DNA from: Hyphomicrobiaceae bacterium
Lineage (GTDB): Bacteria > Pseudomonadota > Alphaproteobacteria > Rhizobiales > Hyphomicrobiaceae
Length of the DNA: 64,000 nt
Reading direction: 5' to 3'
Assembly (NCBI GenBank): GCA_025359185.1
Contig: JANYHF010000007.1
Location: forward strand, 62,001-126,000
Part shown: piece after piece, positions 1 to 64,000 of the stretch
Numbering within the stretch: the stretch's first letter is position 1
How the letters are laid out: the number at the start of each line of letters is the position of its first letter
Notes under the pieces: model-generated
The model's database searches: none
Seen by the model: the letters and a program-made list of their open reading frames with translations, nothing else
Told to the model about the DNA's origin: nothing
Program-made: the position numbers and the translations under genes

Positions 1-1505
1 TTGAACACGGCATTGCCGATTCCGCTCGTCAGTCCATTGTGCCAGAAACCGCCGTCGCCCATGATTGAAATGGGCTTTTTGTTAGCCTTGACGTTGAAGG
101 CGGCCGCCGAGCTGGCACCTAGGCCATAACCCATCGTCGTTGCGCCGATGTTAAATGGTGCGTTGATCGAAAACAAATGGCAGCCGATGTCGGCTGACAC
201 ATGATGCGGGCCAAGCTCCCGTTCGACCAGTTTCATGGCGGAAAATATTGGCCGCTCTGGGCAGCCCGTGCAAAAACTGGGCGGACGCTGCGGTACCACG
301 GCGGCCAGCGCCTTGACACTCTCGTCTTCGAGCACCGATGGCTGGTTGGGTGCGCGCAAGTGATCTGGCAACGCCTCAGCCGAATATTTTGTTAAGAACT
401 TGCACAATCCACCTGACAGGACGGCGGCGGTATATTCGCCTGCCATTGGCAGCGTGTCTTTCCCTGCCAGTTTGGTTTGCACATTGGCCCGGCGCAGAAT
501 CGTGTTGAGAGCGTGCTCAATGAATTCCGGCTGGCCTTCTTCGACAACCAGCACCGCGTCTTTGCCGGTGGCAAATGAGACCACCTCGTCGTCGATCAGT
601 GGATAGGTAACATTCAGCACGTAAAGCGGCACCCGGCTGTTGCCCCAAATATCGGCAAGACCGAGGTTCTGCAGGGCGCGGATTACGCCGTTATACATGC
701 CGCCCTGCATGATGATGCCAACGCGCAGCAGATCTCCCGCAAAAACTTCGTTGAGACTGTTGTCCGTAATGAATTTGACGGCGGCAGGCCAGCGCTTCTC
801 GATCTTTTCCCTCTCGTGGAGGTAAGAGGCTGGCGGTAGGACGATGCGGCTGGTGTCACGTTTGGGGTTTTCCAGCGCCTGTTGCAACGTGAACGGTGGC
901 CGCTTGTTGGCTTTGGTTTTGAACGTGCCATGCAAATGGCAGCAGCGGATCCGGACTTCCAGCATCACAGGTGTGTTGGAGGCTTCCGATAGTTCAAAGC
1001 CTTTCTCCACAGCGTCGACGATGGAGGGTAGATTTGGTCGGGGATCGAGCAGCCAAATTTGCGACTTCATCGCGAAAGCGTGGCTCCGCTCCTGCATGAT
1101 TGAGGAGCCCTCACCGTAGTCCTCGCCAACAATAATCATTGCGCCGCCAGTGACACCGCCGGAGGCAAGATTTGCCAGGGCATCGGAGGCGACGTTGGTA
1201 CCCACAGTTGCCTTGAAGGCAACCGCACCCCGAATAGGATACATTACCGACGCTGAGAGTGCCGACGCGGCGGAGGCCTCGGACGCGCTGGCCTCGAAAC
1301 GCACACCGAGGTTCTCAAGGATGTCCTGCGCGTCTGCCAACACATCCATCAGATGCGAGATCGGCGCACCCTGGTAGCCAGCCACATAGCCGACGCCTGA
1401 CTGCAACAGCGCTTTGGTAATGGCCAGAATGCCTTCGCCGTGAAATTCATCGCCATCGCCGAGCTTCAGGTCCTCAACTTCGCGGACAAACGAGCGTTCG
1501 GCCAT
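1..1505 (-). CDS. iorA: Indolepyruvate ferredoxin oxidoreductase alpha subunit (partial)
   Basis: The reading frame begins at an ATG (1505) and runs off the left edge after about 501 residues, so the C-terminus is missing. The N-terminal half resembles the pyrimidine-binding part of 2-oxoacid oxidoreductases (GYQGAPISH near residue 45, KATVGTN near 105). After SFCTGCPERP comes the TPP-binding core with ADIGCH and the diphosphate/Mg motif MGDGGFWHNG at 60-90. IorA converts aryl-pyruvates such as indole-3-pyruvate to aryl-acetyl-CoA with ferredoxin as acceptor. An AAGG ribosome site lies 9 bases before the ATG. It is divergent from the flavoprotein at 1624, and an IorB partner is expected beyond the window. 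The family is clear; the actual 2-oxoacid substrate is inferred. Confidence 0.85.
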   Translation of the reverse strand, partial: MAERSFVREVEDLKLGDGDEFHGEGILAITKALLQSGVGYVAGYQGAPISHLMDVLADAQDILENLGVRFEASASEASAASALSASVMYPIRGAVAFKATVGTNVASDALANLASGGVTGGAMIIVGEDYGEGSSIMQERSHAFAMKSQIWLLDPRPNLPSIVDAVEKGFELSEASNTPVMLEVRIRCCHLHGTFKTKANKRPPFTLQQALENPKRDTSRIVLPPASYLHEREKIEKRWPAAVKFITDNSLNEVFAGDLLRVGIIMQGGMYNGVIRALQNLGLADIWGNSRVPLYVLNVTYPLIDDEVVSFATGKDAVLVVEEGQPEFIEHALNTILRRANVQTKLAGKDTLPMAGEYTAAVLSGGLCKFLTKYSAEALPDHLRAPNQPSVLEDESVKALAAVVPQRPPSFCTGCPERPIFSAMKLVERELGPHHVSADIGCHLFSINAPFNIGATTMGYGLGASSAAAFNVKANKKPISIMGDGGFWHNGLTSGIGNAVF

Positions 1506-1546
1506 GGCGGCGAACCTTCACAAGACATGACGGCGTGGTGATAAAA

Positions 1547-1576
1547 TTTATATGCCTCGGCCGCACCGCCCGTCAA
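1547..1576 (-). promoter_or_regulatory. Sigma70-like promoter for the iorA-type gene
   Basis: Reading the minus strand, TTGACG (1576-1571) is followed after 18 bases by TATAAA (1552-1547), about 40 bases before the iorA-type ATG. Both hexamers are close to consensus in a GC-rich genome. It lies back to back with the promoter-like site at 1588-1615, so the two divergent transcripts could share a regulator site in the 11 bases between the -35 boxes. Confidence 0.45.
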
Positions 1577-1587
1577 GGCAGACGCGA

Positions 1588-1615
1588 TTGACGAATGCTT
1601 TAGTTGTGAAATAAT
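1588..1615 (+). promoter_or_regulatory. Sigma70-like promoter for the flavoprotein operon
   Basis: TTGACG (1588-1593), a 16-base spacer and AATAAT (1610-1615) match -35 and -10 elements. The ATG of the downstream flavoprotein starts at 1624, only 8 bases past the -10, and no Shine-Dalgarno sequence is visible. A transcript starting 6-8 bases after the -10 would therefore be leaderless or almost so. Confidence 0.45.
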
Positions 1616-1623
1616 CTGCGGTC

Positions 1624-3945
1624 ATGAACATCGTGTGCATAGGTGGCGGACCCGCGGGGCTGTATTTCGCGCTTCTGATGAAGAAGGCGAACCCTACGCA
1701 CGAAATCACAGTGATCGAGCGCAACAAGCCCTATGACACGTTCGGCTGGGGTGTGGTGTTCTCGGATGCCACCATGGAAAATATGCGCATCTGGGATCCC
1801 GAGACCGCGCGGGACATCGAGGCAGCGTTCAACCATTGGGACGACATAGAGGTGCGCGTTCATGGCCGCGCCATGCGCACAACCGGCCACGGGTTTGTCG
1901 GCATAGGCCGCAAGCGTATGCTTAATATCCTGCAAGCCCGCTGCGAAGAGCTAGACGTTAAGCTGGTTTTCGAGCGCGAAGTTGAGAGCGATACGGAATT
2001 TCCTGAGGCCGATCTGATCGTTGCAACAGATGGGGTGAATTCGCGCATCCGCGGCCAATATGCCGACCGCTTCAAGCCGAATATCGAATTGCGGTCAAAC
2101 CGCTATATTTGGCTGGGTACTGAGAAGATATTCGATGCGTTTACGTTTGATTTTCAGCAAACCTCGTTGGGCTGGTTTCAAGCTCATATCTACAAGTTCG
2201 ATGCGACCCACTCGACTGTCATTATCGAGACGACGGAAGATACCTATCAGTTGCACGGCTTGGCGGAACTGGATCAGGAGCAGTCGCTGCGCTTCTGTGA
2301 GAAGTTGTTTTCGGACGTGCTTGATGGGGCCAAACTGATCGCCAATTCGCGGCATCAGCGCGGATCGGCTTGGCTCAATTTTACTCGCCTGATCTGCGAT
2401 GGCTGGCGGCATTTCAATGGCAAGAGCCACGTCGTCTTGATGGGCGACGCAGCACACACTGCCCATTTTTCCATTGGTGCTGGTACCAAGCTGGCATTGG
2501 AAGACGCCATTGAACTCACCCGCATGTTCAACACGTTCGGCCACAAGCGTGCCAGCATAACAACGGCACTCGCCCGCTACGAAGAGGCACGCCGCGTCGA
2601 GGTCGCACGCATCCAAAATGCCGCGCGCAACGCGATGGAATGGTTCGAGGACGTTGGCAGCCGGTATGTGACATTGCCGCCCGAGCAATTCATGTACAGC
2701 TTGCTCACCCGAAGCCAGAGAATTTCGCACGAAAACTTGCGTTTGCGCGATCCCGCATACGTGGAGATATTCGAGCGCTGGTTTGCTAACCGCGCTGGTG
2801 TACGAGTGCAATCGGAAAGCGCAAGCCATATGCCAATGCTGACGCCGTTCAGCTTGCGCGGGATGCGGCTGGAAAACCGCATCGTAATGTCGCCGATGGC
2901 GGTGTACTCGGCTGTTGAAGGCGTTCCTAGCGATTTCCACATGGTGCATCTTGGTGCCCGCGCGCTGGGCGGGGCCGCGCTGGTGTTCGGCGAAATGACC
3001 TGCGTATCAGCAGATGCGCGCATCACTCCGGGCTGCTGTGGTTTGTGGAACTCGGAGCAGGCCGCCGCCTGGAAGCGAATCACCGGTTTCATCCATGGCA
3101 ACAGCTCTGCGAAAGCAGCGTTGCAATTGGGTCATGCGGGCCGCAAGGGGTCGACGCGGGTTGCCTGGGAGGGCATGGATAAGCAGCTCGAAAATGGCAA
3201 TTGGCCGCTGATTTCGGCTTCGGCTGTGGCCTATCTTAAGGACGGCGCGGTCCCAAGGCCCATGACGCCGGACGACATGGCACGCGTCACGGAGGATTTC
3301 GTGCGTTCAACACGGCTGGGCGCTGAAGCCGGGTTCGATCTCCTTGAACTGCACTGCGCCCACGGTTATTTGCTATCGAGCTTCTTGTCACCATTAACAA
3401 ATCTTCGTACTGATGAATTCGGTGGTTCACTCACGAATCGCGCGCGTTTCCCGCTAGCCGTGTTCACTGCCGTGCGCAAGGTTTGGCCAAAGGAGAAGCC
3501 CTTTTCCGTCCGTCTCTCGTGCAGCGACTGGGCTGACGGCGGAACCACGCCGGAAGAGGCCACGCAGTTTGCGCGCATGTTCAAGGAGGCCGGTGCCGAT
3601 CTTATCGACTGTTCGTCGGGTCAGGTTTGGCATGATGACAATCCGGTCTACGGCCGGATGTACCAAACACCATTCTCTGACCGCATCCGCAACGAAGTAG
3701 GCATTGCCACGATCGCCGTCGGGGCGATCACCGATAGCGATCAATGCAATTCAATCATATCAGCCGGACGGGCCGACTTGTGCGCTCTGGCCCGTCCGCA
3801 TCTTTCGGACCCGGCTTGGCTGCTGCACGAGGCTGCCAAGATGGGCGTTCGCACGGTGCCGTGGCCAAAGCAGTATGTCAGCGGCAAGCAGCAATACGAG
3901 ACGCTGCTGAGCCGGCAGCCAGCAAAACCTGGGGCCAAGCGATGA
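1624..3945 (+). CDS. Fused flavin monooxygenase/Old Yellow Enzyme, 2-aminobenzoyl-CoA monooxygenase/reductase type
   Basis: This 773-residue protein has two flavoenzyme modules. Residues 1 to about 395 form an aromatic-hydroxylase FAD domain ([11 protein letters not shown] at the N-terminus, MGDAAHT near 270). Residues about 405-773 form an Old Yellow Enzyme barrel ([23 protein letters not shown] near 576, DEFGGS). The combination is known from 2-aminobenzoyl-CoA monooxygenase/reductase, which hydroxylates and then dearomatises anthraniloyl-CoA; database annotation often reads 'bifunctional salicylyl-CoA 5-hydroxylase/oxidoreductase'. It heads a run with enoyl-CoA hydratase, acyl-CoA dehydrogenase and RidA, which fits later beta-oxidation-like steps and removal of an enamine. 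No CoA ligase is in the window, so the substrate is unproven. Confidence 0.85.
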
Positions 3946-3986
3946 CAAGCGATTTGTGTACAGAATAGCGGTGAGGTGATGACCCG

Positions 3987-4853
3987 ATGACCGGCTCCAA
4001 CGACGGCGCCAAAGACAACGCCATGCAAGCACAAAGGCGGCCGTTTGCTGGGTATTCGGCGCGGTACTTCCGTTTCGCCGCCCCCGGCGATGGGCGCGTC
4101 GCCACCATCACCCTCAACCGGCCGGAAAAGAAGAATCCACTAACCTTCGAAAGCTATTGCGAGTTGAAAGACCTGTTCGGCGCTTTGCGTCAGGCAAGTG
4201 ACGTGCGGGCCGTGGTGTTGACAGGTGAAGCTGGAAATTTTTGTTCGGGCGGCGATGTGTACGAGATTATCGAGCCGCTGACCCGCATGTCGGCGCCGGA
4301 CTTATTGGCATTTACACGCATGACTGGCGATCTGATCAAGGCCATCCGCCTTGCGCCCCAACCAGTGATAGCTGCGATTGACGGTGTCTGCACAGGGGCC
4401 GGCGCCATGTTGGCACTGGCCGCCGACATACGGCTGGGCACGGAGCGTGCAAAAACTGCTTTCCTGTTCACCCGGGTTGGTCTGGCGGGTGCCGATATGG
4501 GCGCTTGCGGATTGTTGCCGCGGATGATCGGGCAGGGCCGTGCGACAGAGTTGTTGCTGACTGGCCGCACCATGACGGCGGACGAAGGCGCGGCCTGGGG
4601 TTTCTACAACGCGCTGGTTTCCCCGGACGCCATTCTAGTCGAAGCGCAAGCTCTTGCCCGGTCGCTTGCCGATGGTCCCTGGTTTGCTCATGGCATCACC
4701 AAAACCATGCTCAATCAGGAAATGGCCATGGGGCTCGACCAAATGCTGGAAGCCGAAGCGCAAGCCCAGGCGTTGTGTATGATGACGGGTGATTTCAAGC
4801 GTGCGTTTGAGGCCTTTTCGGCCAAGCGCAAGCCCGTTTTCATGGGCAATTAA
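3987..4853 (+). CDS. Enoyl-CoA hydratase/isomerase family protein
   Basis: Crotonase-fold protein of 288 residues. [11 protein letters not shown] (about 43-53), FCSGGDV in the first oxyanion-hole region and [17 protein letters not shown] (about 133-149) in the second are all visible. It would hydrate or isomerise a cyclic or linear enoyl-CoA. GAGGTG eight bases before the ATG supports the start. It sits 41 bases after the dearomatising flavoenzyme and 17 bases before an acyl-CoA dehydrogenase, so one transcript and one CoA-thioester pathway are likely. The exact substrate cannot be read from sequence. Confidence 0.85.
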
Positions 4854-4870
4854 GTGTCCGAGGTTTGTTG

Positions 4871-6052
4871 ATGCTCAGCGCGCCAAAAGACCATTTGGGC
4901 TGGCCGTTTTTTGAACCCCGCCATCGGGAACTGGCGGCGCAAGCGGATGCGTTTGGCTTTGAGATTGGCCACAAGGATCATGCCAACGTCGATCAAGCCT
5001 GCCGGAGCCTTGTGACGGCCCTGGGTCAAGCTGGCCTGACTCGCCATTGCGTCCCGGCGGCCTTTGGCGGCATCGCCGATGAATTGGACTCGCGCAGCCT
5101 TTGCCTGATCCGTGAGACTCTCGCCTTTCATGACGGTCTGGCCGATTTTGCATTTATCATGCAAGGCCTGGGTACCGGCCCTATCAGCCTCGAAGGTAGC
5201 CTGGCTCAGCGTCAGGCTGTTTTGCCTAAAGTGGCACGCGGCGATTGGATCGCAGCTTTTGCGCTGACCGAGCCCGAAGCAGGGTCAGACGTTGCGGCGA
5301 TAACGTGCGATGCCAAGCGCAGTGGTGACACTTACCTTCTGACTGGCGAAAAAACGTGGATTTCCAACGGAGGCATTGCCGATGTCTACTGCGTTTTTGC
5401 GCGCACTGGTGAAGCGCCCGGTGTTCGAGGCCTTTCCGCCTTTGTTGTCTATCCCGACATGGAGGGCTTCGAGATAGCCGAGCGGCTGGAGGTATTGGCG
5501 CCGCACCCCCTGGCCCGGATTCGATTGAGCCAGTGCAAAGTGTCAGCCGCAAATCTCATCGGCAAGCCAGGCGAAGGCTTTAAGCTGGCCATGCGCTCGT
5601 TGGATATATTTCGCGCCTCCGTAGCCGCTGCGGCCCTCGGCTTTGCCCGCCGCGCATTTGCCGAAGCGGCACAACGCGCGACCGCGCGCCGTATGTTCGG
5701 GTGCAGTCTGGCCGACATGCAGATCACCCAGAGCAAGCTCGCCGATATGGCGACCGCGATCGATGCGGCCGCCCTGCTCACCTATCGCGCAGCCTGGCAA
5801 AGGGACGTGCAGCATGTGGCGACCACCAAGGAAGCCGCCATGGCGAAGTTGACGGCTACCGAGTCCGCGCAGCAGGTGATCGACGCGGCTGTGCAAATGT
5901 TCGGTGCCGAAGGCTTACGCGCCGGCTCGATCACTGAGCGGCTGTACCGTGAGATCCGCGCTTTGCGCATTTACGAAGGGGCGAGCGAAGTGCAGAAGCT
6001 GATTATCGCTCGTGAGGTGCTCAAGCCCTTTCAAGGAAAACTGAAGGTATGA
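4871..6052 (+). CDS. Acyl-CoA dehydrogenase
   Basis: A 393-residue FAD flavoprotein with all acyl-CoA dehydrogenase landmarks: AFALTEPEAGSD (about 134-145), TGEKTWISNG for flavin and substrate contacts, and RIYEGASEVQ near 368, holding the glutamate that usually acts as base. TTG codons at 4865 and 4868 precede the ATG; the ATG at 4871 is preferred because AGG lies 7 bases upstream. It would oxidise a CoA thioester from the preceding steps, probably passing electrons to ETF. The stop overlaps the RidA start by four bases (ATGA), indicating translational coupling. Confidence 0.87.
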   Translation: MLSAPKDHLGWPFFEPRHRELAAQADAFGFEIGHKDHANVDQACRSLVTALGQAGLTRHCVPAAFGGIADELDSRSLCLIRETLAFHDGLADFAFIMQGLGTGPISLEGSLAQRQAVLPKVARGDWIAAFALTEPEAGSDVAAITCDAKRSGDTYLLTGEKTWISNGGIADVYCVFARTGEAPGVRGLSAFVVYPDMEGFEIAERLEVLAPHPLARIRLSQCKVSAANLIGKPGEGFKLAMRSLDIFRASVAAAALGFARRAFAEAAQRATARRMFGCSLADMQITQSKLADMATAIDAAALLTYRAAWQRDVQHVATTKEAAMAKLTATESAQQVIDAAVQMFGAEGLRAGSITERLYREIRALRIYEGASEVQKLIIAREVLKPFQGKLKV

Positions 6053-6492
6053 CGGATCAATCCAACAAAGTGGCGCCGACGCTGCACCAGATTTTGCAAC
6101 CGGACGGGTGGGTAAAACCCAGGGGTTATGCCAACGGAATTTCCGCCTCCGGCCGGACTATTTACGTTGCTGGACAAGTGGGCTGGAATGCGCAAGGTCA
6201 ATTCGAGAGCGACGATCTCGTGGCGCAGACCGGGCAGGCGCTGCGCAATGTGGTAGCCGTGCTTGCCGTTGGCGGGGCGGGCCCCGAACACCTCACAAGC
6301 ATGACCTGGTATTTCACCGACAAGGCCGAGTATCTCGCAAGACTTCCGGAAATCGGCACCATATACCGCCATACTATTGGCCGGCACTTTCCTACCATGG
6401 CCGCGATCGAAGTCAGCGCGCTAATGGAAGGCCGTGCCAAGATTGAAATTCAGGCTATCGCCGTGTTGCCGGCCCAGCTTGAGGCGACGTGA
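6049..6492 (+). CDS. RidA family protein (putative enamine/imine deaminase)
   Basis: 147 residues with the YjgF/RidA fold signature: GYANGISASG, YVAGQVGWNAQG and a C-terminal IEIQAIAVL strand. Classic RidA carries a catalytic arginine in a P-A-R motif near the C-terminus; here the same place reads FPTMAAIEV, so that arginine appears absent and the protein belongs to a divergent Rid subgroup. It is coupled (ATGA) to the acyl-CoA dehydrogenase. Hydrolysis of an enamine made when anthraniloyl-CoA is dearomatised would suit the context; this is inference. It could also be a non-catalytic or ring-fission-type member. Confidence 0.8.
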   Translation: MTDQSNKVAPTLHQILQPDGWVKPRGYANGISASGRTIYVAGQVGWNAQGQFESDDLVAQTGQALRNVVAVLAVGGAGPEHLTSMTWYFTDKAEYLARLPEIGTIYRHTIGRHFPTMAAIEVSALMEGRAKIEIQAIAVLPAQLEAT

Positions 6493-6495
6493 CCA

Positions 6496-7269
6496 ATGGA
6501 TTGCCCGCTGCAAACCCGGCCAACAGACGCCACGCCGCCGATGATCGAATTGCGCAGCGTTAACAAATGGTTTGGCTCTTTTCATGCGCTGAAGGACGTC
6601 TCGCTCAGCGTCGGCGTGGGCAAGCGGGTCGTTATCTGCGGTCCGTCCGGCTCGGGCAAGTCGACGCTGATCCGCTGTATAAACCGTTTGGAAACCCACC
6701 AGTCCGGCCAAATCCTGGTCGAAGGCATCGAATTGACGCCGAAACTCGCCGATATCGCCAAGATCCGCAGCGAGGTCGGCATGGTCTTCCAGCAGTTCAA
6801 TCTGTTCCCGCACTTGACCGTGCTGGACAATCTCACGCTCGCCCCCCGGCAAGTCCGCAAAATGCCTAGAAAGGCGGCGGAGGAGCGCGCCATGCAATAT
6901 TTAGAACGGGTGCGGATCGGTGAGCAGGCGCGCAAATATCCCAATCAACTTTCGGGCGGCCAGCAGCAACGCGTCGCCATCGCGCGGGCCTTGTGCATGG
7001 AGCCCAAGGTGATGCTTTTCGACGAGCCGACATCGGCGCTCGACCCCGAAATGATCAAGGAAGTGCTCGATGTTATGATCGAACTGGCTGAGGAGCACAT
7101 GACCATGATTTGCGTGACGCACGAAATGGGCTTTGCTCGTACCGTCGCAGATACCATGATTTTCATGGACCATGGCCAGATTGGCGAGGTGGCTCCAGCG
7201 GCCGAGTTCTTTGCATCACCCAAGAATGAGCGGACGCAACTGTTTCTCAGTCAAATTCTCGCGCATTGA
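6496..7269 (+). CDS. Polar amino-acid ABC transporter ATPase (GlnQ/HisP type)
   Basis: 257-residue nucleotide-binding subunit. Walker [10 protein letters not shown] lies near residues 49-57, the Q-loop is in [12 protein letters not shown], the signature LSGGQQQ is near 152 and Walker [13 protein letters not shown] near 172. [11 protein letters not shown] is typical of the polar amino-acid uptake group. GAGG lies 11 bases before ATG 6496; an internal ATG at 6541 is possible. The matching binding protein (11081) and permease (11981) are encoded 4 kb downstream, separated by an opposed aminotransferase and two enzymes, so the transporter operon appears split. It probably imports the substrate of this island. 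Confidence 0.88.
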
Positions 7270-7281
7270 ACCACGGCAGGG

Positions 7282-8433
7282 CTAGCAGAGGAACCGCTCA
7301 AACCGGTCCATAGCTTCGTCGAGAAGTTTATCGCTCTTGGCATAGCACAGGCGAATGAGAGTTTCGGCCCCCGTACCAAAGGCGCTGCCTGGCGCCAAGC
7401 CGACACGGGCTGCGGTGACTGTCTGCTTGCAGAAGGCAAGCGTGTCATGCACGCCGTCAACCTCGAACATGGCATAAAACGCGCCTTCGCTCGGGATCTC
7501 GCGCACGCGCGGCATGGCCGCCAGACGTTGCGAAATGACGTTTCGGCCGGCCCCGCAGCGCTCAACGAACCCCGCAACAAACGCTTCACCATCGTCTAGG
7601 GCCGCTACTGCGCCATATTGAAGAAACAGTGGTGCCGACGAGGTATTGAATTCGATCAGCTTTTGCGAGGTTGGCATGAACCATTCGGGGAATACCAGCC
7701 AGCCAAGCCGCCAGCCGGTCATGGCCCAGCTTTTTGAAAATGAGTTGAGGACGAAAACAGCATCGTCTGCCGACGCAATTTCCAGAAAGGAAAAGGCAAC
7801 AGGCCGGTCATAGACAATGCGGTGGTAGACCTCATCGGCCAAAATGGAAATGCCGCGTTCGCGAGCAAATGTGAGCAAGGCTTGCGCTTGGGTCCTGCCT
7901 ATGGTCCAGCCAGTCGGATTGGCAGGTGAGGCGAGATAGATCAATTTTGTCCCGGGCACGCAGACCTCGAAGACCGTATTGAGGTCAAGCGACCAACCGC
8001 TGGTGTTACGCGAGAGGGGCACTTCCTTGACAGACGCACCGGCAATCGTCATGGCGCGGATGACATTAGGCCAGGAGGGCGTAATCGCTACGGCTTTGCT
8101 GCCGGCCTCAAGCAACGCCTGACAAACGATTTGAACTGCGTTGATCCCTGCTGAGGTAACCGCAATTCGCGCGTCCACCACGGGCGTTCCATAGAGCCGT
8201 AGCAAATAGCGGCTGATGGCATCGCGCAATTCGGGAATGCCGCGATTGTGGGTGTAGAAAGTTTTCCCCGCTCGCAAAGCGCTTGCCGCCGCGTCGCAAA
8301 TAAAGTCCGGGGTTGGGACATCGGGTTCGCCTGCCCATAAGCCGATCACACCAGGTATGGCCGCGCCCATCCGCCAGACTTCCAGGATCGGAGAATCCGC
8401 CATGGCTTCAATGTCGGCCCTGATCAGACTCAT
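7282..8433 (-). CDS. PLP-dependent class I/II aminotransferase
   Basis: Fold-type I aminotransferase of 383 residues from ATG 8433, which has AGGGGG 7 bases upstream; a GTG nine codons earlier (8460) is less likely. YLASPANPTGW, ILADEVYH and the PLP-lysine segment NSFSKSWAMTGWRLGW are visible. Such enzymes convert amino acids to 2-oxoacids. Its place next to amino-acid uptake genes and opposite an arylpyruvate:ferredoxin oxidoreductase suggests it supplies the 2-oxoacid, for example indolepyruvate from tryptophan; this is inferred only. It is tail-to-tail with the ABC ATPase with a 12-base gap and divergent from the RutA-like monooxygenase. Confidence 0.85.
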   Translation of the reverse strand: MSLIRADIEAMADSPILEVWRMGAAIPGVIGLWAGEPDVPTPDFICDAAASALRAGKTFYTHNRGIPELRDAISRYLLRLYGTPVVDARIAVTSAGINAVQIVCQALLEAGSKAVAITPSWPNVIRAMTIAGASVKEVPLSRNTSGWSLDLNTVFEVCVPGTKLIYLASPANPTGWTIGRTQAQALLTFARERGISILADEVYHRIVYDRPVAFSFLEIASADDAVFVLNSFSKSWAMTGWRLGWLVFPEWFMPTSQKLIEFNTSSAPLFLQYGAVAALDDGEAFVAGFVERCGAGRNVISQRLAAMPRVREIPSEGAFYAMFEVDGVHDTLAFCKQTVTAARVGLAPGSAFGTGAETLIRLCYAKSDKLLDEAMDRFERFLC

Positions 8434-8517
8434 GACCCGCCCCCTATTGCCCAATTCCACTGCATCTATCTGATTTTACTTAGTTATTGCGTGACTAGAC
8501 GGATCAGCCGCAGTCCC

Positions 8518-8543
8518 TTGACTGCAGACTCTAACCCTATAAT
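8518..8543 (+). promoter_or_regulatory. Possible promoter and repeat upstream of the flavin monooxygenase
   Basis: TATAAT occurs at 8538-8543, preceded by TTGACT at 8518-8523, but the 14-base spacing is too short for a standard promoter. Just after it GCAAATAGG occurs twice in tandem (8562-8570, 8571-8579), which could be a regulator site. Weak evidence. Confidence 0.25.
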
Positions 8544-8589
8544 CTGCTCTGCAGCAATGGTGCAAATAGGGCAAATAGGGCTTGCAGAC

Positions 8590-8655
8590 ATGAGCTGGCT
8601 AAGGCCGTCTGACGAAGTTTTTCAGCTGCGCATCGGGGCTTCATCGATAACATGA
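8590..8655 (+). CDS. Possible 21-residue upstream ORF coupled to the monooxygenase
   Basis: An ATG at 8590 with AGGG upstream opens a 21-codon frame ending SSIT whose TGA overlaps the ATG of the monooxygenase (ATGA at 8652-8655). The overlap is the arrangement used for translational coupling. The peptide resembles nothing known and may be a chance ORF. Confidence 0.22.
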   Translation: MSWLRPSDEVFQLRIGASSIT

Positions 8656-9746
8656 CCGTCAGGCCACATCCATTGCGCGGGCCTAACCGCTTTAAGTTGG
8701 GAGTGTTCTCCACCAATGCTGATGGCGGGCTTGCCATTACGGATGTTCTCGAAAGATGGGCCGCCAGCTGGGACGAAAACGTATTTGTCGCGCAGCTGGC
8801 TGATCGCACAGGGCTTGAATTTCTTCTTCCGATAGCCCGATGGAAAGGCTTTGGCGGCAAGAACCGTGTCCGCGAATGGTCCTTTGAAACTTTCACCTGG
8901 GCCGCGGGCTTGGCAGCCCTGACCGAACGCATTGCTGTGTTTATGACCGTGCATGTGCCCCTCGTCCATCCACTTTACGCAGCCAAGGCTCTGTCCACCG
9001 TCGATCACATCAGCAAAGGCCGGGCGGGCCTCAATATCGTGTGCGGCTGGAACCCGCAAGAATTTGCCATGTTTGGCGTGACGCTTGCCGATCGGGGTTA
9101 TGACCAGGCACGTGAATGGCTGGATGTGATCGAACGCGCTTACAGCTCCACCGAGCCGTTCGACTTTGATGGCGCATACTATCAATTGAAAGGTGTTGTC
9201 AGCAGGCCCGCGAGCCTTCAGCGGCCGCGTCCTTTGACTATGAACGCCGCGTTCGGCGCGCCCGGACGTGACTTTGCCGCGCAAACCTGCGATTGCCTGT
9301 TCACAACATTTTCCGAGCTGGCAGACGGTCGGGGGCACGTTGCCGACATGGATCAGCGTGCCAAAGCCCTTGGGCGCAGTATTGATGTCTATACGGTTTG
9401 CCATGTCGTGTGCCGGGAGACGGATGCCGAGGCCGAAGCCTACTACGAGCGCTATGCCACGGCATTGGCCGATCACGCTGCAGTCGACGCGCATATGGCC
9501 GGCAAGAAAGCATTTGCCCAATCGCATGACGCTGCCGCCTTCGCGCTTTACCGCAAGCGCTTTGCCGGCGGTGCCGGCAGCTTTCCGCTCATCGGCAGCC
9601 CCGAACATATCGTTTCCAGCCTGCAGGAAATCGCCCGCGCGGGCTACAAAGGTGCAGCCTTGTCATTCGTAAACTACAGCCAGGAAATGCCGTTCTTCTG
9701 CGAGCGGGTACTGCCGCTCATGATACAAGCGGGATTGCGGACGTGA
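8652..9746 (+). CDS. LLM-class flavin-dependent monooxygenase, RutA-like
   Basis: A 364-residue luciferase-like TIM-barrel. WKGFGGK (about 59-65), [41 protein letters not shown] and the C-terminal IGSPEHIV match the group C FMN/FADH2 enzymes that include pyrimidine oxygenase RutA and dimethylsulfone monooxygenase SfnG. RutA cleaves an amide C-N bond through a flavin-N5-peroxide. A separate flavin reductase is needed and is not seen here. The stop overlaps an upstream GTG/ATG region of the next gene, so the two are probably co-translated. Oxidative opening of a lactam or other heterocycle is a reasonable guess; the substrate is unknown. Confidence 0.82.
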
Positions 9747-9808
9747 TTGCATATCCTACGAGTGTCGTGCAGCATCGTGGCTGCGGGTTGAACCGCGGGG
9801 GTAAAGTC

Positions 9809-11056
9809 ATGACCAGCTTTCCGGTCAACGAGCTGCGTGCGCAGTTTCCTGCCATTCAGAAGGCTGGGAACTTCATATTCCTGGAAAACGGTGGTGGTTC
9901 CCAGGTGCCGCAATCGGTGATTGATGCCGTCATCAATCATCTCACCGATTTCAACGTACAACGGATGGCCAAGTACCGCCACAGTGAGGGCGTTGACCGC
10001 AGCTTGCAGGCCGCGCGTGAAAGCGTGGCGATCCTCGTCAACGCCTACCGCCCCGAGGAAATATCGTTCGGGTTGAATGCGACGTCGTTCATGCGGCTGG
10101 TGAGTCTTGGCATCGCAAAGACGCTAGAAAGCCGAAACGAAATCGTCGTGACCGACATGGACCACGATGCCAACATAGCCACCTGGACAGCGCTCGAGGC
10201 CGACGGCGCCAAGATTGTCTGGTGGCACATGCGCAACGATGGTACGTTGCATACTGATGACTTGAAACCCTTGGTGACGCGCCGGACGCGACTGGTCGCC
10301 TGCACCGCCACCGCCCATTCGATTGGTACTATCGTTGACGTCGCTGCCGTTGGCAAAATCACTAAGGCCGCCGGGGCCGAGTTCTTCGTCGACAGCGTCC
10401 ACTACGGCCCGCACGGATTGATCGATGTGCAAGCCTGGGGGTGCGACTATCTCGTTTGCTCAGGCTATAAGAATTTTTCGCCCCATATGGGGTTTCTGTG
10501 GGGACGGTATGATGCGCTCTGCGCTCTGCCTACTTTTAAAGAAGACTTCATCCCCGATGTGCCTCCTTACAAGATCGAAGTTGGGACGTTTGCGTATGAG
10601 AACGTGGCTGGCATGAATGCTGCGGTTTTGTATTTGGAAGCGATTGGCCGCCGGATGTTGCCAGGCACAGGTCATTCGCGGCGTGCGGCGATTGCGGCCG
10701 CCATGCTCTCCATTACCGATTATGAACTCACGCTTTCCAAGGCCATGATCGCCGCTCTGAAGCGTCTCGGGGCGAAAATCTATGGTATTTCGGAAAATGA
10801 CCGTATGACGCAACGTGTGCCGACCATCTGTTTCAGTCTTGCTGGTGTGTCGCCGCAAGACTTCGCAACCCGGATGGGCGAAGCAGGCGTCGGGCTTCGC
10901 GATGGCCACATGTTCGCTCCCCGGTTGATGAAGCGTCTCGGCTTGTCCATCGAAACCGGAGCAATCCGAGTATCAATGGTTCACTACAACACAATCGAGG
11001 AGATCGAGAGGTTCGAAACGATTGCCCATTCAATTCTGAGCGAACGAAAATCTTAG
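9809..11056 (+). CDS. Class V PLP enzyme, cysteine desulfurase-like
   Basis: 415 residues from ATG 9809 (GGGGG 7-11 bases upstream); an in-frame start at 9743 overlapping the monooxygenase would add 22 residues. [16 protein letters not shown] at the N-terminus, [22 protein letters not shown] and the PLP lysine in [13 protein letters not shown] mark the class V aminotransferase fold, in the group called cysteine desulfurase-like. True sulfur transfer is not implied; relatives include kynureninase and C-N or C-S lyases. Pairing with a RutA-like oxygenase and an amino-acid importer suggests action on a nitrogen-containing catabolic intermediate. Confidence 0.8.
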
Positions 11057-11080
11057 CTGTAGTAAACAGAGGAAGACGCA

Positions 11081-11878
11081 ATGAAACTGACACGTAGAGT
11101 TCTCTTTAGTCTCACAATGGCGGCAACGTTGGCCAGCTTTGGCCCCAACGCGTCCGCCGCCGATGCGCTCAATGTTGGTGCCTATCCCACCAATCCACCC
11201 TTTGAAACCAAGAAGACCGATGGCACGTTCGAGGGTTTTGAGGTCGACATCGTCACCGAGGCGGCCAAGCGCTCCGGCATGACCGTCAACATCGCCGACT
11301 ACGGCTTCCAGGCGCTGTTTGCTGCACTCGCCTCCAAGCGCATCGACGTCGCTATTTCGACGATCACCATCACGGGTGAGCGCTTGAAATCGGTATCGTT
11401 CACGCAGCCGTATTACGACTCGGACATGGGCATCGCTACTAAGGCCGACAGCGCCTTGAAGGGCACGGCCGACCTCAAGGGCAAGACCGTCGGCTACATG
11501 TCGGGTTCGACCGCCGAGAAATGGGTTGGCGACAACAAGGCGCCCGCCGGCTTTGCCGACACCAAAGGCTACAAGTCGCAGCAGGATCTGTTCCTCGACC
11601 TGAATGCCGGTCGCGTGGATGCGATCGTCAGCGATATTCCCGGAATGCAGTACGCCTTCAAAACCATGACGTCTCTCGCCGTCAAGGATCGGATCAAGAC
11701 CGGCGAACAATACGGGCTGATGATGGGTAAGGACGATCCCAACCTCGCCAAGCTGAACGATGCTTTGACGGCGATGAAGGGCGACGGCACGCTCGCGTCA
11801 ATTCACAAGAAATGGTTTGGCGTCGACGCAGCAGCTGGTTCATCCACGGTGACCGTAGTGGCTATTCCTAAGGGCTAG
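11081..11878 (+). CDS. Polar amino-acid ABC transporter substrate-binding protein
   Basis: 265-residue periplasmic protein with a clear signal peptide (basic MKLTRR, hydrophobic stretch, cleavage near ASA-AD at about residue 25). The mature part follows the SBP family 3 plan: LNVGAYPTNPPFE, FEGFEVDIV, ALFAALASKRIDVAIS near the ligand cleft and SGSTAEKWV. GAGGAAG before the ATG is a good ribosome site. It delivers a polar or aromatic amino-acid-like ligand to the permease at 11981 and probably the ATPase at 6496. Confidence 0.9.
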   Translation: MKLTRRVLFSLTMAATLASFGPNASAADALNVGAYPTNPPFETKKTDGTFEGFEVDIVTEAAKRSGMTVNIADYGFQALFAALASKRIDVAISTITITGERLKSVSFTQPYYDSDMGIATKADSALKGTADLKGKTVGYMSGSTAEKWVGDNKAPAGFADTKGYKSQQDLFLDLNAGRVDAIVSDIPGMQYAFKTMTSLAVKDRIKTGEQYGLMMGKDDPNLAKLNDALTAMKGDGTLASIHKKWFGVDAAAGSSTVTVVAIPKG

Positions 11879-11980
11879 TCCAGTCTGCGCGCTCGCCGAG
11901 TTCCAGTTCTGGCCGCGCCTGATCCCAGCAGATAGGACGCGGCCAATTTTCTGCCCGAAAATCTGCCCGGGGCCTGCCTC

Positions 11981-12655
11981 ATGACCTTGCTTCAAACGTT
12001 CTTCAACTCCGACGTCATGCGCGCTTGTCTGCCTGGTCTGCTGCGCGGGCTGATCAACACCTTACTGCTCAGCGCTATGAGTATTACTGCGGGCATCGTC
12101 GCAGGCCTGGCCATCAGCCTCGTGAGATTGTATGCGCCCCGGCTCTTTCGCCTGCTGGCCATCTTCTACATCGACATGTTTCGCGCCATGCCGATGCTGG
12201 TGGTTTTGATCCTCATCTACTATGCACTCCCATTTCTGGGTATTAGATTTTCGTCATGGACGTCCGCTGTGCTCGCTTTTGCAATTGTCATGTCCGCCTA
12301 CTCGGCCGAGGTGTTCCGCGCCGGAATCGAAGGTGTACCCAAGGGTCAATTTGAATCAGCGGCCGCCTTGGGGCTTCCGTTCCTGTCAGCACTTAGATTT
12401 GTAGTGTTGCCGCAAGCCTTGCGAGTGATCGTCCCGCCGATGACGGGAAACTGTGTCTCAATGTTCAAGGACACGTCACTAGCATCGACCGTAGCTTTGC
12501 CAGAGCTGCTAAACGAGGCGACCAACGCTCAGGCTCTTTACGCTAATCCATCGCCGCTCATCATGGCCGCTGTGATTTACGTTTTGTTGCTCTGGCCGCT
12601 GGTTCGTCTCGTCAGTGTACTGGAGCGGCGCGCTCAAGCTGCAGGCAATCGCTAG
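11981..12655 (+). CDS. Polar amino-acid ABC transporter permease (HisM/GlnP type)
   Basis: 224-residue inner-membrane protein with about five hydrophobic segments. The cytoplasmic EAA loop (FESAAALGLPFLSALRFVVL, about 125-144) contacts the ATPase. RGLINTLLLSAMSITAG at the N-terminus is typical of the His/Glu/Gln/Arg/opine permease group. It follows the binding protein after 102 bases. Only one permease is encoded here, so it may work as a homodimer or a second one may lie elsewhere. Confidence 0.88.
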   Translation: MTLLQTFFNSDVMRACLPGLLRGLINTLLLSAMSITAGIVAGLAISLVRLYAPRLFRLLAIFYIDMFRAMPMLVVLILIYYALPFLGIRFSSWTSAVLAFAIVMSAYSAEVFRAGIEGVPKGQFESAAALGLPFLSALRFVVLPQALRVIVPPMTGNCVSMFKDTSLASTVALPELLNEATNAQALYANPSPLIMAAVIYVLLLWPLVRLVSVLERRAQAAGNR

Positions 12656-12728
12656 CGCAACGGCGTGTCCATAACAGCTCTGGTTCAAAGCCGGTATCCT
12701 CAGTTCGATTGAGCGCCGGCGATCACCC

Positions 12729-13496
12729 TCACAACACCGCCGTCACCCCGCCATCAACATACAACATGTGCCCGTTGACAAAGCTGGCCGCATCGCTCGC
12801 CAGAAACACCACAGCCCCTACCAACTCATCCACCGTACCCCAGCGCCCCGCAGGCGTTCGCTTTTCAAGCCATCCCGAGAAGACCGGATCATCCACCAGC
12901 GCCTGGTTCAGGAGTGTTTTGAAGTAGCCCGGGCCTATCCCGTTGACTTGCAGCCCGTGCTTCGCCCAGTCCCCGCACATGCCCCGTGTCAGCATTTTCA
13001 CAGCACCTTTTGTTGCCGTGTACGGTGCAATCGTTGGGCGCGCCAGTTCGCTCTGCACCGAGCCGATATTTACGATCCGGCCGCGCTGCCGAGGGATCAT
13101 GTGACGGGCGACGGCCTTGCCGACCAGGAACATGCTCTCAACGTTCACCCGAAACAGTTCACGGAATTTCTCAGCCGGAAATTCTTCAAGCGGCGCGCGG
13201 TACTGCATACCGGCGTTGTTCACCAAAATGTCGATGGCCCCGTGCTCGCGTTCGATCCTGCCAACGGCTTGCGCAATTTGTGCCTCGTCCGTCACGTCGA
13301 ACGCGCTGCCTGACGCCTTGGCACCCGCTGCCCGCAACCCCGACACCGCCGCGTCCAATTTCGCTGCGTCGCGCCCGTTCAGCACCACTTCGGCGCCTGC
13401 TGCGGCCAGCCCACCCGCCAGTGCCAAACCGATACCCTGGCTGGAGCCGGTAATGAGCGCGCGCCGCCCGGTGAGGTCGAAGAGTTTGAGCGACAT
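12729..13496 (-). CDS. Gluconate 5-dehydrogenase-like SDR
   Basis: 255-residue short-chain dehydrogenase. GSSQGIG (about 18-24) binds the dinucleotide, NNAG follows, and YTATKGAVK supplies the catalytic Tyr and Lys. The SVQSELARPTIAPY and CGDWAKHGLQVNGIGPGYFKT stretches closely follow IdnO/gluconate 5-dehydrogenases, which interconvert gluconate and 5-keto-gluconate. ATG 13496 is chosen because AGGA lies upstream; a frame reaching further upstream to 13631 lacks support. It is divergent from the hydroxyacid dehydrogenase and idonate dehydrogenase genes, forming one ketogluconate/idonate locus. Confidence 0.85.
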   Translation of the reverse strand: MSLKLFDLTGRRALITGSSQGIGLALAGGLAAAGAEVVLNGRDAAKLDAAVSGLRAAGAKASGSAFDVTDEAQIAQAVGRIEREHGAIDILVNNAGMQYRAPLEEFPAEKFRELFRVNVESMFLVGKAVARHMIPRQRGRIVNIGSVQSELARPTIAPYTATKGAVKMLTRGMCGDWAKHGLQVNGIGPGYFKTLLNQALVDDPVFSGWLEKRTPAGRWGTVDELVGAVVFLASDAASFVNGHMLYVDGGVTAVL

Positions 13497-13633
13497 TGTA
13501 AGCCGGTCCTTATCGTTGAGTGACGGGACTGCGCGCCACCTTGACGGAGCAGTCTGTGCCAGCGAGTATCGGCCGCGGCTGCGGCGTTGCGCAACCGTCA
13601 AGCGCTCCATTCCACCACTCACGGAGACCAACC

Positions 13634-14578
13634 TTGACCCGACCGGGTGTCCTCGTCATCGGTCCCTATCCACCCGGCGACATTGAGCAATTGGAAGCTC
13701 ATTACAACGTGCACCGCTATTGGGAGGCCACTGACAAGCCAGCGTTTCTGGCCTTACACGCGCCAAGCATCCGCGCCATTGCCTCGCGCGGCGATCTGGC
13801 GGTGCCTGGTGACCTGATCGCGGCGCTGCCGAAGCTGGAGATAATTGGGATCTATGGCGTTGGCACCGACGGCGTCGATCTCGCCGCAGCGCGTGCTCGT
13901 TCCATCAAAGTGAGCAACACGCCCGATGTGCTGACCGGCGAGACGGCCGATATCGCTCTGGCGCTGATGCTGGCGCACGCCCGGCAGGTGCCGAAGGGCG
14001 ATGCTTATGTGCGCTCGGGGACGTGGGCTGAAAAGGGCAACATGCCGCTTGCAACGAGGCTGCATGGGAAGCGGGTGGGGATTATCGGGCTGGGGCGGAT
14101 CGGTAAGGCGGTGGCCCGGCGCTGTACCGGGTTCGACATGCGCATCGCCTATTATGGCCGCGCCACGCAGGTGGATCAGCCGTATACATATTTCTCTTCA
14201 TTGACCGATTTAGCGGCAAACTCCGATTATCTGGTGGCGACCCTTTCGGGCGGTGCGGCGACGGCAAAACTGATCACGGCAGATGTGTTCCGGGCACTGG
14301 GGCCCATGGGCGTGTTCATCAACATCGCGCGTGGCTCGGTGGTCGACGAGTCAGCGTTGCTGGAAGCGTTGGAGCAAGGAACCATCGCGGGCTCAGGATT
14401 AGACGTGTACCTCAATGAACCCAAGATCGATCCGCGCTTTTATGCGCTCGAAAATACTGTCTTGATGCCCCATGTCGGTAGCGCCACGGTGGAAACCCGC
14501 CGCGCCATGGCCCAGCTGATGCGTGACAACATCGCGGCACACTTTGCTGGCCGCCCGCTTCTGACGCCGGTGGAGTGA
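13634..14578 (+). CDS. D-isomer specific 2-hydroxyacid dehydrogenase
   Basis: NAD(P)-dependent dehydrogenase of 314 residues. YGVGTDGVD, the Rossmann motif IGLGRIGKAVA, NIARGSVVDE (catalytic Arg region), LNEP (Glu) and MPHVGSAT (His) are present. It probably reduces 2-ketogluconate, hydroxypyruvate or glyoxylate, in line with the GhrB/2-ketogluconate reductase group. The TTG at 13634 is preferred: GGAG lies 7 bases before it and the protein then begins as usual for the family. It ends 3 bases before the idonate dehydrogenase-like gene. Confidence 0.83.
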   Translation: MTRPGVLVIGPYPPGDIEQLEAHYNVHRYWEATDKPAFLALHAPSIRAIASRGDLAVPGDLIAALPKLEIIGIYGVGTDGVDLAAARARSIKVSNTPDVLTGETADIALALMLAHARQVPKGDAYVRSGTWAEKGNMPLATRLHGKRVGIIGLGRIGKAVARRCTGFDMRIAYYGRATQVDQPYTYFSSLTDLAANSDYLVATLSGGAATAKLITADVFRALGPMGVFINIARGSVVDESALLEALEQGTIAGSGLDVYLNEPKIDPRFYALENTVLMPHVGSATVETRRAMAQLMRDNIAAHFAGRPLLTPVE

Positions 14579-14581
14579 GTT

Positions 14582-15613
14582 ATGAAGAGTATCGTCATTC
14601 ACGCCGCGCAGGATTTGCGTATCGAGGAGAGGGAACTGGACGTGCCGGGGCCAGGGCAGGTGGCGGTCGCGATCAAGCGTGGCGGCATCTGCGGGTCGGA
14701 TCTGCACTATTACAGCCACGGCGGTTTCGGGGTCGTACGGCTGAAAGAGCCAATGATCCTTGGGCATGAGGTGGCTGGTGAGATTGTAGGACTGGGTGAA
14801 GGGGTGAGTGGCCTGGCGCGCGGCGATCTTGTTGCCGTTAGTCCCAGCCGGCCATGCGGAGGTTGCAGCTATTGCCAGCAGGGCTTGCAGATGCATTGCC
14901 TGGAGATGCTGTTTTACGGCAGTGCCATGCGGTTCCCCCATGTACAGGGGGCGTTCCGTGAGCGGCTTATTGCGGATGCAACCCAGTGTCATCGACTCGC
15001 GCCGGGCATCACGGCCGAGATGGGCGCGTTCGCCGAGCCGTTCGCGGTGACGCTGCACGCCATCAACCGCGCAGGCCCGCTGACAGGACACCGTGTGCTG
15101 ATCACCGGCTGTGGTCCCATCGGGGCGCTTGCCATAATCGCAGCGCGAGCGCACGGAGCCCGCGAGATCGTGGCAACTGACGTGACGGAATTCACGCTGG
15201 CGACGGCACGCAAGATTGGTGCGGACCGGGCCGTCAACGTTGCAACGGACGCGGGCGCGATGGATGCGTACAAGGCCAACAAAGGTACGTTTGATGTGAT
15301 GATCGAGGCATCCGGCAATGAGCGGGCGCTGCGGTTGGGGCTCGACGTGCTCAAGCCCCGCGGTGTCCTGGTGCAGCTTGGCCTCGGCGGCGAAATCGCT
15401 CTGCCGCAGAACCAGGTGGTGGCCAAGGAGATCGACATGCGCGGTTCGTTCCGTTTCCACGACGAATTCGCGTTGGCGGTGGACTTTATCAATGCAAGGC
15501 GCGTGGACCTCTCGTCGCTGCTCTCAGAGGTGGTGCCGCTCGCCCGCGCCGAAGAGGGCTTCAAGCTCGCGTCCGATCGCAGCCACGCCATGAAAGTGCA
15601 GATTGCGTTTTAG
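14582..15613 (+). CDS. L-idonate 5-dehydrogenase-like zinc alcohol dehydrogenase
   Basis: 343-residue medium-chain dehydrogenase. Catalytic zinc ligands appear in GICGSD and GHEVAGE; structural zinc cysteines lie in CGGCSYCQQGLQMHC near 98-112. The Rossmann motif is TGCGPIGALA. Sequence flavour (HYYSHGGFGVVRL, FPHVQGAF) matches IdnD, which oxidises L-idonate to 5-ketogluconate. It is three bases downstream of the 2-hydroxyacid dehydrogenase and 24 bases upstream of a lactonase, consistent with a sugar-acid operon. Confidence 0.85.
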   Translation: MKSIVIHAAQDLRIEERELDVPGPGQVAVAIKRGGICGSDLHYYSHGGFGVVRLKEPMILGHEVAGEIVGLGEGVSGLARGDLVAVSPSRPCGGCSYCQQGLQMHCLEMLFYGSAMRFPHVQGAFRERLIADATQCHRLAPGITAEMGAFAEPFAVTLHAINRAGPLTGHRVLITGCGPIGALAIIAARAHGAREIVATDVTEFTLATARKIGADRAVNVATDAGAMDAYKANKGTFDVMIEASGNERALRLGLDVLKPRGVLVQLGLGGEIALPQNQVVAKEIDMRGSFRFHDEFALAVDFINARRVDLSSLLSEVVPLARAEEGFKLASDRSHAMKVQIAF

Positions 15614-15637
15614 AAACACGTTAAAGGACGATCCATT

Positions 15638-16579
15638 ATGTTCCATGGAGTGCCCGAGGGCACCGGTTTCGAGGTCATCGACAAGCGCTTTGGGTCTTGC
15701 CTTGTTGGGCATGTCCGTGTCGAGCGGCTGTGGACAGGTTGCCGCTGGGCGGAAGGACCAGCATGGTTTCCAGCCGGGCGCTATCTAGTGTGGTCGGATA
15801 TTCCGAATAACCGCATGATGCGCTACGACGAGACCGACGGCTCGGTGTCGGTGTTCCGCGCCGGGTCGCACTACTCCAACGGCAATTCGGTGGATCGGCA
15901 AGGGCGGTTGGTCACGTGTGAACATCACGGGCGGCGGGTGTCCCGAACGGAACATGACGGCACGATCACCGTGCTCGCCGACCGCTACAATGGCAAGAAG
16001 CTCAACTCACCCAACGATCTGGCCGTGAAATCGGATGGGTCGATCTGGTTTACCGATCCCAGCTATGGCATCGACCTCGACTATGAGGGCGAGCGGCAGC
16101 CGCGTGAACAAGATGGTTGCCATGTCTACCGTATCGATCCTGGTACGAAAGTCGTCTCGCGTGTTGCCAGCGACTTTGAGCGGCCAAATGGCATCGCGTT
16201 CTCACCCGATGAAAAGCACCTCTACATCGCTGACACGGGTGTGACGCATAGAGAGAACGGGCCCAAACACATTCGCCGCCTCGACGTGGGCGCAGACGGC
16301 AAGAGCCTCTCCAACTCAATGATTTTCGCAACCTGCACGGCTGGCCTGTTCGACGGCTTCCGTCTCGATACCGATGGCCGCGTCTGGACCAGTGCGGGTG
16401 ACGGCGTGCACTGCTACCTCCCCGACGGCACGCTGATTGGCAAGGTGAAGATCCCTGAGCTGGTGGCCAATGTTGCCTGGGGCGGCACCAAGCTCAATCG
16501 GCTGTTCATCTGCGGGACAACGTCGCTTTACTCCGTCTATCTCGCGGTCAACGGCGTGCCGCAGATCCGGAAGCTATAA
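15638..16579 (+). CDS. SMP-30/gluconolactonase family protein
   Basis: A 313-residue six-bladed propeller lactonase-type protein. Landmark segments are WAEGPAWFPAGRYLVWSD, LNSPNDLAVKSDGSIWFTDPSYG, RPNGIAFSPDEKHLYIAD and DGFRLDTDGRVW. The acidic and Asn residues of these loops bind the divalent cation that activates the lactone. No signal peptide is seen, so it is probably cytoplasmic. AAAGGA lies before the ATG. It likely opens an aldonolactone feeding the dehydrogenases upstream. Its last 32 bases overlap the convergent pabB-pabC gene. Confidence 0.87.
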   Translation: MFHGVPEGTGFEVIDKRFGSCLVGHVRVERLWTGCRWAEGPAWFPAGRYLVWSDIPNNRMMRYDETDGSVSVFRAGSHYSNGNSVDRQGRLVTCEHHGRRVSRTEHDGTITVLADRYNGKKLNSPNDLAVKSDGSIWFTDPSYGIDLDYEGERQPREQDGCHVYRIDPGTKVVSRVASDFERPNGIAFSPDEKHLYIADTGVTHRENGPKHIRRLDVGADGKSLSNSMIFATCTAGLFDGFRLDTDGRVWTSAGDGVHCYLPDGTLIGKVKIPELVANVAWGGTKLNRLFICGTTSLYSVYLAVNGVPQIRKL

Positions 16580-18329
16580 GTTCGGCACGCATGAGGCCTC
16601 GCACGGAGTTGCCGAGATAGAGCGCGTTGGTGCCGTTGAGATCACTGAGGCGCAGCACGGCCTCGGCGGCTTGGCCGGTGGCTAGGAGTTCGGCGCGAAG
16701 GACCCCCGGCAAGGCACCGGACGCTAGCGGCGGCGTGAGCAACTGGGCACCTATTCGCACAAAGATGCTTGTCCGCGAGCCCTCGGCCAGTTCGCCGCGT
16801 TCGTTGACATAGATAACGTCGCCGGTGCCAAACGCCGCTGAATAATGCGTCCATTCAGTGTCATAGAGCTCACGGCGCGTGGTCTTGTGGGCCAGGAACG
16901 GCTCTCTGCTGTCGAGCTGGGTGGTTGACAGGATGCAACGCATCACGCTGTCCAGCTGCGGCAAGGGTATTGGCGCGGCTGATGCTGTGAGAGTGCCATC
17001 GTGGGCTGCCAATAGGCGAACACGCAGCCGCTCGGCTCCTGCGATGCTGGCGAGTGCCGACCTCACGGCAGCTTCATCGCAAGCAAAGCCGAAGTATTCC
17101 GCCGAAGCCGCCAGCCGCTGCATGTGCCGGTCGAGCAGCCAATAGCCTGCACCTGGTTCAAACAGCAGTGTTTCGATCAGTTGGAAGCCGGGATCGGGCG
17201 CTCGCAAAAACTTCATTTTAAGAAGGCATTCTTCGTACTCCGCCTGCCCCTCACTATCGGCAACGACGCCTGAGCCGATGCCCATCTCCCCTGTGCCGTC
17301 GGGAAAGATCACGGGCGTGCGGATCGCGACGTTGAAGCGTGCGGTGCCATCGGGCGCAAAGTAGCCGATGGCGCCGCAGTAAACGCCGCGCGGCTCGCTC
17401 TCTACATCGGCAATGAGTTCCATCGCCCGCACTTTGGGCGCGCCCGTAATCGAGCCGGGCGGGAACACTGCGGTGAGGAACTGTGGCAACGTCACGCCCG
17501 CCACCAACGTCGCCTCCACGCCCGACGTCATTTGATGCACGGTGCCGAAGGTTTCGACTGTGAATAGATCGGGCACCGACACGCTGCCAATCTCGGCGAT
17601 GTGGCCAAGATCGTTGCGCATCAGATCGACAATCATAAGGTTTTCGGCGCGCTGTTTGGGGTCACTGGCCAGAAGTTGGCGCGCCTCGGCATCAGCTTTC
17701 AGCGTGGCTCCGCGGCCTGCGGTCCCCTTCATCGGCCGCGTCGTCACGCGGCGGTCAGCGCGGGTGAAAAACTGCTCCGGGCTCAGCGACAGCACGGTCA
17801 CATCGCCGGTATCGATGATCGCGCCGTAGGGGACCGGCTGGCGCTGGCGCAGCTCGCGATAAAGCGCGATCGGCGACCCATCCAACCGGAAGCGCATTTT
17901 ATGCGTGAGGTTGATTTGATAGATATCACCCGCCGCGATTTTCTCATGCACGGCGTTGAAGCGCTGGAGGTAATCGTCAGCGGTCCAGTCGGGGGCGATG
18001 TCGAGGAGACGCGGGATTTCGGCGGGCGTGGCAAGCAATAGGGCAACATTGGCCCCGCTCAACGTCTCAGGTGCGTCAAACAGGCCAAACCAGAGCAGGG
18101 GCACACGGCGGCCTTGCGGCAGGCGAGGTGCCAGTCGTGGTTCCAGCACATAGCCCAGCTCATAAGAGAAAAAACCGGCTGCGTGCAGGCCACCTGCAAG
18201 GCCGTCTTGGATGCGGGCGAGGGCGGTGGCCACTTGGCCCGGTTCGTTCGCCGTAACTACCTCATGCGGCCGTGTAAACCGCAGGCTCGGCGGACCACTT
18301 CCGGAACTGTTGTCGAGAAGTACGAACAT
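16548..18329 (-). CDS. Fused aminodeoxychorismate synthase component I / aminodeoxychorismate lyase
   Basis: 593-residue PabB-PabC fusion for 4-aminobenzoate (folate) synthesis. Residues 1 to about 370 are the chorismate-binding domain (FSYELGYVLEP, RPMKGTAGRG, LMIVDLMRNDLGHIA, PPGSITGAPKVRAMELI, YCGAIGYFAPDG). Residues about 378-593 are the PLP-dependent lyase domain (ETLLFEPGAG, LLDRHMQRLAASAEYFG). A glutaminase partner (PabA) is not in the window. The 3' end overlaps the lactonase gene tail-to-tail by 32 bases. Such fusions are known in many proteobacteria. Confidence 0.9.
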   Translation of the reverse strand: MFVLLDNSSGSGPPSLRFTRPHEVVTANEPGQVATALARIQDGLAGGLHAAGFFSYELGYVLEPRLAPRLPQGRRVPLLWFGLFDAPETLSGANVALLLATPAEIPRLLDIAPDWTADDYLQRFNAVHEKIAAGDIYQINLTHKMRFRLDGSPIALYRELRQRQPVPYGAIIDTGDVTVLSLSPEQFFTRADRRVTTRPMKGTAGRGATLKADAEARQLLASDPKQRAENLMIVDLMRNDLGHIAEIGSVSVPDLFTVETFGTVHQMTSGVEATLVAGVTLPQFLTAVFPPGSITGAPKVRAMELIADVESEPRGVYCGAIGYFAPDGTARFNVAIRTPVIFPDGTGEMGIGSGVVADSEGQAEYEECLLKMKFLRAPDPGFQLIETLLFEPGAGYWLLDRHMQRLAASAEYFGFACDEAAVRSALASIAGAERLRVRLLAAHDGTLTASAAPIPLPQLDSVMRCILSTTQLDSREPFLAHKTTRRELYDTEWTHYSAAFGTGDVIYVNERGELAEGSRTSIFVRIGAQLLTPPLASGALPGVLRAELLATGQAAEAVLRLSDLNGTNALYLGNSVRGLMRAELIASGSAARR

Positions 18330-18405
18330 CGGCTGATTGGCCCTTGGCAGACCACTTAAATGGCGCGGATGCCCCGCAATGGCAAGGCAGCGGCGCTGCG
18401 CCTAA

Positions 18406-18446
18406 ACACCAACGGCGCGATCTGGTGAGGATCGCGCCGTTGGTGT
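18406..18446 (-). terminator. Strong hairpin, probable terminator of the ATPase gene
   Basis: A perfect 17-bp inverted repeat (18406-18422 and 18430-18446) encloses a 7-base loop. It lies 24 bases past the stop of the minus-strand ATPase gene; on that strand the stem is followed by TTTAGG, a weak U-run. It separates the ATPase from pabB-pabC. Confidence 0.65.
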
Positions 18447-18470
18447 AGCAGCCAAGTGCTTGGGGTAAAC

Positions 18471-19793
18471 TTATGTGAACCAAAGCCAGCTGGTGGCCTT
18501 CTTGCGCAGCGTCTTGGGCGGTGGCGGCTCCTGCCAACTCTTGACCACCTCTTCTTCCGACTGCAACCGGCGCAGGATCATTTCGTCCGACATCGGCACA
18601 GTGAAGGCATAGAAGCCATGCCGTGTCCGGTAGACGATGCCGCGTTCGCACAGGGCTTGAAGCAACTGCGTCGCCTGCGCGTTAGAGACTTCGCTGTCGC
18701 CATAGTTCTTACTGAGTGTTGACACTTCCTGGGCCGAAAACTCTGCGGCAGCGTATTGTCCGCGGCTGGCCACAATGCGCAGGAAATCGCGCTGCTTGTT
18801 TGTGGTGTTGTTCCAGCGGGCGCCAAACAAGCCGCTATCGAGATGATCCAATGTTTCCGTTGACGGAAACTCGTCATCACCCAAGGTACCGCCATTACGA
18901 AGCAATTGTTCGACAAGTTCCTTGCCGAAAAATTGAATGAAGTAGGGATAGCCGTTGGTCAGGTCGACAACCTTGGCGATCAGCTTGGGCGATGCATAGA
19001 GTGGTGGCATCATGCGCGACAAAGGCCTGGTCAAGGCTGCCCATGTGTCATCGCGGCTAAGCCGGTCAAGGCGCATGACGTGGAACATGCGCTCCGTGTA
19101 CGTTCGTGTTTCCGTCAGCGCGTTGAGCAGATGCGGCAGGCCGCACAAGATCAATAGGCACGGCACCACTGTTGCCTTCTTCTGTCCCGAGGCCACCGTA
19201 TCCAACAGCATCGACATCGGAAATTCGTTACGCTCGGCATGGTCGCACAGGCACTGCGCCTCGTCATAGGCGAGGATAATTCCAGGCACACGAGCCCGCG
19301 CTGCCATTGACGACGCCCGCGACATGACCGATTTCAAACGGTCGCTCGGTAGGCCTGGCGAGGTTTCGTAGCACCCCTTGAGGGTTTCAAACAGCTGCTG
19401 CTCATCGGACGCGCGTTGCTCGTCAGCTTCGTGCGGTGCGTGCACGGACGATCCCGCAAGCCCGCTTTCAATGCTGGCAAACCGGTTGGCCATGGCTTGC
19501 GATAGATCCGTGAGGATTCGCAGGGCCAGTCTCTCCTCAGTGAGCGATGCCGATTCCGAAAGATCGTTGCCAACCCACAGCCAGCCATCCTGTTCGGCGG
19601 CTGCGCGCAAGCTCGAAAGTAACACCGTTTTACCAAACCCTCGCAGGCCGGTAATCAGAATGTTGTCTGTCGGATTATCTTGACGAATAACTCGCTTGAA
19701 AAATTCTTGCTCGTCAATACGGCCCGCTAGAAATGGCGGAATGTGCCCAGCGCCTGGACGATACGGATTCTCAAGTAACTTTCTCCGGTCCAT
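18471..19793 (-). CDS. Orc1/Cdc6-like AAA ATPase of unknown role
   Basis: 440-residue P-loop ATPase. Walker A TGLRGFGKT spans about 48-56, Walker B IILAYDEAQ is near 175, a sensor-1-like LLILCGLPHLL follows, and a lid-like NGYPYFIQFFGKEL is near 285. The C-terminal 120 residues look like a winged helix (YGDSEVSNAQATQLLQAL). The whole resembles the archaeal Orc/Cdc6-like or STAND-type ATPases found scattered in bacteria. It stands alone, with its own upstream region of 245 bases and a strong terminator. Possible roles are DNA-dependent switching, defence or an inactive mobile-element relic; none can be chosen from sequence. Confidence 0.75.
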   Translation of the reverse strand: MDRRKLLENPYRPGAGHIPPFLAGRIDEQEFFKRVIRQDNPTDNILITGLRGFGKTVLLSSLRAAAEQDGWLWVGNDLSESASLTEERLALRILTDLSQAMANRFASIESGLAGSSVHAPHEADEQRASDEQQLFETLKGCYETSPGLPSDRLKSVMSRASSMAARARVPGIILAYDEAQCLCDHAERNEFPMSMLLDTVASGQKKATVVPCLLILCGLPHLLNALTETRTYTERMFHVMRLDRLSRDDTWAALTRPLSRMMPPLYASPKLIAKVVDLTNGYPYFIQFFGKELVEQLLRNGGTLGDDEFPSTETLDHLDSGLFGARWNNTTNKQRDFLRIVASRGQYAAAEFSAQEVSTLSKNYGDSEVSNAQATQLLQALCERGIVYRTRHGFYAFTVPMSDEMILRRLQSEEEVVKSWQEPPPPKTLRKKATSWLWFT

Positions 19794-19888
19794 TTTAAGT
19801 CAGCCGTTTACGCAATTGTACCACCGCTAGATTTCGTGGATGATCTCAGCCGAAGCTCCGGCTGATCAAGTCCGGCGACTAGTTCTGC

Positions 19889-19971
19889 CGCACACTTTTG
19901 TGCGCATTCCAAGGTGCAATATTCTATCGACACGTCTGCGTACGCAGCCAGTTGTGCACAGGTTATCAACA
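19889..19971. promoter_or_regulatory. Inverted repeat and two DnaA-box-like 9-mers upstream of the ATPase gene
   Basis: CGCACA/TGTGCG form a short inverted repeat at 19889-19904, a possible operator. TTGTGCACA (19952-19960) and TTATCAACA (19963-19971) each differ from the DnaA box TTATNCACA at one position and lie 2 bases apart in the same direction. They sit in the 245-base gap (19794-20038) that must hold the ATPase promoter; nothing else is evident there. Confidence 0.3.
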
Positions 19972-20038
19972 AGTTTCATGGTTGCGCGGGATTGACGCAC
20001 ACGCAAAGGTTGTGGCGAAGTTAGCGATCCTCAGCCGG

Positions 20039-20815
20039 CTAAGTCAGCACTCGGTTTCCACCCGGCAGCAGTGCCGCAAAATTATCATCAAGAGTTTTAC
20101 TCAAAAGCCGTGAATACTTGGCGAAATTCCGATGCTCCGGCCCTATGCGGCCAAAAGCTGGATCCGCGCCACCTCTGATGGGTTTGAGCACAACTGGGGT
20201 CGCCACCGGGGTCAAATGCGACCCACGCCCCAGCTGCAGCGTGATCAATAGTCCGTGCATCTCGCCCGTGATGGCCGGGCGCGCCACCACAATCAGCCGG
20301 TGTTGTCCATGCCGGTTGGTGACAAAGTAGATGTGTCCCGATTGGTAGGGGACGGCGATCTTGCCAAACTGAATGAAATCCTGGTCAACGCGCTCAGCCT
20401 CGCGGAAATCGAGGCATGAGGCGTGCTCGTTCCAGGTAATATCTGTGCGATAGGCGTAAACTGCGCCGGGCTCGCCGAACGAAGGCCGGATGGTGAGGTA
20501 GGACCCCTCCAGCCAGCTCACCGAGGCCCGGTTGTAGTTGCCGAGTTCATCAGGCGCATTGCCGGTGCCGGGCGCTGGGGGCGACGTCGCACGGTCGAGG
20601 AGCGTCTGGCCCAGCGCCGTCTCCAGTCGCACCAGTGTCGCCAGTGTGAAGCCGCGGCGGCCTGACAGGGCTTTTTCCAGCGTCGAGATGCTGAGCTTGG
20701 CGGCATCAGCCAGCGCTTGCCGGGTCATCCGCCGCCGGGCCAGCTCTTCGCGCAGTTGTCGCGCCAGAGCATCGCATTCGAGGCCGCTCAGCCGGGCGTT
20801 TCGCGTTTGTGACAT
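20039..20815 (-). CDS. XRE-family transcriptional regulator with unrecognised C-terminal domain
   Basis: 258 residues from ATG 20815 (GAGGG close upstream). Residues about 10-70 form a helix-turn-helix: RMTRQALADAAKLSISTLEKAL then LVRLETALGQ. The remaining 170 residues contain YLTIRPSFGEPGAVYAYRTDI and HIYFVTNRHGQHRLIVVARP and look like an all-beta ligand-sensing domain, possibly for a small molecule or lipid; I do not recognise the family. It is transcribed toward the Orc/Cdc6-like ATPase but separated from it by 245 bases. Confidence 0.75.
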   Translation of the reverse strand: MSQTRNARLSGLECDALARQLREELARRRMTRQALADAAKLSISTLEKALSGRRGFTLATLVRLETALGQTLLDRATSPPAPGTGNAPDELGNYNRASVSWLEGSYLTIRPSFGEPGAVYAYRTDITWNEHASCLDFREAERVDQDFIQFGKIAVPYQSGHIYFVTNRHGQHRLIVVARPAITGEMHGLLITLQLGRGSHLTPVATPVVLKPIRGGADPAFGRIGPEHRNFAKYSRLLSKTLDDNFAALLPGGNRVLT

Positions 20816-20975
20816 TTGCCCTCGATGCTGCTGGTCCGTCTCGGCCCTCACATATCCGCACAGTTTGGGCGTCCGCAAGGCGCTCGCTGTCCAAAAATGC
20901 CTGGAATTGCCGGTGCCCGCGCCGCCGCGTTTGCGTCAGTCTGGCTGTCAGCCCGCCCTATAATGGACCGACGCC

Positions 20976-21140
20976 ATGCCCCATTTGCCCCGTGACCCGC
21001 CAGCCGCACTGGCCTCGCGCGATCCGCGCCTGTCGCTCTTCATCCAAGCTCTGTTCGCCGCCCACCCGTCTGGGGGTGCGGGAACTCTTATCGCGTTCGG
21101 CGCCTATCTACTGGCCCGCCGCCTCAGCCGCCGTAGCTAA
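20976..21140 (+). CDS. Possible small membrane protein, 54 residues
   Basis: ATG 20976 opens 54 codons ending 12 bases before the radical-SAM start. The middle (GAGTLIAFGAYLLA) could be a short membrane segment, and the ends are arginine-rich. A perfect TATAAT at 20959-20964 lies 11 bases upstream, which would give a nearly leaderless transcript, but no convincing -35 box is seen. No homologue is recognised; the codon bias resembles neighbouring genes. Confidence 0.4.
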   Translation: MPHLPRDPPAALASRDPRLSLFIQALFAAHPSGGAGTLIAFGAYLLARRLSRRS

Positions 21141-21152
21141 CGGAGCCCACGC

Positions 21153-22835
21153 ATGCGCATTCTGATCCTCAACCCGCCGCACGAATCCATCGGCTCGCGG
21201 ATGCCCGGCGAAATGCTGCCACCGCTCGGCTTGCTGGCCATTGGCGGCCCACTGATCGACGACGGCCACGACGTCCGGCTCATTGACGGCGACGTCAACA
21301 ACCTTGCGCCTGAGGTAATCCTCGATCAGGCCATCGCCCATGCGCCTGACGCCGTGCTGATCGGCCACAACGGTTCAACCTCCGCGCATCCAACCATCGT
21401 CCTTATGTTGCGCGGCTTGCGACACTTGTTCCCCAAGGCGTGGATCATCTATGGCGGCGTGTTCCCGACCTACCACTGGCGCGAATGCCTCGAAGAATGC
21501 CCCGAGGTGGACGTGATCGTGCGTGGCGAAGGTGAGGAGACGGCGCGGCGGCTGATGCGGGCGCTGGAGCAGCCAGCGCCGCAACGCTTTCCCGCCCTAC
21601 CCCCATCCTGTCCTTCTCCCCTCAAGGGGGAAGCGACGCCTGGCTCACGAGAACTGGCAATGAGTTCGCATTCAAATCATCGCGGCCAGCGTCCTCTCCC
21701 CCTTTGCGGGGGGGAGACGGAGAGGGGGGTAGCAGTGGCTTCGATTTCTTTGGATTCGATCAACGGCATCGCCTTTCGGCGATACGGAGAACCCTTTGCC
21801 ACCCCGCCCGCCCCGATGATCCAGAACCTCGATGCCTACCGCATCGGCTGGGAGCTGATCGACCACGCCCGTTACTCCTACTACGGCGGCAAGCGCGGCG
21901 TGGTGGTGCAGTTCTCGCGCGGTTGCCCGCATCTGTGCAGCTATTGCGGCCAGCGCGGCTTCTGGACCCGCTGGCGGCACCGCGACCCCAAGGCCTTCGC
22001 CGCCGAACTCGGCCGCCTCCACCGCGAGCACGGCGTCACCATGATCTCCTGGGCCGACGAGAACCCGACCACGTCGAAGAAGGTGTGGCGCGAAGTGCTG
22101 GAGGCGATCATTGCGCTAGACATCAAGGTGACGATGATCGCCACTCTGCGCGCCAGCGATATCGTGCGCGACGCCGACATCCTGCATCTTTACCGGAAGG
22201 CGGGCTTCGAGCGCTTCCTGATCGGCATGGAGCATACAGACGAAGCCACCCTGGCGAAGGTGAGAAAAGGCAGCACCACCAAGACCGATCGGCAGGCCAT
22301 ACAACTCTTGCGCCGGCATGGCATCCTGTCGCTCTCTTCTTACGTTGTCGGCTTCGAAGATGAAACGGATGCCGACTATTTCCGCGCCTTGCGTCAACTC
22401 ATCGCCTATGACCCGGATCAGATCATCACCCTCTATGTGACACCGCACCGCTGGACGCCCTTCTTTCGCGAGGCCCGCGACCGCCGCGTCATCCAGACCG
22501 ACCGCAAACGCTGGGACTACAAGAACCAGGTGCTCGCCAACTGCCACATGCCAGCCTGGCGGATATTTTTGTGGATCAAGTGCATCGAAGTGCTGGTGCA
22601 GACGCGGCCCAAAGCGCTGGCGCGTACCTATTTCAACCGCGACCCGGCAGCGAGCCACGGCATGCGGTGGTATTCGCGGATTGGCAAAAGGGTATGGCTG
22701 CACGAGATCTGGTGGTTCTTGTTCCGTGACCGGCGAGTGACGGATGGGCCGACGCTGGAAGAGTTCTGGGGTACGCCGGGGGATGCGGGGCAGGAGGCGA
22801 TGGCGGTGGGGAAGAGGGAGAAGGAGGCGGCGTGA
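21153..22835 (+). CDS. B12-binding radical SAM protein, BchE-like
   Basis: 560-residue protein. Residues 1 to about 130 form a cobalamin-binding fold (PPLGLLAIGGPLIDDGH, YGGVFPTYHW, VRGEGEE). CPHLCSYCGQ near 254-263 gives the CxxxCxxC iron-sulfur motif, followed by DPKAFAAELGRLHREHGV, WADENPTT and FLIGMEHTDE. Order and wording follow BchE, the anaerobic Mg-protoporphyrin monomethyl ester cyclase, but no other bch gene is nearby, so another oxidative or methylating reaction is equally possible. About 45-55 residues between ALEQP and SINGIAF are foreign to the family and are encoded by a palindromic DNA element (21597-21731). GGAG precedes the ATG. Confidence 0.82.
   Translation: MRILILNPPHESIGSRMPGEMLPPLGLLAIGGPLIDDGHDVRLIDGDVNNLAPEVILDQAIAHAPDAVLIGHNGSTSAHPTIVLMLRGLRHLFPKAWIIYGGVFPTYHWRECLEECPEVDVIVRGEGEETARRLMRALEQPAPQRFPALPPSCPSPLKGEATPGSRELAMSSHSNHRGQRPLPLCGGETERGVAVASISLDSINGIAFRRYGEPFATPPAPMIQNLDAYRIGWELIDHARYSYYGGKRGVVVQFSRGCPHLCSYCGQRGFWTRWRHRDPKAFAAELGRLHREHGVTMISWADENPTTSKKVWREVLEAIIALDIKVTMIATLRASDIVRDADILHLYRKAGFERFLIGMEHTDEATLAKVRKGSTTKTDRQAIQLLRRHGILSLSSYVVGFEDETDADYFRALRQLIAYDPDQIITLYVTPHRWTPFFREARDRRVIQTDRKRWDYKNQVLANCHMPAWRIFLWIKCIEVLVQTRPKALARTYFNRDPAASHGMRWYSRIGKRVWLHEIWWFLFRDRRVTDGPTLEEFWGTPGDAGQEAMAVGKREKEAA
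21597..21731. repeat. Palindromic element inserted in frame within the radical-SAM gene
   Basis: The segment starts with CTACCCCC and ends with its mirror GGGGGGTAG. Each arm contains a further small hairpin (CTCCCCTCAAGGGGGAAG on the left; CTCCCCCTTTGCGGGGGGGAG on the right). The span is 135 bases, exactly 45 codons, and is open throughout in the host frame. The encoded Pro/Gly/Ser/His-rich stretch interrupts an otherwise well conserved protein. The base pattern resembles the intergenic palindrome at 61684-61776. Exact ends are uncertain by a few bases. Confidence 0.6.
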
Positions 22836-22882
22836 AGAGCCTCACGGCTGAGATGTTGGGTCGCGCGAAGGCTTGACCAAAC

Positions 22883-23323
22883 CTATTCAGGTGCCCCAAA
22901 CATTGTCCGTACTCGTGCCGGGAGCCGCAGCGGCCGGCCCTTGCGGTTCACCAACACCACCAGCACCTCGGCATTGGCCAGCGGCACACCCTCGCGTCGC
23001 ACCTCTTGCGCCAGTGTCAGCGTCGCCGTAGTCAGCTTCGTACACGAACTCACTACTTCTAGCACATCGTCAATTCGCGCGGGTTTAAGGTAGTCGATGG
23101 TCAGCCTGCGTACCACGAATGCCGACGGCTCGGCCCCCGCCGCCAATTCGCTGTGATGCACGCCAAGGAGCCGCAGCCAGTCCGACCGGCCACGCTCGCA
23201 CCAGCGCACGAAGCTGCCGTGATAGGCGAGACCAGAGAAGTCGGTGTCCTCGAAATAGACGCGCACTGGTAGGATGTGGCGTGCGCCATCGATGCCGCCA
23301 GCGAGATCGGGCCAAGCCGTCAC
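22883..23323 (-). CDS. YbgC-type acyl-CoA thioesterase
   Basis: 146-residue hotdog-fold thioesterase. VYFEDTDFSGLAYHGSFVRWCERGRSDWL (given here as two runs, VYFEDTDFSGLAYHG and SFVRWCERGRSDWL) carries the conserved catalytic Asp and the HG/ER signature of the 4-hydroxybenzoyl-CoA thioesterase/YbgC group. YbgC usually belongs to the tol-pal locus, but no tol gene is present here. The start is GTG at 23323 and overlaps the stop of the upstream phosphoesterase gene (GTGA), so the two are translationally coupled. Confidence 0.85.
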   Translation of the reverse strand: MTAWPDLAGGIDGARHILPVRVYFEDTDFSGLAYHGSFVRWCERGRSDWLRLLGVHHSELAAGAEPSAFVVRRLTIDYLKPARIDDVLEVVSSCTKLTTATLTLAQEVRREGVPLANAEVLVVLVNRKGRPLRLPARVRTMFGAPE

Positions 23324-24228
23324 GCCTCGCCCCCGAGATCGATCAGCACGATTTCCGGCGGCACGCCCAGGCGCACCGGCATAATCGAACAGCCGAGACC
23401 GCCGGAGACAATCAGGTTGCGGCCGTCTTCGCGGATATGTCCGTAGGCGTAGCGGTTGCCGTAGCGCGAGGGCACGATGGGCGAATAGCCGAACAGGCGA
23501 ACCTGGCCGCCGTGAGTGTGGCCCGACAGCGTCAGGGCGACGCGCGGCGGCACCGTGGGGAAGATGTCGGGCTCGTGCGCCAGCAAGATGACTGGGGCGT
23601 CATCGGTCACCTGGGCCAGCGTACCCTTGAGGTCATCGAAACCGGTCATGTGCGGCCGTCCCAGCTGCCGCGACGGCAGCAGCGCCAACTGATCGCCAAG
23701 GCCCGCCAGCCAAAACGGGGAACCATCCTTAGTCAGACGAATGCTGCGATTGTGATAGACCGGGATTCCAACGGTTTCGAGCGCGATCTGCGAGCGGGTG
23801 GGCCCCTGGCCGGAGCGTTGTACCGTGAGGTCGTCCCACCAATCGTGATTACCCAGGATCGCGTGCACACCAAGTGGCGCCTTCAGTGTGGCAAGTGCGG
23901 CGGCCCAATCGGTGGCCGCGACATGCCAGCCATGCGTGCGCCCGCGGGTGTAGTCTCCTAATAGGAGGATGATATCGGGGTCCAGGGCGTTGGCCACTTC
24001 AGCGATGTGGCGGATGCGCTCGATAGACATACCCGGATTAACAGCGTGAATGTCGGTGAGAGCGCACATTTTGAGCGTGAGGGCCGTGGGCCAGTTGGCC
24101 GGGCGCACCTGGTAGCGTGTCACAGCCAGGCGCAACAGCGGTTCGACGCCGAAAGCATAGCCGCCAAGCGCCAGAGGGCCCGCGACAAATGTCGTGACTA
24201 GGCGAAGAAATCTGCGTCGCGTTATCAA
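23320..24228 (-). CDS. Tat-exported metallophosphoesterase (YkuE/YaeI type)
   Basis: 302-residue calcineurin-like phosphoesterase. Metal-site motifs are LTDIHAVN, LLLGDYTRG, GNHDWWDD, LLAHEPD and LSGHTHGGQ. The N-terminus ITRRRFLRLVTTFVAGPLAL is a twin-arginine signal, so it acts outside the cytoplasm or anchored to the membrane. The TTG at 24228 is chosen: GGAGG lies 7 bases upstream and the Tat signal then starts the protein; an ATG at 24279 would give an odd extension. Relatives cleave lipid-linked pyrophosphates such as UDP-diacylglucosamine or are UDP-sugar lipid hydrolases; the substrate here is unknown. Confidence 0.85.
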   Translation of the reverse strand: MITRRRFLRLVTTFVAGPLALGGYAFGVEPLLRLAVTRYQVRPANWPTALTLKMCALTDIHAVNPGMSIERIRHIAEVANALDPDIILLLGDYTRGRTHGWHVAATDWAAALATLKAPLGVHAILGNHDWWDDLTVQRSGQGPTRSQIALETVGIPVYHNRSIRLTKDGSPFWLAGLGDQLALLPSRQLGRPHMTGFDDLKGTLAQVTDDAPVILLAHEPDIFPTVPPRVALTLSGHTHGGQVRLFGYSPIVPSRYGNRYAYGHIREDGRNLIVSGGLGCSIMPVRLGVPPEIVLIDLGGEA

Positions 24229-24349
24229 GTGGAGGCCTCCAGCACCTCGTGGTAATAGCCGAAACTCGTTAATTTCCATGGCCGCATGAGGGCGGAGAAA
24301 AACATCCGGGTTCGGGATGGGGCCGAACTGATAACGTCGCTGCAGGGCG

Positions 24350-24961
24350 TTATGGCGCCATTGTTTCCAGCAGCTCGGCACAGCTTTTTACCGGCGCCAT
24401 CGAGGCCATTTCGGCCAGCGCGGCCTTGTGTTGCTTGGACTCGAACGCCCCCACGCCATCTTCCACCACGATGCCCTTGAAATCGCGCAAAACGGCATCG
24501 CGTAGTGTCGTTGCAACGCTCACCGGCGTTGTCAGCCCGGCGATCATCACCGTATCGACCTTGATCTGCCTCAGCATCCATTCCAGCGGTGACATGTAAA
24601 AAGCTGAGAAAGCGAACTTGTCGATATGCAGATCGGCCGAGCCTAAGTCGTCAACCAGACGGTGGCCCCAGCTGCCTTTCTGGAAGTCGCCACGTTGAAT
24701 GAACGGCCGAAGCTGACGCATGTGCTCGGTAAGGATCGGCTCGCCCTGCTTGCCCTCCAGGATGGTGAAGTGGGTGGCGACGATCCAACCGTCACGCTTG
24801 CGCATGGCGTCGGCCAATGGCGCTAGACGAGCCGGAAGTGCGCTCACTTGCTCGCAGGCGAGTCCCGCGCGCCCATACGCCCCCTTGGGATGCAGCGCGT
24901 CGTTCTGCAAATCGATCAGCAGCAGCGCTGTCGTTTTCGGGTCGAGGCGCTTGGCGGCCAT
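24350..24961 (-). CDS. Isochorismatase-family hydrolase lacking the usual cysteine
   Basis: 203-residue protein of the cysteine-hydrolase/isochorismatase fold. TTALLLIDLQND holds the conserved Asp, GSWGHRLVDDL follows the usual Lys region and a cis-peptide-type GLTTPVSVATTLRDA is at about 145. In amidohydrolase members that last motif carries the nucleophilic Cys (T-D-V-C); here it reads T-P-V-S. Isochorismatases proper also lack the cysteine, so an ether or vinyl-ether hydrolase is as likely as a nicotinamidase-like amidase. AAGGA precedes ATG 24961. Confidence 0.8.
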   Translation of the reverse strand: MAAKRLDPKTTALLLIDLQNDALHPKGAYGRAGLACEQVSALPARLAPLADAMRKRDGWIVATHFTILEGKQGEPILTEHMRQLRPFIQRGDFQKGSWGHRLVDDLGSADLHIDKFAFSAFYMSPLEWMLRQIKVDTVMIAGLTTPVSVATTLRDAVLRDFKGIVVEDGVGAFESKQHKAALAEMASMAPVKSCAELLETMAP

Positions 24962-25169
24962 CGTGGCGTCCTTATTCTTATACGGTTATCAAATTAGCAG
25001 TCTCAGAGATCGAAACCCAAGCCGGTGCGCGAATGCAAGCCATGCAAAAACAGCCATGCCGGCGGGCCTGACCTTGCTGTGGTTTGGACCGGGTATTAGA
25101 TTTGTACGCAGGTGGCCGCCGCGTGGATTTCCCGTGGTGGCAATGGCCACACAAGCAACGGAGATAGCC

Positions 25170-25550
25170 ATGCTCTCTTACATCACTCTCGGAGCCCATG
25201 ATTTGACCGCGTCCGGTGTTTTCTACGACGCAGTCATGAAGCCATTGGGCTACGCCGCAACGCGGGACCAAGACTACGAAATCGCCTATGCGGCCACGGG
25301 GCAGGAGCCCATTCTCTGGATTGTGAAACCGCAGAATGAGCTTCCCGCGTCTTATGGCAACGGCACCATGATCTGTTTCCATGCGTCCAGCCGCGCCGCT
25401 GTCGACACATTCCATGCTGCCGCCATGGCAAACGGCGGCTATGACGAGGGCAAGCCGGGCCTGCGCAGGTACGGCCCTCATTTCTACGCCTGCTACGTGC
25501 GCGATCCGGCCGGTAACAAGCTGAGCGTGGTCTACAACAAGGCGGTCTGA
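25170..25550 (+). CDS. VOC family protein (glyoxalase/dioxygenase fold)
   Basis: 126-residue single-domain VOC protein: MLSYITLGAHDLTASGVFYD at the N-terminus gives the first beta-alpha unit and FYACYVRDPAGNKLSVV the last. The metal-ligand positions are partly conserved (Glu and His candidates). CGGAGA lies just before ATG 25170; a frame continuing upstream is not supported. Small members of this group include glyoxalase-like, fosfomycin-resistance-like and unknown enzymes; function cannot be specified. Confidence 0.82.
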   Translation: MLSYITLGAHDLTASGVFYDAVMKPLGYAATRDQDYEIAYAATGQEPILWIVKPQNELPASYGNGTMICFHASSRAAVDTFHAAAMANGGYDEGKPGLRRYGPHFYACYVRDPAGNKLSVVYNKAV

Positions 25551-25677
25551 TGCACAAAGATGATATCCGCGTTGCGGTCGAAGCGGCTGTTGTTGTGCAA
25601 GCTCGAAAATATCCAGGTCAGTAGGACATTTTTCTGTCAGCGAGCCGGGGCGCCTACAAATGCGAAAACTCTAACCC

Positions 25678-26712
25678 TCACAAAAACGTCGCCGCTACGT
25701 CGATGCTGGACGACTTGCCCACCTTATCGAAATGGTGCTTCAGCCAGTCGTCTGCGCAACTCCGGCCGACGGTCTTCAAGTGCTGCAAGAACTCCCAATC
25801 CGGGTTGAGCTTGGTGGCCACGCCCAGCGATACCATCTCGGCGTCATCGCGAATTGAATGCACCAGCATGTGCTTGTAGCGGTCGGCATCGACGCGGCCT
25901 TCACCGACCAGCCGCGTGACGAAGGCAATGGCACGCATCTCGCGCATCAATGACGAATTGAAACTTATCTCATTGATGCGGTCGAAGATTTCCGGCGCTG
26001 TGGTCGGCAGCTTGGGACGCTCGATGGGATTGACGTGGACGATAATCACGTCACGGGACGCGCCATGGTAGATCAGAGGATAGATTGCGGGATTGCCCAT
26101 GAAGCCGCCGTCCCAGTAGTGCTCGCCTTGGACTTCTACAGCCTGAAAAATATAGGGCAGGCACGCCGTCGCCAGCACCACATCGGCCGAAACGTCGGCG
26201 TTTTCGAAGACTTTGATTTTGCCCGTACGCACGTTGGTGGCGCTCAAAAACAGCCGGCTGGTGATCTTGCACTCACTGAGGCGCTTGAAATCGACGACGC
26301 GCTCCAGCACATCGCGCAAGGGATTAAAATTTAGCGGGTTGAGCTGGTAGGGCGAGAACATATGCGTCATGGCATCGAAGGCGAGGAAGGCGGGGTTGAA
26401 GTCGGAGTGGAGGCCAAAACCCTCTAGCCATTTTTCCCATGGCAATGATTTGACCGGCGAGTACATTTTGCCGGTGTCGGCGATCGCGCGCCAGAATTCC
26501 TCAAGTTTGGCCCGTGCGCCCGCGACGCCGCCGATCGACAGACCGTAGGCCATGACAACGGCGTTCATCGAACCGGCGCTCGTTGCGCTCATGGCCCGGA
26601 TGTCGAGCCGTCCGTCCTCCAGGATCATATCGAGGACACCCCAGGCGAAGGCGCCATGGGCCCCGCCGCCTTGCAGCGCCAGGTTTACCGGTTTGGATTT
26701 GGCGTTGGCCAT
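25678..26712 (-). CDS. Patatin-like phospholipase
   Basis: 344-residue patatin-domain protein. The oxyanion hole GGGAHGAFAWG (about 15-25) and the catalytic dyad are present: the serine lies in SATSAGSMNA (about 42-51) and the aspartate in YWDGGFMGNP (near 200). The serine motif is A-x-S-x-G rather than G-x-S-x-G, a small departure. Such proteins hydrolyse phospholipids or other acyl esters in the cytoplasm; relatives lie in polyhydroxybutyrate regions. It is a single gene. The 126 bases downstream (25551-25677) hold nothing recognised. Confidence 0.87.
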   Translation of the reverse strand: MANAKSKPVNLALQGGGAHGAFAWGVLDMILEDGRLDIRAMSATSAGSMNAVVMAYGLSIGGVAGARAKLEEFWRAIADTGKMYSPVKSLPWEKWLEGFGLHSDFNPAFLAFDAMTHMFSPYQLNPLNFNPLRDVLERVVDFKRLSECKITSRLFLSATNVRTGKIKVFENADVSADVVLATACLPYIFQAVEVQGEHYWDGGFMGNPAIYPLIYHGASRDVIIVHVNPIERPKLPTTAPEIFDRINEISFNSSLMREMRAIAFVTRLVGEGRVDADRYKHMLVHSIRDDAEMVSLGVATKLNPDWEFLQHLKTVGRSCADDWLKHHFDKVGKSSSIDVAATFL

Positions 26713-26819
26713 GGGAAGGGAGTATCCGGTCGGAGGGATGCGGCGGCTGGACTATCGACCTGGAGCTGGCAGGAAGCAAACTCCGTGTTTGGGCCGGTTT
26801 GATGCCTCAACGACAAAAG

Positions 26820-27599
26820 CTACTCCCGTCCTAAAATCCGGCCTAAGACCCACGAACTCCAACTATTGGCTACGAACGCACGTTTCAACTCGACGGGGTC
26901 GTAGTGTTTTTCTACCCAGTCAATGAAAGTAATTGGCGACTTGTGGTTGAACGTCAAGAAGCTTTCGAAAAACGCATCCAGGATGCCCGTGTCGGCGCTA
27001 CGCACATGGCCGAAGCGCAGGGAGAGTTGCGATAAGGCCTGCTCGATGGGCACGCTCTCGTGCAAATGCAGATAGAGCACGCTCATCAACCCGGCGCGGT
27101 CGGCCCCTGATTTGCAGTGGATAAGAATGGGGTAAGCGGCATTTGCAAAAAGCGCCGCGGCGTCCCGAATGGTCGCTTTTTCCGGGGCCTGTCGCGAACC
27201 GATCGGGAAATCCACCAGTTTGAGGCTCAGCGCCGCACAGGCCTCGCGCTCCAGCCGGTATGAGCCGCAATCCCGGACCCCGCGCAGATTGATGACAGTG
27301 CGGATGCCGTCCTTTGCAAAGCGCCCGATATCATGCGGGGCGGGCTGCGCGGTGCGCCACGCCTGCGTGCCCAAACGGTGGGCGTTGAGGTAGACGAGCC
27401 GGAAGAGACCGTGGTCGATCAACAGCATGTCGGCAAAATTGACTGGCTTTGCCATCACCCGCTTCACGCCTGGCGGCAGCCGGTCTGCGGCGGCCCGCCC
27501 GAGCACGCGAAATGCCCGAAACAAGGCCTGCCAACGCTTGCGCAACAGGTAGATGAGACCCGGGCTGCCAGACGGTCCGGGTTGGCTTGGCGGCTGCAT
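26820..27599 (-). CDS. Protein tyrosine/dual-specificity phosphatase family protein
   Basis: About 259 residues. The P-loop HCKSGADRAG near 180 is the CX5R signature with the Cys nucleophile and Arg. NLRGVRDCGSY and the preceding TQAWRTAQPAPHDI match bacterial DSP-like phosphatases that sit beside lipid A genes. An N-terminal Arg-rich segment could be membrane-associated. ATG 27599 is chosen; a TTG at 27647 would extend it by 16 residues. It is divergent from the DUF374-KdtA fusion. It may dephosphorylate a lipid or phosphoprotein; evidence is motif-level only. Confidence 0.8.
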   Translation of the reverse strand: MQPPSQPGPSGSPGLIYLLRKRWQALFRAFRVLGRAAADRLPPGVKRVMAKPVNFADMLLIDHGLFRLVYLNAHRLGTQAWRTAQPAPHDIGRFAKDGIRTVINLRGVRDCGSYRLEREACAALSLKLVDFPIGSRQAPEKATIRDAAALFANAAYPILIHCKSGADRAGLMSVLYLHLHESVPIEQALSQLSLRFGHVRSADTGILDAFFESFLTFNHKSPITFIDWVEKHYDPVELKRAFVANSWSSWVLGRILGRE

Positions 27600-27755
27600 C
27601 AAAGGGTTCCGTGCCGGTTGTCGCGCATCTTCAATGGTGCCCGGCAATTCGCCTCACACCGCAGCGCTACCGAACTGGGTGAATATCCGCTATGAGTCCG
27701 TCTCGCAACATATGGGTCAATTCAACCCCCGAACCAGGATAGCCGCCGCAACCCG

Positions 27756-29792
27756 ATGGCAGATTTCGAGGACCAGCCCAATCTGCTCTACCGGCTTGCA
27801 GGGTTGGCGCTCTACAATCATATCTGGCTGGTGCAGCGGACCAGCCGCTGGCTGCCGCATCTGGCCGAACTCGAAGGCCGCCGCCAAGGCCGCAAACTCA
27901 CCGCGCAGCATCCCTTTATCTTCGCAATGTGGCATGGCCAATTCATGCTTCTGCCGCTGCTGAGTTTCCCCAAATATCCCATGCAGGTGATGGTGGCACG
28001 CCACGGCGATGCGGCCATCGCGTCGCAGTTGCTGAAGCATTTCGACCTTGAATTGATCCGGGGCGCGGGGGCCGGCGGGCGCAAGAAAGACCGGGGCGGT
28101 TCACACGCGATCCGGGCGGCGCAAGAAGCCCTGCGTAACAATGTTTCGGTCGCGATGACGGCCGATGTACCACCAGGGCCAGCGCGGCGGGCGGGTATGG
28201 GTATTGTCACACTGGCGCGCGTCACCGGCCGCCCGATCGTGCCCGTCGCCATCGCCAGCTCGCGTCATCTATCGCTCAATACTTGGAGCCGGATGACGAT
28301 CAATCTGCCCTGGTCCGATTGCGGCGCCGTGGTTGGCGATCCCGTCTTTGTGCCGTCCGATCTTGATACGGAGGGCCAGGAGCGGATGCGCCAGAAGGTC
28401 GAGGACGGTCTCAACGCTGCGACGCGCGAGGCCTATGACAAAGTAGGCGTGCCGGATCCGCTACTGGCCGCCCGAGAGCGTGCCGCCAACAGCTCAAGTC
28501 CGATGCTCGCCACCTACCGCACCGCGACGAGAGCGCTGCAATCTGCAGCACCGGCATTGTTGGCCTATCGCGAGCGGCAAGGCAAAGAGGATCCAGTGCA
28601 CCGGGCCGAACGGATGGGTGTGCCGAGCCAGCCCAGGCCGCCAGGACCGCTAGCCTGGCTGCATGCTGCCAGCGTTGGCGAAACCATGGCGGCGGGACGG
28701 TTGATCGGCGAACTCAAACAACGGTATCCTTCGCTGTCAATCCTGCTCACGACTGGCACCGTCACCTCGGCGCGCCTTGCCAGGGCGCGGCTGGGCGACA
28801 GCGTCATCCACCAATTCATCCCGATCGATGGCCCGGCGTTCGTTGCGCGTTTCATCGAGCATTGGCGGCCGCAGTTGGGGGTGTTTGTCGAGTCCGAGAT
28901 TTGGCCCAATCTGGTTCTGGCGGCAGTTGAAAAGGGTGTGCCGCTGGTGGTGGTGAACGGACGGCTGTCGGAGCGTTCGTTCCGGGGTTGGCAACGCCGG
29001 GCGGCTATGGCGCGGCGGCTGTTCGGCGCCTTTGCGCTTGTGCTGGCGCAGACCGAGCCGTTAGCCCGGCGGTTTACGCGCTTGGGTGCGCGAGACGTAA
29101 AGATTGCGGGCAATCTGAAATACGACGCAGCGGCCTTGCCGGTTGATGCGGCGGCTTCAGACGCTTTGCGGAGAGCCTTGGGCGGGCGCGACGTTTTCCT
29201 GGCCGCGAGCACTCACCCTGGTGAAGAAGTTCACATCGCGCAGGCGCTGAAGCTATTGAAAGTGCGTCGCCCCGGCGTGCTGGCGATCATCGCTCCGCGC
29301 CATCCAGGCCGCGGAGAGGCCGTTGTTGAAGAATTGCGCGCAGGAGGGTTGAAAGTGTCGCGACGCGGCGCGGCTGAGCTACCTGCCGCAACCGACGATG
29401 CCTATGTTGCGGATACGATAGGCGAGCTTGGCCTGTTCTACTCGGTCGCCCCAGTCGCGTTTATTGGCGGGTCTTTGATCAAACATGGGGGGCAGAACCC
29501 AGTCGAGGCGATCCAACTCGGATCGGCCGTTGTCACCGGACCTCATGTGCACAATTTTGAGGAGGCTTACCGGGCGCTACTGCGCAAGGAGGGGTGCAGG
29601 CAGGTAGTAGATGCCGCTGGTCTGGCTAATGCGTTGGAGGAATTGCTTGGCAACCGAGCGGCGCTTGAAGCACAGCAGCGAAATGCCCGTAGCGTCATCG
29701 CCGGGCTCGGCGGTGCGCTGAGAGAGACGCTGACGGCTCTGGCTCCACTGCTTGCAGCTGCCATAGAGACTGAGGCTAAACGTGCGGCTTGA
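27756..29792 (+). CDS. Fusion: DUF374 lysophospholipid acyltransferase-like domain + Kdo transferase
   Basis: 678-residue fusion. Residues 1 to about 225 are a DUF374 acyltransferase-like domain (AMWHGQFMLLPLL near 57, ARHGDAAIASQLL, ADVPPGPARRAGMG). Residues about 255-678 are 3-deoxy-D-manno-octulosonic acid transferase KdtA/WaaA (LAWLHAASVGETMAA, FVESEIWPNL, NGRLSERSF, FIGGSLIKHGGQNPVEA), which adds Kdo to lipid IVA at the inner membrane. In related bacteria the two are adjacent separate genes. The lpxK-like gene overlaps the 3' end by 11 bases. No frameshift or internal stop is seen, so the fusion looks genuine. Confidence 0.88.
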   Translation: MADFEDQPNLLYRLAGLALYNHIWLVQRTSRWLPHLAELEGRRQGRKLTAQHPFIFAMWHGQFMLLPLLSFPKYPMQVMVARHGDAAIASQLLKHFDLELIRGAGAGGRKKDRGGSHAIRAAQEALRNNVSVAMTADVPPGPARRAGMGIVTLARVTGRPIVPVAIASSRHLSLNTWSRMTINLPWSDCGAVVGDPVFVPSDLDTEGQERMRQKVEDGLNAATREAYDKVGVPDPLLAARERAANSSSPMLATYRTATRALQSAAPALLAYRERQGKEDPVHRAERMGVPSQPRPPGPLAWLHAASVGETMAAGRLIGELKQRYPSLSILLTTGTVTSARLARARLGDSVIHQFIPIDGPAFVARFIEHWRPQLGVFVESEIWPNLVLAAVEKGVPLVVVNGRLSERSFRGWQRRAAMARRLFGAFALVLAQTEPLARRFTRLGARDVKIAGNLKYDAAALPVDAAASDALRRALGGRDVFLAASTHPGEEVHIAQALKLLKVRRPGVLAIIAPRHPGRGEAVVEELRAGGLKVSRRGAAELPAATDDAYVADTIGELGLFYSVAPVAFIGGSLIKHGGQNPVEAIQLGSAVVTGPHVHNFEEAYRALLRKEGCRQVVDAAGLANALEELLGNRAALEAQQRNARSVIAGLGGALRETLTALAPLLAAAIETEAKRAA

Positions 29793-30810
29793 ACCGCCTC
29801 CCTGGTGGTATCGCGGAGAGCCTGGCGTGTTGGCCTACGCGCTCACGCCGGTTGCTGCCGCCGTCGATACAATTGGTGCCTGGCGCTGGAACCGTATCAA
29901 ACCCTACCGGTCGCGGCTGCCGGTGATCTGCGTGGGCAATCTCACGGCGGGCGGCGCGGGCAAGACGCCGTTAGCGATCTGCATCGCGGGGATGCTATTG
30001 GCGGCCGGCCGCAAGCCCGGCTTTCTCACGCGCGGGTTTGGAGGCAGCCAGCGCGGGCCGCACATGGTTGATCCTTCCCGTGATACGGCGGGCGGTGTTG
30101 GTGATGAAGCGCTGCTGCTCGCCCGCCGCGCGCCCGTGATGGTATCCCGTGACCGTGCCGCCGGGGCCAAGGCGCTAGAGACGTCGAGCGTTGATGTCAT
30201 CGTCATGGATGATGGACTGCAAAATCCGCAGCTGGCCAAGCAGTTATCGATAGCCGTACTCGATCCACATCGCTTGATCGGCAACGGACTGGTGATGCCG
30301 GCGGGTCCTTTGCGCCATGATCTCGCCACGCAGCTGCGGCGGACCGATGCGCTGGTGGTGCTGTGCGGCGCGGGCGAGGCCATGCCACCATTGCCTACAA
30401 AGCTACAAACATTTCCCGGCCCTGTGCTGCGCGCAAGCCTTGTCCCGCAAGCCCAAGCTGCCAACAGCCTCAGAGGCATCCGCGTCATCGCCTATGCAGG
30501 TATCGGGCGGCCGTCCAAACTGTTCGATACGCTGCGGGCCGTCGGGGCCCATGTGGCCGAAGAGGTGCCGTTTCCTGATCACCACCGCTTTACCGTCAAA
30601 GACGCCGACCGGCTGCTGAATCTGGCGCTGGAACACGGTGGCGCGCTGGTCACCACGGAAAAGGACCTAGCCCGGCAAGCGGGCGACGACGACTTGCGCG
30701 CATTGCAGCAGTCCAGCATCGGCCTGCCTGTCGATGCCCAATTCAACGACCGCGACCTGGAACGCTTCCGCGCCCTTCTCAGCCTGCTGCTGACCCGCCA
30801 TCCGAATTGA
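29782..30810 (+). CDS. lpxK: Tetraacyldisaccharide 4'-kinase
   Basis: 342 residues, beginning at GTG 29782 inside the end of the Kdo transferase gene. VGNLTAGGAGKTPLA (about 51-65) is the P-loop of LpxK; FLTRGFGG, GDEALLLARRAPV and DDGLQNPQL (DDG motif) follow. The C-terminus has the LpxK domain with FPDHHRFTVKDA and TTEKDLAR. It phosphorylates the 4' position of the lipid A precursor on the inner face of the cytoplasmic membrane, the step before Kdo addition by the neighbouring fused enzyme. Confidence 0.93.
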   Translation: MRLEPPPWWYRGEPGVLAYALTPVAAAVDTIGAWRWNRIKPYRSRLPVICVGNLTAGGAGKTPLAICIAGMLLAAGRKPGFLTRGFGGSQRGPHMVDPSRDTAGGVGDEALLLARRAPVMVSRDRAAGAKALETSSVDVIVMDDGLQNPQLAKQLSIAVLDPHRLIGNGLVMPAGPLRHDLATQLRRTDALVVLCGAGEAMPPLPTKLQTFPGPVLRASLVPQAQAANSLRGIRVIAYAGIGRPSKLFDTLRAVGAHVAEEVPFPDHHRFTVKDADRLLNLALEHGGALVTTEKDLARQAGDDDLRALQQSSIGLPVDAQFNDRDLERFRALLSLLLTRHPN

Positions 30811-30813
30811 CGG

Positions 30814-31791
30814 TCAGTCCGGCAGAAGTACAGTTGAGCCGGTGGTTTTGCGCGCTTCCAGATCGCGGTGGGCGTCGGCGGCGCGCGACAGGGGGTAGGT
30901 CTGGTTGACGTTGATCGTCACCTTGCCGCGTTTGACCACGTCGAACAGCGCGGCGGCCGAAGCCAGCAGTTCGGCGCGTGTCGCCGTGTAGGCCACGATC
31001 GATGGCCTGGTCATGAACAGCGAGCCTTTTTGGTTAAAGATTGCCATGTCAACGGGTGGAACGGGGCCGGACGACTGACCAAAGGCAACGAACAGTCCGC
31101 GCGGTTTCAGGCAATCGAGCGAAGCGGGGAACGTGTCCTTGCCGACCGAATCGTAAACGACATCGCAGCGGCTACCGCCTGTGATCTCCTTCACGCGTTC
31201 AACGAAATTCTCGGTGCGTGAGTTGATCACATGCGTACAGCCATGCGCCTTGGCGAGCGCGGCCTTCTCGGGCGATCCCACGGTACCGATGATGGTAGCG
31301 CCAAGTTCGCGAGCCCATTGGCAGGCAATCAGGCCAACGCCGCCTGCCGCCGCGTGCAGCAGCATAACTGTCGAGGGACCGACTTTGAACGTGCGGTTGA
31401 TTAGGTACTCGACGGTCATACCTTGCAGCATCATGGCAGCAGCCATTTTGTCATCAATGGCATCGGGCAGCGGCACCAGCCGGCCTGCCGCAATCAGCCG
31501 TTCCGCCGCATAGCCGCCCGCCGGACCGGCATAGGCGACGCGCTGGCCCGGTTTGAGATCGGTGACGCCTTGGCCCACCGCCGTCACAACGCCTGCTCCT
31601 TCCATGCCCGGAACAAACGGCAGCACGGGCTGCGGGTAGAGTCCTGTGCGCAGATAGACGTCGATGAAATTGAGCCCTACCGCGGTCTGCCGGATTTTCG
31701 CTTCGCCGGGGCCGGGCGCACCGACTGCAATGTCGTCAACCTGCAAGACTTCCGGGCCGCCGTAAGCATGCACTCGAACGGCTTGCGTCAT
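30814..31791 (-). CDS. Zeta-crystallin-type NADPH:quinone oxidoreductase
   Basis: 325-residue medium-chain reductase without zinc ligands. MTQAVRVHAYGGPEVLQ, GLNFIDVYLRTGLYP, GMEGAGVV and the Rossmann stretch AAAGGVGLIACQWA match quinone oxidoreductase Qor. It reduces quinones by NADPH in the cytosol. ATG 31791 has GGAG 8 bases upstream; an upstream start at 31821 is less likely. It ends four bases from lpxK, tail-to-tail. Confidence 0.9.
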   Translation of the reverse strand: MTQAVRVHAYGGPEVLQVDDIAVGAPGPGEAKIRQTAVGLNFIDVYLRTGLYPQPVLPFVPGMEGAGVVTAVGQGVTDLKPGQRVAYAGPAGGYAAERLIAAGRLVPLPDAIDDKMAAAMMLQGMTVEYLINRTFKVGPSTVMLLHAAAGGVGLIACQWARELGATIIGTVGSPEKAALAKAHGCTHVINSRTENFVERVKEITGGSRCDVVYDSVGKDTFPASLDCLKPRGLFVAFGQSSGPVPPVDMAIFNQKGSLFMTRPSIVAYTATRAELLASAAALFDVVKRGKVTINVNQTYPLSRAADAHRDLEARKTTGSTVLLPD

Positions 31792-31896
31792 GGCGTCGGC
31801 TCCATCCAGGCTGATCTTCAAGGCAGTTATGAAACAGTTAATGGGGGATATGCAATCGCTACCAGGCTCTGGTAATGAACAGGCATGGGGTATGCG

Positions 31897-32331
31897 ATGA
31901 GGGACATGGTTGATTCGGCAAAGCGCGCAGTCTTGCTGGCGGGCCTTTTGGGCCTAGCTGGCTGCGCCGGGATTGAGACCCAGTCGCTTGATGGACCTTG
32001 TCTCGATGATACGGCCCAGTGCGTCGGCCAGCGCACGGCCATGGTGCATTCTATGGGTAATGACGCTTCTCGGCATTGGATCGGCGAATCAGTCGGCCGG
32101 GGCATGGCATCCTCGGGGGTCCGGTTGTTCGCCTACCAAAACGTGCGCGACAAGCTGAGTTGCGCCGAACTTGCCAACGCCATCAATGAGATGGAAGCGG
32201 CCAAGCAGATCCTCGGTCAAGGTCCTGCGCCGGGCCAGACTATGCTGCGGCACAACCAGATCAAAGCCATGACCGATGATGTGCGGGTAGCGCTGACAGC
32301 TAGCCGTATGCGCAAATGCAGCGCCACCTAA
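31897..32331 (+). CDS. Hypothetical lipoprotein
   Basis: 144 residues with a lipoprotein signal (KRAVLLAGLLGLAGC), so the Cys near residue 23 should be lipidated. The remainder (CLDDTAQCVGQRTAMVHSM and a C-terminal helical region ending in RMRKCSAT) has four more cysteines and no recognised domain. ATG 31897 has GGGG upstream; ATG 31885 is an alternative. It lies alone between the quinone oxidoreductase and the lactonase-type gene. Confidence 0.75.
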   Translation: MRDMVDSAKRAVLLAGLLGLAGCAGIETQSLDGPCLDDTAQCVGQRTAMVHSMGNDASRHWIGESVGRGMASSGVRLFAYQNVRDKLSCAELANAINEMEAAKQILGQGPAPGQTMLRHNQIKAMTDDVRVALTASRMRKCSAT

Positions 32332-32345
32332 CGTAGCGACAACCG

Positions 32346-33239
32346 TCATTTCAGACGGGTACAAGCTTGGCCCACAACATCTGCGGGCGCGCGGAGAAGG
32401 GCCCCCTCCAATGGGTTTTTGGCGAGCTGTTCGGCGGTCAGTCCCGACCGTGCGCTGGTAACATAAAGCGTGCGCAGATCGGAGCCGCCAAACACGCATG
32501 ACGTCGGGTTTGTTACGGGAACAGGCACCATCCTGTCAATCTGGCCGTCTGGCGCGTAGCGGATGATACAACTCCCGCCCCAGCGGCAGTTCCAAAGATA
32601 ACCATCAGCGTCCATTGCCGATCCATCGGGAACGCCGTGCGGGTCGGGCGCAGCGAACAATCGCGGTTTTGAGATCGCGCCGCTGCCCTTGTCCCAGTCC
32701 CAAACGCGGATTGTCTCGGAGACACTGTCACCAAAATACATGCGCCCGCGTGCCTCGTCCCAGGCCAGCGTGTTGGCGATGCCGATGCCGCTGACCACCT
32801 TTTCGAAACTCCCATCCGGCTCGATGCGATAGAGAGCCCCGACCGATGCCTCATGGGGCAGATCCTCCCCGTTTTGCCCGGTCGTGTTCTGCATGGTGCC
32901 GAGCCAGAAGCGGCCTGAGGGATCGACGCGCGCCTCATTGCTGCGATTGGCGGCAAGATGCTGTTCTGGCGCTGCCAACGGAGCGCGCGTGCCGGTTGTT
33001 GGATCAAAAAACACCAACTCGTGCTGCAACGCCACCATCAGCCCGCCAGACGCACGCGGCACCACAGCGCTGATCATCGTATCAAAAGCCCAATGCCGAA
33101 GCGCGCCGCTCGCCGTATCCAGCCGCCATGCTTCGCCGGGAATGATATCGACCCAGTAGAGATGCCCCGTCTCGCGGTCGAAATGAGGGCCTTCGCCAAG
33201 GGTGAACCGCTGCTGCGCAAACACAGGTTCAAAGTGCAT
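32346..33239 (-). CDS. SMP-30/gluconolactonase family protein (second copy)
   Basis: 297-residue propeller lactonase. TLGEGPHFDRETGHLYWVDI carries the first metal-binding Glu, RSNEARVDPSGRFWLGTM the Asn region, GIGIANTLAWDE and GVPDGSAMDADGYLW the later ones. It is typical of regucalcin-type sugar lactonases such as L-arabinono- or gluconolactonase. A GAGGAGA ribosome site precedes the ATG. It is only distantly similar to the copy at 15638 and is adjacent to pta, with no sugar genes near it. Confidence 0.88.
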   Translation of the reverse strand: MHFEPVFAQQRFTLGEGPHFDRETGHLYWVDIIPGEAWRLDTASGALRHWAFDTMISAVVPRASGGLMVALQHELVFFDPTTGTRAPLAAPEQHLAANRSNEARVDPSGRFWLGTMQNTTGQNGEDLPHEASVGALYRIEPDGSFEKVVSGIGIANTLAWDEARGRMYFGDSVSETIRVWDWDKGSGAISKPRLFAAPDPHGVPDGSAMDADGYLWNCRWGGSCIIRYAPDGQIDRMVPVPVTNPTSCVFGGSDLRTLYVTSARSGLTAEQLAKNPLEGALLRAPADVVGQACTRLK

Positions 33240-33251
33240 GAAGAACTCTCC

Positions 33252-34232
33252 TCAGGCCAACATGAGAATGGCAGCATCGACGATATCGGCCACACTGGCA
33301 CCGCGCGACAGGTCGGACACGGGTCGAGCAAAGCCTTGCAGCAGCGGGCCGATGGCGCGAGCGCCTGCCAATTGCTGGGTGAGCTTATAGGCGATGTTCC
33401 CCGCATCGAGGTCGGGAAATACTAGCACATTGGCCTGGCCCGCCACGTCTGAGGGCTGCTTGAGCTTTTTGGCCGCGACCACAGAAGACAAGGCGGTATC
33501 AGCCTGCAATTCTCCGTCCACGGCAAGGTCCGGCGCCTGCGCGCGAACGAGAGCCAGCGCGGCACGCACTTTGTCCACATGCGGATGCAGCGCGCTGCCG
33601 TGGGTTGAGAAGGAGAGGAGGGCCACGCGAGGTTTGATACCCAGCAGGCGCTGGCAGCTGGCGGCCGAGGCGATGGCGATGCCTGCGAGTTCTTCGGCAG
33701 ATGGATCGGCGTTGACTGCGCAATCGGCGTAGATCAGCGCCCGTTCGGATGCGCCGCCGAGGCCAGGCACCAACATCAGAAAGCAGCTCGATGGCGTGGT
33801 GATGCCCGGCGCTGGGTCAACGGTCATAAGTCCGGCCTCAATGATGCGGCGTGTGGGGTTGGCAGCACCAGCGACCATGGCGTCGGCTTCACCTGCGGCG
33901 ACCAGCATTCCGGCAAAGTAAAGTGGCTTGCGCAACAGCCGCTGCGCCGTTTGCGGCGTGAGCGATGGCCGTGATGCAGCGAGGGCCTCGGCAAGTCGCG
34001 GCAACGCTGCATCGCTGCCGGGCGAACGCACGTCGCAGCCCGCAAGGCTCACGCGCAGCGCCACGGCTGCATCGGTCACCACGCAACTCTCCCCAACTAG
34101 TACTGGCCGCGCCAGCTCGCGCCGCACCAGATCGGCTGCAGCCCGCAAAATCCGTTCGTCGTCGGCTTCGGGCATCACAACGCGCTTGCCCCGTCCGGCG
34201 ATTTTGGCCGCAAACTCTGCGATGATGTCCAC
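33252..34232 (-). CDS. pta: Phosphate acetyltransferase
   Basis: 326-residue short-form Pta. [84 protein letters not shown] and [14 protein letters not shown] are family hallmarks. It interconverts acetyl-CoA and acetyl phosphate. The GTG at 34232 has AGGA 9 bases upstream; it follows the rhodanese gene by 6 bases, suggesting one transcript. No acetate kinase gene is in the window. Confidence 0.9.
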
Positions 34233-34238
34233 CGGCGG

Positions 34239-34658
34239 CTAGTCCTTTTTGGCAGGCTTGGCTTCCGGCATCTCGACCGGCCCACCCGCCGCTTTCCATG
34301 CGGCCATGCCGCCTTCAATATGAGCGACCGGTTTCAGACCCATGCGCTGTACTGCTTGCGTTGCCAGCGCCGAACGCCACCCGGCCGCGCAATGGAAGAC
34401 GAACTTTTTGTCCTCTCCGAACACCGGTTTGAAATAGGGGCTGGCGGGATCGACCCAGAATTCCAACATGCCGCGCGGAGCGTGGACGCTGCCGGGGATC
34501 TTGCCCTCGATGGCTAGCTCGCGCGGGTCGCGGATATCGAGAATGACGACATTGGGGTCGTTGGCGAGCTTGATGGCCTCGCTGGCTGGGATCTCTTCGA
34601 TCTCGCGCCGGGCGTCGTCCAAGAGTTGTTGGTAGCCAGTGGTGATGGTGGACGGCAT
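34239..34658 (-). CDS. Rhodanese-like domain protein
   Basis: 139-residue single-domain rhodanese. IPASEAIKLANDPNVVILDIRDPREL opens the domain and HCAAGWRSALA supplies the active-site Cys loop (C-x-x-G-x-R-S). A short basic C-terminal tail (EAKPAKKD) follows. It probably transfers sulfane sulfur or handles small thiols. ATG 34658 has AAGGAG upstream; longer frames on this strand are not supported. It precedes pta by 6 bases. Confidence 0.88.
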   Translation of the reverse strand: MPSTITTGYQQLLDDARREIEEIPASEAIKLANDPNVVILDIRDPRELAIEGKIPGSVHAPRGMLEFWVDPASPYFKPVFGEDKKFVFHCAAGWRSALATQAVQRMGLKPVAHIEGGMAAWKAAGGPVEMPEAKPAKKD

Positions 34659-34876
34659 TGGGAGCTCCTTAGGTTGGGGCGGCACCCTGAATACGCCAGA
34701 TGCGCCATTGAGGCGAGACCCAGGCGATGGCGTGAACTGGATATGAACGCCTGCTTCAGGGAAGTTTAAGACGAACATGCCTATACCTGAGTGCAAGTTG
34801 CTTGAACCTAAGCGCCGGACATCGCGACGAAATAACCGAAGTCCAGTGCAACCCCGAACCTTAAAGGCCGACCCCC

Positions 34877-34975
34877 GTGAGTAACTTCATCCGCAACGCC
34901 GCCTTCATCGCCATCTGTGTCGTCGACGTCGCCGCCATCGGGCTTGCCGTTACCATCTATATGACCGGCGCCTGA
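34877..34975 (+). CDS. Possible 32-residue membrane peptide
   Basis: A GTG at 34877 opens a 32-residue frame, SNFIRNAAFIAICVVDVAAI then GLAVTIYMTGA, that is a single hydrophobic helix after a basic start. Its last 26 bases overlap the end of the opposed flavoprotein gene. The 218 bases upstream (34659-34876) have no other gene. No homologue is recognised. The hydrophobic, well-formed sequence is the only evidence. Confidence 0.4.
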   Translation: MSNFIRNAAFIAICVVDVAAIGLAVTIYMTGA

Positions 34976-36248
34976 CCATCCCGCGTTCGTCCAGGCGATC
35001 TTTCGCTTGCATCGCCCAGTAACTCATCTGCACACCAGCCTGACCGAACGGGCCCCCGACCCAAGGCGAGCCGAACGGGGCGAACAGCTTCCAGCGGTCG
35101 TCCCCACCCGCAATTGCCGCCGCAATCAACTGGCCTGCCATCGCCGTCGTGTTGAGCCCGTGGCCGCCAAACGCTGTCGCCATCCAAAGACCCTCGCCCG
35201 GCTGTTCGATGACCGGCATTTTGTGCCGGGCATAGCCCATCAGGCCGCTCCAGGCGTACTCCATGCGCGGGGTGCCAAGCTGCGGATAAACACTCAGCAT
35301 GTCGTCGCGCATCCGTTCGGCGAGGCGTGCAGGTTCAGTGCGACGAGTGGATATCCGTCCGCCCCAGAGAATGCGGCCACCAGGCAACACACGATAGTAG
35401 TCGCCCGCACGGCGCGTGTCGCTGACCGCCGCCCCTGTGGCAATTGCCGCGCACACCTTCTCGCCAAGTGGCTGTGTCACTGCGATATAGGTTGCAACCG
35501 GCAGCACAGAGCGGGCCAATGGGGCAAACAGCTGGCCACCATACCCGCTGGTACAGAAAACGGCGTGCTGGGCGCGCACTTGTCCTTTGTTTGTCCGCAG
35601 AATAGCTTTGCCGCCAGACCGCTGCCAGCTCAGGGCGCGGCTGCCTTCGTGGATATTCCCGCCGAGCCTCGCCACATCGCGGGCCAACGCCAGGGCGTAC
35701 GTCAAAGGCTGGATGTGGAATGCATCCGGGGACAGCATGGACTCAAAATAGCGCTCTGATTTCAGCATCTTGCGTGTGTGTTCGGGCGCAAACACTTCGG
35801 CGTCAGTGGCAAAGTGCTCCGCCATCAGCGCTTGATGCCTGATGAGTTCGTCACGGCCTGGTTGTCGTAAGGCGACCAGCCAGCCCGAGCCCATCAACGC
35901 TGCCGGTGCCAGTTCAACTATCGCCGACCACACGTAGTCGTGCCCGGCCTTGGACAGCGCATACAACTGTTGCGTCGCCGCAAGTCCCACCTTGGCAATG
36001 ATCCCTTCGACCCCAAGCGCAAACCCTGGCGACACAAACCCGCCATTGCGCCCCGACGCTCCCCAGGCAATGCGCTCGGCCTCAAGCAACACAACGCCCT
36101 TACCTGCACGCAGCAACTCGCGCGCCGCCGTCAGCCCCGCTAGCCCTCCGCCGATGATGCAAACATCAGCCTCAACCATACCGGTCAGCGCGGGGTAACC
36201 CGGCGCTTTAGGCGTTTCGGCAGCATACCAAGTGGCCGGATAGGTCAA
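34950..36248 (-). CDS. FAD-dependent amine/amino-acid oxidoreductase (PuuB-like)
   Basis: 432-residue DAO-family flavoprotein. ADVCIIGGGLAGLTAARELL (about 27-46) binds FAD, WGASGRNGGFVSPGFA is the GG-doublet helix, and DYYRVLPGGRILWGGRIS plus AFGGHGLNTTAMAG form the flavin/substrate end. This matches gamma-glutamylputrescine oxidase-like enzymes that oxidise secondary or primary amines. The start is a TTG at 36248; ATG 36179 would delete the conserved N-terminal segment. It is divergent from the PLP enzyme at 36323, possibly sharing substrates (amino acids or amines). Confidence 0.85.
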   Translation of the reverse strand: MTYPATWYAAETPKAPGYPALTGMVEADVCIIGGGLAGLTAARELLRAGKGVVLLEAERIAWGASGRNGGFVSPGFALGVEGIIAKVGLAATQQLYALSKAGHDYVWSAIVELAPAALMGSGWLVALRQPGRDELIRHQALMAEHFATDAEVFAPEHTRKMLKSERYFESMLSPDAFHIQPLTYALALARDVARLGGNIHEGSRALSWQRSGGKAILRTNKGQVRAQHAVFCTSGYGGQLFAPLARSVLPVATYIAVTQPLGEKVCAAIATGAAVSDTRRAGDYYRVLPGGRILWGGRISTRRTEPARLAERMRDDMLSVYPQLGTPRMEYAWSGLMGYARHKMPVIEQPGEGLWMATAFGGHGLNTTAMAGQLIAAAIAGGDDRWKLFAPFGSPWVGGPFGQAGVQMSYWAMQAKDRLDERGMVRRRSYRW

Positions 36249-36322
36249 AATATCGATCCATGTTCGTTACTGCCGTCACAGGCTATAATGCCGGATCGTC
36301 CGCCGCCAAGGAACCTTCTGCC

Positions 36323-37429
36323 ATGCGCCCCCAGGATCTCTCCTCGTTTTTCGATTTGGCACCAGCTGGCCGCACGCTGGCAGAGGTCGATACGCCCGTG
36401 CCGGTCATCGACCTCGATGTGGTGGCGCACAACCTCAGCCGCTGGCAGGCGCGCTGCGACGCGCTGGGCCTTGCCAACCGGCCACATATCAAGACCCACA
36501 AACTGGCGCCACTCGCCCGGGCGCAGATCGCAAGCGGTGCCAAGGGCATCACGGTACAGAAGCTCGGCGAGGCCGAAGTGATGGCGGATGCGGGCATTTC
36601 CGATCTGTTGCTGACGTTCAATGTCGTGGGCCGCGCCAAGCTCGAACGGCTGGCAGCGCTAGCGCGACGCACGGACATCGCCGTGGTGGTGGATAGCGAT
36701 GCAGTGACCGAGGGGATTGGGTGGGCGGGAGAGACAGCGGGCCGGCAGATCCGGGTGTTGATCGAGTGCGATACGGGCGCTGGCCGCTGCGGGGTGCAGT
36801 CACCGGCAGCAGCAATGTCGCTGGCGCGGAAGATCGCCAGTTCCAAAGGGCTGCGGCTCGGCGGCCTGATGACCTATCCCAGGACCGGCGGGAGGCAGCA
36901 GATGGCGGCGTTTCTGGCCGAGGCGCGCGATCTGATGCGAGCAGACGGCCTGCTTGTCGAAACGGTGTCCACTGGCGGCACGCCTGACATGTGGAAAGAC
37001 GACGGGCTCTCGCCGGGCATGGAATACCGGGCAGGCACTTACATCTACAATGACCGCTCACTGGTGGCTTCGGGTGCGGCGACCACGGCCGATTGCGCGT
37101 TGACGGTGCTCGCGACAGTTGTCAGCTGTCCTACCCCCGGGCGCGCCATCATCGATGCGGGCTCCAAGGCCCTCACCAGTGATCTGCTTGGCCTCTCCGG
37201 CTATGGCGTGCTTCACGGCGCGCCAGAAGCGGTGGTCTACGCCCACAGCGAAGAACATGGCTTTGTGGACGTCTCGAAACTTCCCACGCCTCCCAAGGTT
37301 GGCGAGCGCGTTCGCATCATCCCCAACCATGTCTGCCCGGTGAGCAATCTGTTCGACCGCGTGGTGATCATCCGAGGCGAGGCCATACTGGGCTCGGTGA
37401 AAGTCGATGCCCGCGGCACTGTATGGTAG
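36323..37429 (+). CDS. D-threonine aldolase/D-serine dehydratase-type PLP enzyme
   Basis: 368-residue fold-type III PLP protein. DTPVPVIDLDVVAHNLSRW begins the alanine-racemase-like barrel; RPHIKTHK carries the PLP lysine (about 53); GVQSPAAAMSLAR and VSTGGTPDMWK follow. The C-terminal beta domain has PNHVCPVSNL, where the His and Cys bind a divalent metal in D-threonine aldolase and D-serine dehydratase DSD1. It probably acts on beta-hydroxy D-amino acids. ATG 36323 with AAGGAA upstream is preferred over 36260. The convergent pseudogene begins 3 bases past its stop. Confidence 0.87.
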   Translation: MRPQDLSSFFDLAPAGRTLAEVDTPVPVIDLDVVAHNLSRWQARCDALGLANRPHIKTHKLAPLARAQIASGAKGITVQKLGEAEVMADAGISDLLLTFNVVGRAKLERLAALARRTDIAVVVDSDAVTEGIGWAGETAGRQIRVLIECDTGAGRCGVQSPAAAMSLARKIASSKGLRLGGLMTYPRTGGRQQMAAFLAEARDLMRADGLLVETVSTGGTPDMWKDDGLSPGMEYRAGTYIYNDRSLVASGAATTADCALTVLATVVSCPTPGRAIIDAGSKALTSDLLGLSGYGVLHGAPEAVVYAHSEEHGFVDVSKLPTPPKVGERVRIIPNHVCPVSNLFDRVVIIRGEAILGSVKVDARGTVW

Positions 37430-37431
37430 GG

Positions 37432-37810
37432 TCATTTAGCGTTATAGGTCATTCGCCAGATCATGTTGTTGCCGTCGTCTCCCACGAGACGCCGTCTATG
37501 AGATGGAGCCGCTGCCGGAGGTTGGCGACAGTTCGGCGACGACGATTTCGGGATCCCCCTTGGCCGTCAGCTGGCCAGGCTGGTCGGAAAAACGCAGCAC
37601 ACGGTTGTTTTCGCCACAAAGAGCCATTTGGGCGCCGGGCCGGGCGGATAGAATGCCAAGCCGAACGGGCGATCAAATCCTGTCGCCGTGCCAGTCATCG
37701 AGGGCAGCGGGACCATTAAGGAGGGTGTCGTCCGCGCAGGCCAGCGGAGACAGTGCAACAACCGAGGCCAGCAGGCTTATCATGACGAGGAAACGGACAA
37801 TCGCCCGCAT
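37432..37810 (-). pseudogene. Remnant of a PQQ-dependent sugar (sorbosone-type) dehydrogenase
   Basis: Reading the minus strand from ATG 37810, a signal peptide (MRAIVRFLVMISLLASVVAL then ACADD) leads to a stop at 37673. In the next frame GFDRPFGLAFYPPGPAPKWL follows, and in the third frame NNRVLRFSDQPGQLTAKGDPEIVV. The end in another frame, LVGDDGNNMIWRMTYNAK with a TGA at 37432, looks like the usual C-terminus. Together these are the N-terminal third and the last 18 residues of a secreted sorbosone/glucose dehydrogenase, joined with at least two frameshifts and a large internal deletion (the family has about 400 residues; about 125 codons remain). It is not expected to function. Confidence 0.75.
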
Positions 37811-37950
37811 TGGCGGACCTCTGGGTGAGCCACAATCGTAACTGCCAGCTCTACCTGCCGCCGCCCACAAGTCAAAACCCATTCCCCAAGCCCGCCCGAT
37901 CCTGCATAAGGACGGCACGCGATTGATTTGCTGCTCTACGGAGGCCCGCC

Positions 37951-38811
37951 ATGGCCGAACTCCTGCGTCTTGCCATCCAGAAATCGGGCCGCCTGTTCGA
38001 GGGCACCCAGGCGCTGCTAAAAGAATGTGATATCGAATTTTCCGCCGGCAAATCGTCGCTGAAATCGCGCGCCTTCGATTTCCCGGTCGAATTCTATTTT
38101 TTACGCGATGACGACATCCCGACCTATGTCGCCGATGGCGTAGCGGACGCGGGCATCGTCGGGTTGAACGCCTTGAAGGAGTCCGGCGCCGAAGTCACCA
38201 TCGCCGATCCGCTCGGGTTCGGGCGCTGCCGCCTCTCTTTGGCCGTGCCCAAGGGGGTCGCCTACACAGAAGTCGCCTCGCTGGCGGGCAAGCGGATTGC
38301 AACCTCACACCCGCGCATCTTGCGGGACTTCCTCAAGGACAAGGGCGTCGGCGCGCATATCCACGAGTTGGCGGGGTCGGTGGAGATCGCGCCGAGCATC
38401 GGGCTGGCCGAGGCGGTGTGCGATCTGGTGAGCACGGGTTCGACGCTGGCGAGCAACGGCCTGATCGAAGTCGAGACGGTGCTGTTGTCGGAAGCGGTGC
38501 TGATCACTCGCAAGAATTTGCCGACGGCGCAACAAGGCATCCTCGATCAGCTGATCTTCAGGGCCCGAGCCGTGCGCAAGGCCCGACACAACAAATACAT
38601 CATGCTGAACGCGCCAACTGATGCGCTCGACCGCATCATTGCCCTCATCCCCGGCGCCACCAGCCCGTCGATTATGCCACTGGCGAAAAAAGGCTGGAGC
38701 TCGCTGCATTCGGTCGTGTCCGACCACGATTTTTGGGAGGTCATCGGCAGCTTGAAGGCGGCTGGCGCTGAAGGCATCCTGGTGCTGCCGATCGAAAAGA
38801 TGATTGCCTAA
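37951..38811 (+). CDS. hisG: ATP phosphoribosyltransferase, long form
   Basis: 286 residues, the first step of histidine synthesis (PRPP + ATP). LRLAIQKSGRL, YVADGVADAGIVGLNAL, LPKG-equivalent VPKGVAY, DLVSTGSTL and a C-terminal regulatory domain (about 205-286, with MPLAKKGWSSLHSVV) are present. The extra domain makes it the long, self-sufficient type that binds histidine directly, so no HisZ is needed. GGAGG lies before the ATG. It is the first gene of a five-gene his run (hisG-H-A-F-IE); hisD, hisB and a clear hisC are absent from the run, though a HisC-like aminotransferase is at 48289. Confidence 0.93.
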   Translation: MAELLRLAIQKSGRLFEGTQALLKECDIEFSAGKSSLKSRAFDFPVEFYFLRDDDIPTYVADGVADAGIVGLNALKESGAEVTIADPLGFGRCRLSLAVPKGVAYTEVASLAGKRIATSHPRILRDFLKDKGVGAHIHELAGSVEIAPSIGLAEAVCDLVSTGSTLASNGLIEVETVLLSEAVLITRKNLPTAQQGILDQLIFRARAVRKARHNKYIMLNAPTDALDRIIALIPGATSPSIMPLAKKGWSSLHSVVSDHDFWEVIGSLKAAGAEGILVLPIEKMIA

Positions 38812-39384
38812 ATGACCATCGCGATCATCAAATACAATGCCGGCAATACCGCCTCGGTGACCAACGCGCTGCTGCGGCTTGGCATCACGCCGCAGATCAC
38901 GGATGATCCGGCCGAGATCCGCGCGGCGTCGCATGTGATATTCCCCGGCGTGGGACATGCGCTGCCCGCCATGGCGTATTTGCGCGAGCGCGGGCTGGAT
39001 CAGGTCATCCGTTCCCTGACGCAACCGTTCCTGGGCATCTGCCTCGGCTTGCAGCTATTGTGTGAGGCCAGCGAGGAAGGTGAGACCGCGTGCGTCGGCA
39101 TTTTCAAGAGCCGTGTACGGAGGTTTCCGCCGGGCCAGAAAGTGCCGCATATGGGCTGGAACACGGTGCCGTTGGCAGGCACGGGCCTCGGCGAAGGCAC
39201 GCCGCGCTTCTACTTCCTGCACGCCTATCGCGCCGATGTTGGCGCCGATACGGTGGCCGAATGCGACTATGGCGGAGCATTCTCTGCGGTGATGCGCAAG
39301 GGCAACTTTCTGGCGGCGCAGTTCCATCCGGAAAAGAGCGGCAAGGCCGGGGCGGCGTTGTTGCGGAGGTTTGTGACGTCATGA
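38812..39384 (+). CDS. hisH: Imidazole glycerol phosphate synthase, glutaminase subunit
   Basis: 190-residue class I glutamine amidotransferase. IIKYNAGN opens the protein; LGICLGLQLL holds the nucleophilic Cys, and QFHPEKSG the His and Glu of the triad. It supplies ammonia to HisF for imidazole ring closure. Its ATG begins directly after the hisG stop, so the pair is co-translated. The IIKYNAGN opening and MGWNTVPL segment resemble HisH of Bacteroidetes and enterobacterial operons more than the usual alphaproteobacterial one (impression from family knowledge). Confidence 0.92.
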   Translation: MTIAIIKYNAGNTASVTNALLRLGITPQITDDPAEIRAASHVIFPGVGHALPAMAYLRERGLDQVIRSLTQPFLGICLGLQLLCEASEEGETACVGIFKSRVRRFPPGQKVPHMGWNTVPLAGTGLGEGTPRFYFLHAYRADVGADTVAECDYGGAFSAVMRKGNFLAAQFHPEKSGKAGAALLRRFVTS

Positions 39385-39451
39385 GCACGGACTTCTTCCG
39401 GTCCAACTCTTTCGTCCTCTGGATGAGGGCTGCGTGTGTTGAGGGATCGGC

Positions 39452-40174
39452 ATGACCGCCATTGTCCCAGCCATCGACATCATTGGCGGGCGCTGCGTGC
39501 GGTTGCGGCAGGGGAGGTTTGAGGCGCAGACGGACTATGCGGCCGATCCAGCGGATATCGCCAACAGCTACGCTGCGGCGGGGGCCAAGCGCCTACATGT
39601 GGTTGACCTCGATGGCGCCCGCGCTGGGCATGTGTTGCAGCTGGAGCTGGCCGCCCGCATGGCCAGCCAGAGCGGTCTTGCCACCGATTTCGGCGGCGGC
39701 GTGCGCACGCTCGCCGAGGTGGAGCGTGTGCTGACGGCCGGCATGGCGCAGGTGAACATCGGCAGCGCCGCCATCCGCGATCCGCAACTGATGCGCGATG
39801 CGCTGAAGCAGTTCGGCGGGGAACAGATCATTCTTGCCGCCGACGCCCGTGACGGCATGGTCGCTGCAGCGGGATGGAAAGACCAGACGGATCTCACACT
39901 TGAAGCCCTCATTGAGCGCTTCATAGACAACGGCCTGGCCTGGGTGCTGACGACCGACATCGCCCGCGATGGGATGCTGACGGGGCCGGCGACGGAGTTG
40001 TATCGTGGCCTCAAAGCGCGCTTTCCCAAACTCGGCCTGATCGCCAGCGGCGGCGTCGGCAAGATTGCCGACATCGCGGCGCTCACCGCACTCGGCATCG
40101 AACGCGCTGTCGTCGGCAAAGCCCTGCTCGAGGGTCACATTCCGCTTACGGAGCTTGCCAACTATGCTGGCTAA
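39452..40174 (+). CDS. hisA: Phosphoribosylformimino-AICAR ribotide isomerase
   Basis: 240-residue TIM barrel. VPAIDIIGGRCVRLRQG has the N-terminal catalytic Asp; DFGGGVRT, IGSAAIRDP, TTDIARDGMLTGPA (second catalytic Asp) and IASGGVGKIADI follow. GAGGGA precedes the ATG, after a 67-base gap from hisH. It ends 11 bases inside hisF. The GWKDQTDLTLEALIERFI and DGMLTGPATELYRGLKARFP segments differ from the common alphaproteobacterial HisA. Confidence 0.92.
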   Translation: MTAIVPAIDIIGGRCVRLRQGRFEAQTDYAADPADIANSYAAAGAKRLHVVDLDGARAGHVLQLELAARMASQSGLATDFGGGVRTLAEVERVLTAGMAQVNIGSAAIRDPQLMRDALKQFGGEQIILAADARDGMVAAAGWKDQTDLTLEALIERFIDNGLAWVLTTDIARDGMLTGPATELYRGLKARFPKLGLIASGGVGKIADIAALTALGIERAVVGKALLEGHIPLTELANYAG

Positions 40175-40925
40175 ACGCATCATCCCCTGCCTCGACGTGC
40201 GCCATGGCCGCGTGGTTAAGGGCGTGCAGTTCGAGGGCCTGCGCGATACCGGCGATCCGGTCGCGCTGGCCACCCGCTATGTCGAAGAAGGCGCCGACGA
40301 ATTGGTGCTGCTTGATGTGGTGGCGACGCAAGAGGCCCGCGCCGCTTTCGCCGATGTGGTGGCGCAAGTCGCCCGCGCGCTGTCGATCCCGTTCACGGTC
40401 GGCGGCGGCATCGGCAGCATCGAGACGGCCCGCGCGCTGATCACGGCGGGGGCGGACAAAGTGTCCGTCAACTCGGCGGCGCTGCGGCGGCCCGGTCTCA
40501 TCACCGAACTCAGTGACGAATTTGGCGCGCAGGCTATCGTCTGCGCCATCGATGCCGAGCAAATGCCAAAGGGCTGGCATGTGCGCACCATCAGCGGCAC
40601 CACGGCGACGGGGCGCGAGGCGGTGGCGTGGGCGCAGGAAGCCGCCCACCGCGGCGCAGGCGAAATTCTGCTCACGTCCATTACCCATGACGGGGTCAAG
40701 CAGGGTTTTGCTGTTGATCTGGTGCGGCAGGTCTCAACCACGGTGCCGGTGCCGGTCATCGCCTCAGGCGGCGCGGGCACGGTGCAGCATTTTGCCGACG
40801 TGTTCCTCGCGGGCCAGGCCGACGCCGCGCTCGCTGCCAGCATGTTCCATTTCGGCGAGATCGCCATCGGCGACCTGAAACGCCAGTTGCAACGCCAAGG
40901 GATCGAGGTGCGCCTTGAAGATTGA
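40164..40925 (+). CDS. hisF: Imidazole glycerol phosphate synthase, cyclase subunit
   Basis: 253-residue TIM barrel. [20 protein letters not shown] (catalytic Asp11), [51 protein letters not shown] (Asp130 equivalent) and [11 protein letters not shown] are conserved. It uses ammonia from HisH to make imidazole glycerol phosphate and AICAR. It overlaps hisA by 11 bases and hisIE by 11 bases, so all are in one translationally linked unit. ATG 40164 is chosen; a longer frame starting at 40065 lies inside hisA and is not supported. Confidence 0.93.
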
Positions 40926-41511
40926 TTGGGCAAAGATGGAAGGCCTCGTCCCCGCCATCGTGCAGGACGCGGGCAGCCGCCAGATGCTGATGCTCGGCTA
41001 TATGGACGAGGAAGCGCTCGCCAAGACCGAGGCCGAGGGGGTGGTGACGTTTTTTAGCCGTTCCAAGGCGCGGCTGTGGACCAAGGGCGAAACCTCCGGG
41101 CACGTCCTGAAGGTCGTGTCGATCACAACCGATTGCGACGGCGACGCGCTGCTGATCCTGGCCGAACCGGTCGGGCCGACGTGTCATACGGGCACCGCGT
41201 CGTGTTTTGTCGGCGGTGCTGATGGAGCCTTGGCGAAGCTGGAAGAGACCATCGTGGCCCGCAGGGCAGCCGCTGCGACGGAAACGTCGTACACCGCGAA
41301 ATTATTCGCTGACGGCCTGCCGCGGATGGCCCAGAAAGTGGGCGAGGAGGGCGTCGAGGTTGTGATTGCCGCCCTTTCGGGAACGGATGCAGAGCTGTCC
41401 GGCGAAGCGGCCGATTTGCTCTATCACTTGATTGTCGTATTGCAGGCGCGTGGTCTGTCCCTGCGCAATGCCGTAGATGTGCTGGAGCGGCGTGCGGCAA
41501 AAAAGTCCTGA
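40915..41511 (+). CDS. hisIE: Fused phosphoribosyl-AMP cyclohydrolase / phosphoribosyl-ATP pyrophosphatase
   Basis: 198-residue bifunctional enzyme for steps two and three of histidine synthesis. Residues 1 to about 105 are HisI ([30 protein letters not shown] and [12 protein letters not shown], giving the zinc/magnesium sites). Residues about 110-198 are HisE ([27 protein letters not shown]). The start is TTG 40915 overlapping hisF. In most alphaproteobacteria hisI and hisE are separate genes; a fused gene is typical of enterobacteria, Bacteroidetes and plants. Confidence 0.9.
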
Positions 41512-41594
41512 TCCTCAGCGCCGCTTGGCAGCCCTTGGCGGCAAAGGACAAATTGCTCACGCTGTGGCAGCCCGCCGCACAAGACGCTGTTTTA

Positions 41595-41611
41595 ACTCGA
41601 ATAATTCTAAA
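41595..41611 (+). promoter_or_regulatory. Irr-box-like (iron control element) motif
   Basis: The 17 bases ACTCGAATAATTCTAAA match 14 of 17 positions of the rhizobial iron control element TTTAGAAYNRTTCTAAA, the right half-site being perfect. It ends 9 bases before the -35 element of the promoter in front of the cupredoxin/FTR1 iron permease pair. The function fits; the consensus is quoted from memory. Confidence 0.45.
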
Positions 41612-41620
41612 AGATAATTG

Positions 41621-41648
41621 TTGACCTCCTGACTCGGGATTGCCTAAT
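41621..41648 (+). promoter_or_regulatory. Promoter of the cupredoxin-FTR1 pair
   Basis: TTGACC (41621-41626), a 16-base spacer and CCTAAT (41643-41648) resemble -35 and -10 elements, with transcription expected near 41655 and a leader of about 55 bases. The AT-rich Irr-like site is directly upstream. The rest of the 199-base gap after hisIE has no recognised feature. Confidence 0.45.
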
Positions 41649-41710
41649 GGGTATCATACAACGCCGGGCTCCTCGAAGCACAGCGCGATCCAAGAGAAGG
41701 ACGCATCGGA

Positions 41711-42073
41711 ATGCCTATCAAACGCTCATTTTCGAGGCTGACGCTGATGATTGCGGCCGCACTCGTAGCCGTCTATCTGGTGTCCACGCCTGCTGTCCGC
41801 GCCGAAGACGCAGCCACCATTGTTATCACGCTGAAGAACGATGCGTTCTCGCCTGCCGAGGTGAAGGTCACCGCAGGTAAACCCTTTGTGCTGAAATTCG
41901 TAAACCAGGACGCCGCAGCTGCCGAGATCGAGGCCAAAGACTTTAAGATCGAGAAGGTGGTCACCGGCAACGGCGAGATCATCGCCCGGGTGGCGCCGCA
42001 AACGCCGGGACGCTATCTATTCGTGAACGAATACAAAGAAGAGACTGTCAAGGGCTTCGTCGTCGTCGAATAG
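41711..42073 (+). CDS. Periplasmic cupredoxin-domain protein
   Basis: 120 residues with a signal peptide (MPIKRSFSRL then a hydrophobic stretch, cleavage near VRA-EDA). The mature 90 residues, IVITLKNDAFSPAEVKVTAG, KPFVLKFVNQD, PGRYLFVNEY, form the cupredoxin domain of the EfeO/iron-transport type. The copper-site residues are partly absent (no clear Cys or Met), so it may bind iron or copper through other ligands. It lies 31 bases before an FTR1 permease and behind an iron-type promoter, so a role in ferrous iron oxidation or delivery is inferred. Confidence 0.82.
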   Translation: MPIKRSFSRLTLMIAAALVAVYLVSTPAVRAEDAATIVITLKNDAFSPAEVKVTAGKPFVLKFVNQDAAAAEIEAKDFKIEKVVTGNGEIIARVAPQTPGRYLFVNEYKEETVKGFVVVE

Positions 42074-42104
42074 TCGCCGCCGCTTCCCCCGGAAGAGACC
42101 CAGA

Positions 42105-42932
42105 ATGCTTGCTGCGCTCATCATAGTCTTTCGCGAAGTCATCGAGGCCGGATTGATTGTCGGCATCGTTGCGGCGGTGACGCGGGGTGTTGCCGGTCAC
42201 GGATGGTGGATCGGCGGCGGGGTGCTTTCGGGCGTTGCGGGCAGCTGTGTGGTCGCGGCATTCATCGGCGTCGTTGCTGGTGCCTTTGCCGGTTCAGGGG
42301 CCGAATTGTTCAACGCCGCCATCCTTGGCATCGCCGTCGTCATGTTGGCCTGGCACAATGTCTGGATGGCCCGGCATGGTCGCCAAATGGCGGCTGATCT
42401 GAAGCAAAAGGGTCAGGCGGTTGCGTCAGGCTCGGCGTCCTTATTTGCGCTCGCACTAGTGATTGCCGTGGCGGTGCTGCGGGAAGGCTCCGAAGTGGTG
42501 TTGTTTTTGTTCGGCATCGCCGTGTCAGATGGCGGAACCGGACGGGCGCTGCTCGTGGGCAGTCTCGCGGGGCTCGCGCTTGGCGCACTGGTCTCGGCGC
42601 TCACCTATTATGGTCTCGTGAAGATCCCGGCGCGCTATCTGTTCGCGGTCACCAGCGCCATGATCGCCTTCCTGGCCGCAGGCATGGCGGCGCAGGCTAT
42701 CGCGTTTCTGGAACAGGGTGGTGTGATCGAGTTCCTGGGTACCAGCGTCTGGAATTCTTCGGCGATCCTCTCGGACAAGAGCATTCCCGGCCGCGTTCTG
42801 CACACGCTCATTGGCTACAGTGATCGCCCAAGCCAGATGCAGCTCATCACTTACATTGCCACTCTGGCTGCGATCTTCGCCCTGATGCGGGTGATGGCGC
42901 CTGTTGCGCACCACCGGCCGAAAGCGGCCTGA
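42105..42932 (+). CDS. FTR1-family high-affinity iron permease
   Basis: 275-residue inner-membrane protein with about seven hydrophobic segments. Two R-E-x-x-E motifs, REVIEAG (about 10) and REGSEVV (about 126), are the iron-translocation signature of FTR1/EfeU. It imports ferric iron after oxidation of ferrous iron. The partner cupredoxin protein precedes it. The usual EfeO and EfeB proteins are not here, so a reduced two-component system is indicated. Confidence 0.9.
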   Translation: MLAALIIVFREVIEAGLIVGIVAAVTRGVAGHGWWIGGGVLSGVAGSCVVAAFIGVVAGAFAGSGAELFNAAILGIAVVMLAWHNVWMARHGRQMAADLKQKGQAVASGSASLFALALVIAVAVLREGSEVVLFLFGIAVSDGGTGRALLVGSLAGLALGALVSALTYYGLVKIPARYLFAVTSAMIAFLAAGMAAQAIAFLEQGGVIEFLGTSVWNSSAILSDKSIPGRVLHTLIGYSDRPSQMQLITYIATLAAIFALMRVMAPVAHHRPKAA

Positions 42933-42938
42933 ACGGTT

Positions 42939-44393
42939 TCACGCCGTCCCTGCCGCCTCGTCGCTCTCCTCCTCGGCTAGCGCGTCCGTGTCCTGCGGGC
43001 GCGTCTTGCGTGGCACCGGCAGTACCGACTTCACATGGGTCTCGATATGATCGATGATCTGGCCTGCCACGTCCCGGCCCGAGAGCCCCTCGATCCCCTC
43101 CAACCCCGGCGACGAATTCACCTCCAGAACCTTCACGCCGTCGTTCGAGCGCAACAGATCGACGCCCGCCACATCCAGTCCAATGGCCAGTACGGCTTTG
43201 ACGGCAATCTGCCGCTCCTCGCGCGTCAGCTTCACCGGCTCGGCGTGCCCGCCCATATGAAGATTGGCCCGGAAATCGCCGTTGGCGGCGCGGCGCTGCA
43301 TGGTGGCAATCACGCGGTCGCCGATGACGAGGCAACGGATGTCAGATCCGGCGGCCTCCTCGACAAAATCCTGCACCAGGAAATCGGCGTCGAGCACGCG
43401 AAAGGCGCTGATTAGCGATTCGGCCGCGGTTTCGGTCTGCGCCAGCACGACGCCGCGCCCTTGTGTGCTCGCCAGCAGTTTCATCACCAACGGCGGCCCG
43501 CCGACCAGATCAATCAGCTTTTGCGAGTCCTTGCTCGAATGGGCGAACGCGGTCATCGGCATCGGAATGCGGTGCTGGGCGAGGGTCTGGTGCGCCAGCA
43601 ATTTGTCACGCGACATGCCGATGGCGGCGGCACGGTTCAGGCAATAAGAGCCGACCATCTCGAACTGGCGCACGACGGCCATGCCATATCGCGTTATCGA
43701 GGAGCCAATACGCGGGATCACAGCGTCGTAGAACGGCAGCGCTTTGCCGTCCTGATGGATCGCAGACGCCGTGGCGTTGATGGATAGATAGCAGCGCGCC
43801 GTATCGATGATATCGACGGTATGCCCGCGCGTCTCGGCGGCGTCCCTAAGCCGCTGGCTGGAATAACTTTCCGGTTCGCGCGTCAGCAGGGCAATACGCA
43901 TCGTGCGGCGCACGGCTGGACGTAGGGGAAGACTCTCGTAGAGGTCATAGTCGAGTGCACCCTGCTGGCAGGACAGCGCCGGGCTGATGACAGTCTCGGG
44001 CGGCATCGCCTGGCGGCCGAGCAGCATCCGGTAGGACATGGCGTGCCGATTAGTCAGCGAGATCTCGACTGGCCATTCGCGCGGCCCGATCCGCAGCCGC
44101 GTGGAAATGACGTAGCGCCATTCGGTTTCGCCGTTGGATGAGGTGAACTGCCGCCGGTCGGCGATGTTGCCCGTGCAAAAAGTCTCTATGTCATCGCGCC
44201 CCGGCACTGGATGCACGCCGAAACGCACGCGCCGGTGGCCCTCGCCGAAGGGTTCGATGGCGAAGGCGTGCAGGGCCGACGTCTTGGCGCCGGTATCCAC
44301 CTTTACCTTCAGGGCTGGTAGCCCGAGATCATCGAGGCTCGCCCATTCTTCCCATCCCAGCACGAAGTCGCCGTTGCCTGCGTCCAAACTCAT
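42939..44393 (-). CDS. RimB-like aspartic protease domain fused to RimK S6 glutamate ligase
   Basis: About 484 residues. The first 160 residues are a DUF785/retropepsin-like domain (VLGWEEWASLDDLG, LKVKVDTGAKTSALHAF with the Asp-Thr-Gly motif, LLGRQAMP near 130). Residues about 165-470 are an ATP-grasp RimK ligase (RIALLTREPESYSSQRL, MSRDKLLAHQTL, GPPLVMKLLASTQGRGVVL, QDFVEEAAGSDIRCLVIG, DVAGVDLLRSNDGVKVLEVN). In Pseudomonas RimB trims and RimK adds poly-glutamate on ribosomal protein S6 from separate genes. The N-terminus is uncertain: ATG 44393, 44432 and a GTG at 44447 are all open. The acidic tail (EEESDEAAG) is unusual. Confidence 0.85.
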   Translation of the reverse strand: MSLDAGNGDFVLGWEEWASLDDLGLPALKVKVDTGAKTSALHAFAIEPFGEGHRRVRFGVHPVPGRDDIETFCTGNIADRRQFTSSNGETEWRYVISTRLRIGPREWPVEISLTNRHAMSYRMLLGRQAMPPETVISPALSCQQGALDYDLYESLPLRPAVRRTMRIALLTREPESYSSQRLRDAAETRGHTVDIIDTARCYLSINATASAIHQDGKALPFYDAVIPRIGSSITRYGMAVVRQFEMVGSYCLNRAAAIGMSRDKLLAHQTLAQHRIPMPMTAFAHSSKDSQKLIDLVGGPPLVMKLLASTQGRGVVLAQTETAAESLISAFRVLDADFLVQDFVEEAAGSDIRCLVIGDRVIATMQRRAANGDFRANLHMGGHAEPVKLTREERQIAVKAVLAIGLDVAGVDLLRSNDGVKVLEVNSSPGLEGIEGLSGRDVAGQIIDHIETHVKSVLPVPRKTRPQDTDALAEEESDEAAGTA

Positions 44394-44587
44394 GACAGTT
44401 ACGTCCCTGCCGTCTTGCTTCAGGGCTGCCATAGCACGCCCATCCACGATTTACCCGCTCCCACAGGGCAAGATGTCCCAAATTCGGCCCTAATGCTCCC
44501 CGACACCCAGGGTCTCGGTTTCGGGTGGGTAAGTGGTGCACACTTATCTGGCTGCGGGATGACGAACTGGTCGGGAGGCTGCTGGTG

Positions 44588-45130
44588 ATGTTTTGGCCGC
44601 ATCGATGGCCCGGAGCGCGTGTTCCTGGCATGGGCAAGGCTGCGTTGACCGCGCCCGCCTTTGCTATGTTTGCCATCCTTGCGTCACCCGCCGCCGCAAC
44701 GGATGCTACAGCCGTAAAGGCACAGCATGGGTTCTGGCAGGTCGTCTGCAAAACGCCGGAAGGCGCCAAGGCAGAGCTGTGCGCACTCGTGCAGGACGTG
44801 ACCTCCGAGAGTAACCCGGATGTGCAGCTGTCGGTACAATTTCATCAAGCGCCGGATGGTTCCAAGGTGCTGCGCGTGCATGCGCCGCTGGGCGTGCTGC
44901 TGCCGCCGGGTCTCGGGCTCCAGATCGACGATGAGAAGGTAGGGAACGCGCAATTCGTCCGCTGCCAGGTGGTTGGCTGCGTCGCGCAGGTGAGTCTACC
45001 GGCCGAACTCCTCACCAAGTTCAGCAAAGGCAAGACGGCCTGGTTCATCATCTATCAGACCAAGGAGCAGGGCATCGGCATACCAGTCGCGCTTAGCGGC
45101 CTGGCCGAGGCGCTGGCAGAGTTGAAGTAG
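44588..45130 (+). CDS. Invasion-associated locus B family protein
   Basis: 180 residues with a signal peptide (hydrophobic LTAPAFAMFAILASPAAA, cleavage near ATA-). The mature domain (WQVVCKTPEGAKAELCALVQ, RVHAPLGVLLPPGLGLQ, VRCQVVGCVAQV) has four cysteines in the pattern of IalB proteins, common in alphaproteobacteria and involved in envelope and host-interaction functions. GGGAGG at 44573-44578, 9 bases before ATG 44588, decides the start. The 140 bases upstream (44448-44587) show nothing further. Confidence 0.85.
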   Translation: MFWPHRWPGARVPGMGKAALTAPAFAMFAILASPAAATDATAVKAQHGFWQVVCKTPEGAKAELCALVQDVTSESNPDVQLSVQFHQAPDGSKVLRVHAPLGVLLPPGLGLQIDDEKVGNAQFVRCQVVGCVAQVSLPAELLTKFSKGKTAWFIIYQTKEQGIGIPVALSGLAEALAELK

Positions 45131-45134
45131 CCGC

Positions 45135-45749
45135 TCATGTTGGCAGTCCGTTGGCGGTGAAATCGCGGCGAAGCGCGGCAGGGTCAACGAAGTGGTGGGT
45201 GACCAGCCCAAGGCTTTTGGCGGTCGCGATGTTGGCCGCGCTATCATCGATGAACAGGGTGCGCTTGGGGTCAAGATTCTGGCGCTCCATCAGGATACAG
45301 AAAATCTGGGGATCGGGCTTGACCAATCCCACATCGGCCGAAACGACCGTATGGTCGAAGGTGCCTAGAAACGGGAAGCGTCTGAGTGCGATTTCGAATT
45401 TCTCGCGAGAGAAGTTGGTGATGGCGTAAGTGGGCACGCCCGCTTGGCGCAATTCAGCCAGCAGTGCGACGCTGTCTTCGAATGTGCCGTCGAGACACTC
45501 TTCCCAGCGCGTATCGAAGGCGGTCAGGGCTTCGGCGTGGTGCGGGAAGCGCGCTGTCAGATCAGCTATACCATCGGCGAATAGTTCGCCACGGTCGAAT
45601 TCGATGTTGCGCTGGAGGAGGCCGGTCTCGGCGTAGAAAGCGTGCATGGCCGCGTCAGTGGAGAAGATCTTTCGGTACAGAAGATCCGGATACCACTTGA
45701 TTAGCACATTGCCGATATCGAAAATGACGTTGTCGATTGTAGCAGTCAT
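45135..45749 (-). CDS. HAD-superfamily phosphatase (YihX-like)
   Basis: 204 residues. Motif I DNVIFDIGNVLIKW (second Asp replaced by Gly as in YihX-type sugar phosphatases), motif II AITNFS, motif III KPDPQIF and motif IV FIDDSAAN are visible. It probably hydrolyses a sugar or small-molecule phosphate in the cytosol. The start overlaps the AnmK stop by four bases, so both form one transcript with AnmK first. Confidence 0.88.
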   Translation of the reverse strand: MTATIDNVIFDIGNVLIKWYPDLLYRKIFSTDAAMHAFYAETGLLQRNIEFDRGELFADGIADLTARFPHHAEALTAFDTRWEECLDGTFEDSVALLAELRQAGVPTYAITNFSREKFEIALRRFPFLGTFDHTVVSADVGLVKPDPQIFCILMERQNLDPKRTLFIDDSAANIATAKSLGLVTHHFVDPAALRRDFTANGLPT

Positions 45750-46867
45750 GCGCTTGTTCCTTGCTTCGCCCGCGCGTGCACGCCGCCCGTCATCGGAGCT
45801 GACACGCCGGTGGTCATCGGAAACGTGATTGGCATGCCGCGCAGGGAGCGGACGGCGAGATAGGCCCAGGCCTCGGCTTCGAGGCTGTCACCGTTGAGGC
45901 CGAGCACTTCGGCAGGAGCCACCGCTGCGTCGAACTCGCCAGCCAGCGCCAGCATGAGGGCTTTGTTGCGCCGCCCGCCGCCGCAGATGATCCAGGTCTT
46001 GGGTGGATCGGGTAGGAGCGGCAAGGCCAGTTTGACGGACCGGACGGTGAAGGCGGTTAGTGTTGCGGCGCCGTCCTCCAAAGACAATTGTCTGACTGGA
46101 CCCATGTCGAACGCGTTGCGGTCGAGAGACTTCGGCGGCAGTTGGCCGAAATAGGGGTGCTGCAGCAGCTGCGTCAGCGCGGCCTGGTCCACCGTCCCGC
46201 TGAGCGCCAACGTTCCGTCCACGTCATGGGACTGGCCGGTGTGCTGGCGGACCCAATCATCGATCAGCGCATTGCCTGGCCCCGTGTCGAACGCAAGCGG
46301 GCCACCGCGCGTGCCAATCCAAGTCACGTTGCCGACACCGCCAAGATTTAGGAAAGCGACGGGCCGGCCCGGCACCCGCGCTGCCAGCGCCCGGTGATAG
46401 ATCGGCACCAGCGGCGCCCCCTGGCCGCCTCCCGCCACATCGGCCGCGCGCAGGTCATAGACGACGTCGATGCCGGAGAGCTTGGCGAGCAGCGGGCCAT
46501 CGCCGAGCTGCATCGTCAGTTTTTCTGCGGGCTTGTGCAGCACCGTCTGACCATGAAAACCCATGACATCGATGGACGCCGGATCGATGCCCGTCGCCCG
46601 TAGAAAGTCCACCACCGCAACGGCGTGCCGTTCCGTCAATTCGCGCTCGACGCCCGCGAGGCATCCCGGCCGCTGCTTGCGCTGCGTGACCGGCTTGGCG
46701 TCTGCGATGGCCTGGGCCAGTTGCGCCCGGAATTCTGGCGGATACGGGTAGGTCGCCGATGGCCCGCGCTCCACCGAGCCCTCACCATCCGTAGTCACAA
46801 TGGCCACGTCGATGCCATCCATGCTCGTGCCGCTCATCAGACCCAAAGCGCGAAGGGGTTTGGCCAA
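45746..46867 (-). CDS. anmK: Anhydro-N-acetylmuramic acid kinase
   Basis: 373 residues. GLMSGTSMDGIDVA near 9-22 is the ATP-binding Asp/Ser motif; FHGQTVLHKP, GDGPLLAKLSGIDVVYDLR, GGVGNVTW, FDTGPGNALID and WIICGGGRRNK follow. It opens and phosphorylates anhydroMurNAc from peptidoglycan recycling. The TTG at 46867 is chosen: GGGAG lies 7 bases upstream. An open frame continues far upstream through the opposed tyrS gene, but that is a shadow of tyrS. Confidence 0.9.
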   Translation of the reverse strand: MAKPLRALGLMSGTSMDGIDVAIVTTDGEGSVERGPSATYPYPPEFRAQLAQAIADAKPVTQRKQRPGCLAGVERELTERHAVAVVDFLRATGIDPASIDVMGFHGQTVLHKPAEKLTMQLGDGPLLAKLSGIDVVYDLRAADVAGGGQGAPLVPIYHRALAARVPGRPVAFLNLGGVGNVTWIGTRGGPLAFDTGPGNALIDDWVRQHTGQSHDVDGTLALSGTVDQAALTQLLQHPYFGQLPPKSLDRNAFDMGPVRQLSLEDGAATLTAFTVRSVKLALPLLPDPPKTWIICGGGRRNKALMLALAGEFDAAVAPAEVLGLNGDSLEAEAWAYLAVRSLRGMPITFPMTTGVSAPMTGGVHARAKQGTSA

Positions 46868-46918
46868 GTATCCGCTCCCGTGGTAAAGCGCCTCAAACCC
46901 TGACACGAGACCGCTTCG

Positions 46919-48184
46919 ATGGCCAATTTCAAGTCCGATTTCCTGCACACGCTGTCGGGGCGCGGTTTCATCCATCAGTTCTCGCACGAGGCCGAACTCG
47001 ATGCCGCCGCCGCCAAGCCCGGTTTCACGGCTTACATCGGCTTTGATGCGACAGCGACATCGCTGCATGTGGGGTCGCTGGTGCAGATCATGCTGTTGCG
47101 CTGGCTGCAAAAGACCGGTGGCCGGCCAATTGCGCTGATGGGCGGGGGCACGACAAAAGTCGGCGATCCAACGGGAAAGGATGAGTCGCGAAAACTCCTT
47201 ACCGACGATGACATTGGCCGCAACATCGAGGGCATCAAGGGCGTGTTTTCGAAGTTCCTCAGCTTCGAATCCGGCCAATCCGGCGCGCTGATGGTGAACA
47301 ATGCCGATTGGCTGGACCCGATCAACTACATCGCGTTCCTGCGCGACTATGGCCGCCACTTCTCGGTCAACCGGATGCTGACCTTTGACAGCGTCAAGCT
47401 GCGGCTGGAGCGCGAGCAGACCTTTTCGTTCCTCGAATTCAACTACATGATCCTGCAGGCCTACGACTTCCTCGAACTCAACCGGCGGCAGAACTGCCAG
47501 TTGCAAATGGGCGGCTCGGACCAGTGGGGCAATATCATCAATGGCGTTGAACTTGTCCGCCGCGTCGATGCCAAGGACGCCTACGCCCTGACGACACCGC
47601 TCTTGACCACGAGTTCCGGCGCCAAGATGGGCAAGACGGCCGCGGGCGCGGTCTGGCTCAACGCCGACAAGCTGGCGCCGTTCGACTATTGGCAGTTCTG
47701 GCGCAATACCGAGGACGCGGACGTCGGCAAATTCCTGAAGCTGTTCACCGAATTGCCGCTGGACGAAATCACTCGCTTGTCGGCTCTTTCTGGCGCGGAA
47801 ATCAACGAGGCCAAGAAGGTGCTCGCCAACGAGGCGACAGCCATGCTGCATGGCCGCGCTGCGGCGGACGATGCGGCGGCGGCGGCAAGGACCACGTTCG
47901 AGCAGGGCGGTTTGGCGACCGGATTGCCAACCATTGAGGTGCCGGCGGCAGACCTTAGGGCGGGTATTCCCGCGCCCAATGCATTCGTGACAGCAGGGCT
48001 GGTGGCCTCGACGAGCGAGGCGCGGCGGCAGATCAAGGCCGGTGGGTTGCGCATCAACGATACGGTGGTCACAGACGAAAAGGTGGCCGTTTCGGAGAAA
48101 GATCTCACTCCAGAGGGCGTCGCGAAACTTTCGCTTGGCAAGAAAAAGCATGTACTGTTGAAAGCAAAACCAGATCAGAAGTAG
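46919..48184 (+). CDS. tyrS: Tyrosyl-tRNA synthetase
   Basis: 421-residue class I synthetase. [16 protein letters not shown] includes the HIGH-like [15 protein letters not shown] binds tyrosine; [16 protein letters not shown] contains the KMSKS-like KMGKT; the C-terminal S4 domain ([20 protein letters not shown] and [10 protein letters not shown]) binds tRNA. It is a single gene, divergent from AnmK with 51 bases between. The 104 bases after its stop are A/T-rich and have no gene. Confidence 0.95.
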
Positions 48185-48288
48185 TAAACCAAAGTATAAA
48201 CTGGATATGAGAGACGAGGGAAGGCAAAAATTGCGATTTTCTCATTTCTCTTCCAAAATGCCTGATGCCTGATCCCCAATCCCTCTGT

Positions 48289-49425
48289 CTACTTGCGGAC
48301 TATCACCCCCAACACCTCCTCGAATGCATCCAGATCCTCCGCCGTGCCCGCGCTCACCCGGATGCAACGGTTGAGCGGTGCCACGCCCGGCATCCGCACG
48401 AAAATTCCCCGTGCAACCAATCCCTCCACGATGGATTTGGCGTAGGCGCCATCCCGACCGCAGTCAATTGCGACGAAATTGGTGGCTGATGGCAAGGCCT
48501 GGAATCCGTGCGAGGCGGCGATCGCACCCAGGCGATCCCGCGCTTCGCGGACTTGGCCGATGACGAAGGCAAGATGTTCGGGATCACCCAAGGACGCGAG
48601 TGCGCCCGCCTGTGCCATCCGCGTAATGCCGAAGTGGTTGCGAATGGCGTCGAACTGCCGTACCAGCCCCGCTTCGCCGATCGCGTAGCCGATACGCGCG
48701 CCCGCCATGCCATGGGCCTTGGAAAACGTGCGGAACCGGAGCAACTTCGGATTGCTCACATCCATCGGCAGCTCTGCGCTCTCTGGCGCAAAGTCGCTGT
48801 AGGCTTCGTCCAGGCACAACACAGCGCCATCGGGTACACTCTCGATCAAATGCTTGACGGTACCGGCATCCCACCAGGTGCCCATCGGATTGTCGGGGTT
48901 GGCGAAGAATATCAGCCGTGCCTGCTCGCGCTTGGCCACATCGATCAGCGCGGCCGGGTCTTCCCGGTCGTTGCGGTAGGGGACCGTGACCAGCCGCCCG
49001 CCATAGCCTGCGACGTGAAAGTTGAACGTGGGGTAGGCGCCGAGCGAGGTGGCGACGGTGACGCCCGGTTCGACAAACAGCCGCACGGTCATATTGTGCA
49101 GTCCGTCTATCCCCTCTCCGATCACGATGTTGTCCGGCTTGACCCCATGCCGGGCCGCCAATGCCTGTTTGAGGTCATGGTTTTCCGGATCGCCATATTT
49201 CCAGCTCTCGGCCGCCGCCTGCCGCATGGCCGCAATGGCCTGAAGCGACGGGCCAAACACACTCTCGTTGGCCCCCAGCCGCGCCCGGATGCGCACACCG
49301 CGCGTCCGCTCAAGGGCCTCGGGTCCAATGAACGGAACGCTGATGGAGAGGCCAGCAACCGTTGGTGTGAAGGGATAGTTAGCCACAGCGTTTTCCCAGT
49401 AAAGAGGTGGCGGCAGAGATCGCAT
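48289..49425 (-). CDS. Histidinol-phosphate aminotransferase-like PLP enzyme
   Basis: 378 residues of the HisC group. RLGANESVFGPS at the N-terminus, YGDPENHDLKQALA, IGEGIDGLHNMT, ANPDNPMGTWW, CLDEAYSDFAP and the PLP lysine in FRTFSKAHGMAGARIGY are present. It follows the GT39-type gene by one base (stop TGA at 49427-49429, ATG 49425), so it is probably in the LdtR-type operon. It may be the missing HisC for the his block (37951) or act on aromatic amino acids; sequence does not decide. Confidence 0.85.
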   Translation of the reverse strand: MRSLPPPLYWENAVANYPFTPTVAGLSISVPFIGPEALERTRGVRIRARLGANESVFGPSLQAIAAMRQAAAESWKYGDPENHDLKQALAARHGVKPDNIVIGEGIDGLHNMTVRLFVEPGVTVATSLGAYPTFNFHVAGYGGRLVTVPYRNDREDPAALIDVAKREQARLIFFANPDNPMGTWWDAGTVKHLIESVPDGAVLCLDEAYSDFAPESAELPMDVSNPKLLRFRTFSKAHGMAGARIGYAIGEAGLVRQFDAIRNHFGITRMAQAGALASLGDPEHLAFVIGQVREARDRLGAIAASHGFQALPSATNFVAIDCGRDGAYAKSIVEGLVARGIFVRMPGVAPLNRCIRVSAGTAEDLDAFEEVLGVIVRK

Positions 49426-49426
49426 G

Positions 49427-50962
49427 TCAGCGCTGAGGCTGCAATGCGCCGAACAAATTCAAGAGATTGGCCGGTGGCGGCGGCACCGGCTCCGTGAGCG
49501 TGTGCCCGAGGTAAACGTTGAGATCGTAGGCATGGAACGATCCGAAATGGATGGCGACGGGCGGCTCGGGCGTGATGCTGGCGAAGTAGGGATCGAGGTA
49601 GCCACGCACTTCGGCCTCGCTGAGTTCGCGCCCAATGATCAGCACATCGCCGCCCAAATAGGGGCTCGCCGGACGCACGAAGCCATAGCCGCGCGGATCG
49701 CCGGAGAGACAAAGCACGGGCATTTGGCCACCGAGCGCATAATCAATGCGGCCACACTCCGCCCATCGTGTGCCCGCAATAGCCAGTCCAGGCTTCTGCC
49801 AGAGCCCTCGCCGCTGTAAGCTGGTGCGAATTTCGGCCCAGGAGAAGGTTTCGTTGAGTGGATGCTCGGGCGCGGACGCCAGCAGCGGCCAAGGCACGAT
49901 TAGCAGTGCGAAAACAACGGCCAAAACAAAGGCCAGCGACGCCGCCGTCGCCATCAGCCATCGCCGCGTCTGCTGGTCGCCCCGCGCCAGCGCCTCGGCG
50001 ACGTCGCGGCCGAGCAACGGAAACAGCATCAGATAACCGGGCGCGGCCCAGTGATAGCGGGTATCAGCACCCAAGAACGCGAGGATCGTGAAGACAGCAA
50101 TCGGGCCAATGGCCAGGCATACCATCAGCCAGCCGCCCGGATCGGTGAGCCGCCGCCCCAGTGTGCGGCTTAGCGACATCAGCAACGGCAGCCACAGCCA
50201 GGGCAGCAGAAACACCGCTTGCCCGCCAAGTGTTCGAAGCCCGCCTGTCAGTGTCAGGCCATCGCCCTGCGCACGCGCGGCTTGGAACGCGAACGAGATC
50301 CAATGGTGTTGATAATTCCAAAGCACGACCGGCATAAATAGCAGCGCTGTGATGAGAGCGGCCAGCCAAGGGCCGGGCGTCAACAAGAGACGCCGGTGCG
50401 CCGGACTTGTCAGGAGAAACAACCCTACGCCCAGCGGCAGGAACACGCCGTGCAGCTTGGCCAGCAGCGCGACGCCCCCGCCTATGCCCGCGCCCGCCCA
50501 CCAGAGCAGCGGCCGGTCTGACGGACCCAACACGGCTCGGGCCGCGCAATAGGCACCGGCCAAAAGCCCGGTGAGCAGCGGCCCATCGGGCAGCACCCAG
50601 CTTCCGGACGTCCAGGCCAGTACGGGCGCGAAGTTGAGCGTGACCGCTGCCCATAGGCCTTCCCGCTCGCCATAGAGGCGGCTTGCCAAGCCATACATCA
50701 GCAAGGTCGTCAGGACAAAGATGAGAACAAAGGGCAGCCGCACCACGAACGCCGCCTCGGTGCCGAGCAGCCGCTCGGCCGCGCCTGCCAGCCACCAGGC
50801 CATGGGGGGGTGGTCATAGGTCGACAAGGCAAACACGCGCGCGGTGGCCGCCGTGTAGATTTCGTCGATTCCCAGGCCCAGCGCGGCGGCGAACGCAAGC
50901 CGCAGCGCCAGGGTGACAGCAATCAGCACCCACAGCCATTGGCGCGGCCGCAGGCTTATCAA
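49427..50962 (-). CDS. GT39/ArnT-type membrane glycosyltransferase
   Basis: 511-residue polytopic inner-membrane protein with about ten hydrophobic helices. The N-terminal GIDEIYTAATARVFALSTYD then HPPMAWWL loop carries the acidic catalytic pair typical of PMT/ArnT glycosyltransferases that use polyprenyl-phosphate sugars. The C-terminal 140 residues form a periplasmic domain. Its start overlaps the L,D-transpeptidase stop by four bases. It likely transfers a sugar to a cell-envelope acceptor; the acceptor is unknown. Confidence 0.85.
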   Translation of the reverse strand: MISLRPRQWLWVLIAVTLALRLAFAAALGLGIDEIYTAATARVFALSTYDHPPMAWWLAGAAERLLGTEAAFVVRLPFVLIFVLTTLLMYGLASRLYGEREGLWAAVTLNFAPVLAWTSGSWVLPDGPLLTGLLAGAYCAARAVLGPSDRPLLWWAGAGIGGGVALLAKLHGVFLPLGVGLFLLTSPAHRRLLLTPGPWLAALITALLFMPVVLWNYQHHWISFAFQAARAQGDGLTLTGGLRTLGGQAVFLLPWLWLPLLMSLSRTLGRRLTDPGGWLMVCLAIGPIAVFTILAFLGADTRYHWAAPGYLMLFPLLGRDVAEALARGDQQTRRWLMATAASLAFVLAVVFALLIVPWPLLASAPEHPLNETFSWAEIRTSLQRRGLWQKPGLAIAGTRWAECGRIDYALGGQMPVLCLSGDPRGYGFVRPASPYLGGDVLIIGRELSEAEVRGYLDPYFASITPEPPVAIHFGSFHAYDLNVYLGHTLTEPVPPPPANLLNLFGALQPQR

Positions 50963-52746
50963 TACGCCGACGCCGTCTTGCTGACGCCGAACACCTGGTC
51001 CTTGCCGTAGAGGTCGCGGCGGAAATGCACGGTGCCATCTTCAGTCGCCCAGGCCGTCACATAGACCCAGCGCAACGGCACAGCCTTCTTCAGGCTGACG
51101 ATCTTACTCTCGCCGCCCTCTTTCATGCTGAGGACACGGGCGGGCCCCCAGCCCTCGGTTTCCTTCATCAGCCACATCACCAGCCGGTCCATATGATCGA
51201 CACGGATGCATCCCGAACTCGCCGCCCGGTAGCTCTTGTCAAACAGCTTGGCCGACGGCGTGTCGTGCATGTAAACACTCTCCGGGCTGTTGAAATCCAG
51301 CTTCGCAAAACCGAGCGGATTGTCCTTGCCGGCCTTTTCCGAGAACCGCAGGGTGTTGGGCTGATTGGACGACCAGTTGATCTTCGATGTATCGACCAGC
51401 TTGCCATTGCCGTCATAGGCATCGATGCCGAACTTGGTCAGCACATCGACGCCCTTGGCCTGCAGGGATTGGCCCTTGGGGATCAAGTCCTCTTTCAGAA
51501 CCGTCGGCGGTACCGTCCAAGTGGGGTTGAACTTTACCTCGGTGATGTTGGACGAAAGCAACGGGCTCGGCCGCTCCGGCTTGCCGACTACGCCGTTGAG
51601 GCGCAGCGCCACTTTGTTGCCGTCGATAGCTTCGATCTGCTCGCCCGGAATGTTCACCAGCACGTAGCGGCCCTTGGGCACGACTTCGCGTTGCAGCCGG
51701 GTAAGATTGCCCTTGAGCTGGGCGAGCCGCGCCTCGGCCGGAACGTTCAGCGCCATGACAGTGCGGGTGCCGTTTTTCAGCTTGTCAGTGTCCATCAGAT
51801 CGCCGGTCTCGGTCAGACCATAGCGGTTCTGGAAATGGTGGACGGCATCACTGACGTCCTGGTCAAAATACTCAGGGCCACTAAAGCCTGAGGGTTGCGA
51901 TTTCAGGTCGCCCTCGGCGGCGAGGCGCTGGCGCAGCTCGACGACGGCCGGATTGCTGGTGCCGACCTGCATCTGCAACGGCGGCACCGTCGGCCAGCCG
52001 CCATTGGCAACAATGCCGGTATAGCGTTTGATCGCGGTCTTCAGCGGCTCGATATTGCCCGGCGACAATAGCGGCTGGCCCAGCTCGCCTGATGCGAACG
52101 GCACCTCCTCGGCATTGAAGAAGCCTGCATCCGGAATCGCGGTAGCAGCGGGCTCGATGGTATTTTTGGCCGTCTTGGAGCCCTTGCCGGCTTTGCCTTT
52201 GCCTGGCTTTTGGCCGATCTGGTCGGTGGCCGCCGTGGTTGTGGGGTCAGCAGCGACGACAGCAGCGGCAGGCGGCTGGCCATTGCCGAACAGTGTGTCA
52301 AACAGGCTTGGCGGCTCGGCCGGAGCGGGCGGCGCCTCGGCAATGACGGCCGGCTTAGCCTTGCGTTTCGCGTGCACTTGCTTTTTCGCACTGGAATCGG
52401 GGGCAGCAGCGGCCTTTATCTTGGCTGGCGGCGGCGGCTTGCCGCTGGCGTCTTCGCCCGATGGAGTGATGGCCACTGCCGCCGGTGGGGGAGCCGCAAC
52501 CGGCGCCGATGCGGCCGGAACCGGCGAGGTCATGGTGGCTGATGTGCCTGCAGCGGAGTTTGACCCGCCCGAACCACCGGAGGTTTTCGAGGCTGACGTT
52601 CCTGCCAAAGGAGGCAGACTGTTATCGGCCGCCTGCGCGCCAGACGGCAGCGTGAGCATACAAACGGTCATCAGCGCGGCGCCAACAGCGCGCATTACCA
52701 TTCCGGACGTGGTCAAAAGGCACCGGTCGTGCATCACTCTCATCAT
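50959..52746 (-). CDS. L,D-transpeptidase, YcbB/LdtD-like
   Basis: 595 residues: signal peptide, then a long low-complexity Ala/Pro/Lys/Ser region (about 40-220), a peptidoglycan-binding/fold region with PAVVELRQRL and VSDAVHHFQNRYGL (about 270-320), and a YkuD catalytic domain (VNIPGEQIEAIDG, VGKPERPSPLLSSNI, MHDTPSAKLF). The catalytic motif reads SSGCIRVDHM, where the usual S-H-G-C has Ser in place of His; Cys and Arg are kept. It forms 3-3 cross-links in the periplasm. The same-strand LdtR-type regulator lies 225 bases upstream. Confidence 0.88.
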   Translation of the reverse strand: MMRVMHDRCLLTTSGMVMRAVGAALMTVCMLTLPSGAQAADNSLPPLAGTSASKTSGGSGGSNSAAGTSATMTSPVPAASAPVAAPPPAAVAITPSGEDASGKPPPPAKIKAAAAPDSSAKKQVHAKRKAKPAVIAEAPPAPAEPPSLFDTLFGNGQPPAAAVVAADPTTTAATDQIGQKPGKGKAGKGSKTAKNTIEPAATAIPDAGFFNAEEVPFASGELGQPLLSPGNIEPLKTAIKRYTGIVANGGWPTVPPLQMQVGTSNPAVVELRQRLAAEGDLKSQPSGFSGPEYFDQDVSDAVHHFQNRYGLTETGDLMDTDKLKNGTRTVMALNVPAEARLAQLKGNLTRLQREVVPKGRYVLVNIPGEQIEAIDGNKVALRLNGVVGKPERPSPLLSSNITEVKFNPTWTVPPTVLKEDLIPKGQSLQAKGVDVLTKFGIDAYDGNGKLVDTSKINWSSNQPNTLRFSEKAGKDNPLGFAKLDFNSPESVYMHDTPSAKLFDKSYRAASSGCIRVDHMDRLVMWLMKETEGWGPARVLSMKEGGESKIVSLKKAVPLRWVYVTAWATEDGTVHFRRDLYGKDQVFGVSKTASAY

Positions 52747-52971
52747 CCCCTCGCGCCGCGTCCGACTCGCTCAAGCGTATCAAATTGATGGACGCTCCGA
52801 AACCCGCGTGTGTTTGCGTTCCCCTGCTCAGCGGTCCCATCTGGCGAGGGACACAAGCACGGGGTGATGACGGCGGCAAGGCGTGGCGGGGACGGGCACC
52901 CAGTACAAACGCAATCAGGCCCGGATGCCACCGGACCTGTCGCGAGAGCAGAGGAGCAGGCGGGTAAAACT

Positions 52972-53481
52972 TTAGAGCCGGTAGCGGATCTGGTCGGACC
53001 AGAAGCGTTCGAGCCGCATCAGCGACAGGTTGAGCGCGCGGGTGTCGCGTTCGTTGACTTCGCCAACGGTTTCCAGAGACTTCAGTTGCCGCTCGTAAAG
53101 TTCGGTGACCACGTCGCAGGCATCGCGGCCGCGTTCGGTCAAGCTGATGCGCACACTCCGGCGATCCGTATCGGAACGCTTGTGGTGGATGTAGCCCATG
53201 TCTACGAGCTTCTTGAGATTGTAGGACACGTTGGAGCCGAGATAGTAGCCGCGCGTCCTGAGTTCGCCGGCCGTAAGCTCCGAAGTGCCGATGTTATAAA
53301 GCAGCAGCGCTTGCACGCTGTTGAGTTCCGATTGCCCGAGCCGGTCGAACTCGTCCTTAATGACGTCAAGAAGAAGCCGGTGCAACCGCTCGACAAGCCG
53401 AAGCGCCTGCAAGTATTCGACCTTCAATCCCTCGACGGCGTCGTTGTCCTGACGCGGATACTCTTTGAGAACTGCACTCAT
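52972..53481 (-). CDS. LdtR-like MarR-family transcriptional regulator
   Basis: 169 residues of winged-helix MarR type: SELNSVQALLLYNIGTSELT, RTRGYYLGSNVSYNLKKLV (recognition helix), and the wing YIHHKRSDTDRRSVRISLT. LdtR of rhizobia and Liberibacter controls the adjacent L,D-transpeptidase gene and envelope/osmotic stress tolerance. The transpeptidase is the next gene on this strand, 225 bases downstream, with no gene in the gap. Autoregulation is likely. The 159 bases upstream (53482-53640) are not examined beyond noting no ORF. Confidence 0.85.
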   Translation of the reverse strand: MSAVLKEYPRQDNDAVEGLKVEYLQALRLVERLHRLLLDVIKDEFDRLGQSELNSVQALLLYNIGTSELTAGELRTRGYYLGSNVSYNLKKLVDMGYIHHKRSDTDRRSVRISLTERGRDACDVVTELYERQLKSLETVGEVNERDTRALNLSLMRLERFWSDQIRYRL

Positions 53482-53640
53482 TACCCTGCCCTTGAAACTG
53501 TAAGACGCCCGATCTGTCTTGTTCTTAAGTCGAACTGTAGGCGATCTCGGATAAGGGCGGCTTAAGCGGCACGGTAAAGAAGGGGTGAAGCGGTGTTCGG
53601 GGGTGGCGCGGCATTTCTGTTCAACGCGCTGCGCCCGGTT

Positions 53641-54591
53641 TCAGGAAATCGACGGTGGCCGCTGTTCGGGCGGAAGGCTCAATTCGCCGTCGGCCAGCAG
53701 CAGAAAATGGTCATCCACGCTGCGTGCGGTTCGGCTGTTCAGCGCGACGCGAAACGCCAGAGCGAGGCGGTCGCGCAGCAGCAAAGTGGTCTGCAGTGTC
53801 AGCAGCCGGTGCATGACCGCGAGATCGAGAAGTGACGCAGCGCGCAAGGTGGCCGCCGTCTCTTGAGCCCAGCCGGCGCTCATGCCACGCTCGGCGTCCA
53901 GCCGGGATACGATCGCATCTGCAGAAGCAGCAGCGAAACAACGCGCGATGACGGGAAGATGCGGCTCCAGAGGCGATGGCCAAGGTTCGGTATGCAACTT
54001 GTCCAGCACCTGATCGACGGGATCGGCGTCAGCTAAGCGTGCCGTGATGGCCGGGAAGTGGACCGCCTCGATGCAATGGGTCAGCAGCCCCAGCCGATAG
54101 GCCAGTGACCTGTCGATAGATCGGCCAGTCAGGGCCATGTAGAGGCCGACGTGGCCTGAAAGCGGGGCCAAAAGGCTGCTGACTTCGAAACCGCCGCCGG
54201 AAAGCGTCACGCCGTTACTGGCGACCTTGTGTGTACCTGGCAGTGTGACGGCCAGGCCTGCGCCCGTTACCGCACCGGCCAGCAGCGCGACGTGCGGCTT
54301 ACTGAACCGGTCCACCTGCCAGATGCCCCAAGCGGCGGCGCTCAGCGTCTCCCGATCCGGCCGTAGGCCCGCCTCGGCACCGAGACAGAACGGTCCGTTG
54401 CCTGCGGCTTCCAGGATGGCGCAATAGATGTTTGGATCGCGCGCAAACTGCTCAAGGCCACGGGCCAAGCCACCGCGCATCTCGCTGGTGATCCGGTTGC
54501 CCGCCCCCGGCCGGTTCAGACGGAGCCGTCCGGCCCGGTCCTCAGTGGTAACCACGAGACCATCGTTCGCCTGTGCTGCCGTGTCGCCCAC
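53641..54591 (-). CDS. Divergent enoyl-CoA hydratase/3-hydroxyisobutyryl-CoA hydrolase-like protein
   Basis: 316 residues from GTG 54591. RLNRPGAGNRITSEM and AILEAAGNGPFCLGAEAGL are crotonase-like; GHVGLYMALTGRSIDRSLAY then GLLTHCIEA follows the 3-hydroxyisobutyryl-CoA hydrolase pattern, and ADADPVDQVLDKL matches its C-terminal domain. Conserved oxyanion-hole glycines are only partly kept, and the sequence has drifted, so the activity may be changed. It may serve valine breakdown. The second 110 residues are helical and unrecognised. Its promoter region is shared with the extensin-like gene. Confidence 0.75.
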   Translation of the reverse strand: MGDTAAQANDGLVVTTEDRAGRLRLNRPGAGNRITSEMRGGLARGLEQFARDPNIYCAILEAAGNGPFCLGAEAGLRPDRETLSAAAWGIWQVDRFSKPHVALLAGAVTGAGLAVTLPGTHKVASNGVTLSGGGFEVSSLLAPLSGHVGLYMALTGRSIDRSLAYRLGLLTHCIEAVHFPAITARLADADPVDQVLDKLHTEPWPSPLEPHLPVIARCFAAASADAIVSRLDAERGMSAGWAQETAATLRAASLLDLAVMHRLLTLQTTLLLRDRLALAFRVALNSRTARSVDDHFLLLADGELSLPPEQRPPSIS

Positions 54592-54699
54592 AATTCTGTC
54601 ACGTCCTGTTGCTCGACTGCGGCCGTATCGACTACGTCATACGCACCCGGGGTGGCGGGCAGCAAGCGCCGCACTGGCGCAGGGGTGAAGGTGGACTTA

Positions 54700-55623
54700 A
54701 TGGCGGACGACGCGCGGGCAGGGCTGAGCTTGGCTGCCATCTTGGCAACCCTGCTGGCATTGGGACCCATCGTGGCCAACGCGGCGGACAAAAAGACGGT
54801 CATTAAACCGTCGCAGCCGCTGTTGCGCGGGCCACAAACAGAGGCACCCCCGCCCCCGGCGGCTGAACCTGCTGCCGTGGCCAAAGCCGAGTGCGAGGCG
54901 CTTTTCAAGGGGCTGACACTGGAATTCAAATATTTGCCGCCCATCAGCAAGGGCCAGTGCGGTACGCTACTACCTGTTGAAGTGGCAGCTATCGGGGCAA
55001 CACCGCGCACGGCCGTGCAGCCGCCCGCCGTCCTCAACTGCAAGATGGCAGCAACGCTGGTCCGCTGGTTGGACGGCTCAGTCCAACGGCAAGCCCGCGC
55101 TGTGTTGAAAAGCCCCATCGTCAGCATCATCAATGCCGCCGCCTACGATTGCCGCAACCGCTATGGGGATCCCAAACAGAAGCTCAGCGAACACGCAAAG
55201 GCCAACGCTATCGATATCTCCGCCTTCGTGACGCAGAGTGGGAAAGTGGTGACGGTGTCTGACACCTGGGGACCATCCCTGCGCGATTTGATCGCCGCCG
55301 CAAAGCTGCTGAGGGTCAAGCCTGCCGTGATCGCCGAATCTAATGGCTTTACGACCACCGTAACGGTAGCAGGTGCCGTACTCGATAGCGCCAAGATCCA
55401 TAAGGGGTCGAGCGCTAACCGGCAGGCGAGGGCCGAGGAGGCAGCAACGCTCGGCATTGTTCAGCCCAAACCGAATACACCGGGGGCGATTTTTGCCCAT
55501 GCGGTTCATGATTCTGCGTGTCTGGTGTTTGGTACCGTTCTGGGGCCGGAGGCGAACGCCGCGCATAACGAGCACTTCCACCTGGATCTGGCACCGAGGC
55601 CGGGGGCGGCGTTCTGCGAGTAG
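54700..55623 (+). CDS. Extensin-like family protein (secreted)
   Basis: 307 residues. A signal peptide (LSLAAILATLLALGPIVANA) is followed by a Pro/Ala-rich linker, then an extensin-like C-terminal domain with CEALFKGL, CGTLLPVEVAAI, YDCRNRYGDPKQKLSEHAKA (SEH and metal-site residues) and HNEHFHLDLAPR at the end. The H-x-H at the C-terminus with the Asp/His upstream suggests a zinc DD/LD-peptidase-like fold. ATG 54700 is chosen. A possible role in the cell wall fits the neighbouring LdtR-type genes, but the link is by location only. Confidence 0.83.
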   Translation: MADDARAGLSLAAILATLLALGPIVANAADKKTVIKPSQPLLRGPQTEAPPPPAAEPAAVAKAECEALFKGLTLEFKYLPPISKGQCGTLLPVEVAAIGATPRTAVQPPAVLNCKMAATLVRWLDGSVQRQARAVLKSPIVSIINAAAYDCRNRYGDPKQKLSEHAKANAIDISAFVTQSGKVVTVSDTWGPSLRDLIAAAKLLRVKPAVIAESNGFTTTVTVAGAVLDSAKIHKGSSANRQARAEEAATLGIVQPKPNTPGAIFAHAVHDSACLVFGTVLGPEANAAHNEHFHLDLAPRPGAAFCE

Positions 55624-55655
55624 GGTATGAGGCCATGGGAAAGACGGTGGGACTT

Positions 55656-56698
<1,043 letters not shown>

Positions 56699-56702
56699 GA
56701 CG

Positions 56703-57797
56703 TCAGTCGCCGGTTTTTGCGGCCAGCCGCGTGACGTGGCCCATTTTGCGGCCCGGACGCGCGTCGCCCTTGCCATAAAGGTGCAGCGCGGTACCAGGTT
56801 CACGCGCCAAACGCTGCCAGTCTTGGGCTTCGGCGCCGATCAGGTTGTCCATCACCGCGTCGCTGTGGCGGGCGCAACTGCCAAGCGGCCAGCCTGCGAC
56901 GGCGCGGATGTGGTTCTCGAACTGGCTGGTGACGCACGCATCAATGGTCCAATGGCCGGAATTGTGCACACGGGGGGCGATTTCGTTGACGATCAGGCGG
57001 CTTTGCGGTGGCGCGTCCGGGCCACGGTCAAACATCTCAACGGCGAGCAGACCGACATAGCCGAGGGCATCGGCGATGCGTTTGGCGATGGCGTGCGCAG
57101 CCTGGGCTGTCGCGCAGTCAATGTCTGCGGGCACCACCGAACGGGCGAGAATGCCGTTAGTGTGGGTGTTTTGCGGCAGATCGTAAGCGTCGATCGCGCC
57201 GTCAACGCCGCGTACGAGCAGCACCGACACCTCGCGCACGAAAGTCACGCGCTGCTCCAGCACGGCAGGCTGTCCGCTGATGGCCGCGAAGGCTTTATCT
57301 GCACCGGCTCCTGGCACGAGGCTGATTTGGCCTTTGCCATCATAGCCGAGCCGCCGTGTTTTCAGGATCGCGGGTGTACCCCACTTAACCAGCGCGGCGG
57401 TGATATCGTTGGCTTTGGAGACGTCCACAAAGGGCGCAACCGGAATGCCGAGACCGGTGATGAAGTTTTTCTCAGTTTGCCGGTCTTGCGCGATTTCGAG
57501 CGCGCGGGGACCTGGCCGCACCGGCACGAGCCCTTCGAGGAAGCGCGCCGTTGTCACGGGCACATTCTCGAATTCGTAGGTGACCGCGTTCACGCTGGCG
57601 GCAAACTGGGCCAGCGCCTTTTCATCACCGTACGCTGCGATGGTCTGGGCCGCAGTCACATCCATGGCCGGTCCATGCGCATCAGCGAAACTGTGGCATT
57701 TGAGGCCGAGCCGGGCGGCCGACAGCGCCAGCATCCGGCCAAGCTGGCCTGAGCCCAAGATGCCGATGGTGGAACCCGGTGGCAGCGGCTCAGACAT
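56703..57797 (-). CDS. purK: 5-(carboxyamino)imidazole ribonucleotide synthase
   Basis: 364-residue ATP-grasp enzyme. [65 protein letters not shown] and [14 protein letters not shown] are all characteristic. It carboxylates AIR with bicarbonate and ATP in purine synthesis. The start overlaps the purE stop by 8 bases, so purE and purK form an operon with purE first. Confidence 0.94.
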
Positions 57798-58290
57798 TGG
57801 CGGCGGGAACGGTAGCGACGGCGGCCGTTTGCGCGGCCCGCCAGGCGTCGAGCCGGGTGGCGAGGCCCGCGTCGTTCAGGGCGAGGATTTGCGCGGCAAG
57901 CAGTCCGGCGTTGGTGGCGCCAGCTTCACCGATGGCGAGCGTTCCGACGGGCACTCCGGCAGGCATCTGGACGATGGACAAGAGACTGTCCTGGCCAGAC
58001 AATGCTTTGGTCTCCATCGGCACGCCCAGCACCGGCAACAGTGTCAGCGCCGCTGCCATGCCTGGCAAATGAGCCGCCCCGCCAGCGCCTGCGATGATGA
58101 TTTTCAGGCCGCGCCCCTTCGCACCGCGCGCATACTCATACAGGCGCTCAGGTGTTCGATGGGCCGAAACGATGCGCAATTCATGCGGCACGCCCAGCGT
58201 TGTCAGAATGGCGGCTGCGGCCTGCATCACCGGCCAGTCCGACTGGCTGCCCATGATGATGCCCACGTCTGGTGCGCCCGGTCCGCTCAT
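57790..58290 (-). CDS. purE: N5-CAIR mutase (AIR carboxylase catalytic subunit)
   Basis: 166 residues. [71 protein letters not shown] and [10 protein letters not shown] are the class I PurE signature, with the catalytic Ser/Asp/His residues visible. It converts N5-CAIR to CAIR. Overlap with purK indicates translational coupling. Confidence 0.95.
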
Positions 58291-58398
58291 GACTGCCGAT
58301 TTAGAAGACGGCTCTGCCTATGGCAAGGGCAGAGGCGGTGTAAAACGAACCCTCCCTCCGCCGTCACCGGTCAGAGGGAGCGCAATTCGTCACAAACG

Positions 58399-58782
58399 TT
58401 ACTGCGAACCCGTGGGACGCGCACGTTCGGACATGAAGCGGTCGAACTCCTCCTTGTCCTTGGAATGGCGCAGTTTGTCGACAAAGTTGCGGAACTCGCG
58501 AGCATCTTCTTCCAGGCGCCGCAGCGTCTCTTCGCGATGGTCGTCGAAGGCCTGGTTGCCGGTCGAGCTGAACATGCCCGAGCGGGACTTCCAGGTCTTC
58601 CAGTCGCCAGTCTTCCAGTCGCCAGACATGCGGTTCATTCCATTTCCACAGCGCATCTTTCCACTCCAGAAGAGATAGGCCACCATGGCCAAGCCAACCG
58701 GCCAGAAGAAAATGAACCCAAGGATCGTCAACACGATCCAGATCGGCCGGGGAATGTCTTCGAGAACAATAGCATTCGTCAT
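58399..58782 (-). CDS. DUF2852 membrane protein
   Basis: 127 residues. A single membrane region, PRPIWIVLTILGFIFFWPVG then LAMVAYLFWSGKM (about 10-43), precedes a charged, helical cytoplasmic tail with RLEEDAREFRNFVDKLR. This is the DUF2852 pattern of rhizobial proteins. A 15-base direct repeat in the gene gives GDWKT twice. Function unknown; a coiled coil in the tail suggests protein contacts. Confidence 0.82.
   Translation of the reverse strand: MTNAIVLEDIPRPIWIVLTILGFIFFWPVGLAMVAYLFWSGKMRCGNGMNRMSGDWKTGDWKTWKSRSGMFSSTGNQAFDDHREETLRRLEEDAREFRNFVDKLRHSKDKEEFDRFMSERARPTGSQ
58596..58625. repeat. 15-base tandem duplication inside the DUF2852 gene
   Basis: TCTTCCAGTCGCCAG occurs twice in direct tandem (58596-58610, 58611-58625), giving in-frame GDWKT GDWKT in the protein. 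The length being a multiple of three keeps the frame. Confidence 0.85.
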
Positions 58783-59485
58783 CGGTGTCTCCCGAAAGTG
58801 AGGGTAACCACGATGATGGAAATGGTGGGAGGGGAGAGAAATTCAAGCCTGGTGGCCCGGAAAACGTGCATCAAAACGCGCACTGATTTTGTGAAGACCC
58901 TTAGTCGTAAGGGCAACTCTGAAGGGCAACATACGGAATTGTCGCGGCTTTTCGTGTCAATCCACTTGTCCACAGGTAAAATTTGAACCCCCCTCAAGGC
59001 CTCTGGCAATGCTAGTCTCTCCCGGCGTACCGGTGGCGCTGTTGGTTTTGCGTCGCGTCATCGTTCACGGCTCGGTCACCAGTGGTCGGCGCTCTGCTCG
59101 CGGACCCTGGTGCCCGGTGGCCGTTCAGCGGACCAGCCAGTAGTTCACAGTATCCATTGCCAAATCGCAACCGTTGATGCGGGTTGGCTTAAGAACTTAG
59201 AACTACACGGCACTGTGCCGGAGCCGTTTCAGAAAATCATTGCTGTTTTGGTGCTTCGTCCAGCATTCCGGTTGCTTTTGTGGCGAGCCGAAAATCGCTT
59301 GAAAACACAGTCTTTGCAAGTGTTTAGCAATCGCCATGTTGCGGCGCAATATGGAATTGTGTTGCGTAACGCCCTTTTTTCACCATGCTTAAGACCGATC
59401 CGGGGCCTATTCCGGACAGCGGAGGGATGAAAGTGTGCGTACGTACTTTGTACGGTCTGCATTTCGTTCAATGGAGGACGTCGCC
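58783..59485. other. 703-base gene-poor region
   Basis: No convincing gene, tRNA or terminator was found. Frames at 58779-59009 (minus) and 59110-59430 (plus) are open but lack a ribosome site, family similarity and the codon bias of neighbours. A TTGTCCACA-type motif (about 58967) and an inverted repeat CGTAC/GTACG around 59444-59454 may be protein sites. The region is less GC-rich than its surroundings in its second half (about 59150-59360). Confidence 0.5.
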
Positions 59486-59569
59486 ATGGAACTCAAGGTG
59501 CAATTGACTGTCATCGCGGCCGTCGCGTCGCTCGGTCTGGTTGCGGCCATCGTCCTGGGCATCGTCTGA
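59486..59569 (+). CDS. 27-residue membrane peptide with possible read-through extension
   Basis: ATG 59486 has the ribosome site GGAGG 8 bases upstream. The product MELKVQLTVIAAVASLGLV then AAIVLGIV is one transmembrane helix. After its TGA (59567-59569) the same frame stays open for 30 codons to TGA 59660-59662, with about 70% GC at third positions and plausible residues (APLRSYRITRNGEFDGGYEI). This could be a small membrane protein that acquired a nonsense mutation, or a peptide followed by chance sequence. No homologue is recognised. Confidence 0.5.
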   Translation: MELKVQLTVIAAVASLGLVAAIVLGIV

Positions 59570-59725
59570 GCTGGCGCGCCGCTGCGCTCCTACCGCATAA
59601 CCCGCAACGGTGAATTTGACGGCGGCTACGAGATCAAGCCCGTTTGGCCACCGTTACATTGAAACGGTAGGCAATGGTGCCACCTGCCGGTATGCTGAAG
59701 GCCATCCTGACGATAGGAGACGCCA

Positions 59726-60202
59726 ATGCATCGCAAAGCTATTTCGCCCGTCTCGCGCTGGCGACGGACTGCCGGTTTGGCCGCGCTTATGGTGATGGCG
59801 GCCAGCCTCGTGCAGGCGGCAGACACGGGAACAGCCGTGACCAAAGATGGCCCCGCAAGCGTCGGCATCGGCAAGGGGGAACCCGCCACCAAACAGGTCT
59901 GCATTGCGATAGATTTCAAGACTGCTGAACTCGTCAAGGTTGGGGACCGCATCACCCTCAAGGCCACGGGCGAGGCGCCGCACGCAGGCCTCAGCATTGA
60001 GGTCAGAGCAGTGATGTATGTGATGCAGCCGGACTACTGGCAAATGGGGCTGGTCGCCTGCCATCCCGAGACCGTGACGGCCGCCGGGCCGCCGGTACCG
60101 TTTGAGGTGGCGATCAATGTCGGCGGCTCGGTCGGCCGCAAGGGAATTGAGCTGACTGGCCGCTCCGGCACCGGGCCGAAGCGGCTTGATGCGCCCATCT
60201 GA
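59726..60202 (+). CDS. Secreted protein of unknown function
   Basis: 158 residues. A basic N-terminus and hydrophobic segment (TAGLAALMVMAASLVQA) give a signal peptide with cleavage near QAA. The mature part (VCIAIDFKTAELVKVGDRIT, PHAGLSIEVRAVMYVMQPDY) has two cysteines and no recognised family. GGAGA lies before the ATG. It stands alone, tail-to-tail with the DUF2147 gene. Confidence 0.78.
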   Translation: MHRKAISPVSRWRRTAGLAALMVMAASLVQAADTGTAVTKDGPASVGIGKGEPATKQVCIAIDFKTAELVKVGDRITLKATGEAPHAGLSIEVRAVMYVMQPDYWQMGLVACHPETVTAAGPPVPFEVAINVGGSVGRKGIELTGRSGTGPKRLDAPI

Positions 60203-60209
60203 TGGGCCG

Positions 60210-60659
60210 TTACTGTGCTGCAACCTTGCTGAACACAATCGATTTGCAGAACACCAGAAGTGCACAGCCTTTCAGCTGCAGCTTATCTGCCGCCTGCAGG
60301 GTCACGTAGCCGGCATAGGTCTGGCCATCCTCGGCATTGTAGAGATCGCCCTTCCATGAGCCCTCGGCCGCCTTCTTGGCATGGTCGAGGATGCTCAGGC
60401 CTTCAAGTGGTTGAGCGCGCTTGCTGGCGTCCGGGTTCTTGTCGTCCTTCAGCCCAGGGGCTGACGGTTTCATGATCTTGCCGCACAGATCGCCACCACA
60501 ATCAAAAAAACTGACAATGGCGCCCGTGTCCGGGTGCTTCCAGTTGCCCGCCGCGTCGCTCATGCTGAGGGCAAAGCCTGTAGAGGCGACGGCCATCAGA
60601 GAGCCAGCGAGGATTGCGAGAGTGAGCCCACGGGGAGCGCGGGATTTGAAAACGGGCAT
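60210..60659 (-). CDS. DUF2147 secreted protein
   Basis: 149 residues with a signal peptide (LTLAILAGSLMAVASTGFAL). The mature part, AAGNWKHPDTGAIVSFFDCG then GDLCGKIM, and the C-terminal LQAADKLQLKGCALLVFCKS fit DUF2147, a lipocalin-like fold of unknown function found in many alphaproteobacteria. Four cysteines may pair. GAGGAGG lies close upstream of the ATG. Confidence 0.88.
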   Translation of the reverse strand: MPVFKSRAPRGLTLAILAGSLMAVASTGFALSMSDAAGNWKHPDTGAIVSFFDCGGDLCGKIMKPSAPGLKDDKNPDASKRAQPLEGLSILDHAKKAAEGSWKGDLYNAEDGQTYAGYVTLQAADKLQLKGCALLVFCKSIVFSKVAAQ

Positions 60660-60722
60660 GACGACCTCCTCTTGCTTTCAGGAACTCCCTTCTACATGCC
60701 TAAGGAATGTGGCACGGACGGG

Positions 60723-61643
60723 TCACTTCGTGGCAGCACGGCTGACCTGCATTTTGCGGCCGGCAGCGACGATCGCCACCACCAGCAGCGCAAAGCTGAT
60801 CTCACGAAGGCTGATGGTTTCGCCGGTAAACAGCGCGGCACCGGCCAAAGAGACAAAGCACTGGAGCAGTTGCACCTGGCCCACCTTGGCGACACCGCCG
60901 AGCGCCAGTCCTTTGTTCCAGAAGAAAAAGCCAATCAGCTGGCTGCCGAACGCGACATAGAGGAACGACGCCCAGGACGGCCAGGAGGCGGCAAGGTTGA
61001 CGTGGGGGGAGAGTACGAGCAACAGCACGGCGAGCACCGGCAACGACAGCACCAGCGCCCAGCAGATGACCTGCCAGCCGCCCAGCGAACGTGACAGCGC
61101 ACCGCCCTGCGCATAGCCGATGGCCGCCGCAACGATGGCACCGGCCAGCAACAGATCGGCCACGCCGAGCCCGGCATTCGAGAACGCGCCCTCGACCGCT
61201 GCAAACACCAGGACCGCAGCGCTGCCTGCCACGCTGCACAGCCAGAAGCCAACGGATGGCCGTTCGCCTGCAAACAGCACACTGGCGACGGCGGTGGCCA
61301 GCGGCAGCAGGGCCAGTACGATGGCCCCGTGGCCTGCGGGAGCCGTTCGCATGGCAAGCGTTGAGAGGACCGGGAAACCGAAAACGACCCCCGCCGCAAC
61401 AATGGCGAGTTTGCCGAATTGCTCGCGGGTCGGCAGGGGCCGGGCCGTCCACCAGAGCAGAGCCCCCGAAACGAGCCCTGCCAGAACAGCGCGCCCAAGG
61501 CTCACCAGCAGCGGGTCAAGGTCGCGGACGGCAATGCGGGTGAGCGGCAGTGTCAGCCCGAATATCAGCACGCCAACGAAGCCGAGGAGGAGGCCGCGTG
61601 TTTCATCTTTGCTCTGACTATGGGAGTTCGTAAGCGAGGTCAT
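60723..61643 (-). CDS. EamA/DMT-family transporter
   Basis: 306 residues with about ten hydrophobic helices and two EamA repeats (LLGFVGVLIFGLTLPLTRIA near the start; VADLLLAGAIVAAAIGYAQG near the middle). ATG 61643 is chosen; a frame continuing upstream runs through the palindromic repeat and is not credible. Members export metabolites or amino acids, but the substrate cannot be told. Confidence 0.87.
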   Translation of the reverse strand: MTSLTNSHSQSKDETRGLLLGFVGVLIFGLTLPLTRIAVRDLDPLLVSLGRAVLAGLVSGALLWWTARPLPTREQFGKLAIVAAGVVFGFPVLSTLAMRTAPAGHGAIVLALLPLATAVASVLFAGERPSVGFWLCSVAGSAAVLVFAAVEGAFSNAGLGVADLLLAGAIVAAAIGYAQGGALSRSLGGWQVICWALVLSLPVLAVLLLVLSPHVNLAASWPSWASFLYVAFGSQLIGFFFWNKGLALGGVAKVGQVQLLQCFVSLAGAALFTGETISLREISFALLVVAIVAAGRKMQVSRAATK

Positions 61644-61683
61644 GTGCTCTGTCGCTCCCTCTTCCCACAAGCACGTCGCGCAG

Positions 61684-61776
61684 CGGGGAGAGGGTTGGGG
61701 TGAGGGGCAGCAACGAGCATGGAGCAAGCGGCGGCCCCTCACCCTAACCCTCGCCCCGTGAAAAACGGGGAGAGGG
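61684..61776. repeat. Intergenic palindromic cassette
   Basis: Arms at 61684-61707 and 61735-61758 match as inverted repeats at 22 of 24 positions around a 27-base loop. The second arm also forms a stem with 61766-61776 around the loop TGAAAAA (10 of 11 pairs). It lies between the stop of the methyltransferase-like gene and the transporter start. It resembles REP-like elements of alphaproteobacteria and the element inside the radical-SAM gene (21597-21731). It could act as a transcription terminator. Confidence 0.7.
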
Positions 61777-61792
61777 AACACATTCGCGAAGC

Positions 61793-62662
61793 CTACTGGC
61801 TGTAGGTACCCTTAATGGCGTCGCCAACCAGTTTGGTGAAGGGCACGAACGGCACAATACGGCCATGATAAATATCGGTACGCGCAACCGTGATCGCGCC
61901 ATCGGCGGCGACGTCCTTCACCACCTTCAGAACGTGTTGGGCGCCCGGCGGGCCAACCGGAATAACCATGATCCCACCCGGCTTCAGCTGCTTGAGCAGC
62001 GGCGGCGGGATGTGATCGATACCGCAGGTGACGACGATCTTGTCGAACGGGCCAGCCTCTTCCCAGCCATAGTAGCCATCGGCATTCTTCGACGTGATGG
62101 CCGAGTATTCGGTGTAGCCACGCTTGATCAGGGCGTCATAGATGCCGCGCGTGCGCTCGGCCAAGGGCTTGATGATCTCAATCGACCAGACCTTGTCGGT
62201 CATGTTGGCGAGATAGGCGGACTGGTAGCCAGAGCCGGTGCCGATTTCCAGGCACTTCTCGCCCTTCTTGATGTCCAGCGCCGAGGTCATGCGTCCGACC
62301 GTGTCAGGGCCAGAGATGGTCACGCCCCAGCCGATATCCAGGAAGTGGTAACTGTAGGCTTGATCCTGATTGTACTTTAGGCAGAACTCTTCACGCGGCA
62401 CCATCAGGAAGCCGCGCATATCGTTCTTCGTCGTGAAATACTGGTTGCCCTTCATGATCCCGTAGCGCTCCCAGCGCTTACGCAGATGTTTGGGGTCTTC
62501 GCCACGGTTCTCGACCATCCATTTGACGTAAGCGTCCACCGAGTCCAGCGGCGGCGCGGCATCAAAGCTGTAGGGCTTGGGCACGTCGGCAAGTGCCAGG
62601 GCGGGCAAGGCAGCGCTGGCAGCCGTCGCGGCGCCAAGTTTCAGAAATGTCCGTCTGCGCAA
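61793..62662 (-). CDS. Tat-signal protein-L-isoaspartate O-methyltransferase-like protein
   Basis: 289 residues. The N-terminus MRRRTFLKLGAATAASAALPAL is a twin-arginine signal (RRRTFLKL). The rest is a Rossmann methyltransferase of the PCMT type: TVGRMTSALDIKKGEKCLEI then GTGSGYQSAYLANM for SAM binding (about 128-160), FDKIVVTCGIDHIPPPLL and GGIMVIPVGP. PCMT repairs isoaspartyl residues. An exported SAM-dependent enzyme is puzzling because SAM is cytoplasmic. Neighbours are unrelated except a same-strand secreted hydrolase upstream by 105 bases. Confidence 0.83.
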   Translation of the reverse strand: MRRRTFLKLGAATAASAALPALALADVPKPYSFDAAPPLDSVDAYVKWMVENRGEDPKHLRKRWERYGIMKGNQYFTTKNDMRGFLMVPREEFCLKYNQDQAYSYHFLDIGWGVTISGPDTVGRMTSALDIKKGEKCLEIGTGSGYQSAYLANMTDKVWSIEIIKPLAERTRGIYDALIKRGYTEYSAITSKNADGYYGWEEAGPFDKIVVTCGIDHIPPPLLKQLKPGGIMVIPVGPPGAQHVLKVVKDVAADGAITVARTDIYHGRIVPFVPFTKLVGDAIKGTYSQ

Positions 62663-62767
62663 TGCTTCCTCCTGCTATGGCTCAAAACTGCCCAAATCAC
62701 GATCAGCGGCATAACCGACTCTATGACCTTGCCACTTGTTCGCGTAAAGGGGCATTTCATCGCAAGG

Positions 62768-63910
62768 CTAAGGCGTTTGCGGATCAGGTGTATCCTGCAT
62801 CACCTGCAACTCTTGTTGCAGCAATGGGGGTTTGTACTTGGATTTCACGGCGCCGGGCTTGTGGGCGTATTCGGGCAGCCGCAGCAGCACTTCCTTGATC
62901 GGGTCGTCGCAGAAGGCGTGAGTGACGAAATCGCCGTGTACCGCGTCCGGGAGCGCGGGCACGAAAGACACCGTGCCCTTGCTGAGCCGCGCCGGCAACG
63001 TTTTTGCCAGTGAGATGCTCTGTTGTGCCAGCAAGCTCCTCATCGTGTTGTTTCCGCCCGCCGAGGAACTGGTGTAGCTGCTGACGAAAAAGGCATCGCG
63101 GTTCTTGGTCACCCAGTCGGCGAACTTCGGCACTTCGCCGTAGAGCGCATCCATCAGGAACACGCCCTTGATGCGGTGCGGGTCGGCACCGCCCCGGTCC
63201 AGCACATAGGCCGCCGGATTGTAGCCGCCACTGTACGCCACGAGCACGATGGGCATTTTGGCAAAGGCACCGCGGGTTCGCTCGTCGCCATAAAGCTCAA
63301 CCAGATGCACCGTGGCTTCATCGAGGAACTGGCGGAAGGTGCCCGGCTGCCAGAACGAACCGGCGGCGCTGTCCATTGCGTCAACGGCAAATTGCGGGGC
63401 AACGAGGACAGCATTAAGCCCCGATTGCAGCACTTGGCGCGGCACCTGCTGGCGGGCGAACACATCACGCTGCAAGGTAGCGCCGTTGCCGTGGAAGAAC
63501 ACGACCATGACGGCGGCTTTGCGGATATCGAAGCCCTTAGGCATGTAGAGCAGCGTGCGGCGGTCGTTGTAGGTCGTATCTTCCCAATAGGTTAGGCCCC
63601 GGCTGGCGTGGCCGCGCCGTCCAGCAGCGAAAACGTTCAGAAACACACCCTCGCTCGGCTTGACGCCGTCAAACGGGAAGGGGGCGATGTCGAACGGCAC
63701 ATAGTCTGCAAGCCCCTCTGGCAGCGCCCGCAATTTGGCGTGCACGGCTTTCGGCTTGGGCACGCCCTTGACGCGCGGCTCGGCCACCTGCGGCTTGGGG
63801 ATTTTGGTCACCGGGATCGCTCCACCCGCGCTGGCGGCGTTGGCCACAGCTGGGACTGCCCACAGGCCGCCCAGCACCAGCAGCATAGCTCTGAAAGCTC
63901 GTCCCGTCAC
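62768..63910 (-). CDS. Secreted alpha/beta-hydrolase-fold protein
   Basis: 380 residues from GTG 63910; a signal peptide is clear (AMLLVLGGLWAVPAVANA). A Lys/Pro-rich linker (VTKIPKPQVAEPRVKGVPKP) follows, then a hydrolase core with VVFFHGNGATLQRD, the nucleophile-like elbow VAYSGGYNPAAYVLD (A-Y-S-G-G in place of G-x-S-x-G), FLMDALYGEVP for the acid and VHGDFV for the His. It may be a serine esterase or peptidase in the periplasm. Its GTG directly follows the TGA of the gene upstream (TGAGTG). Confidence 0.8.
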   Translation of the reverse strand: MTGRAFRAMLLVLGGLWAVPAVANAASAGGAIPVTKIPKPQVAEPRVKGVPKPKAVHAKLRALPEGLADYVPFDIAPFPFDGVKPSEGVFLNVFAAGRRGHASRGLTYWEDTTYNDRRTLLYMPKGFDIRKAAVMVVFFHGNGATLQRDVFARQQVPRQVLQSGLNAVLVAPQFAVDAMDSAAGSFWQPGTFRQFLDEATVHLVELYGDERTRGAFAKMPIVLVAYSGGYNPAAYVLDRGGADPHRIKGVFLMDALYGEVPKFADWVTKNRDAFFVSSYTSSSAGGNNTMRSLLAQQSISLAKTLPARLSKGTVSFVPALPDAVHGDFVTHAFCDDPIKEVLLRLPEYAHKPGAVKSKYKPPLLQQELQVMQDTPDPQTP

Positions 63911-64000
63911 TCAGCCCGCTCCAACCGGCTTGGCCCCCTGCATCGGCAGCAGGACCGCAAAGAAGGCCGGGATGGCTATCAGATAAGCACATCCCGCGAC
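63911..64000 (-). CDS. C-terminus of a membrane protein (partial)
   Basis: The last 29 codons of a gene continue from beyond the right edge and end in TGA at 63911. They read VAGCAYLIAIPAFFAVLLPM then a short basic tail, which looks like a final transmembrane helix. Family unknown. Its stop abuts the GTG of the hydrolase gene, so the two are probably in one operon. Confidence 0.6.
   Translation of the reverse strand, partial: VAGCAYLIAIPAFFAVLLPMQGAKPVGAG

Follow-up and report, generated by a model that had tools for sequence, protein, structure and literature searches.

An in-frame palindromic repeat of the CGTC-tagged type as the very probable origin of an extra linker in a BchE-family protein of a Hyphomicrobiaceae bacterium

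Here, we describe a gene for a B12-binding/radical SAM protein from a Hyphomicrobiaceae bacterium that carries about 56 residues absent from its relatives. We are highly confident that this segment is one copy of a palindromic repeat of the CGTC-tagged REP type that is dispersed in the genome, tolerated here as an in-frame linker. The gene lies in a stretch of 64,000 nucleotides of contig JANYHF010000007.1 (the window; coordinates in Table 1). Its 560-residue product scores 524.6 bits against TIGR02026, the BchE equivalog model, which is above the curated cut-off of 481.35. A photosynthetic reaction-center gene (PF00124) was not found in this genome and thus BchE is used here as a family name that implies no function. 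The gene is present despite the lacking reaction center, and only four of 79 other sampled genomes have it at E <= 1e-80. The B12-binding domain (PF02310) covers residues 22-134 and the radical SAM domain (PF04055) residues 253-413, and the palindrome is inserted between them. The original prediction of a palindrome lying in frame in a conserved radical-SAM gene, between these two domains, is thus borne out.

Table 1. Features of the BchE-family gene and of its palindrome (positions within the window).
Feature	Position	Strand	Basis
Host gene, BchE-family B12-binding/radical SAM protein	21153-22835	+	560 codons, open throughout; TIGR02026, PF02310, PF04055
In-frame extra segment, about 56 residues (Q144-S199)	21582-21749	+	Orthologue alignment, absent from five; low-confidence coil in model
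Left arm of palindrome, main repeat family member, ends in tag GACGC	21585-21640	+	Model match E 2.5e-17 in window; 53 genome blastn hits, most to left arm
Spacer between arms	21641-21687		Position between arm matches
Right arm of variant type, with its CGTC tag inward and an outer end of the TACCCCCCTCTC type	21688-21734	-	Eight other sites have same variant

We have compared the protein with five orthologues, of which Xanthobacter provided one and genomes of the window genome's family the other four. One of these, L032 (same contig as L036), lies on a contig titled Hyphomicrobium sp. MAG, and the L032 genome belongs to the family of the window genome; no second member of the window genome's own genus is among the sampled genomes. 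All five orthologues cross the site directly, from ALE(x)3-4 to LxxIxGIA with a slightly variable first alanine-leucine, while the window protein reads ALEQPAP, then about 56 residues, then LDSINGIAFR. With the extra residues in none of the five, the segment is evidently an insertion, judged from the alignment. It is larger than the roughly 45 residues first proposed. The palindrome itself is also wider than the 135-base element predicted at 21597-21731 and spans about 150 nt (about 21585-21734). Of roughly 168 extra bases, this leaves 18 or so outside the palindrome, which may reflect divergence of the flanks or may be part of the element.

As RNA the palindrome folds into one long stem with an energy of -83.1 kcal/mol, compared to -60.4 +/- 4.3 kcal/mol for shuffled sequences (z -5.3), and as single-stranded DNA it reaches z -3.7; in both cases none of 200 shuffles folded as well. 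The arms pair over their whole length. Each arm also forms a small hairpin by itself; taken singly, these hairpins do not fold better than shuffles (z about -1). Both tags, GACGC and GCGTC, are kept in this copy, and the left arm folded alone pairs part of its tag. In an AlphaFold model built from six sequences, residues 143-197 have a pLDDT below 50 and are nearly all coil between better modelled flanks; given its overall weakness (mean pLDDT 57), the model serves only for this local contrast between insert and flanks.

The element is not alone in the genome. A blastn search against the 4.04-Mb genome gave 53 hits including the element itself, and a sequence model of the left arm found 76 matches at E <= 1e-5. 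A looser cut-off gave 73 sites across the whole genome, and in 51 of these an arm scores above 30 bits. Typically, a spacer of 20-50 nt separates two arms of about 55 nt each (GGCTTTCCCGCCCCACCCCCATCCTGTCCTTCCCCCCTCAAGGGGGAAGGGACGC ... GCGTCTCCTCCCCCTTGAGGGGGAGGAACAAGGTGGGGGTGGGGCGGGAAAGCC), and whole copies measure 100-165 nt. In most copies the arms read ...GGGGGAAGG-GACG and CGTC-CCTTCCCCC..., and most two-arm copies are head-to-head with the tags facing the spacer. The window copy combines the usual left arm with the variant right arm listed in Table 1. When the arm model was run against 29 relatives, matches at E <= 1e-5 came from five; these matches were short and weak, the best with E 1.5e-7, and hence the family appears essentially private to this genome or lineage, as sampled. 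The copies have inverted ends. No parent transposon of the family was identified, and in 33 full copies target duplications of 2-9 nt did not exceed those of shuffled sequences at the ends tried, the true ends being uncertain. Both the orthologue comparison and the search for a repeat family left the original prediction standing, and its interpretation of the insert is supported.

Further in-frame copies, which the prediction had proposed to look for, were found as well. Within 1.96 Mb (48%) of the genome we have tested 69 repeat clusters for a frame that is open and coding-like on both sides. Five lie in frame in genes, namely the BchE-family gene and those for the CCA-adding enzyme, CobN, UvrC and PurL. 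The insert in the CCA-adding enzyme (48-49 residues) is absent from all 11 aligned orthologues and that in CobN (about 50 residues) from all eight. UvrC holds a two-armed, tail-to-tail copy; the linker that harbors it is variable across all relatives, so that absence is less telling there. A related palindrome type adds 29 residues to a molybdopterin oxidoreductase, absent from nine of nine aligned orthologues. A canonical CGTC-type pair (CGTCATGGTCGGGCCTGACCCGGCCATCCA ...) lies in frame in a DUF185/NDUFAF7-like methyltransferase (L271:7871-7961; contig C9:27871-27961), and at this position about 30 residues are missing from the solved homologue 1zkd. DnaE2, the error-prone polymerase, probably has a short in-frame unit of a related palindrome type. 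Besides the BchE-family protein, the conserved enzymes with similar inserts in this genome number at least three and probably seven. Three further candidates (C105:31817, C105:52058 and C64:6639) were dropped because their translated flanks read unlike real proteins; their coding scores were low, though positive.

Two of these genes deserve a separate remark. The DnaE2 gene holds a second self-complementary repeat in frame, of the GGGCAGCAGGCA...TGCCTGCTGCCC type (contig C22, about 79994-80122; L223/L224), with similar copies at C119:126911-127011 and C23:57344-57424. The local PurL (L066:31-2940; contig C6:12758-15667) has 970 residues, about 190 of them extra at the N-terminus, and shares only about 37% identity with the PurL of relatives. 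Because of this divergence its in-frame copy is only probable; the divergence itself suggests a horizontal replacement of this core purine gene.

How might such a linker have arisen? A head-to-head pair of hairpin units would have entered the BchE-family gene after its lineage split from the nearest sampled relatives. With a net length that is a multiple of three and the needed frame open, the ribosome would read through, and about 56 residues would form a flexible linker from one domain to the other. The repeat would move as DNA by means of some enzyme. In the full copies a mean of 2.4 of six frames is open, and the length is divisible by three in 15 of 33, so a random insertion has a fair chance of an open frame. 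Selection would have purged most insertions that break frame or fold, while those in linkers stayed. If coding density is assumed to be about 88% and about one in eight insertions keeps the frame, in-frame copies should be roughly as numerous as intergenic ones without further selection. In-frame copies make up only 5 of the 69 clusters, and hence most frame-preserving insertions would have been lost too, although this is an estimate and not a test.

The inserts lie in linkers, and the arm is read in three different frames in the BchE-family protein, the CCA-adding enzyme and CobN. The best reading is therefore that they are tolerated selfish insertions filtered by selection and not a selected peptide; the use of three frames also rules out a conserved peptide like that of Rickettsia. 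The BchE-family protein is presumably made and active, with the insert neutral. A role for the insert, be it in the protein through the spacing of the domains or in the mRNA through a strong hairpin that tunes expression, seems improbable to us. The RNA stem is indeed very stable, REP inserts have been found over-represented in repair genes with functional effects suggested (PMC3733652), and UvrC and, probably, DnaE2 carry inserts here too. However, the proteins concerned are unrelated, their inserts differ in frame and peptide and are positioned in linkers, and the repeats are depleted from genes.

The insertion could also have damaged the gene, which would then be a young pseudogene that has yet to collect stops, and we consider this slightly more improbable still. 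The lack of a reaction center in the genome and the small number of sampled genomes that share this BchE homologue would suit such a history. Yet the 560 codons are free of stops and frameshifts, both domains are recognized, and insertions of the same kind occur in core genes such as that for the CCA-adding enzyme. Three other orthologues are as near to the window protein (66, 63 and 63%) as they are to the insert-free L032 (64, 61 and 60%), and pN is 0.16 compared to a pS of 0.64 between the window gene and L032. The host gene thus has no rate acceleration relative to L032 and, on these comparisons, is evidently free of decay and normally conserved. An ancient GC-rich linker that is self-complementary by chance, with no mobile element involved, is hardly credible: such linkers do differ in length among relatives, as in UvrC, but this one is missing from every orthologue aligned, its left arm matches the repeat family at dozens of other sites, and its fold far exceeds shuffles (z -5.3).

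Repeats of this kind are already known. Di Nocera et al. (2013) reported CGTC-tagged palindromic repeats mainly from alphaproteobacteria, mostly as head-to-head dimers and with neither a dedicated transposase nor an association with RAYT (PMC3733652). Intragenic copies in conserved genes, including those for excinuclease (UvrABC) and DnaE2, were part of that report, and the Rickettsia elements RPE-4 and RPE-6 are CGTC-type REPs (PMC3733652). The original prediction took protein-coding palindromes to be known in Rickettsia but not as a rule in this group; given these 2013 data, they have precedents in alphaproteobacteria other than Rickettsia. The present repeat shares with these REPs the alphaproteobacterial host, the in-frame intragenic copies, the lack of a dedicated transposase, the predominance of head-to-head pairs (REP spacers are 20-100 nt) and the tag beside a hairpin; in the superfamily this tag is the tetranucleotide CGTC (or TGTC/CCTC), which flanks a short hairpin on one side and stays unpaired. 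It departs from families 1-4, which have a stem of 8-9 bp whose first two pairs are A-T and a three-base tail, mostly CCA; here stems start with CCTTCCCCC or CTCCTCCCCC and the tail is about 27 nt long and G-rich (ACAGGATGGGGGTGGGGCGGGAAAGCC). Since the stem-start and tail rules of the four families fail while tag, dimer layout and behavior are common, the repeat appears to form a new family among the REPs of this type. Most reported CGTC dimers add 20-30 residues, compared to about 56 in the window.

The RPEs, which a 2024 review singles out for the unusual frequency of their in-frame fusions and states to encode a conserved peptide (PMC10969869), likewise lie in frame in unrelated genes and are absent from orthologues. 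Unlike them, the present repeat has no conserved peptide, resides in a 4-Mb genome and is mostly intergenic. RAYT-mobilized REPs have a RAYT gene in the genome; a search for PF01797 gave no match in this 97% complete genome, while control genomes did match, and mobilization by RAYT was rejected. MITEs such as the ERIC and RU elements are also short and non-autonomous, with terminal inverted repeats and in-frame fusions on record (PMC10969869, PMC2759123). They may differ from the present repeat, for which no target-site duplication was detected at the ends tried and no parent transposon was identified.

Searches of the open-access literature gave no account of such repeats from this bacterial group. 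We see about equal chances for and against the wider proposal that a non-rickettsial alphaproteobacterium has a new, mosaic CGTC-type REP family with a Rickettsia-like protein load (about eight genes in half the genome), and that in-frame colonization by palindromes is a general alphaproteobacterial process. If true, this colonization would not be a peculiarity of Rickettsia. The principle is already known from Rickettsia and some other bacteria; the novelty lies in the family, in the lineage that hosts it and in the clean pairs with and without an insert, and intragenic CGTC-type repeats are extended to a Hyphomicrobium-related lineage. The CCA-adding enzyme, CobN, the molybdopterin oxidoreductase, UvrC and the BchE homologue are natural insertion experiments that mark where folds tolerate 30-56 extra residues, and the clean pairs make it testable whether inserts are only tolerated or change the protein.

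A second palindrome of the window, intergenic at 61684-61776, had been thought to resemble the insert. It belongs to another repeat type, and a marginal cross-model match (E 0.0014 or worse) rules it out as a close copy. The longest open reading frame of the adjacent EamA-like transporter gene (60723-61781, minus strand) starts upstream of this palindrome, so that an automated annotation might mistakenly extend the N-terminus of the transporter by the repeat; a more plausible start is the ATG that follows the palindrome (MTSLTN...).
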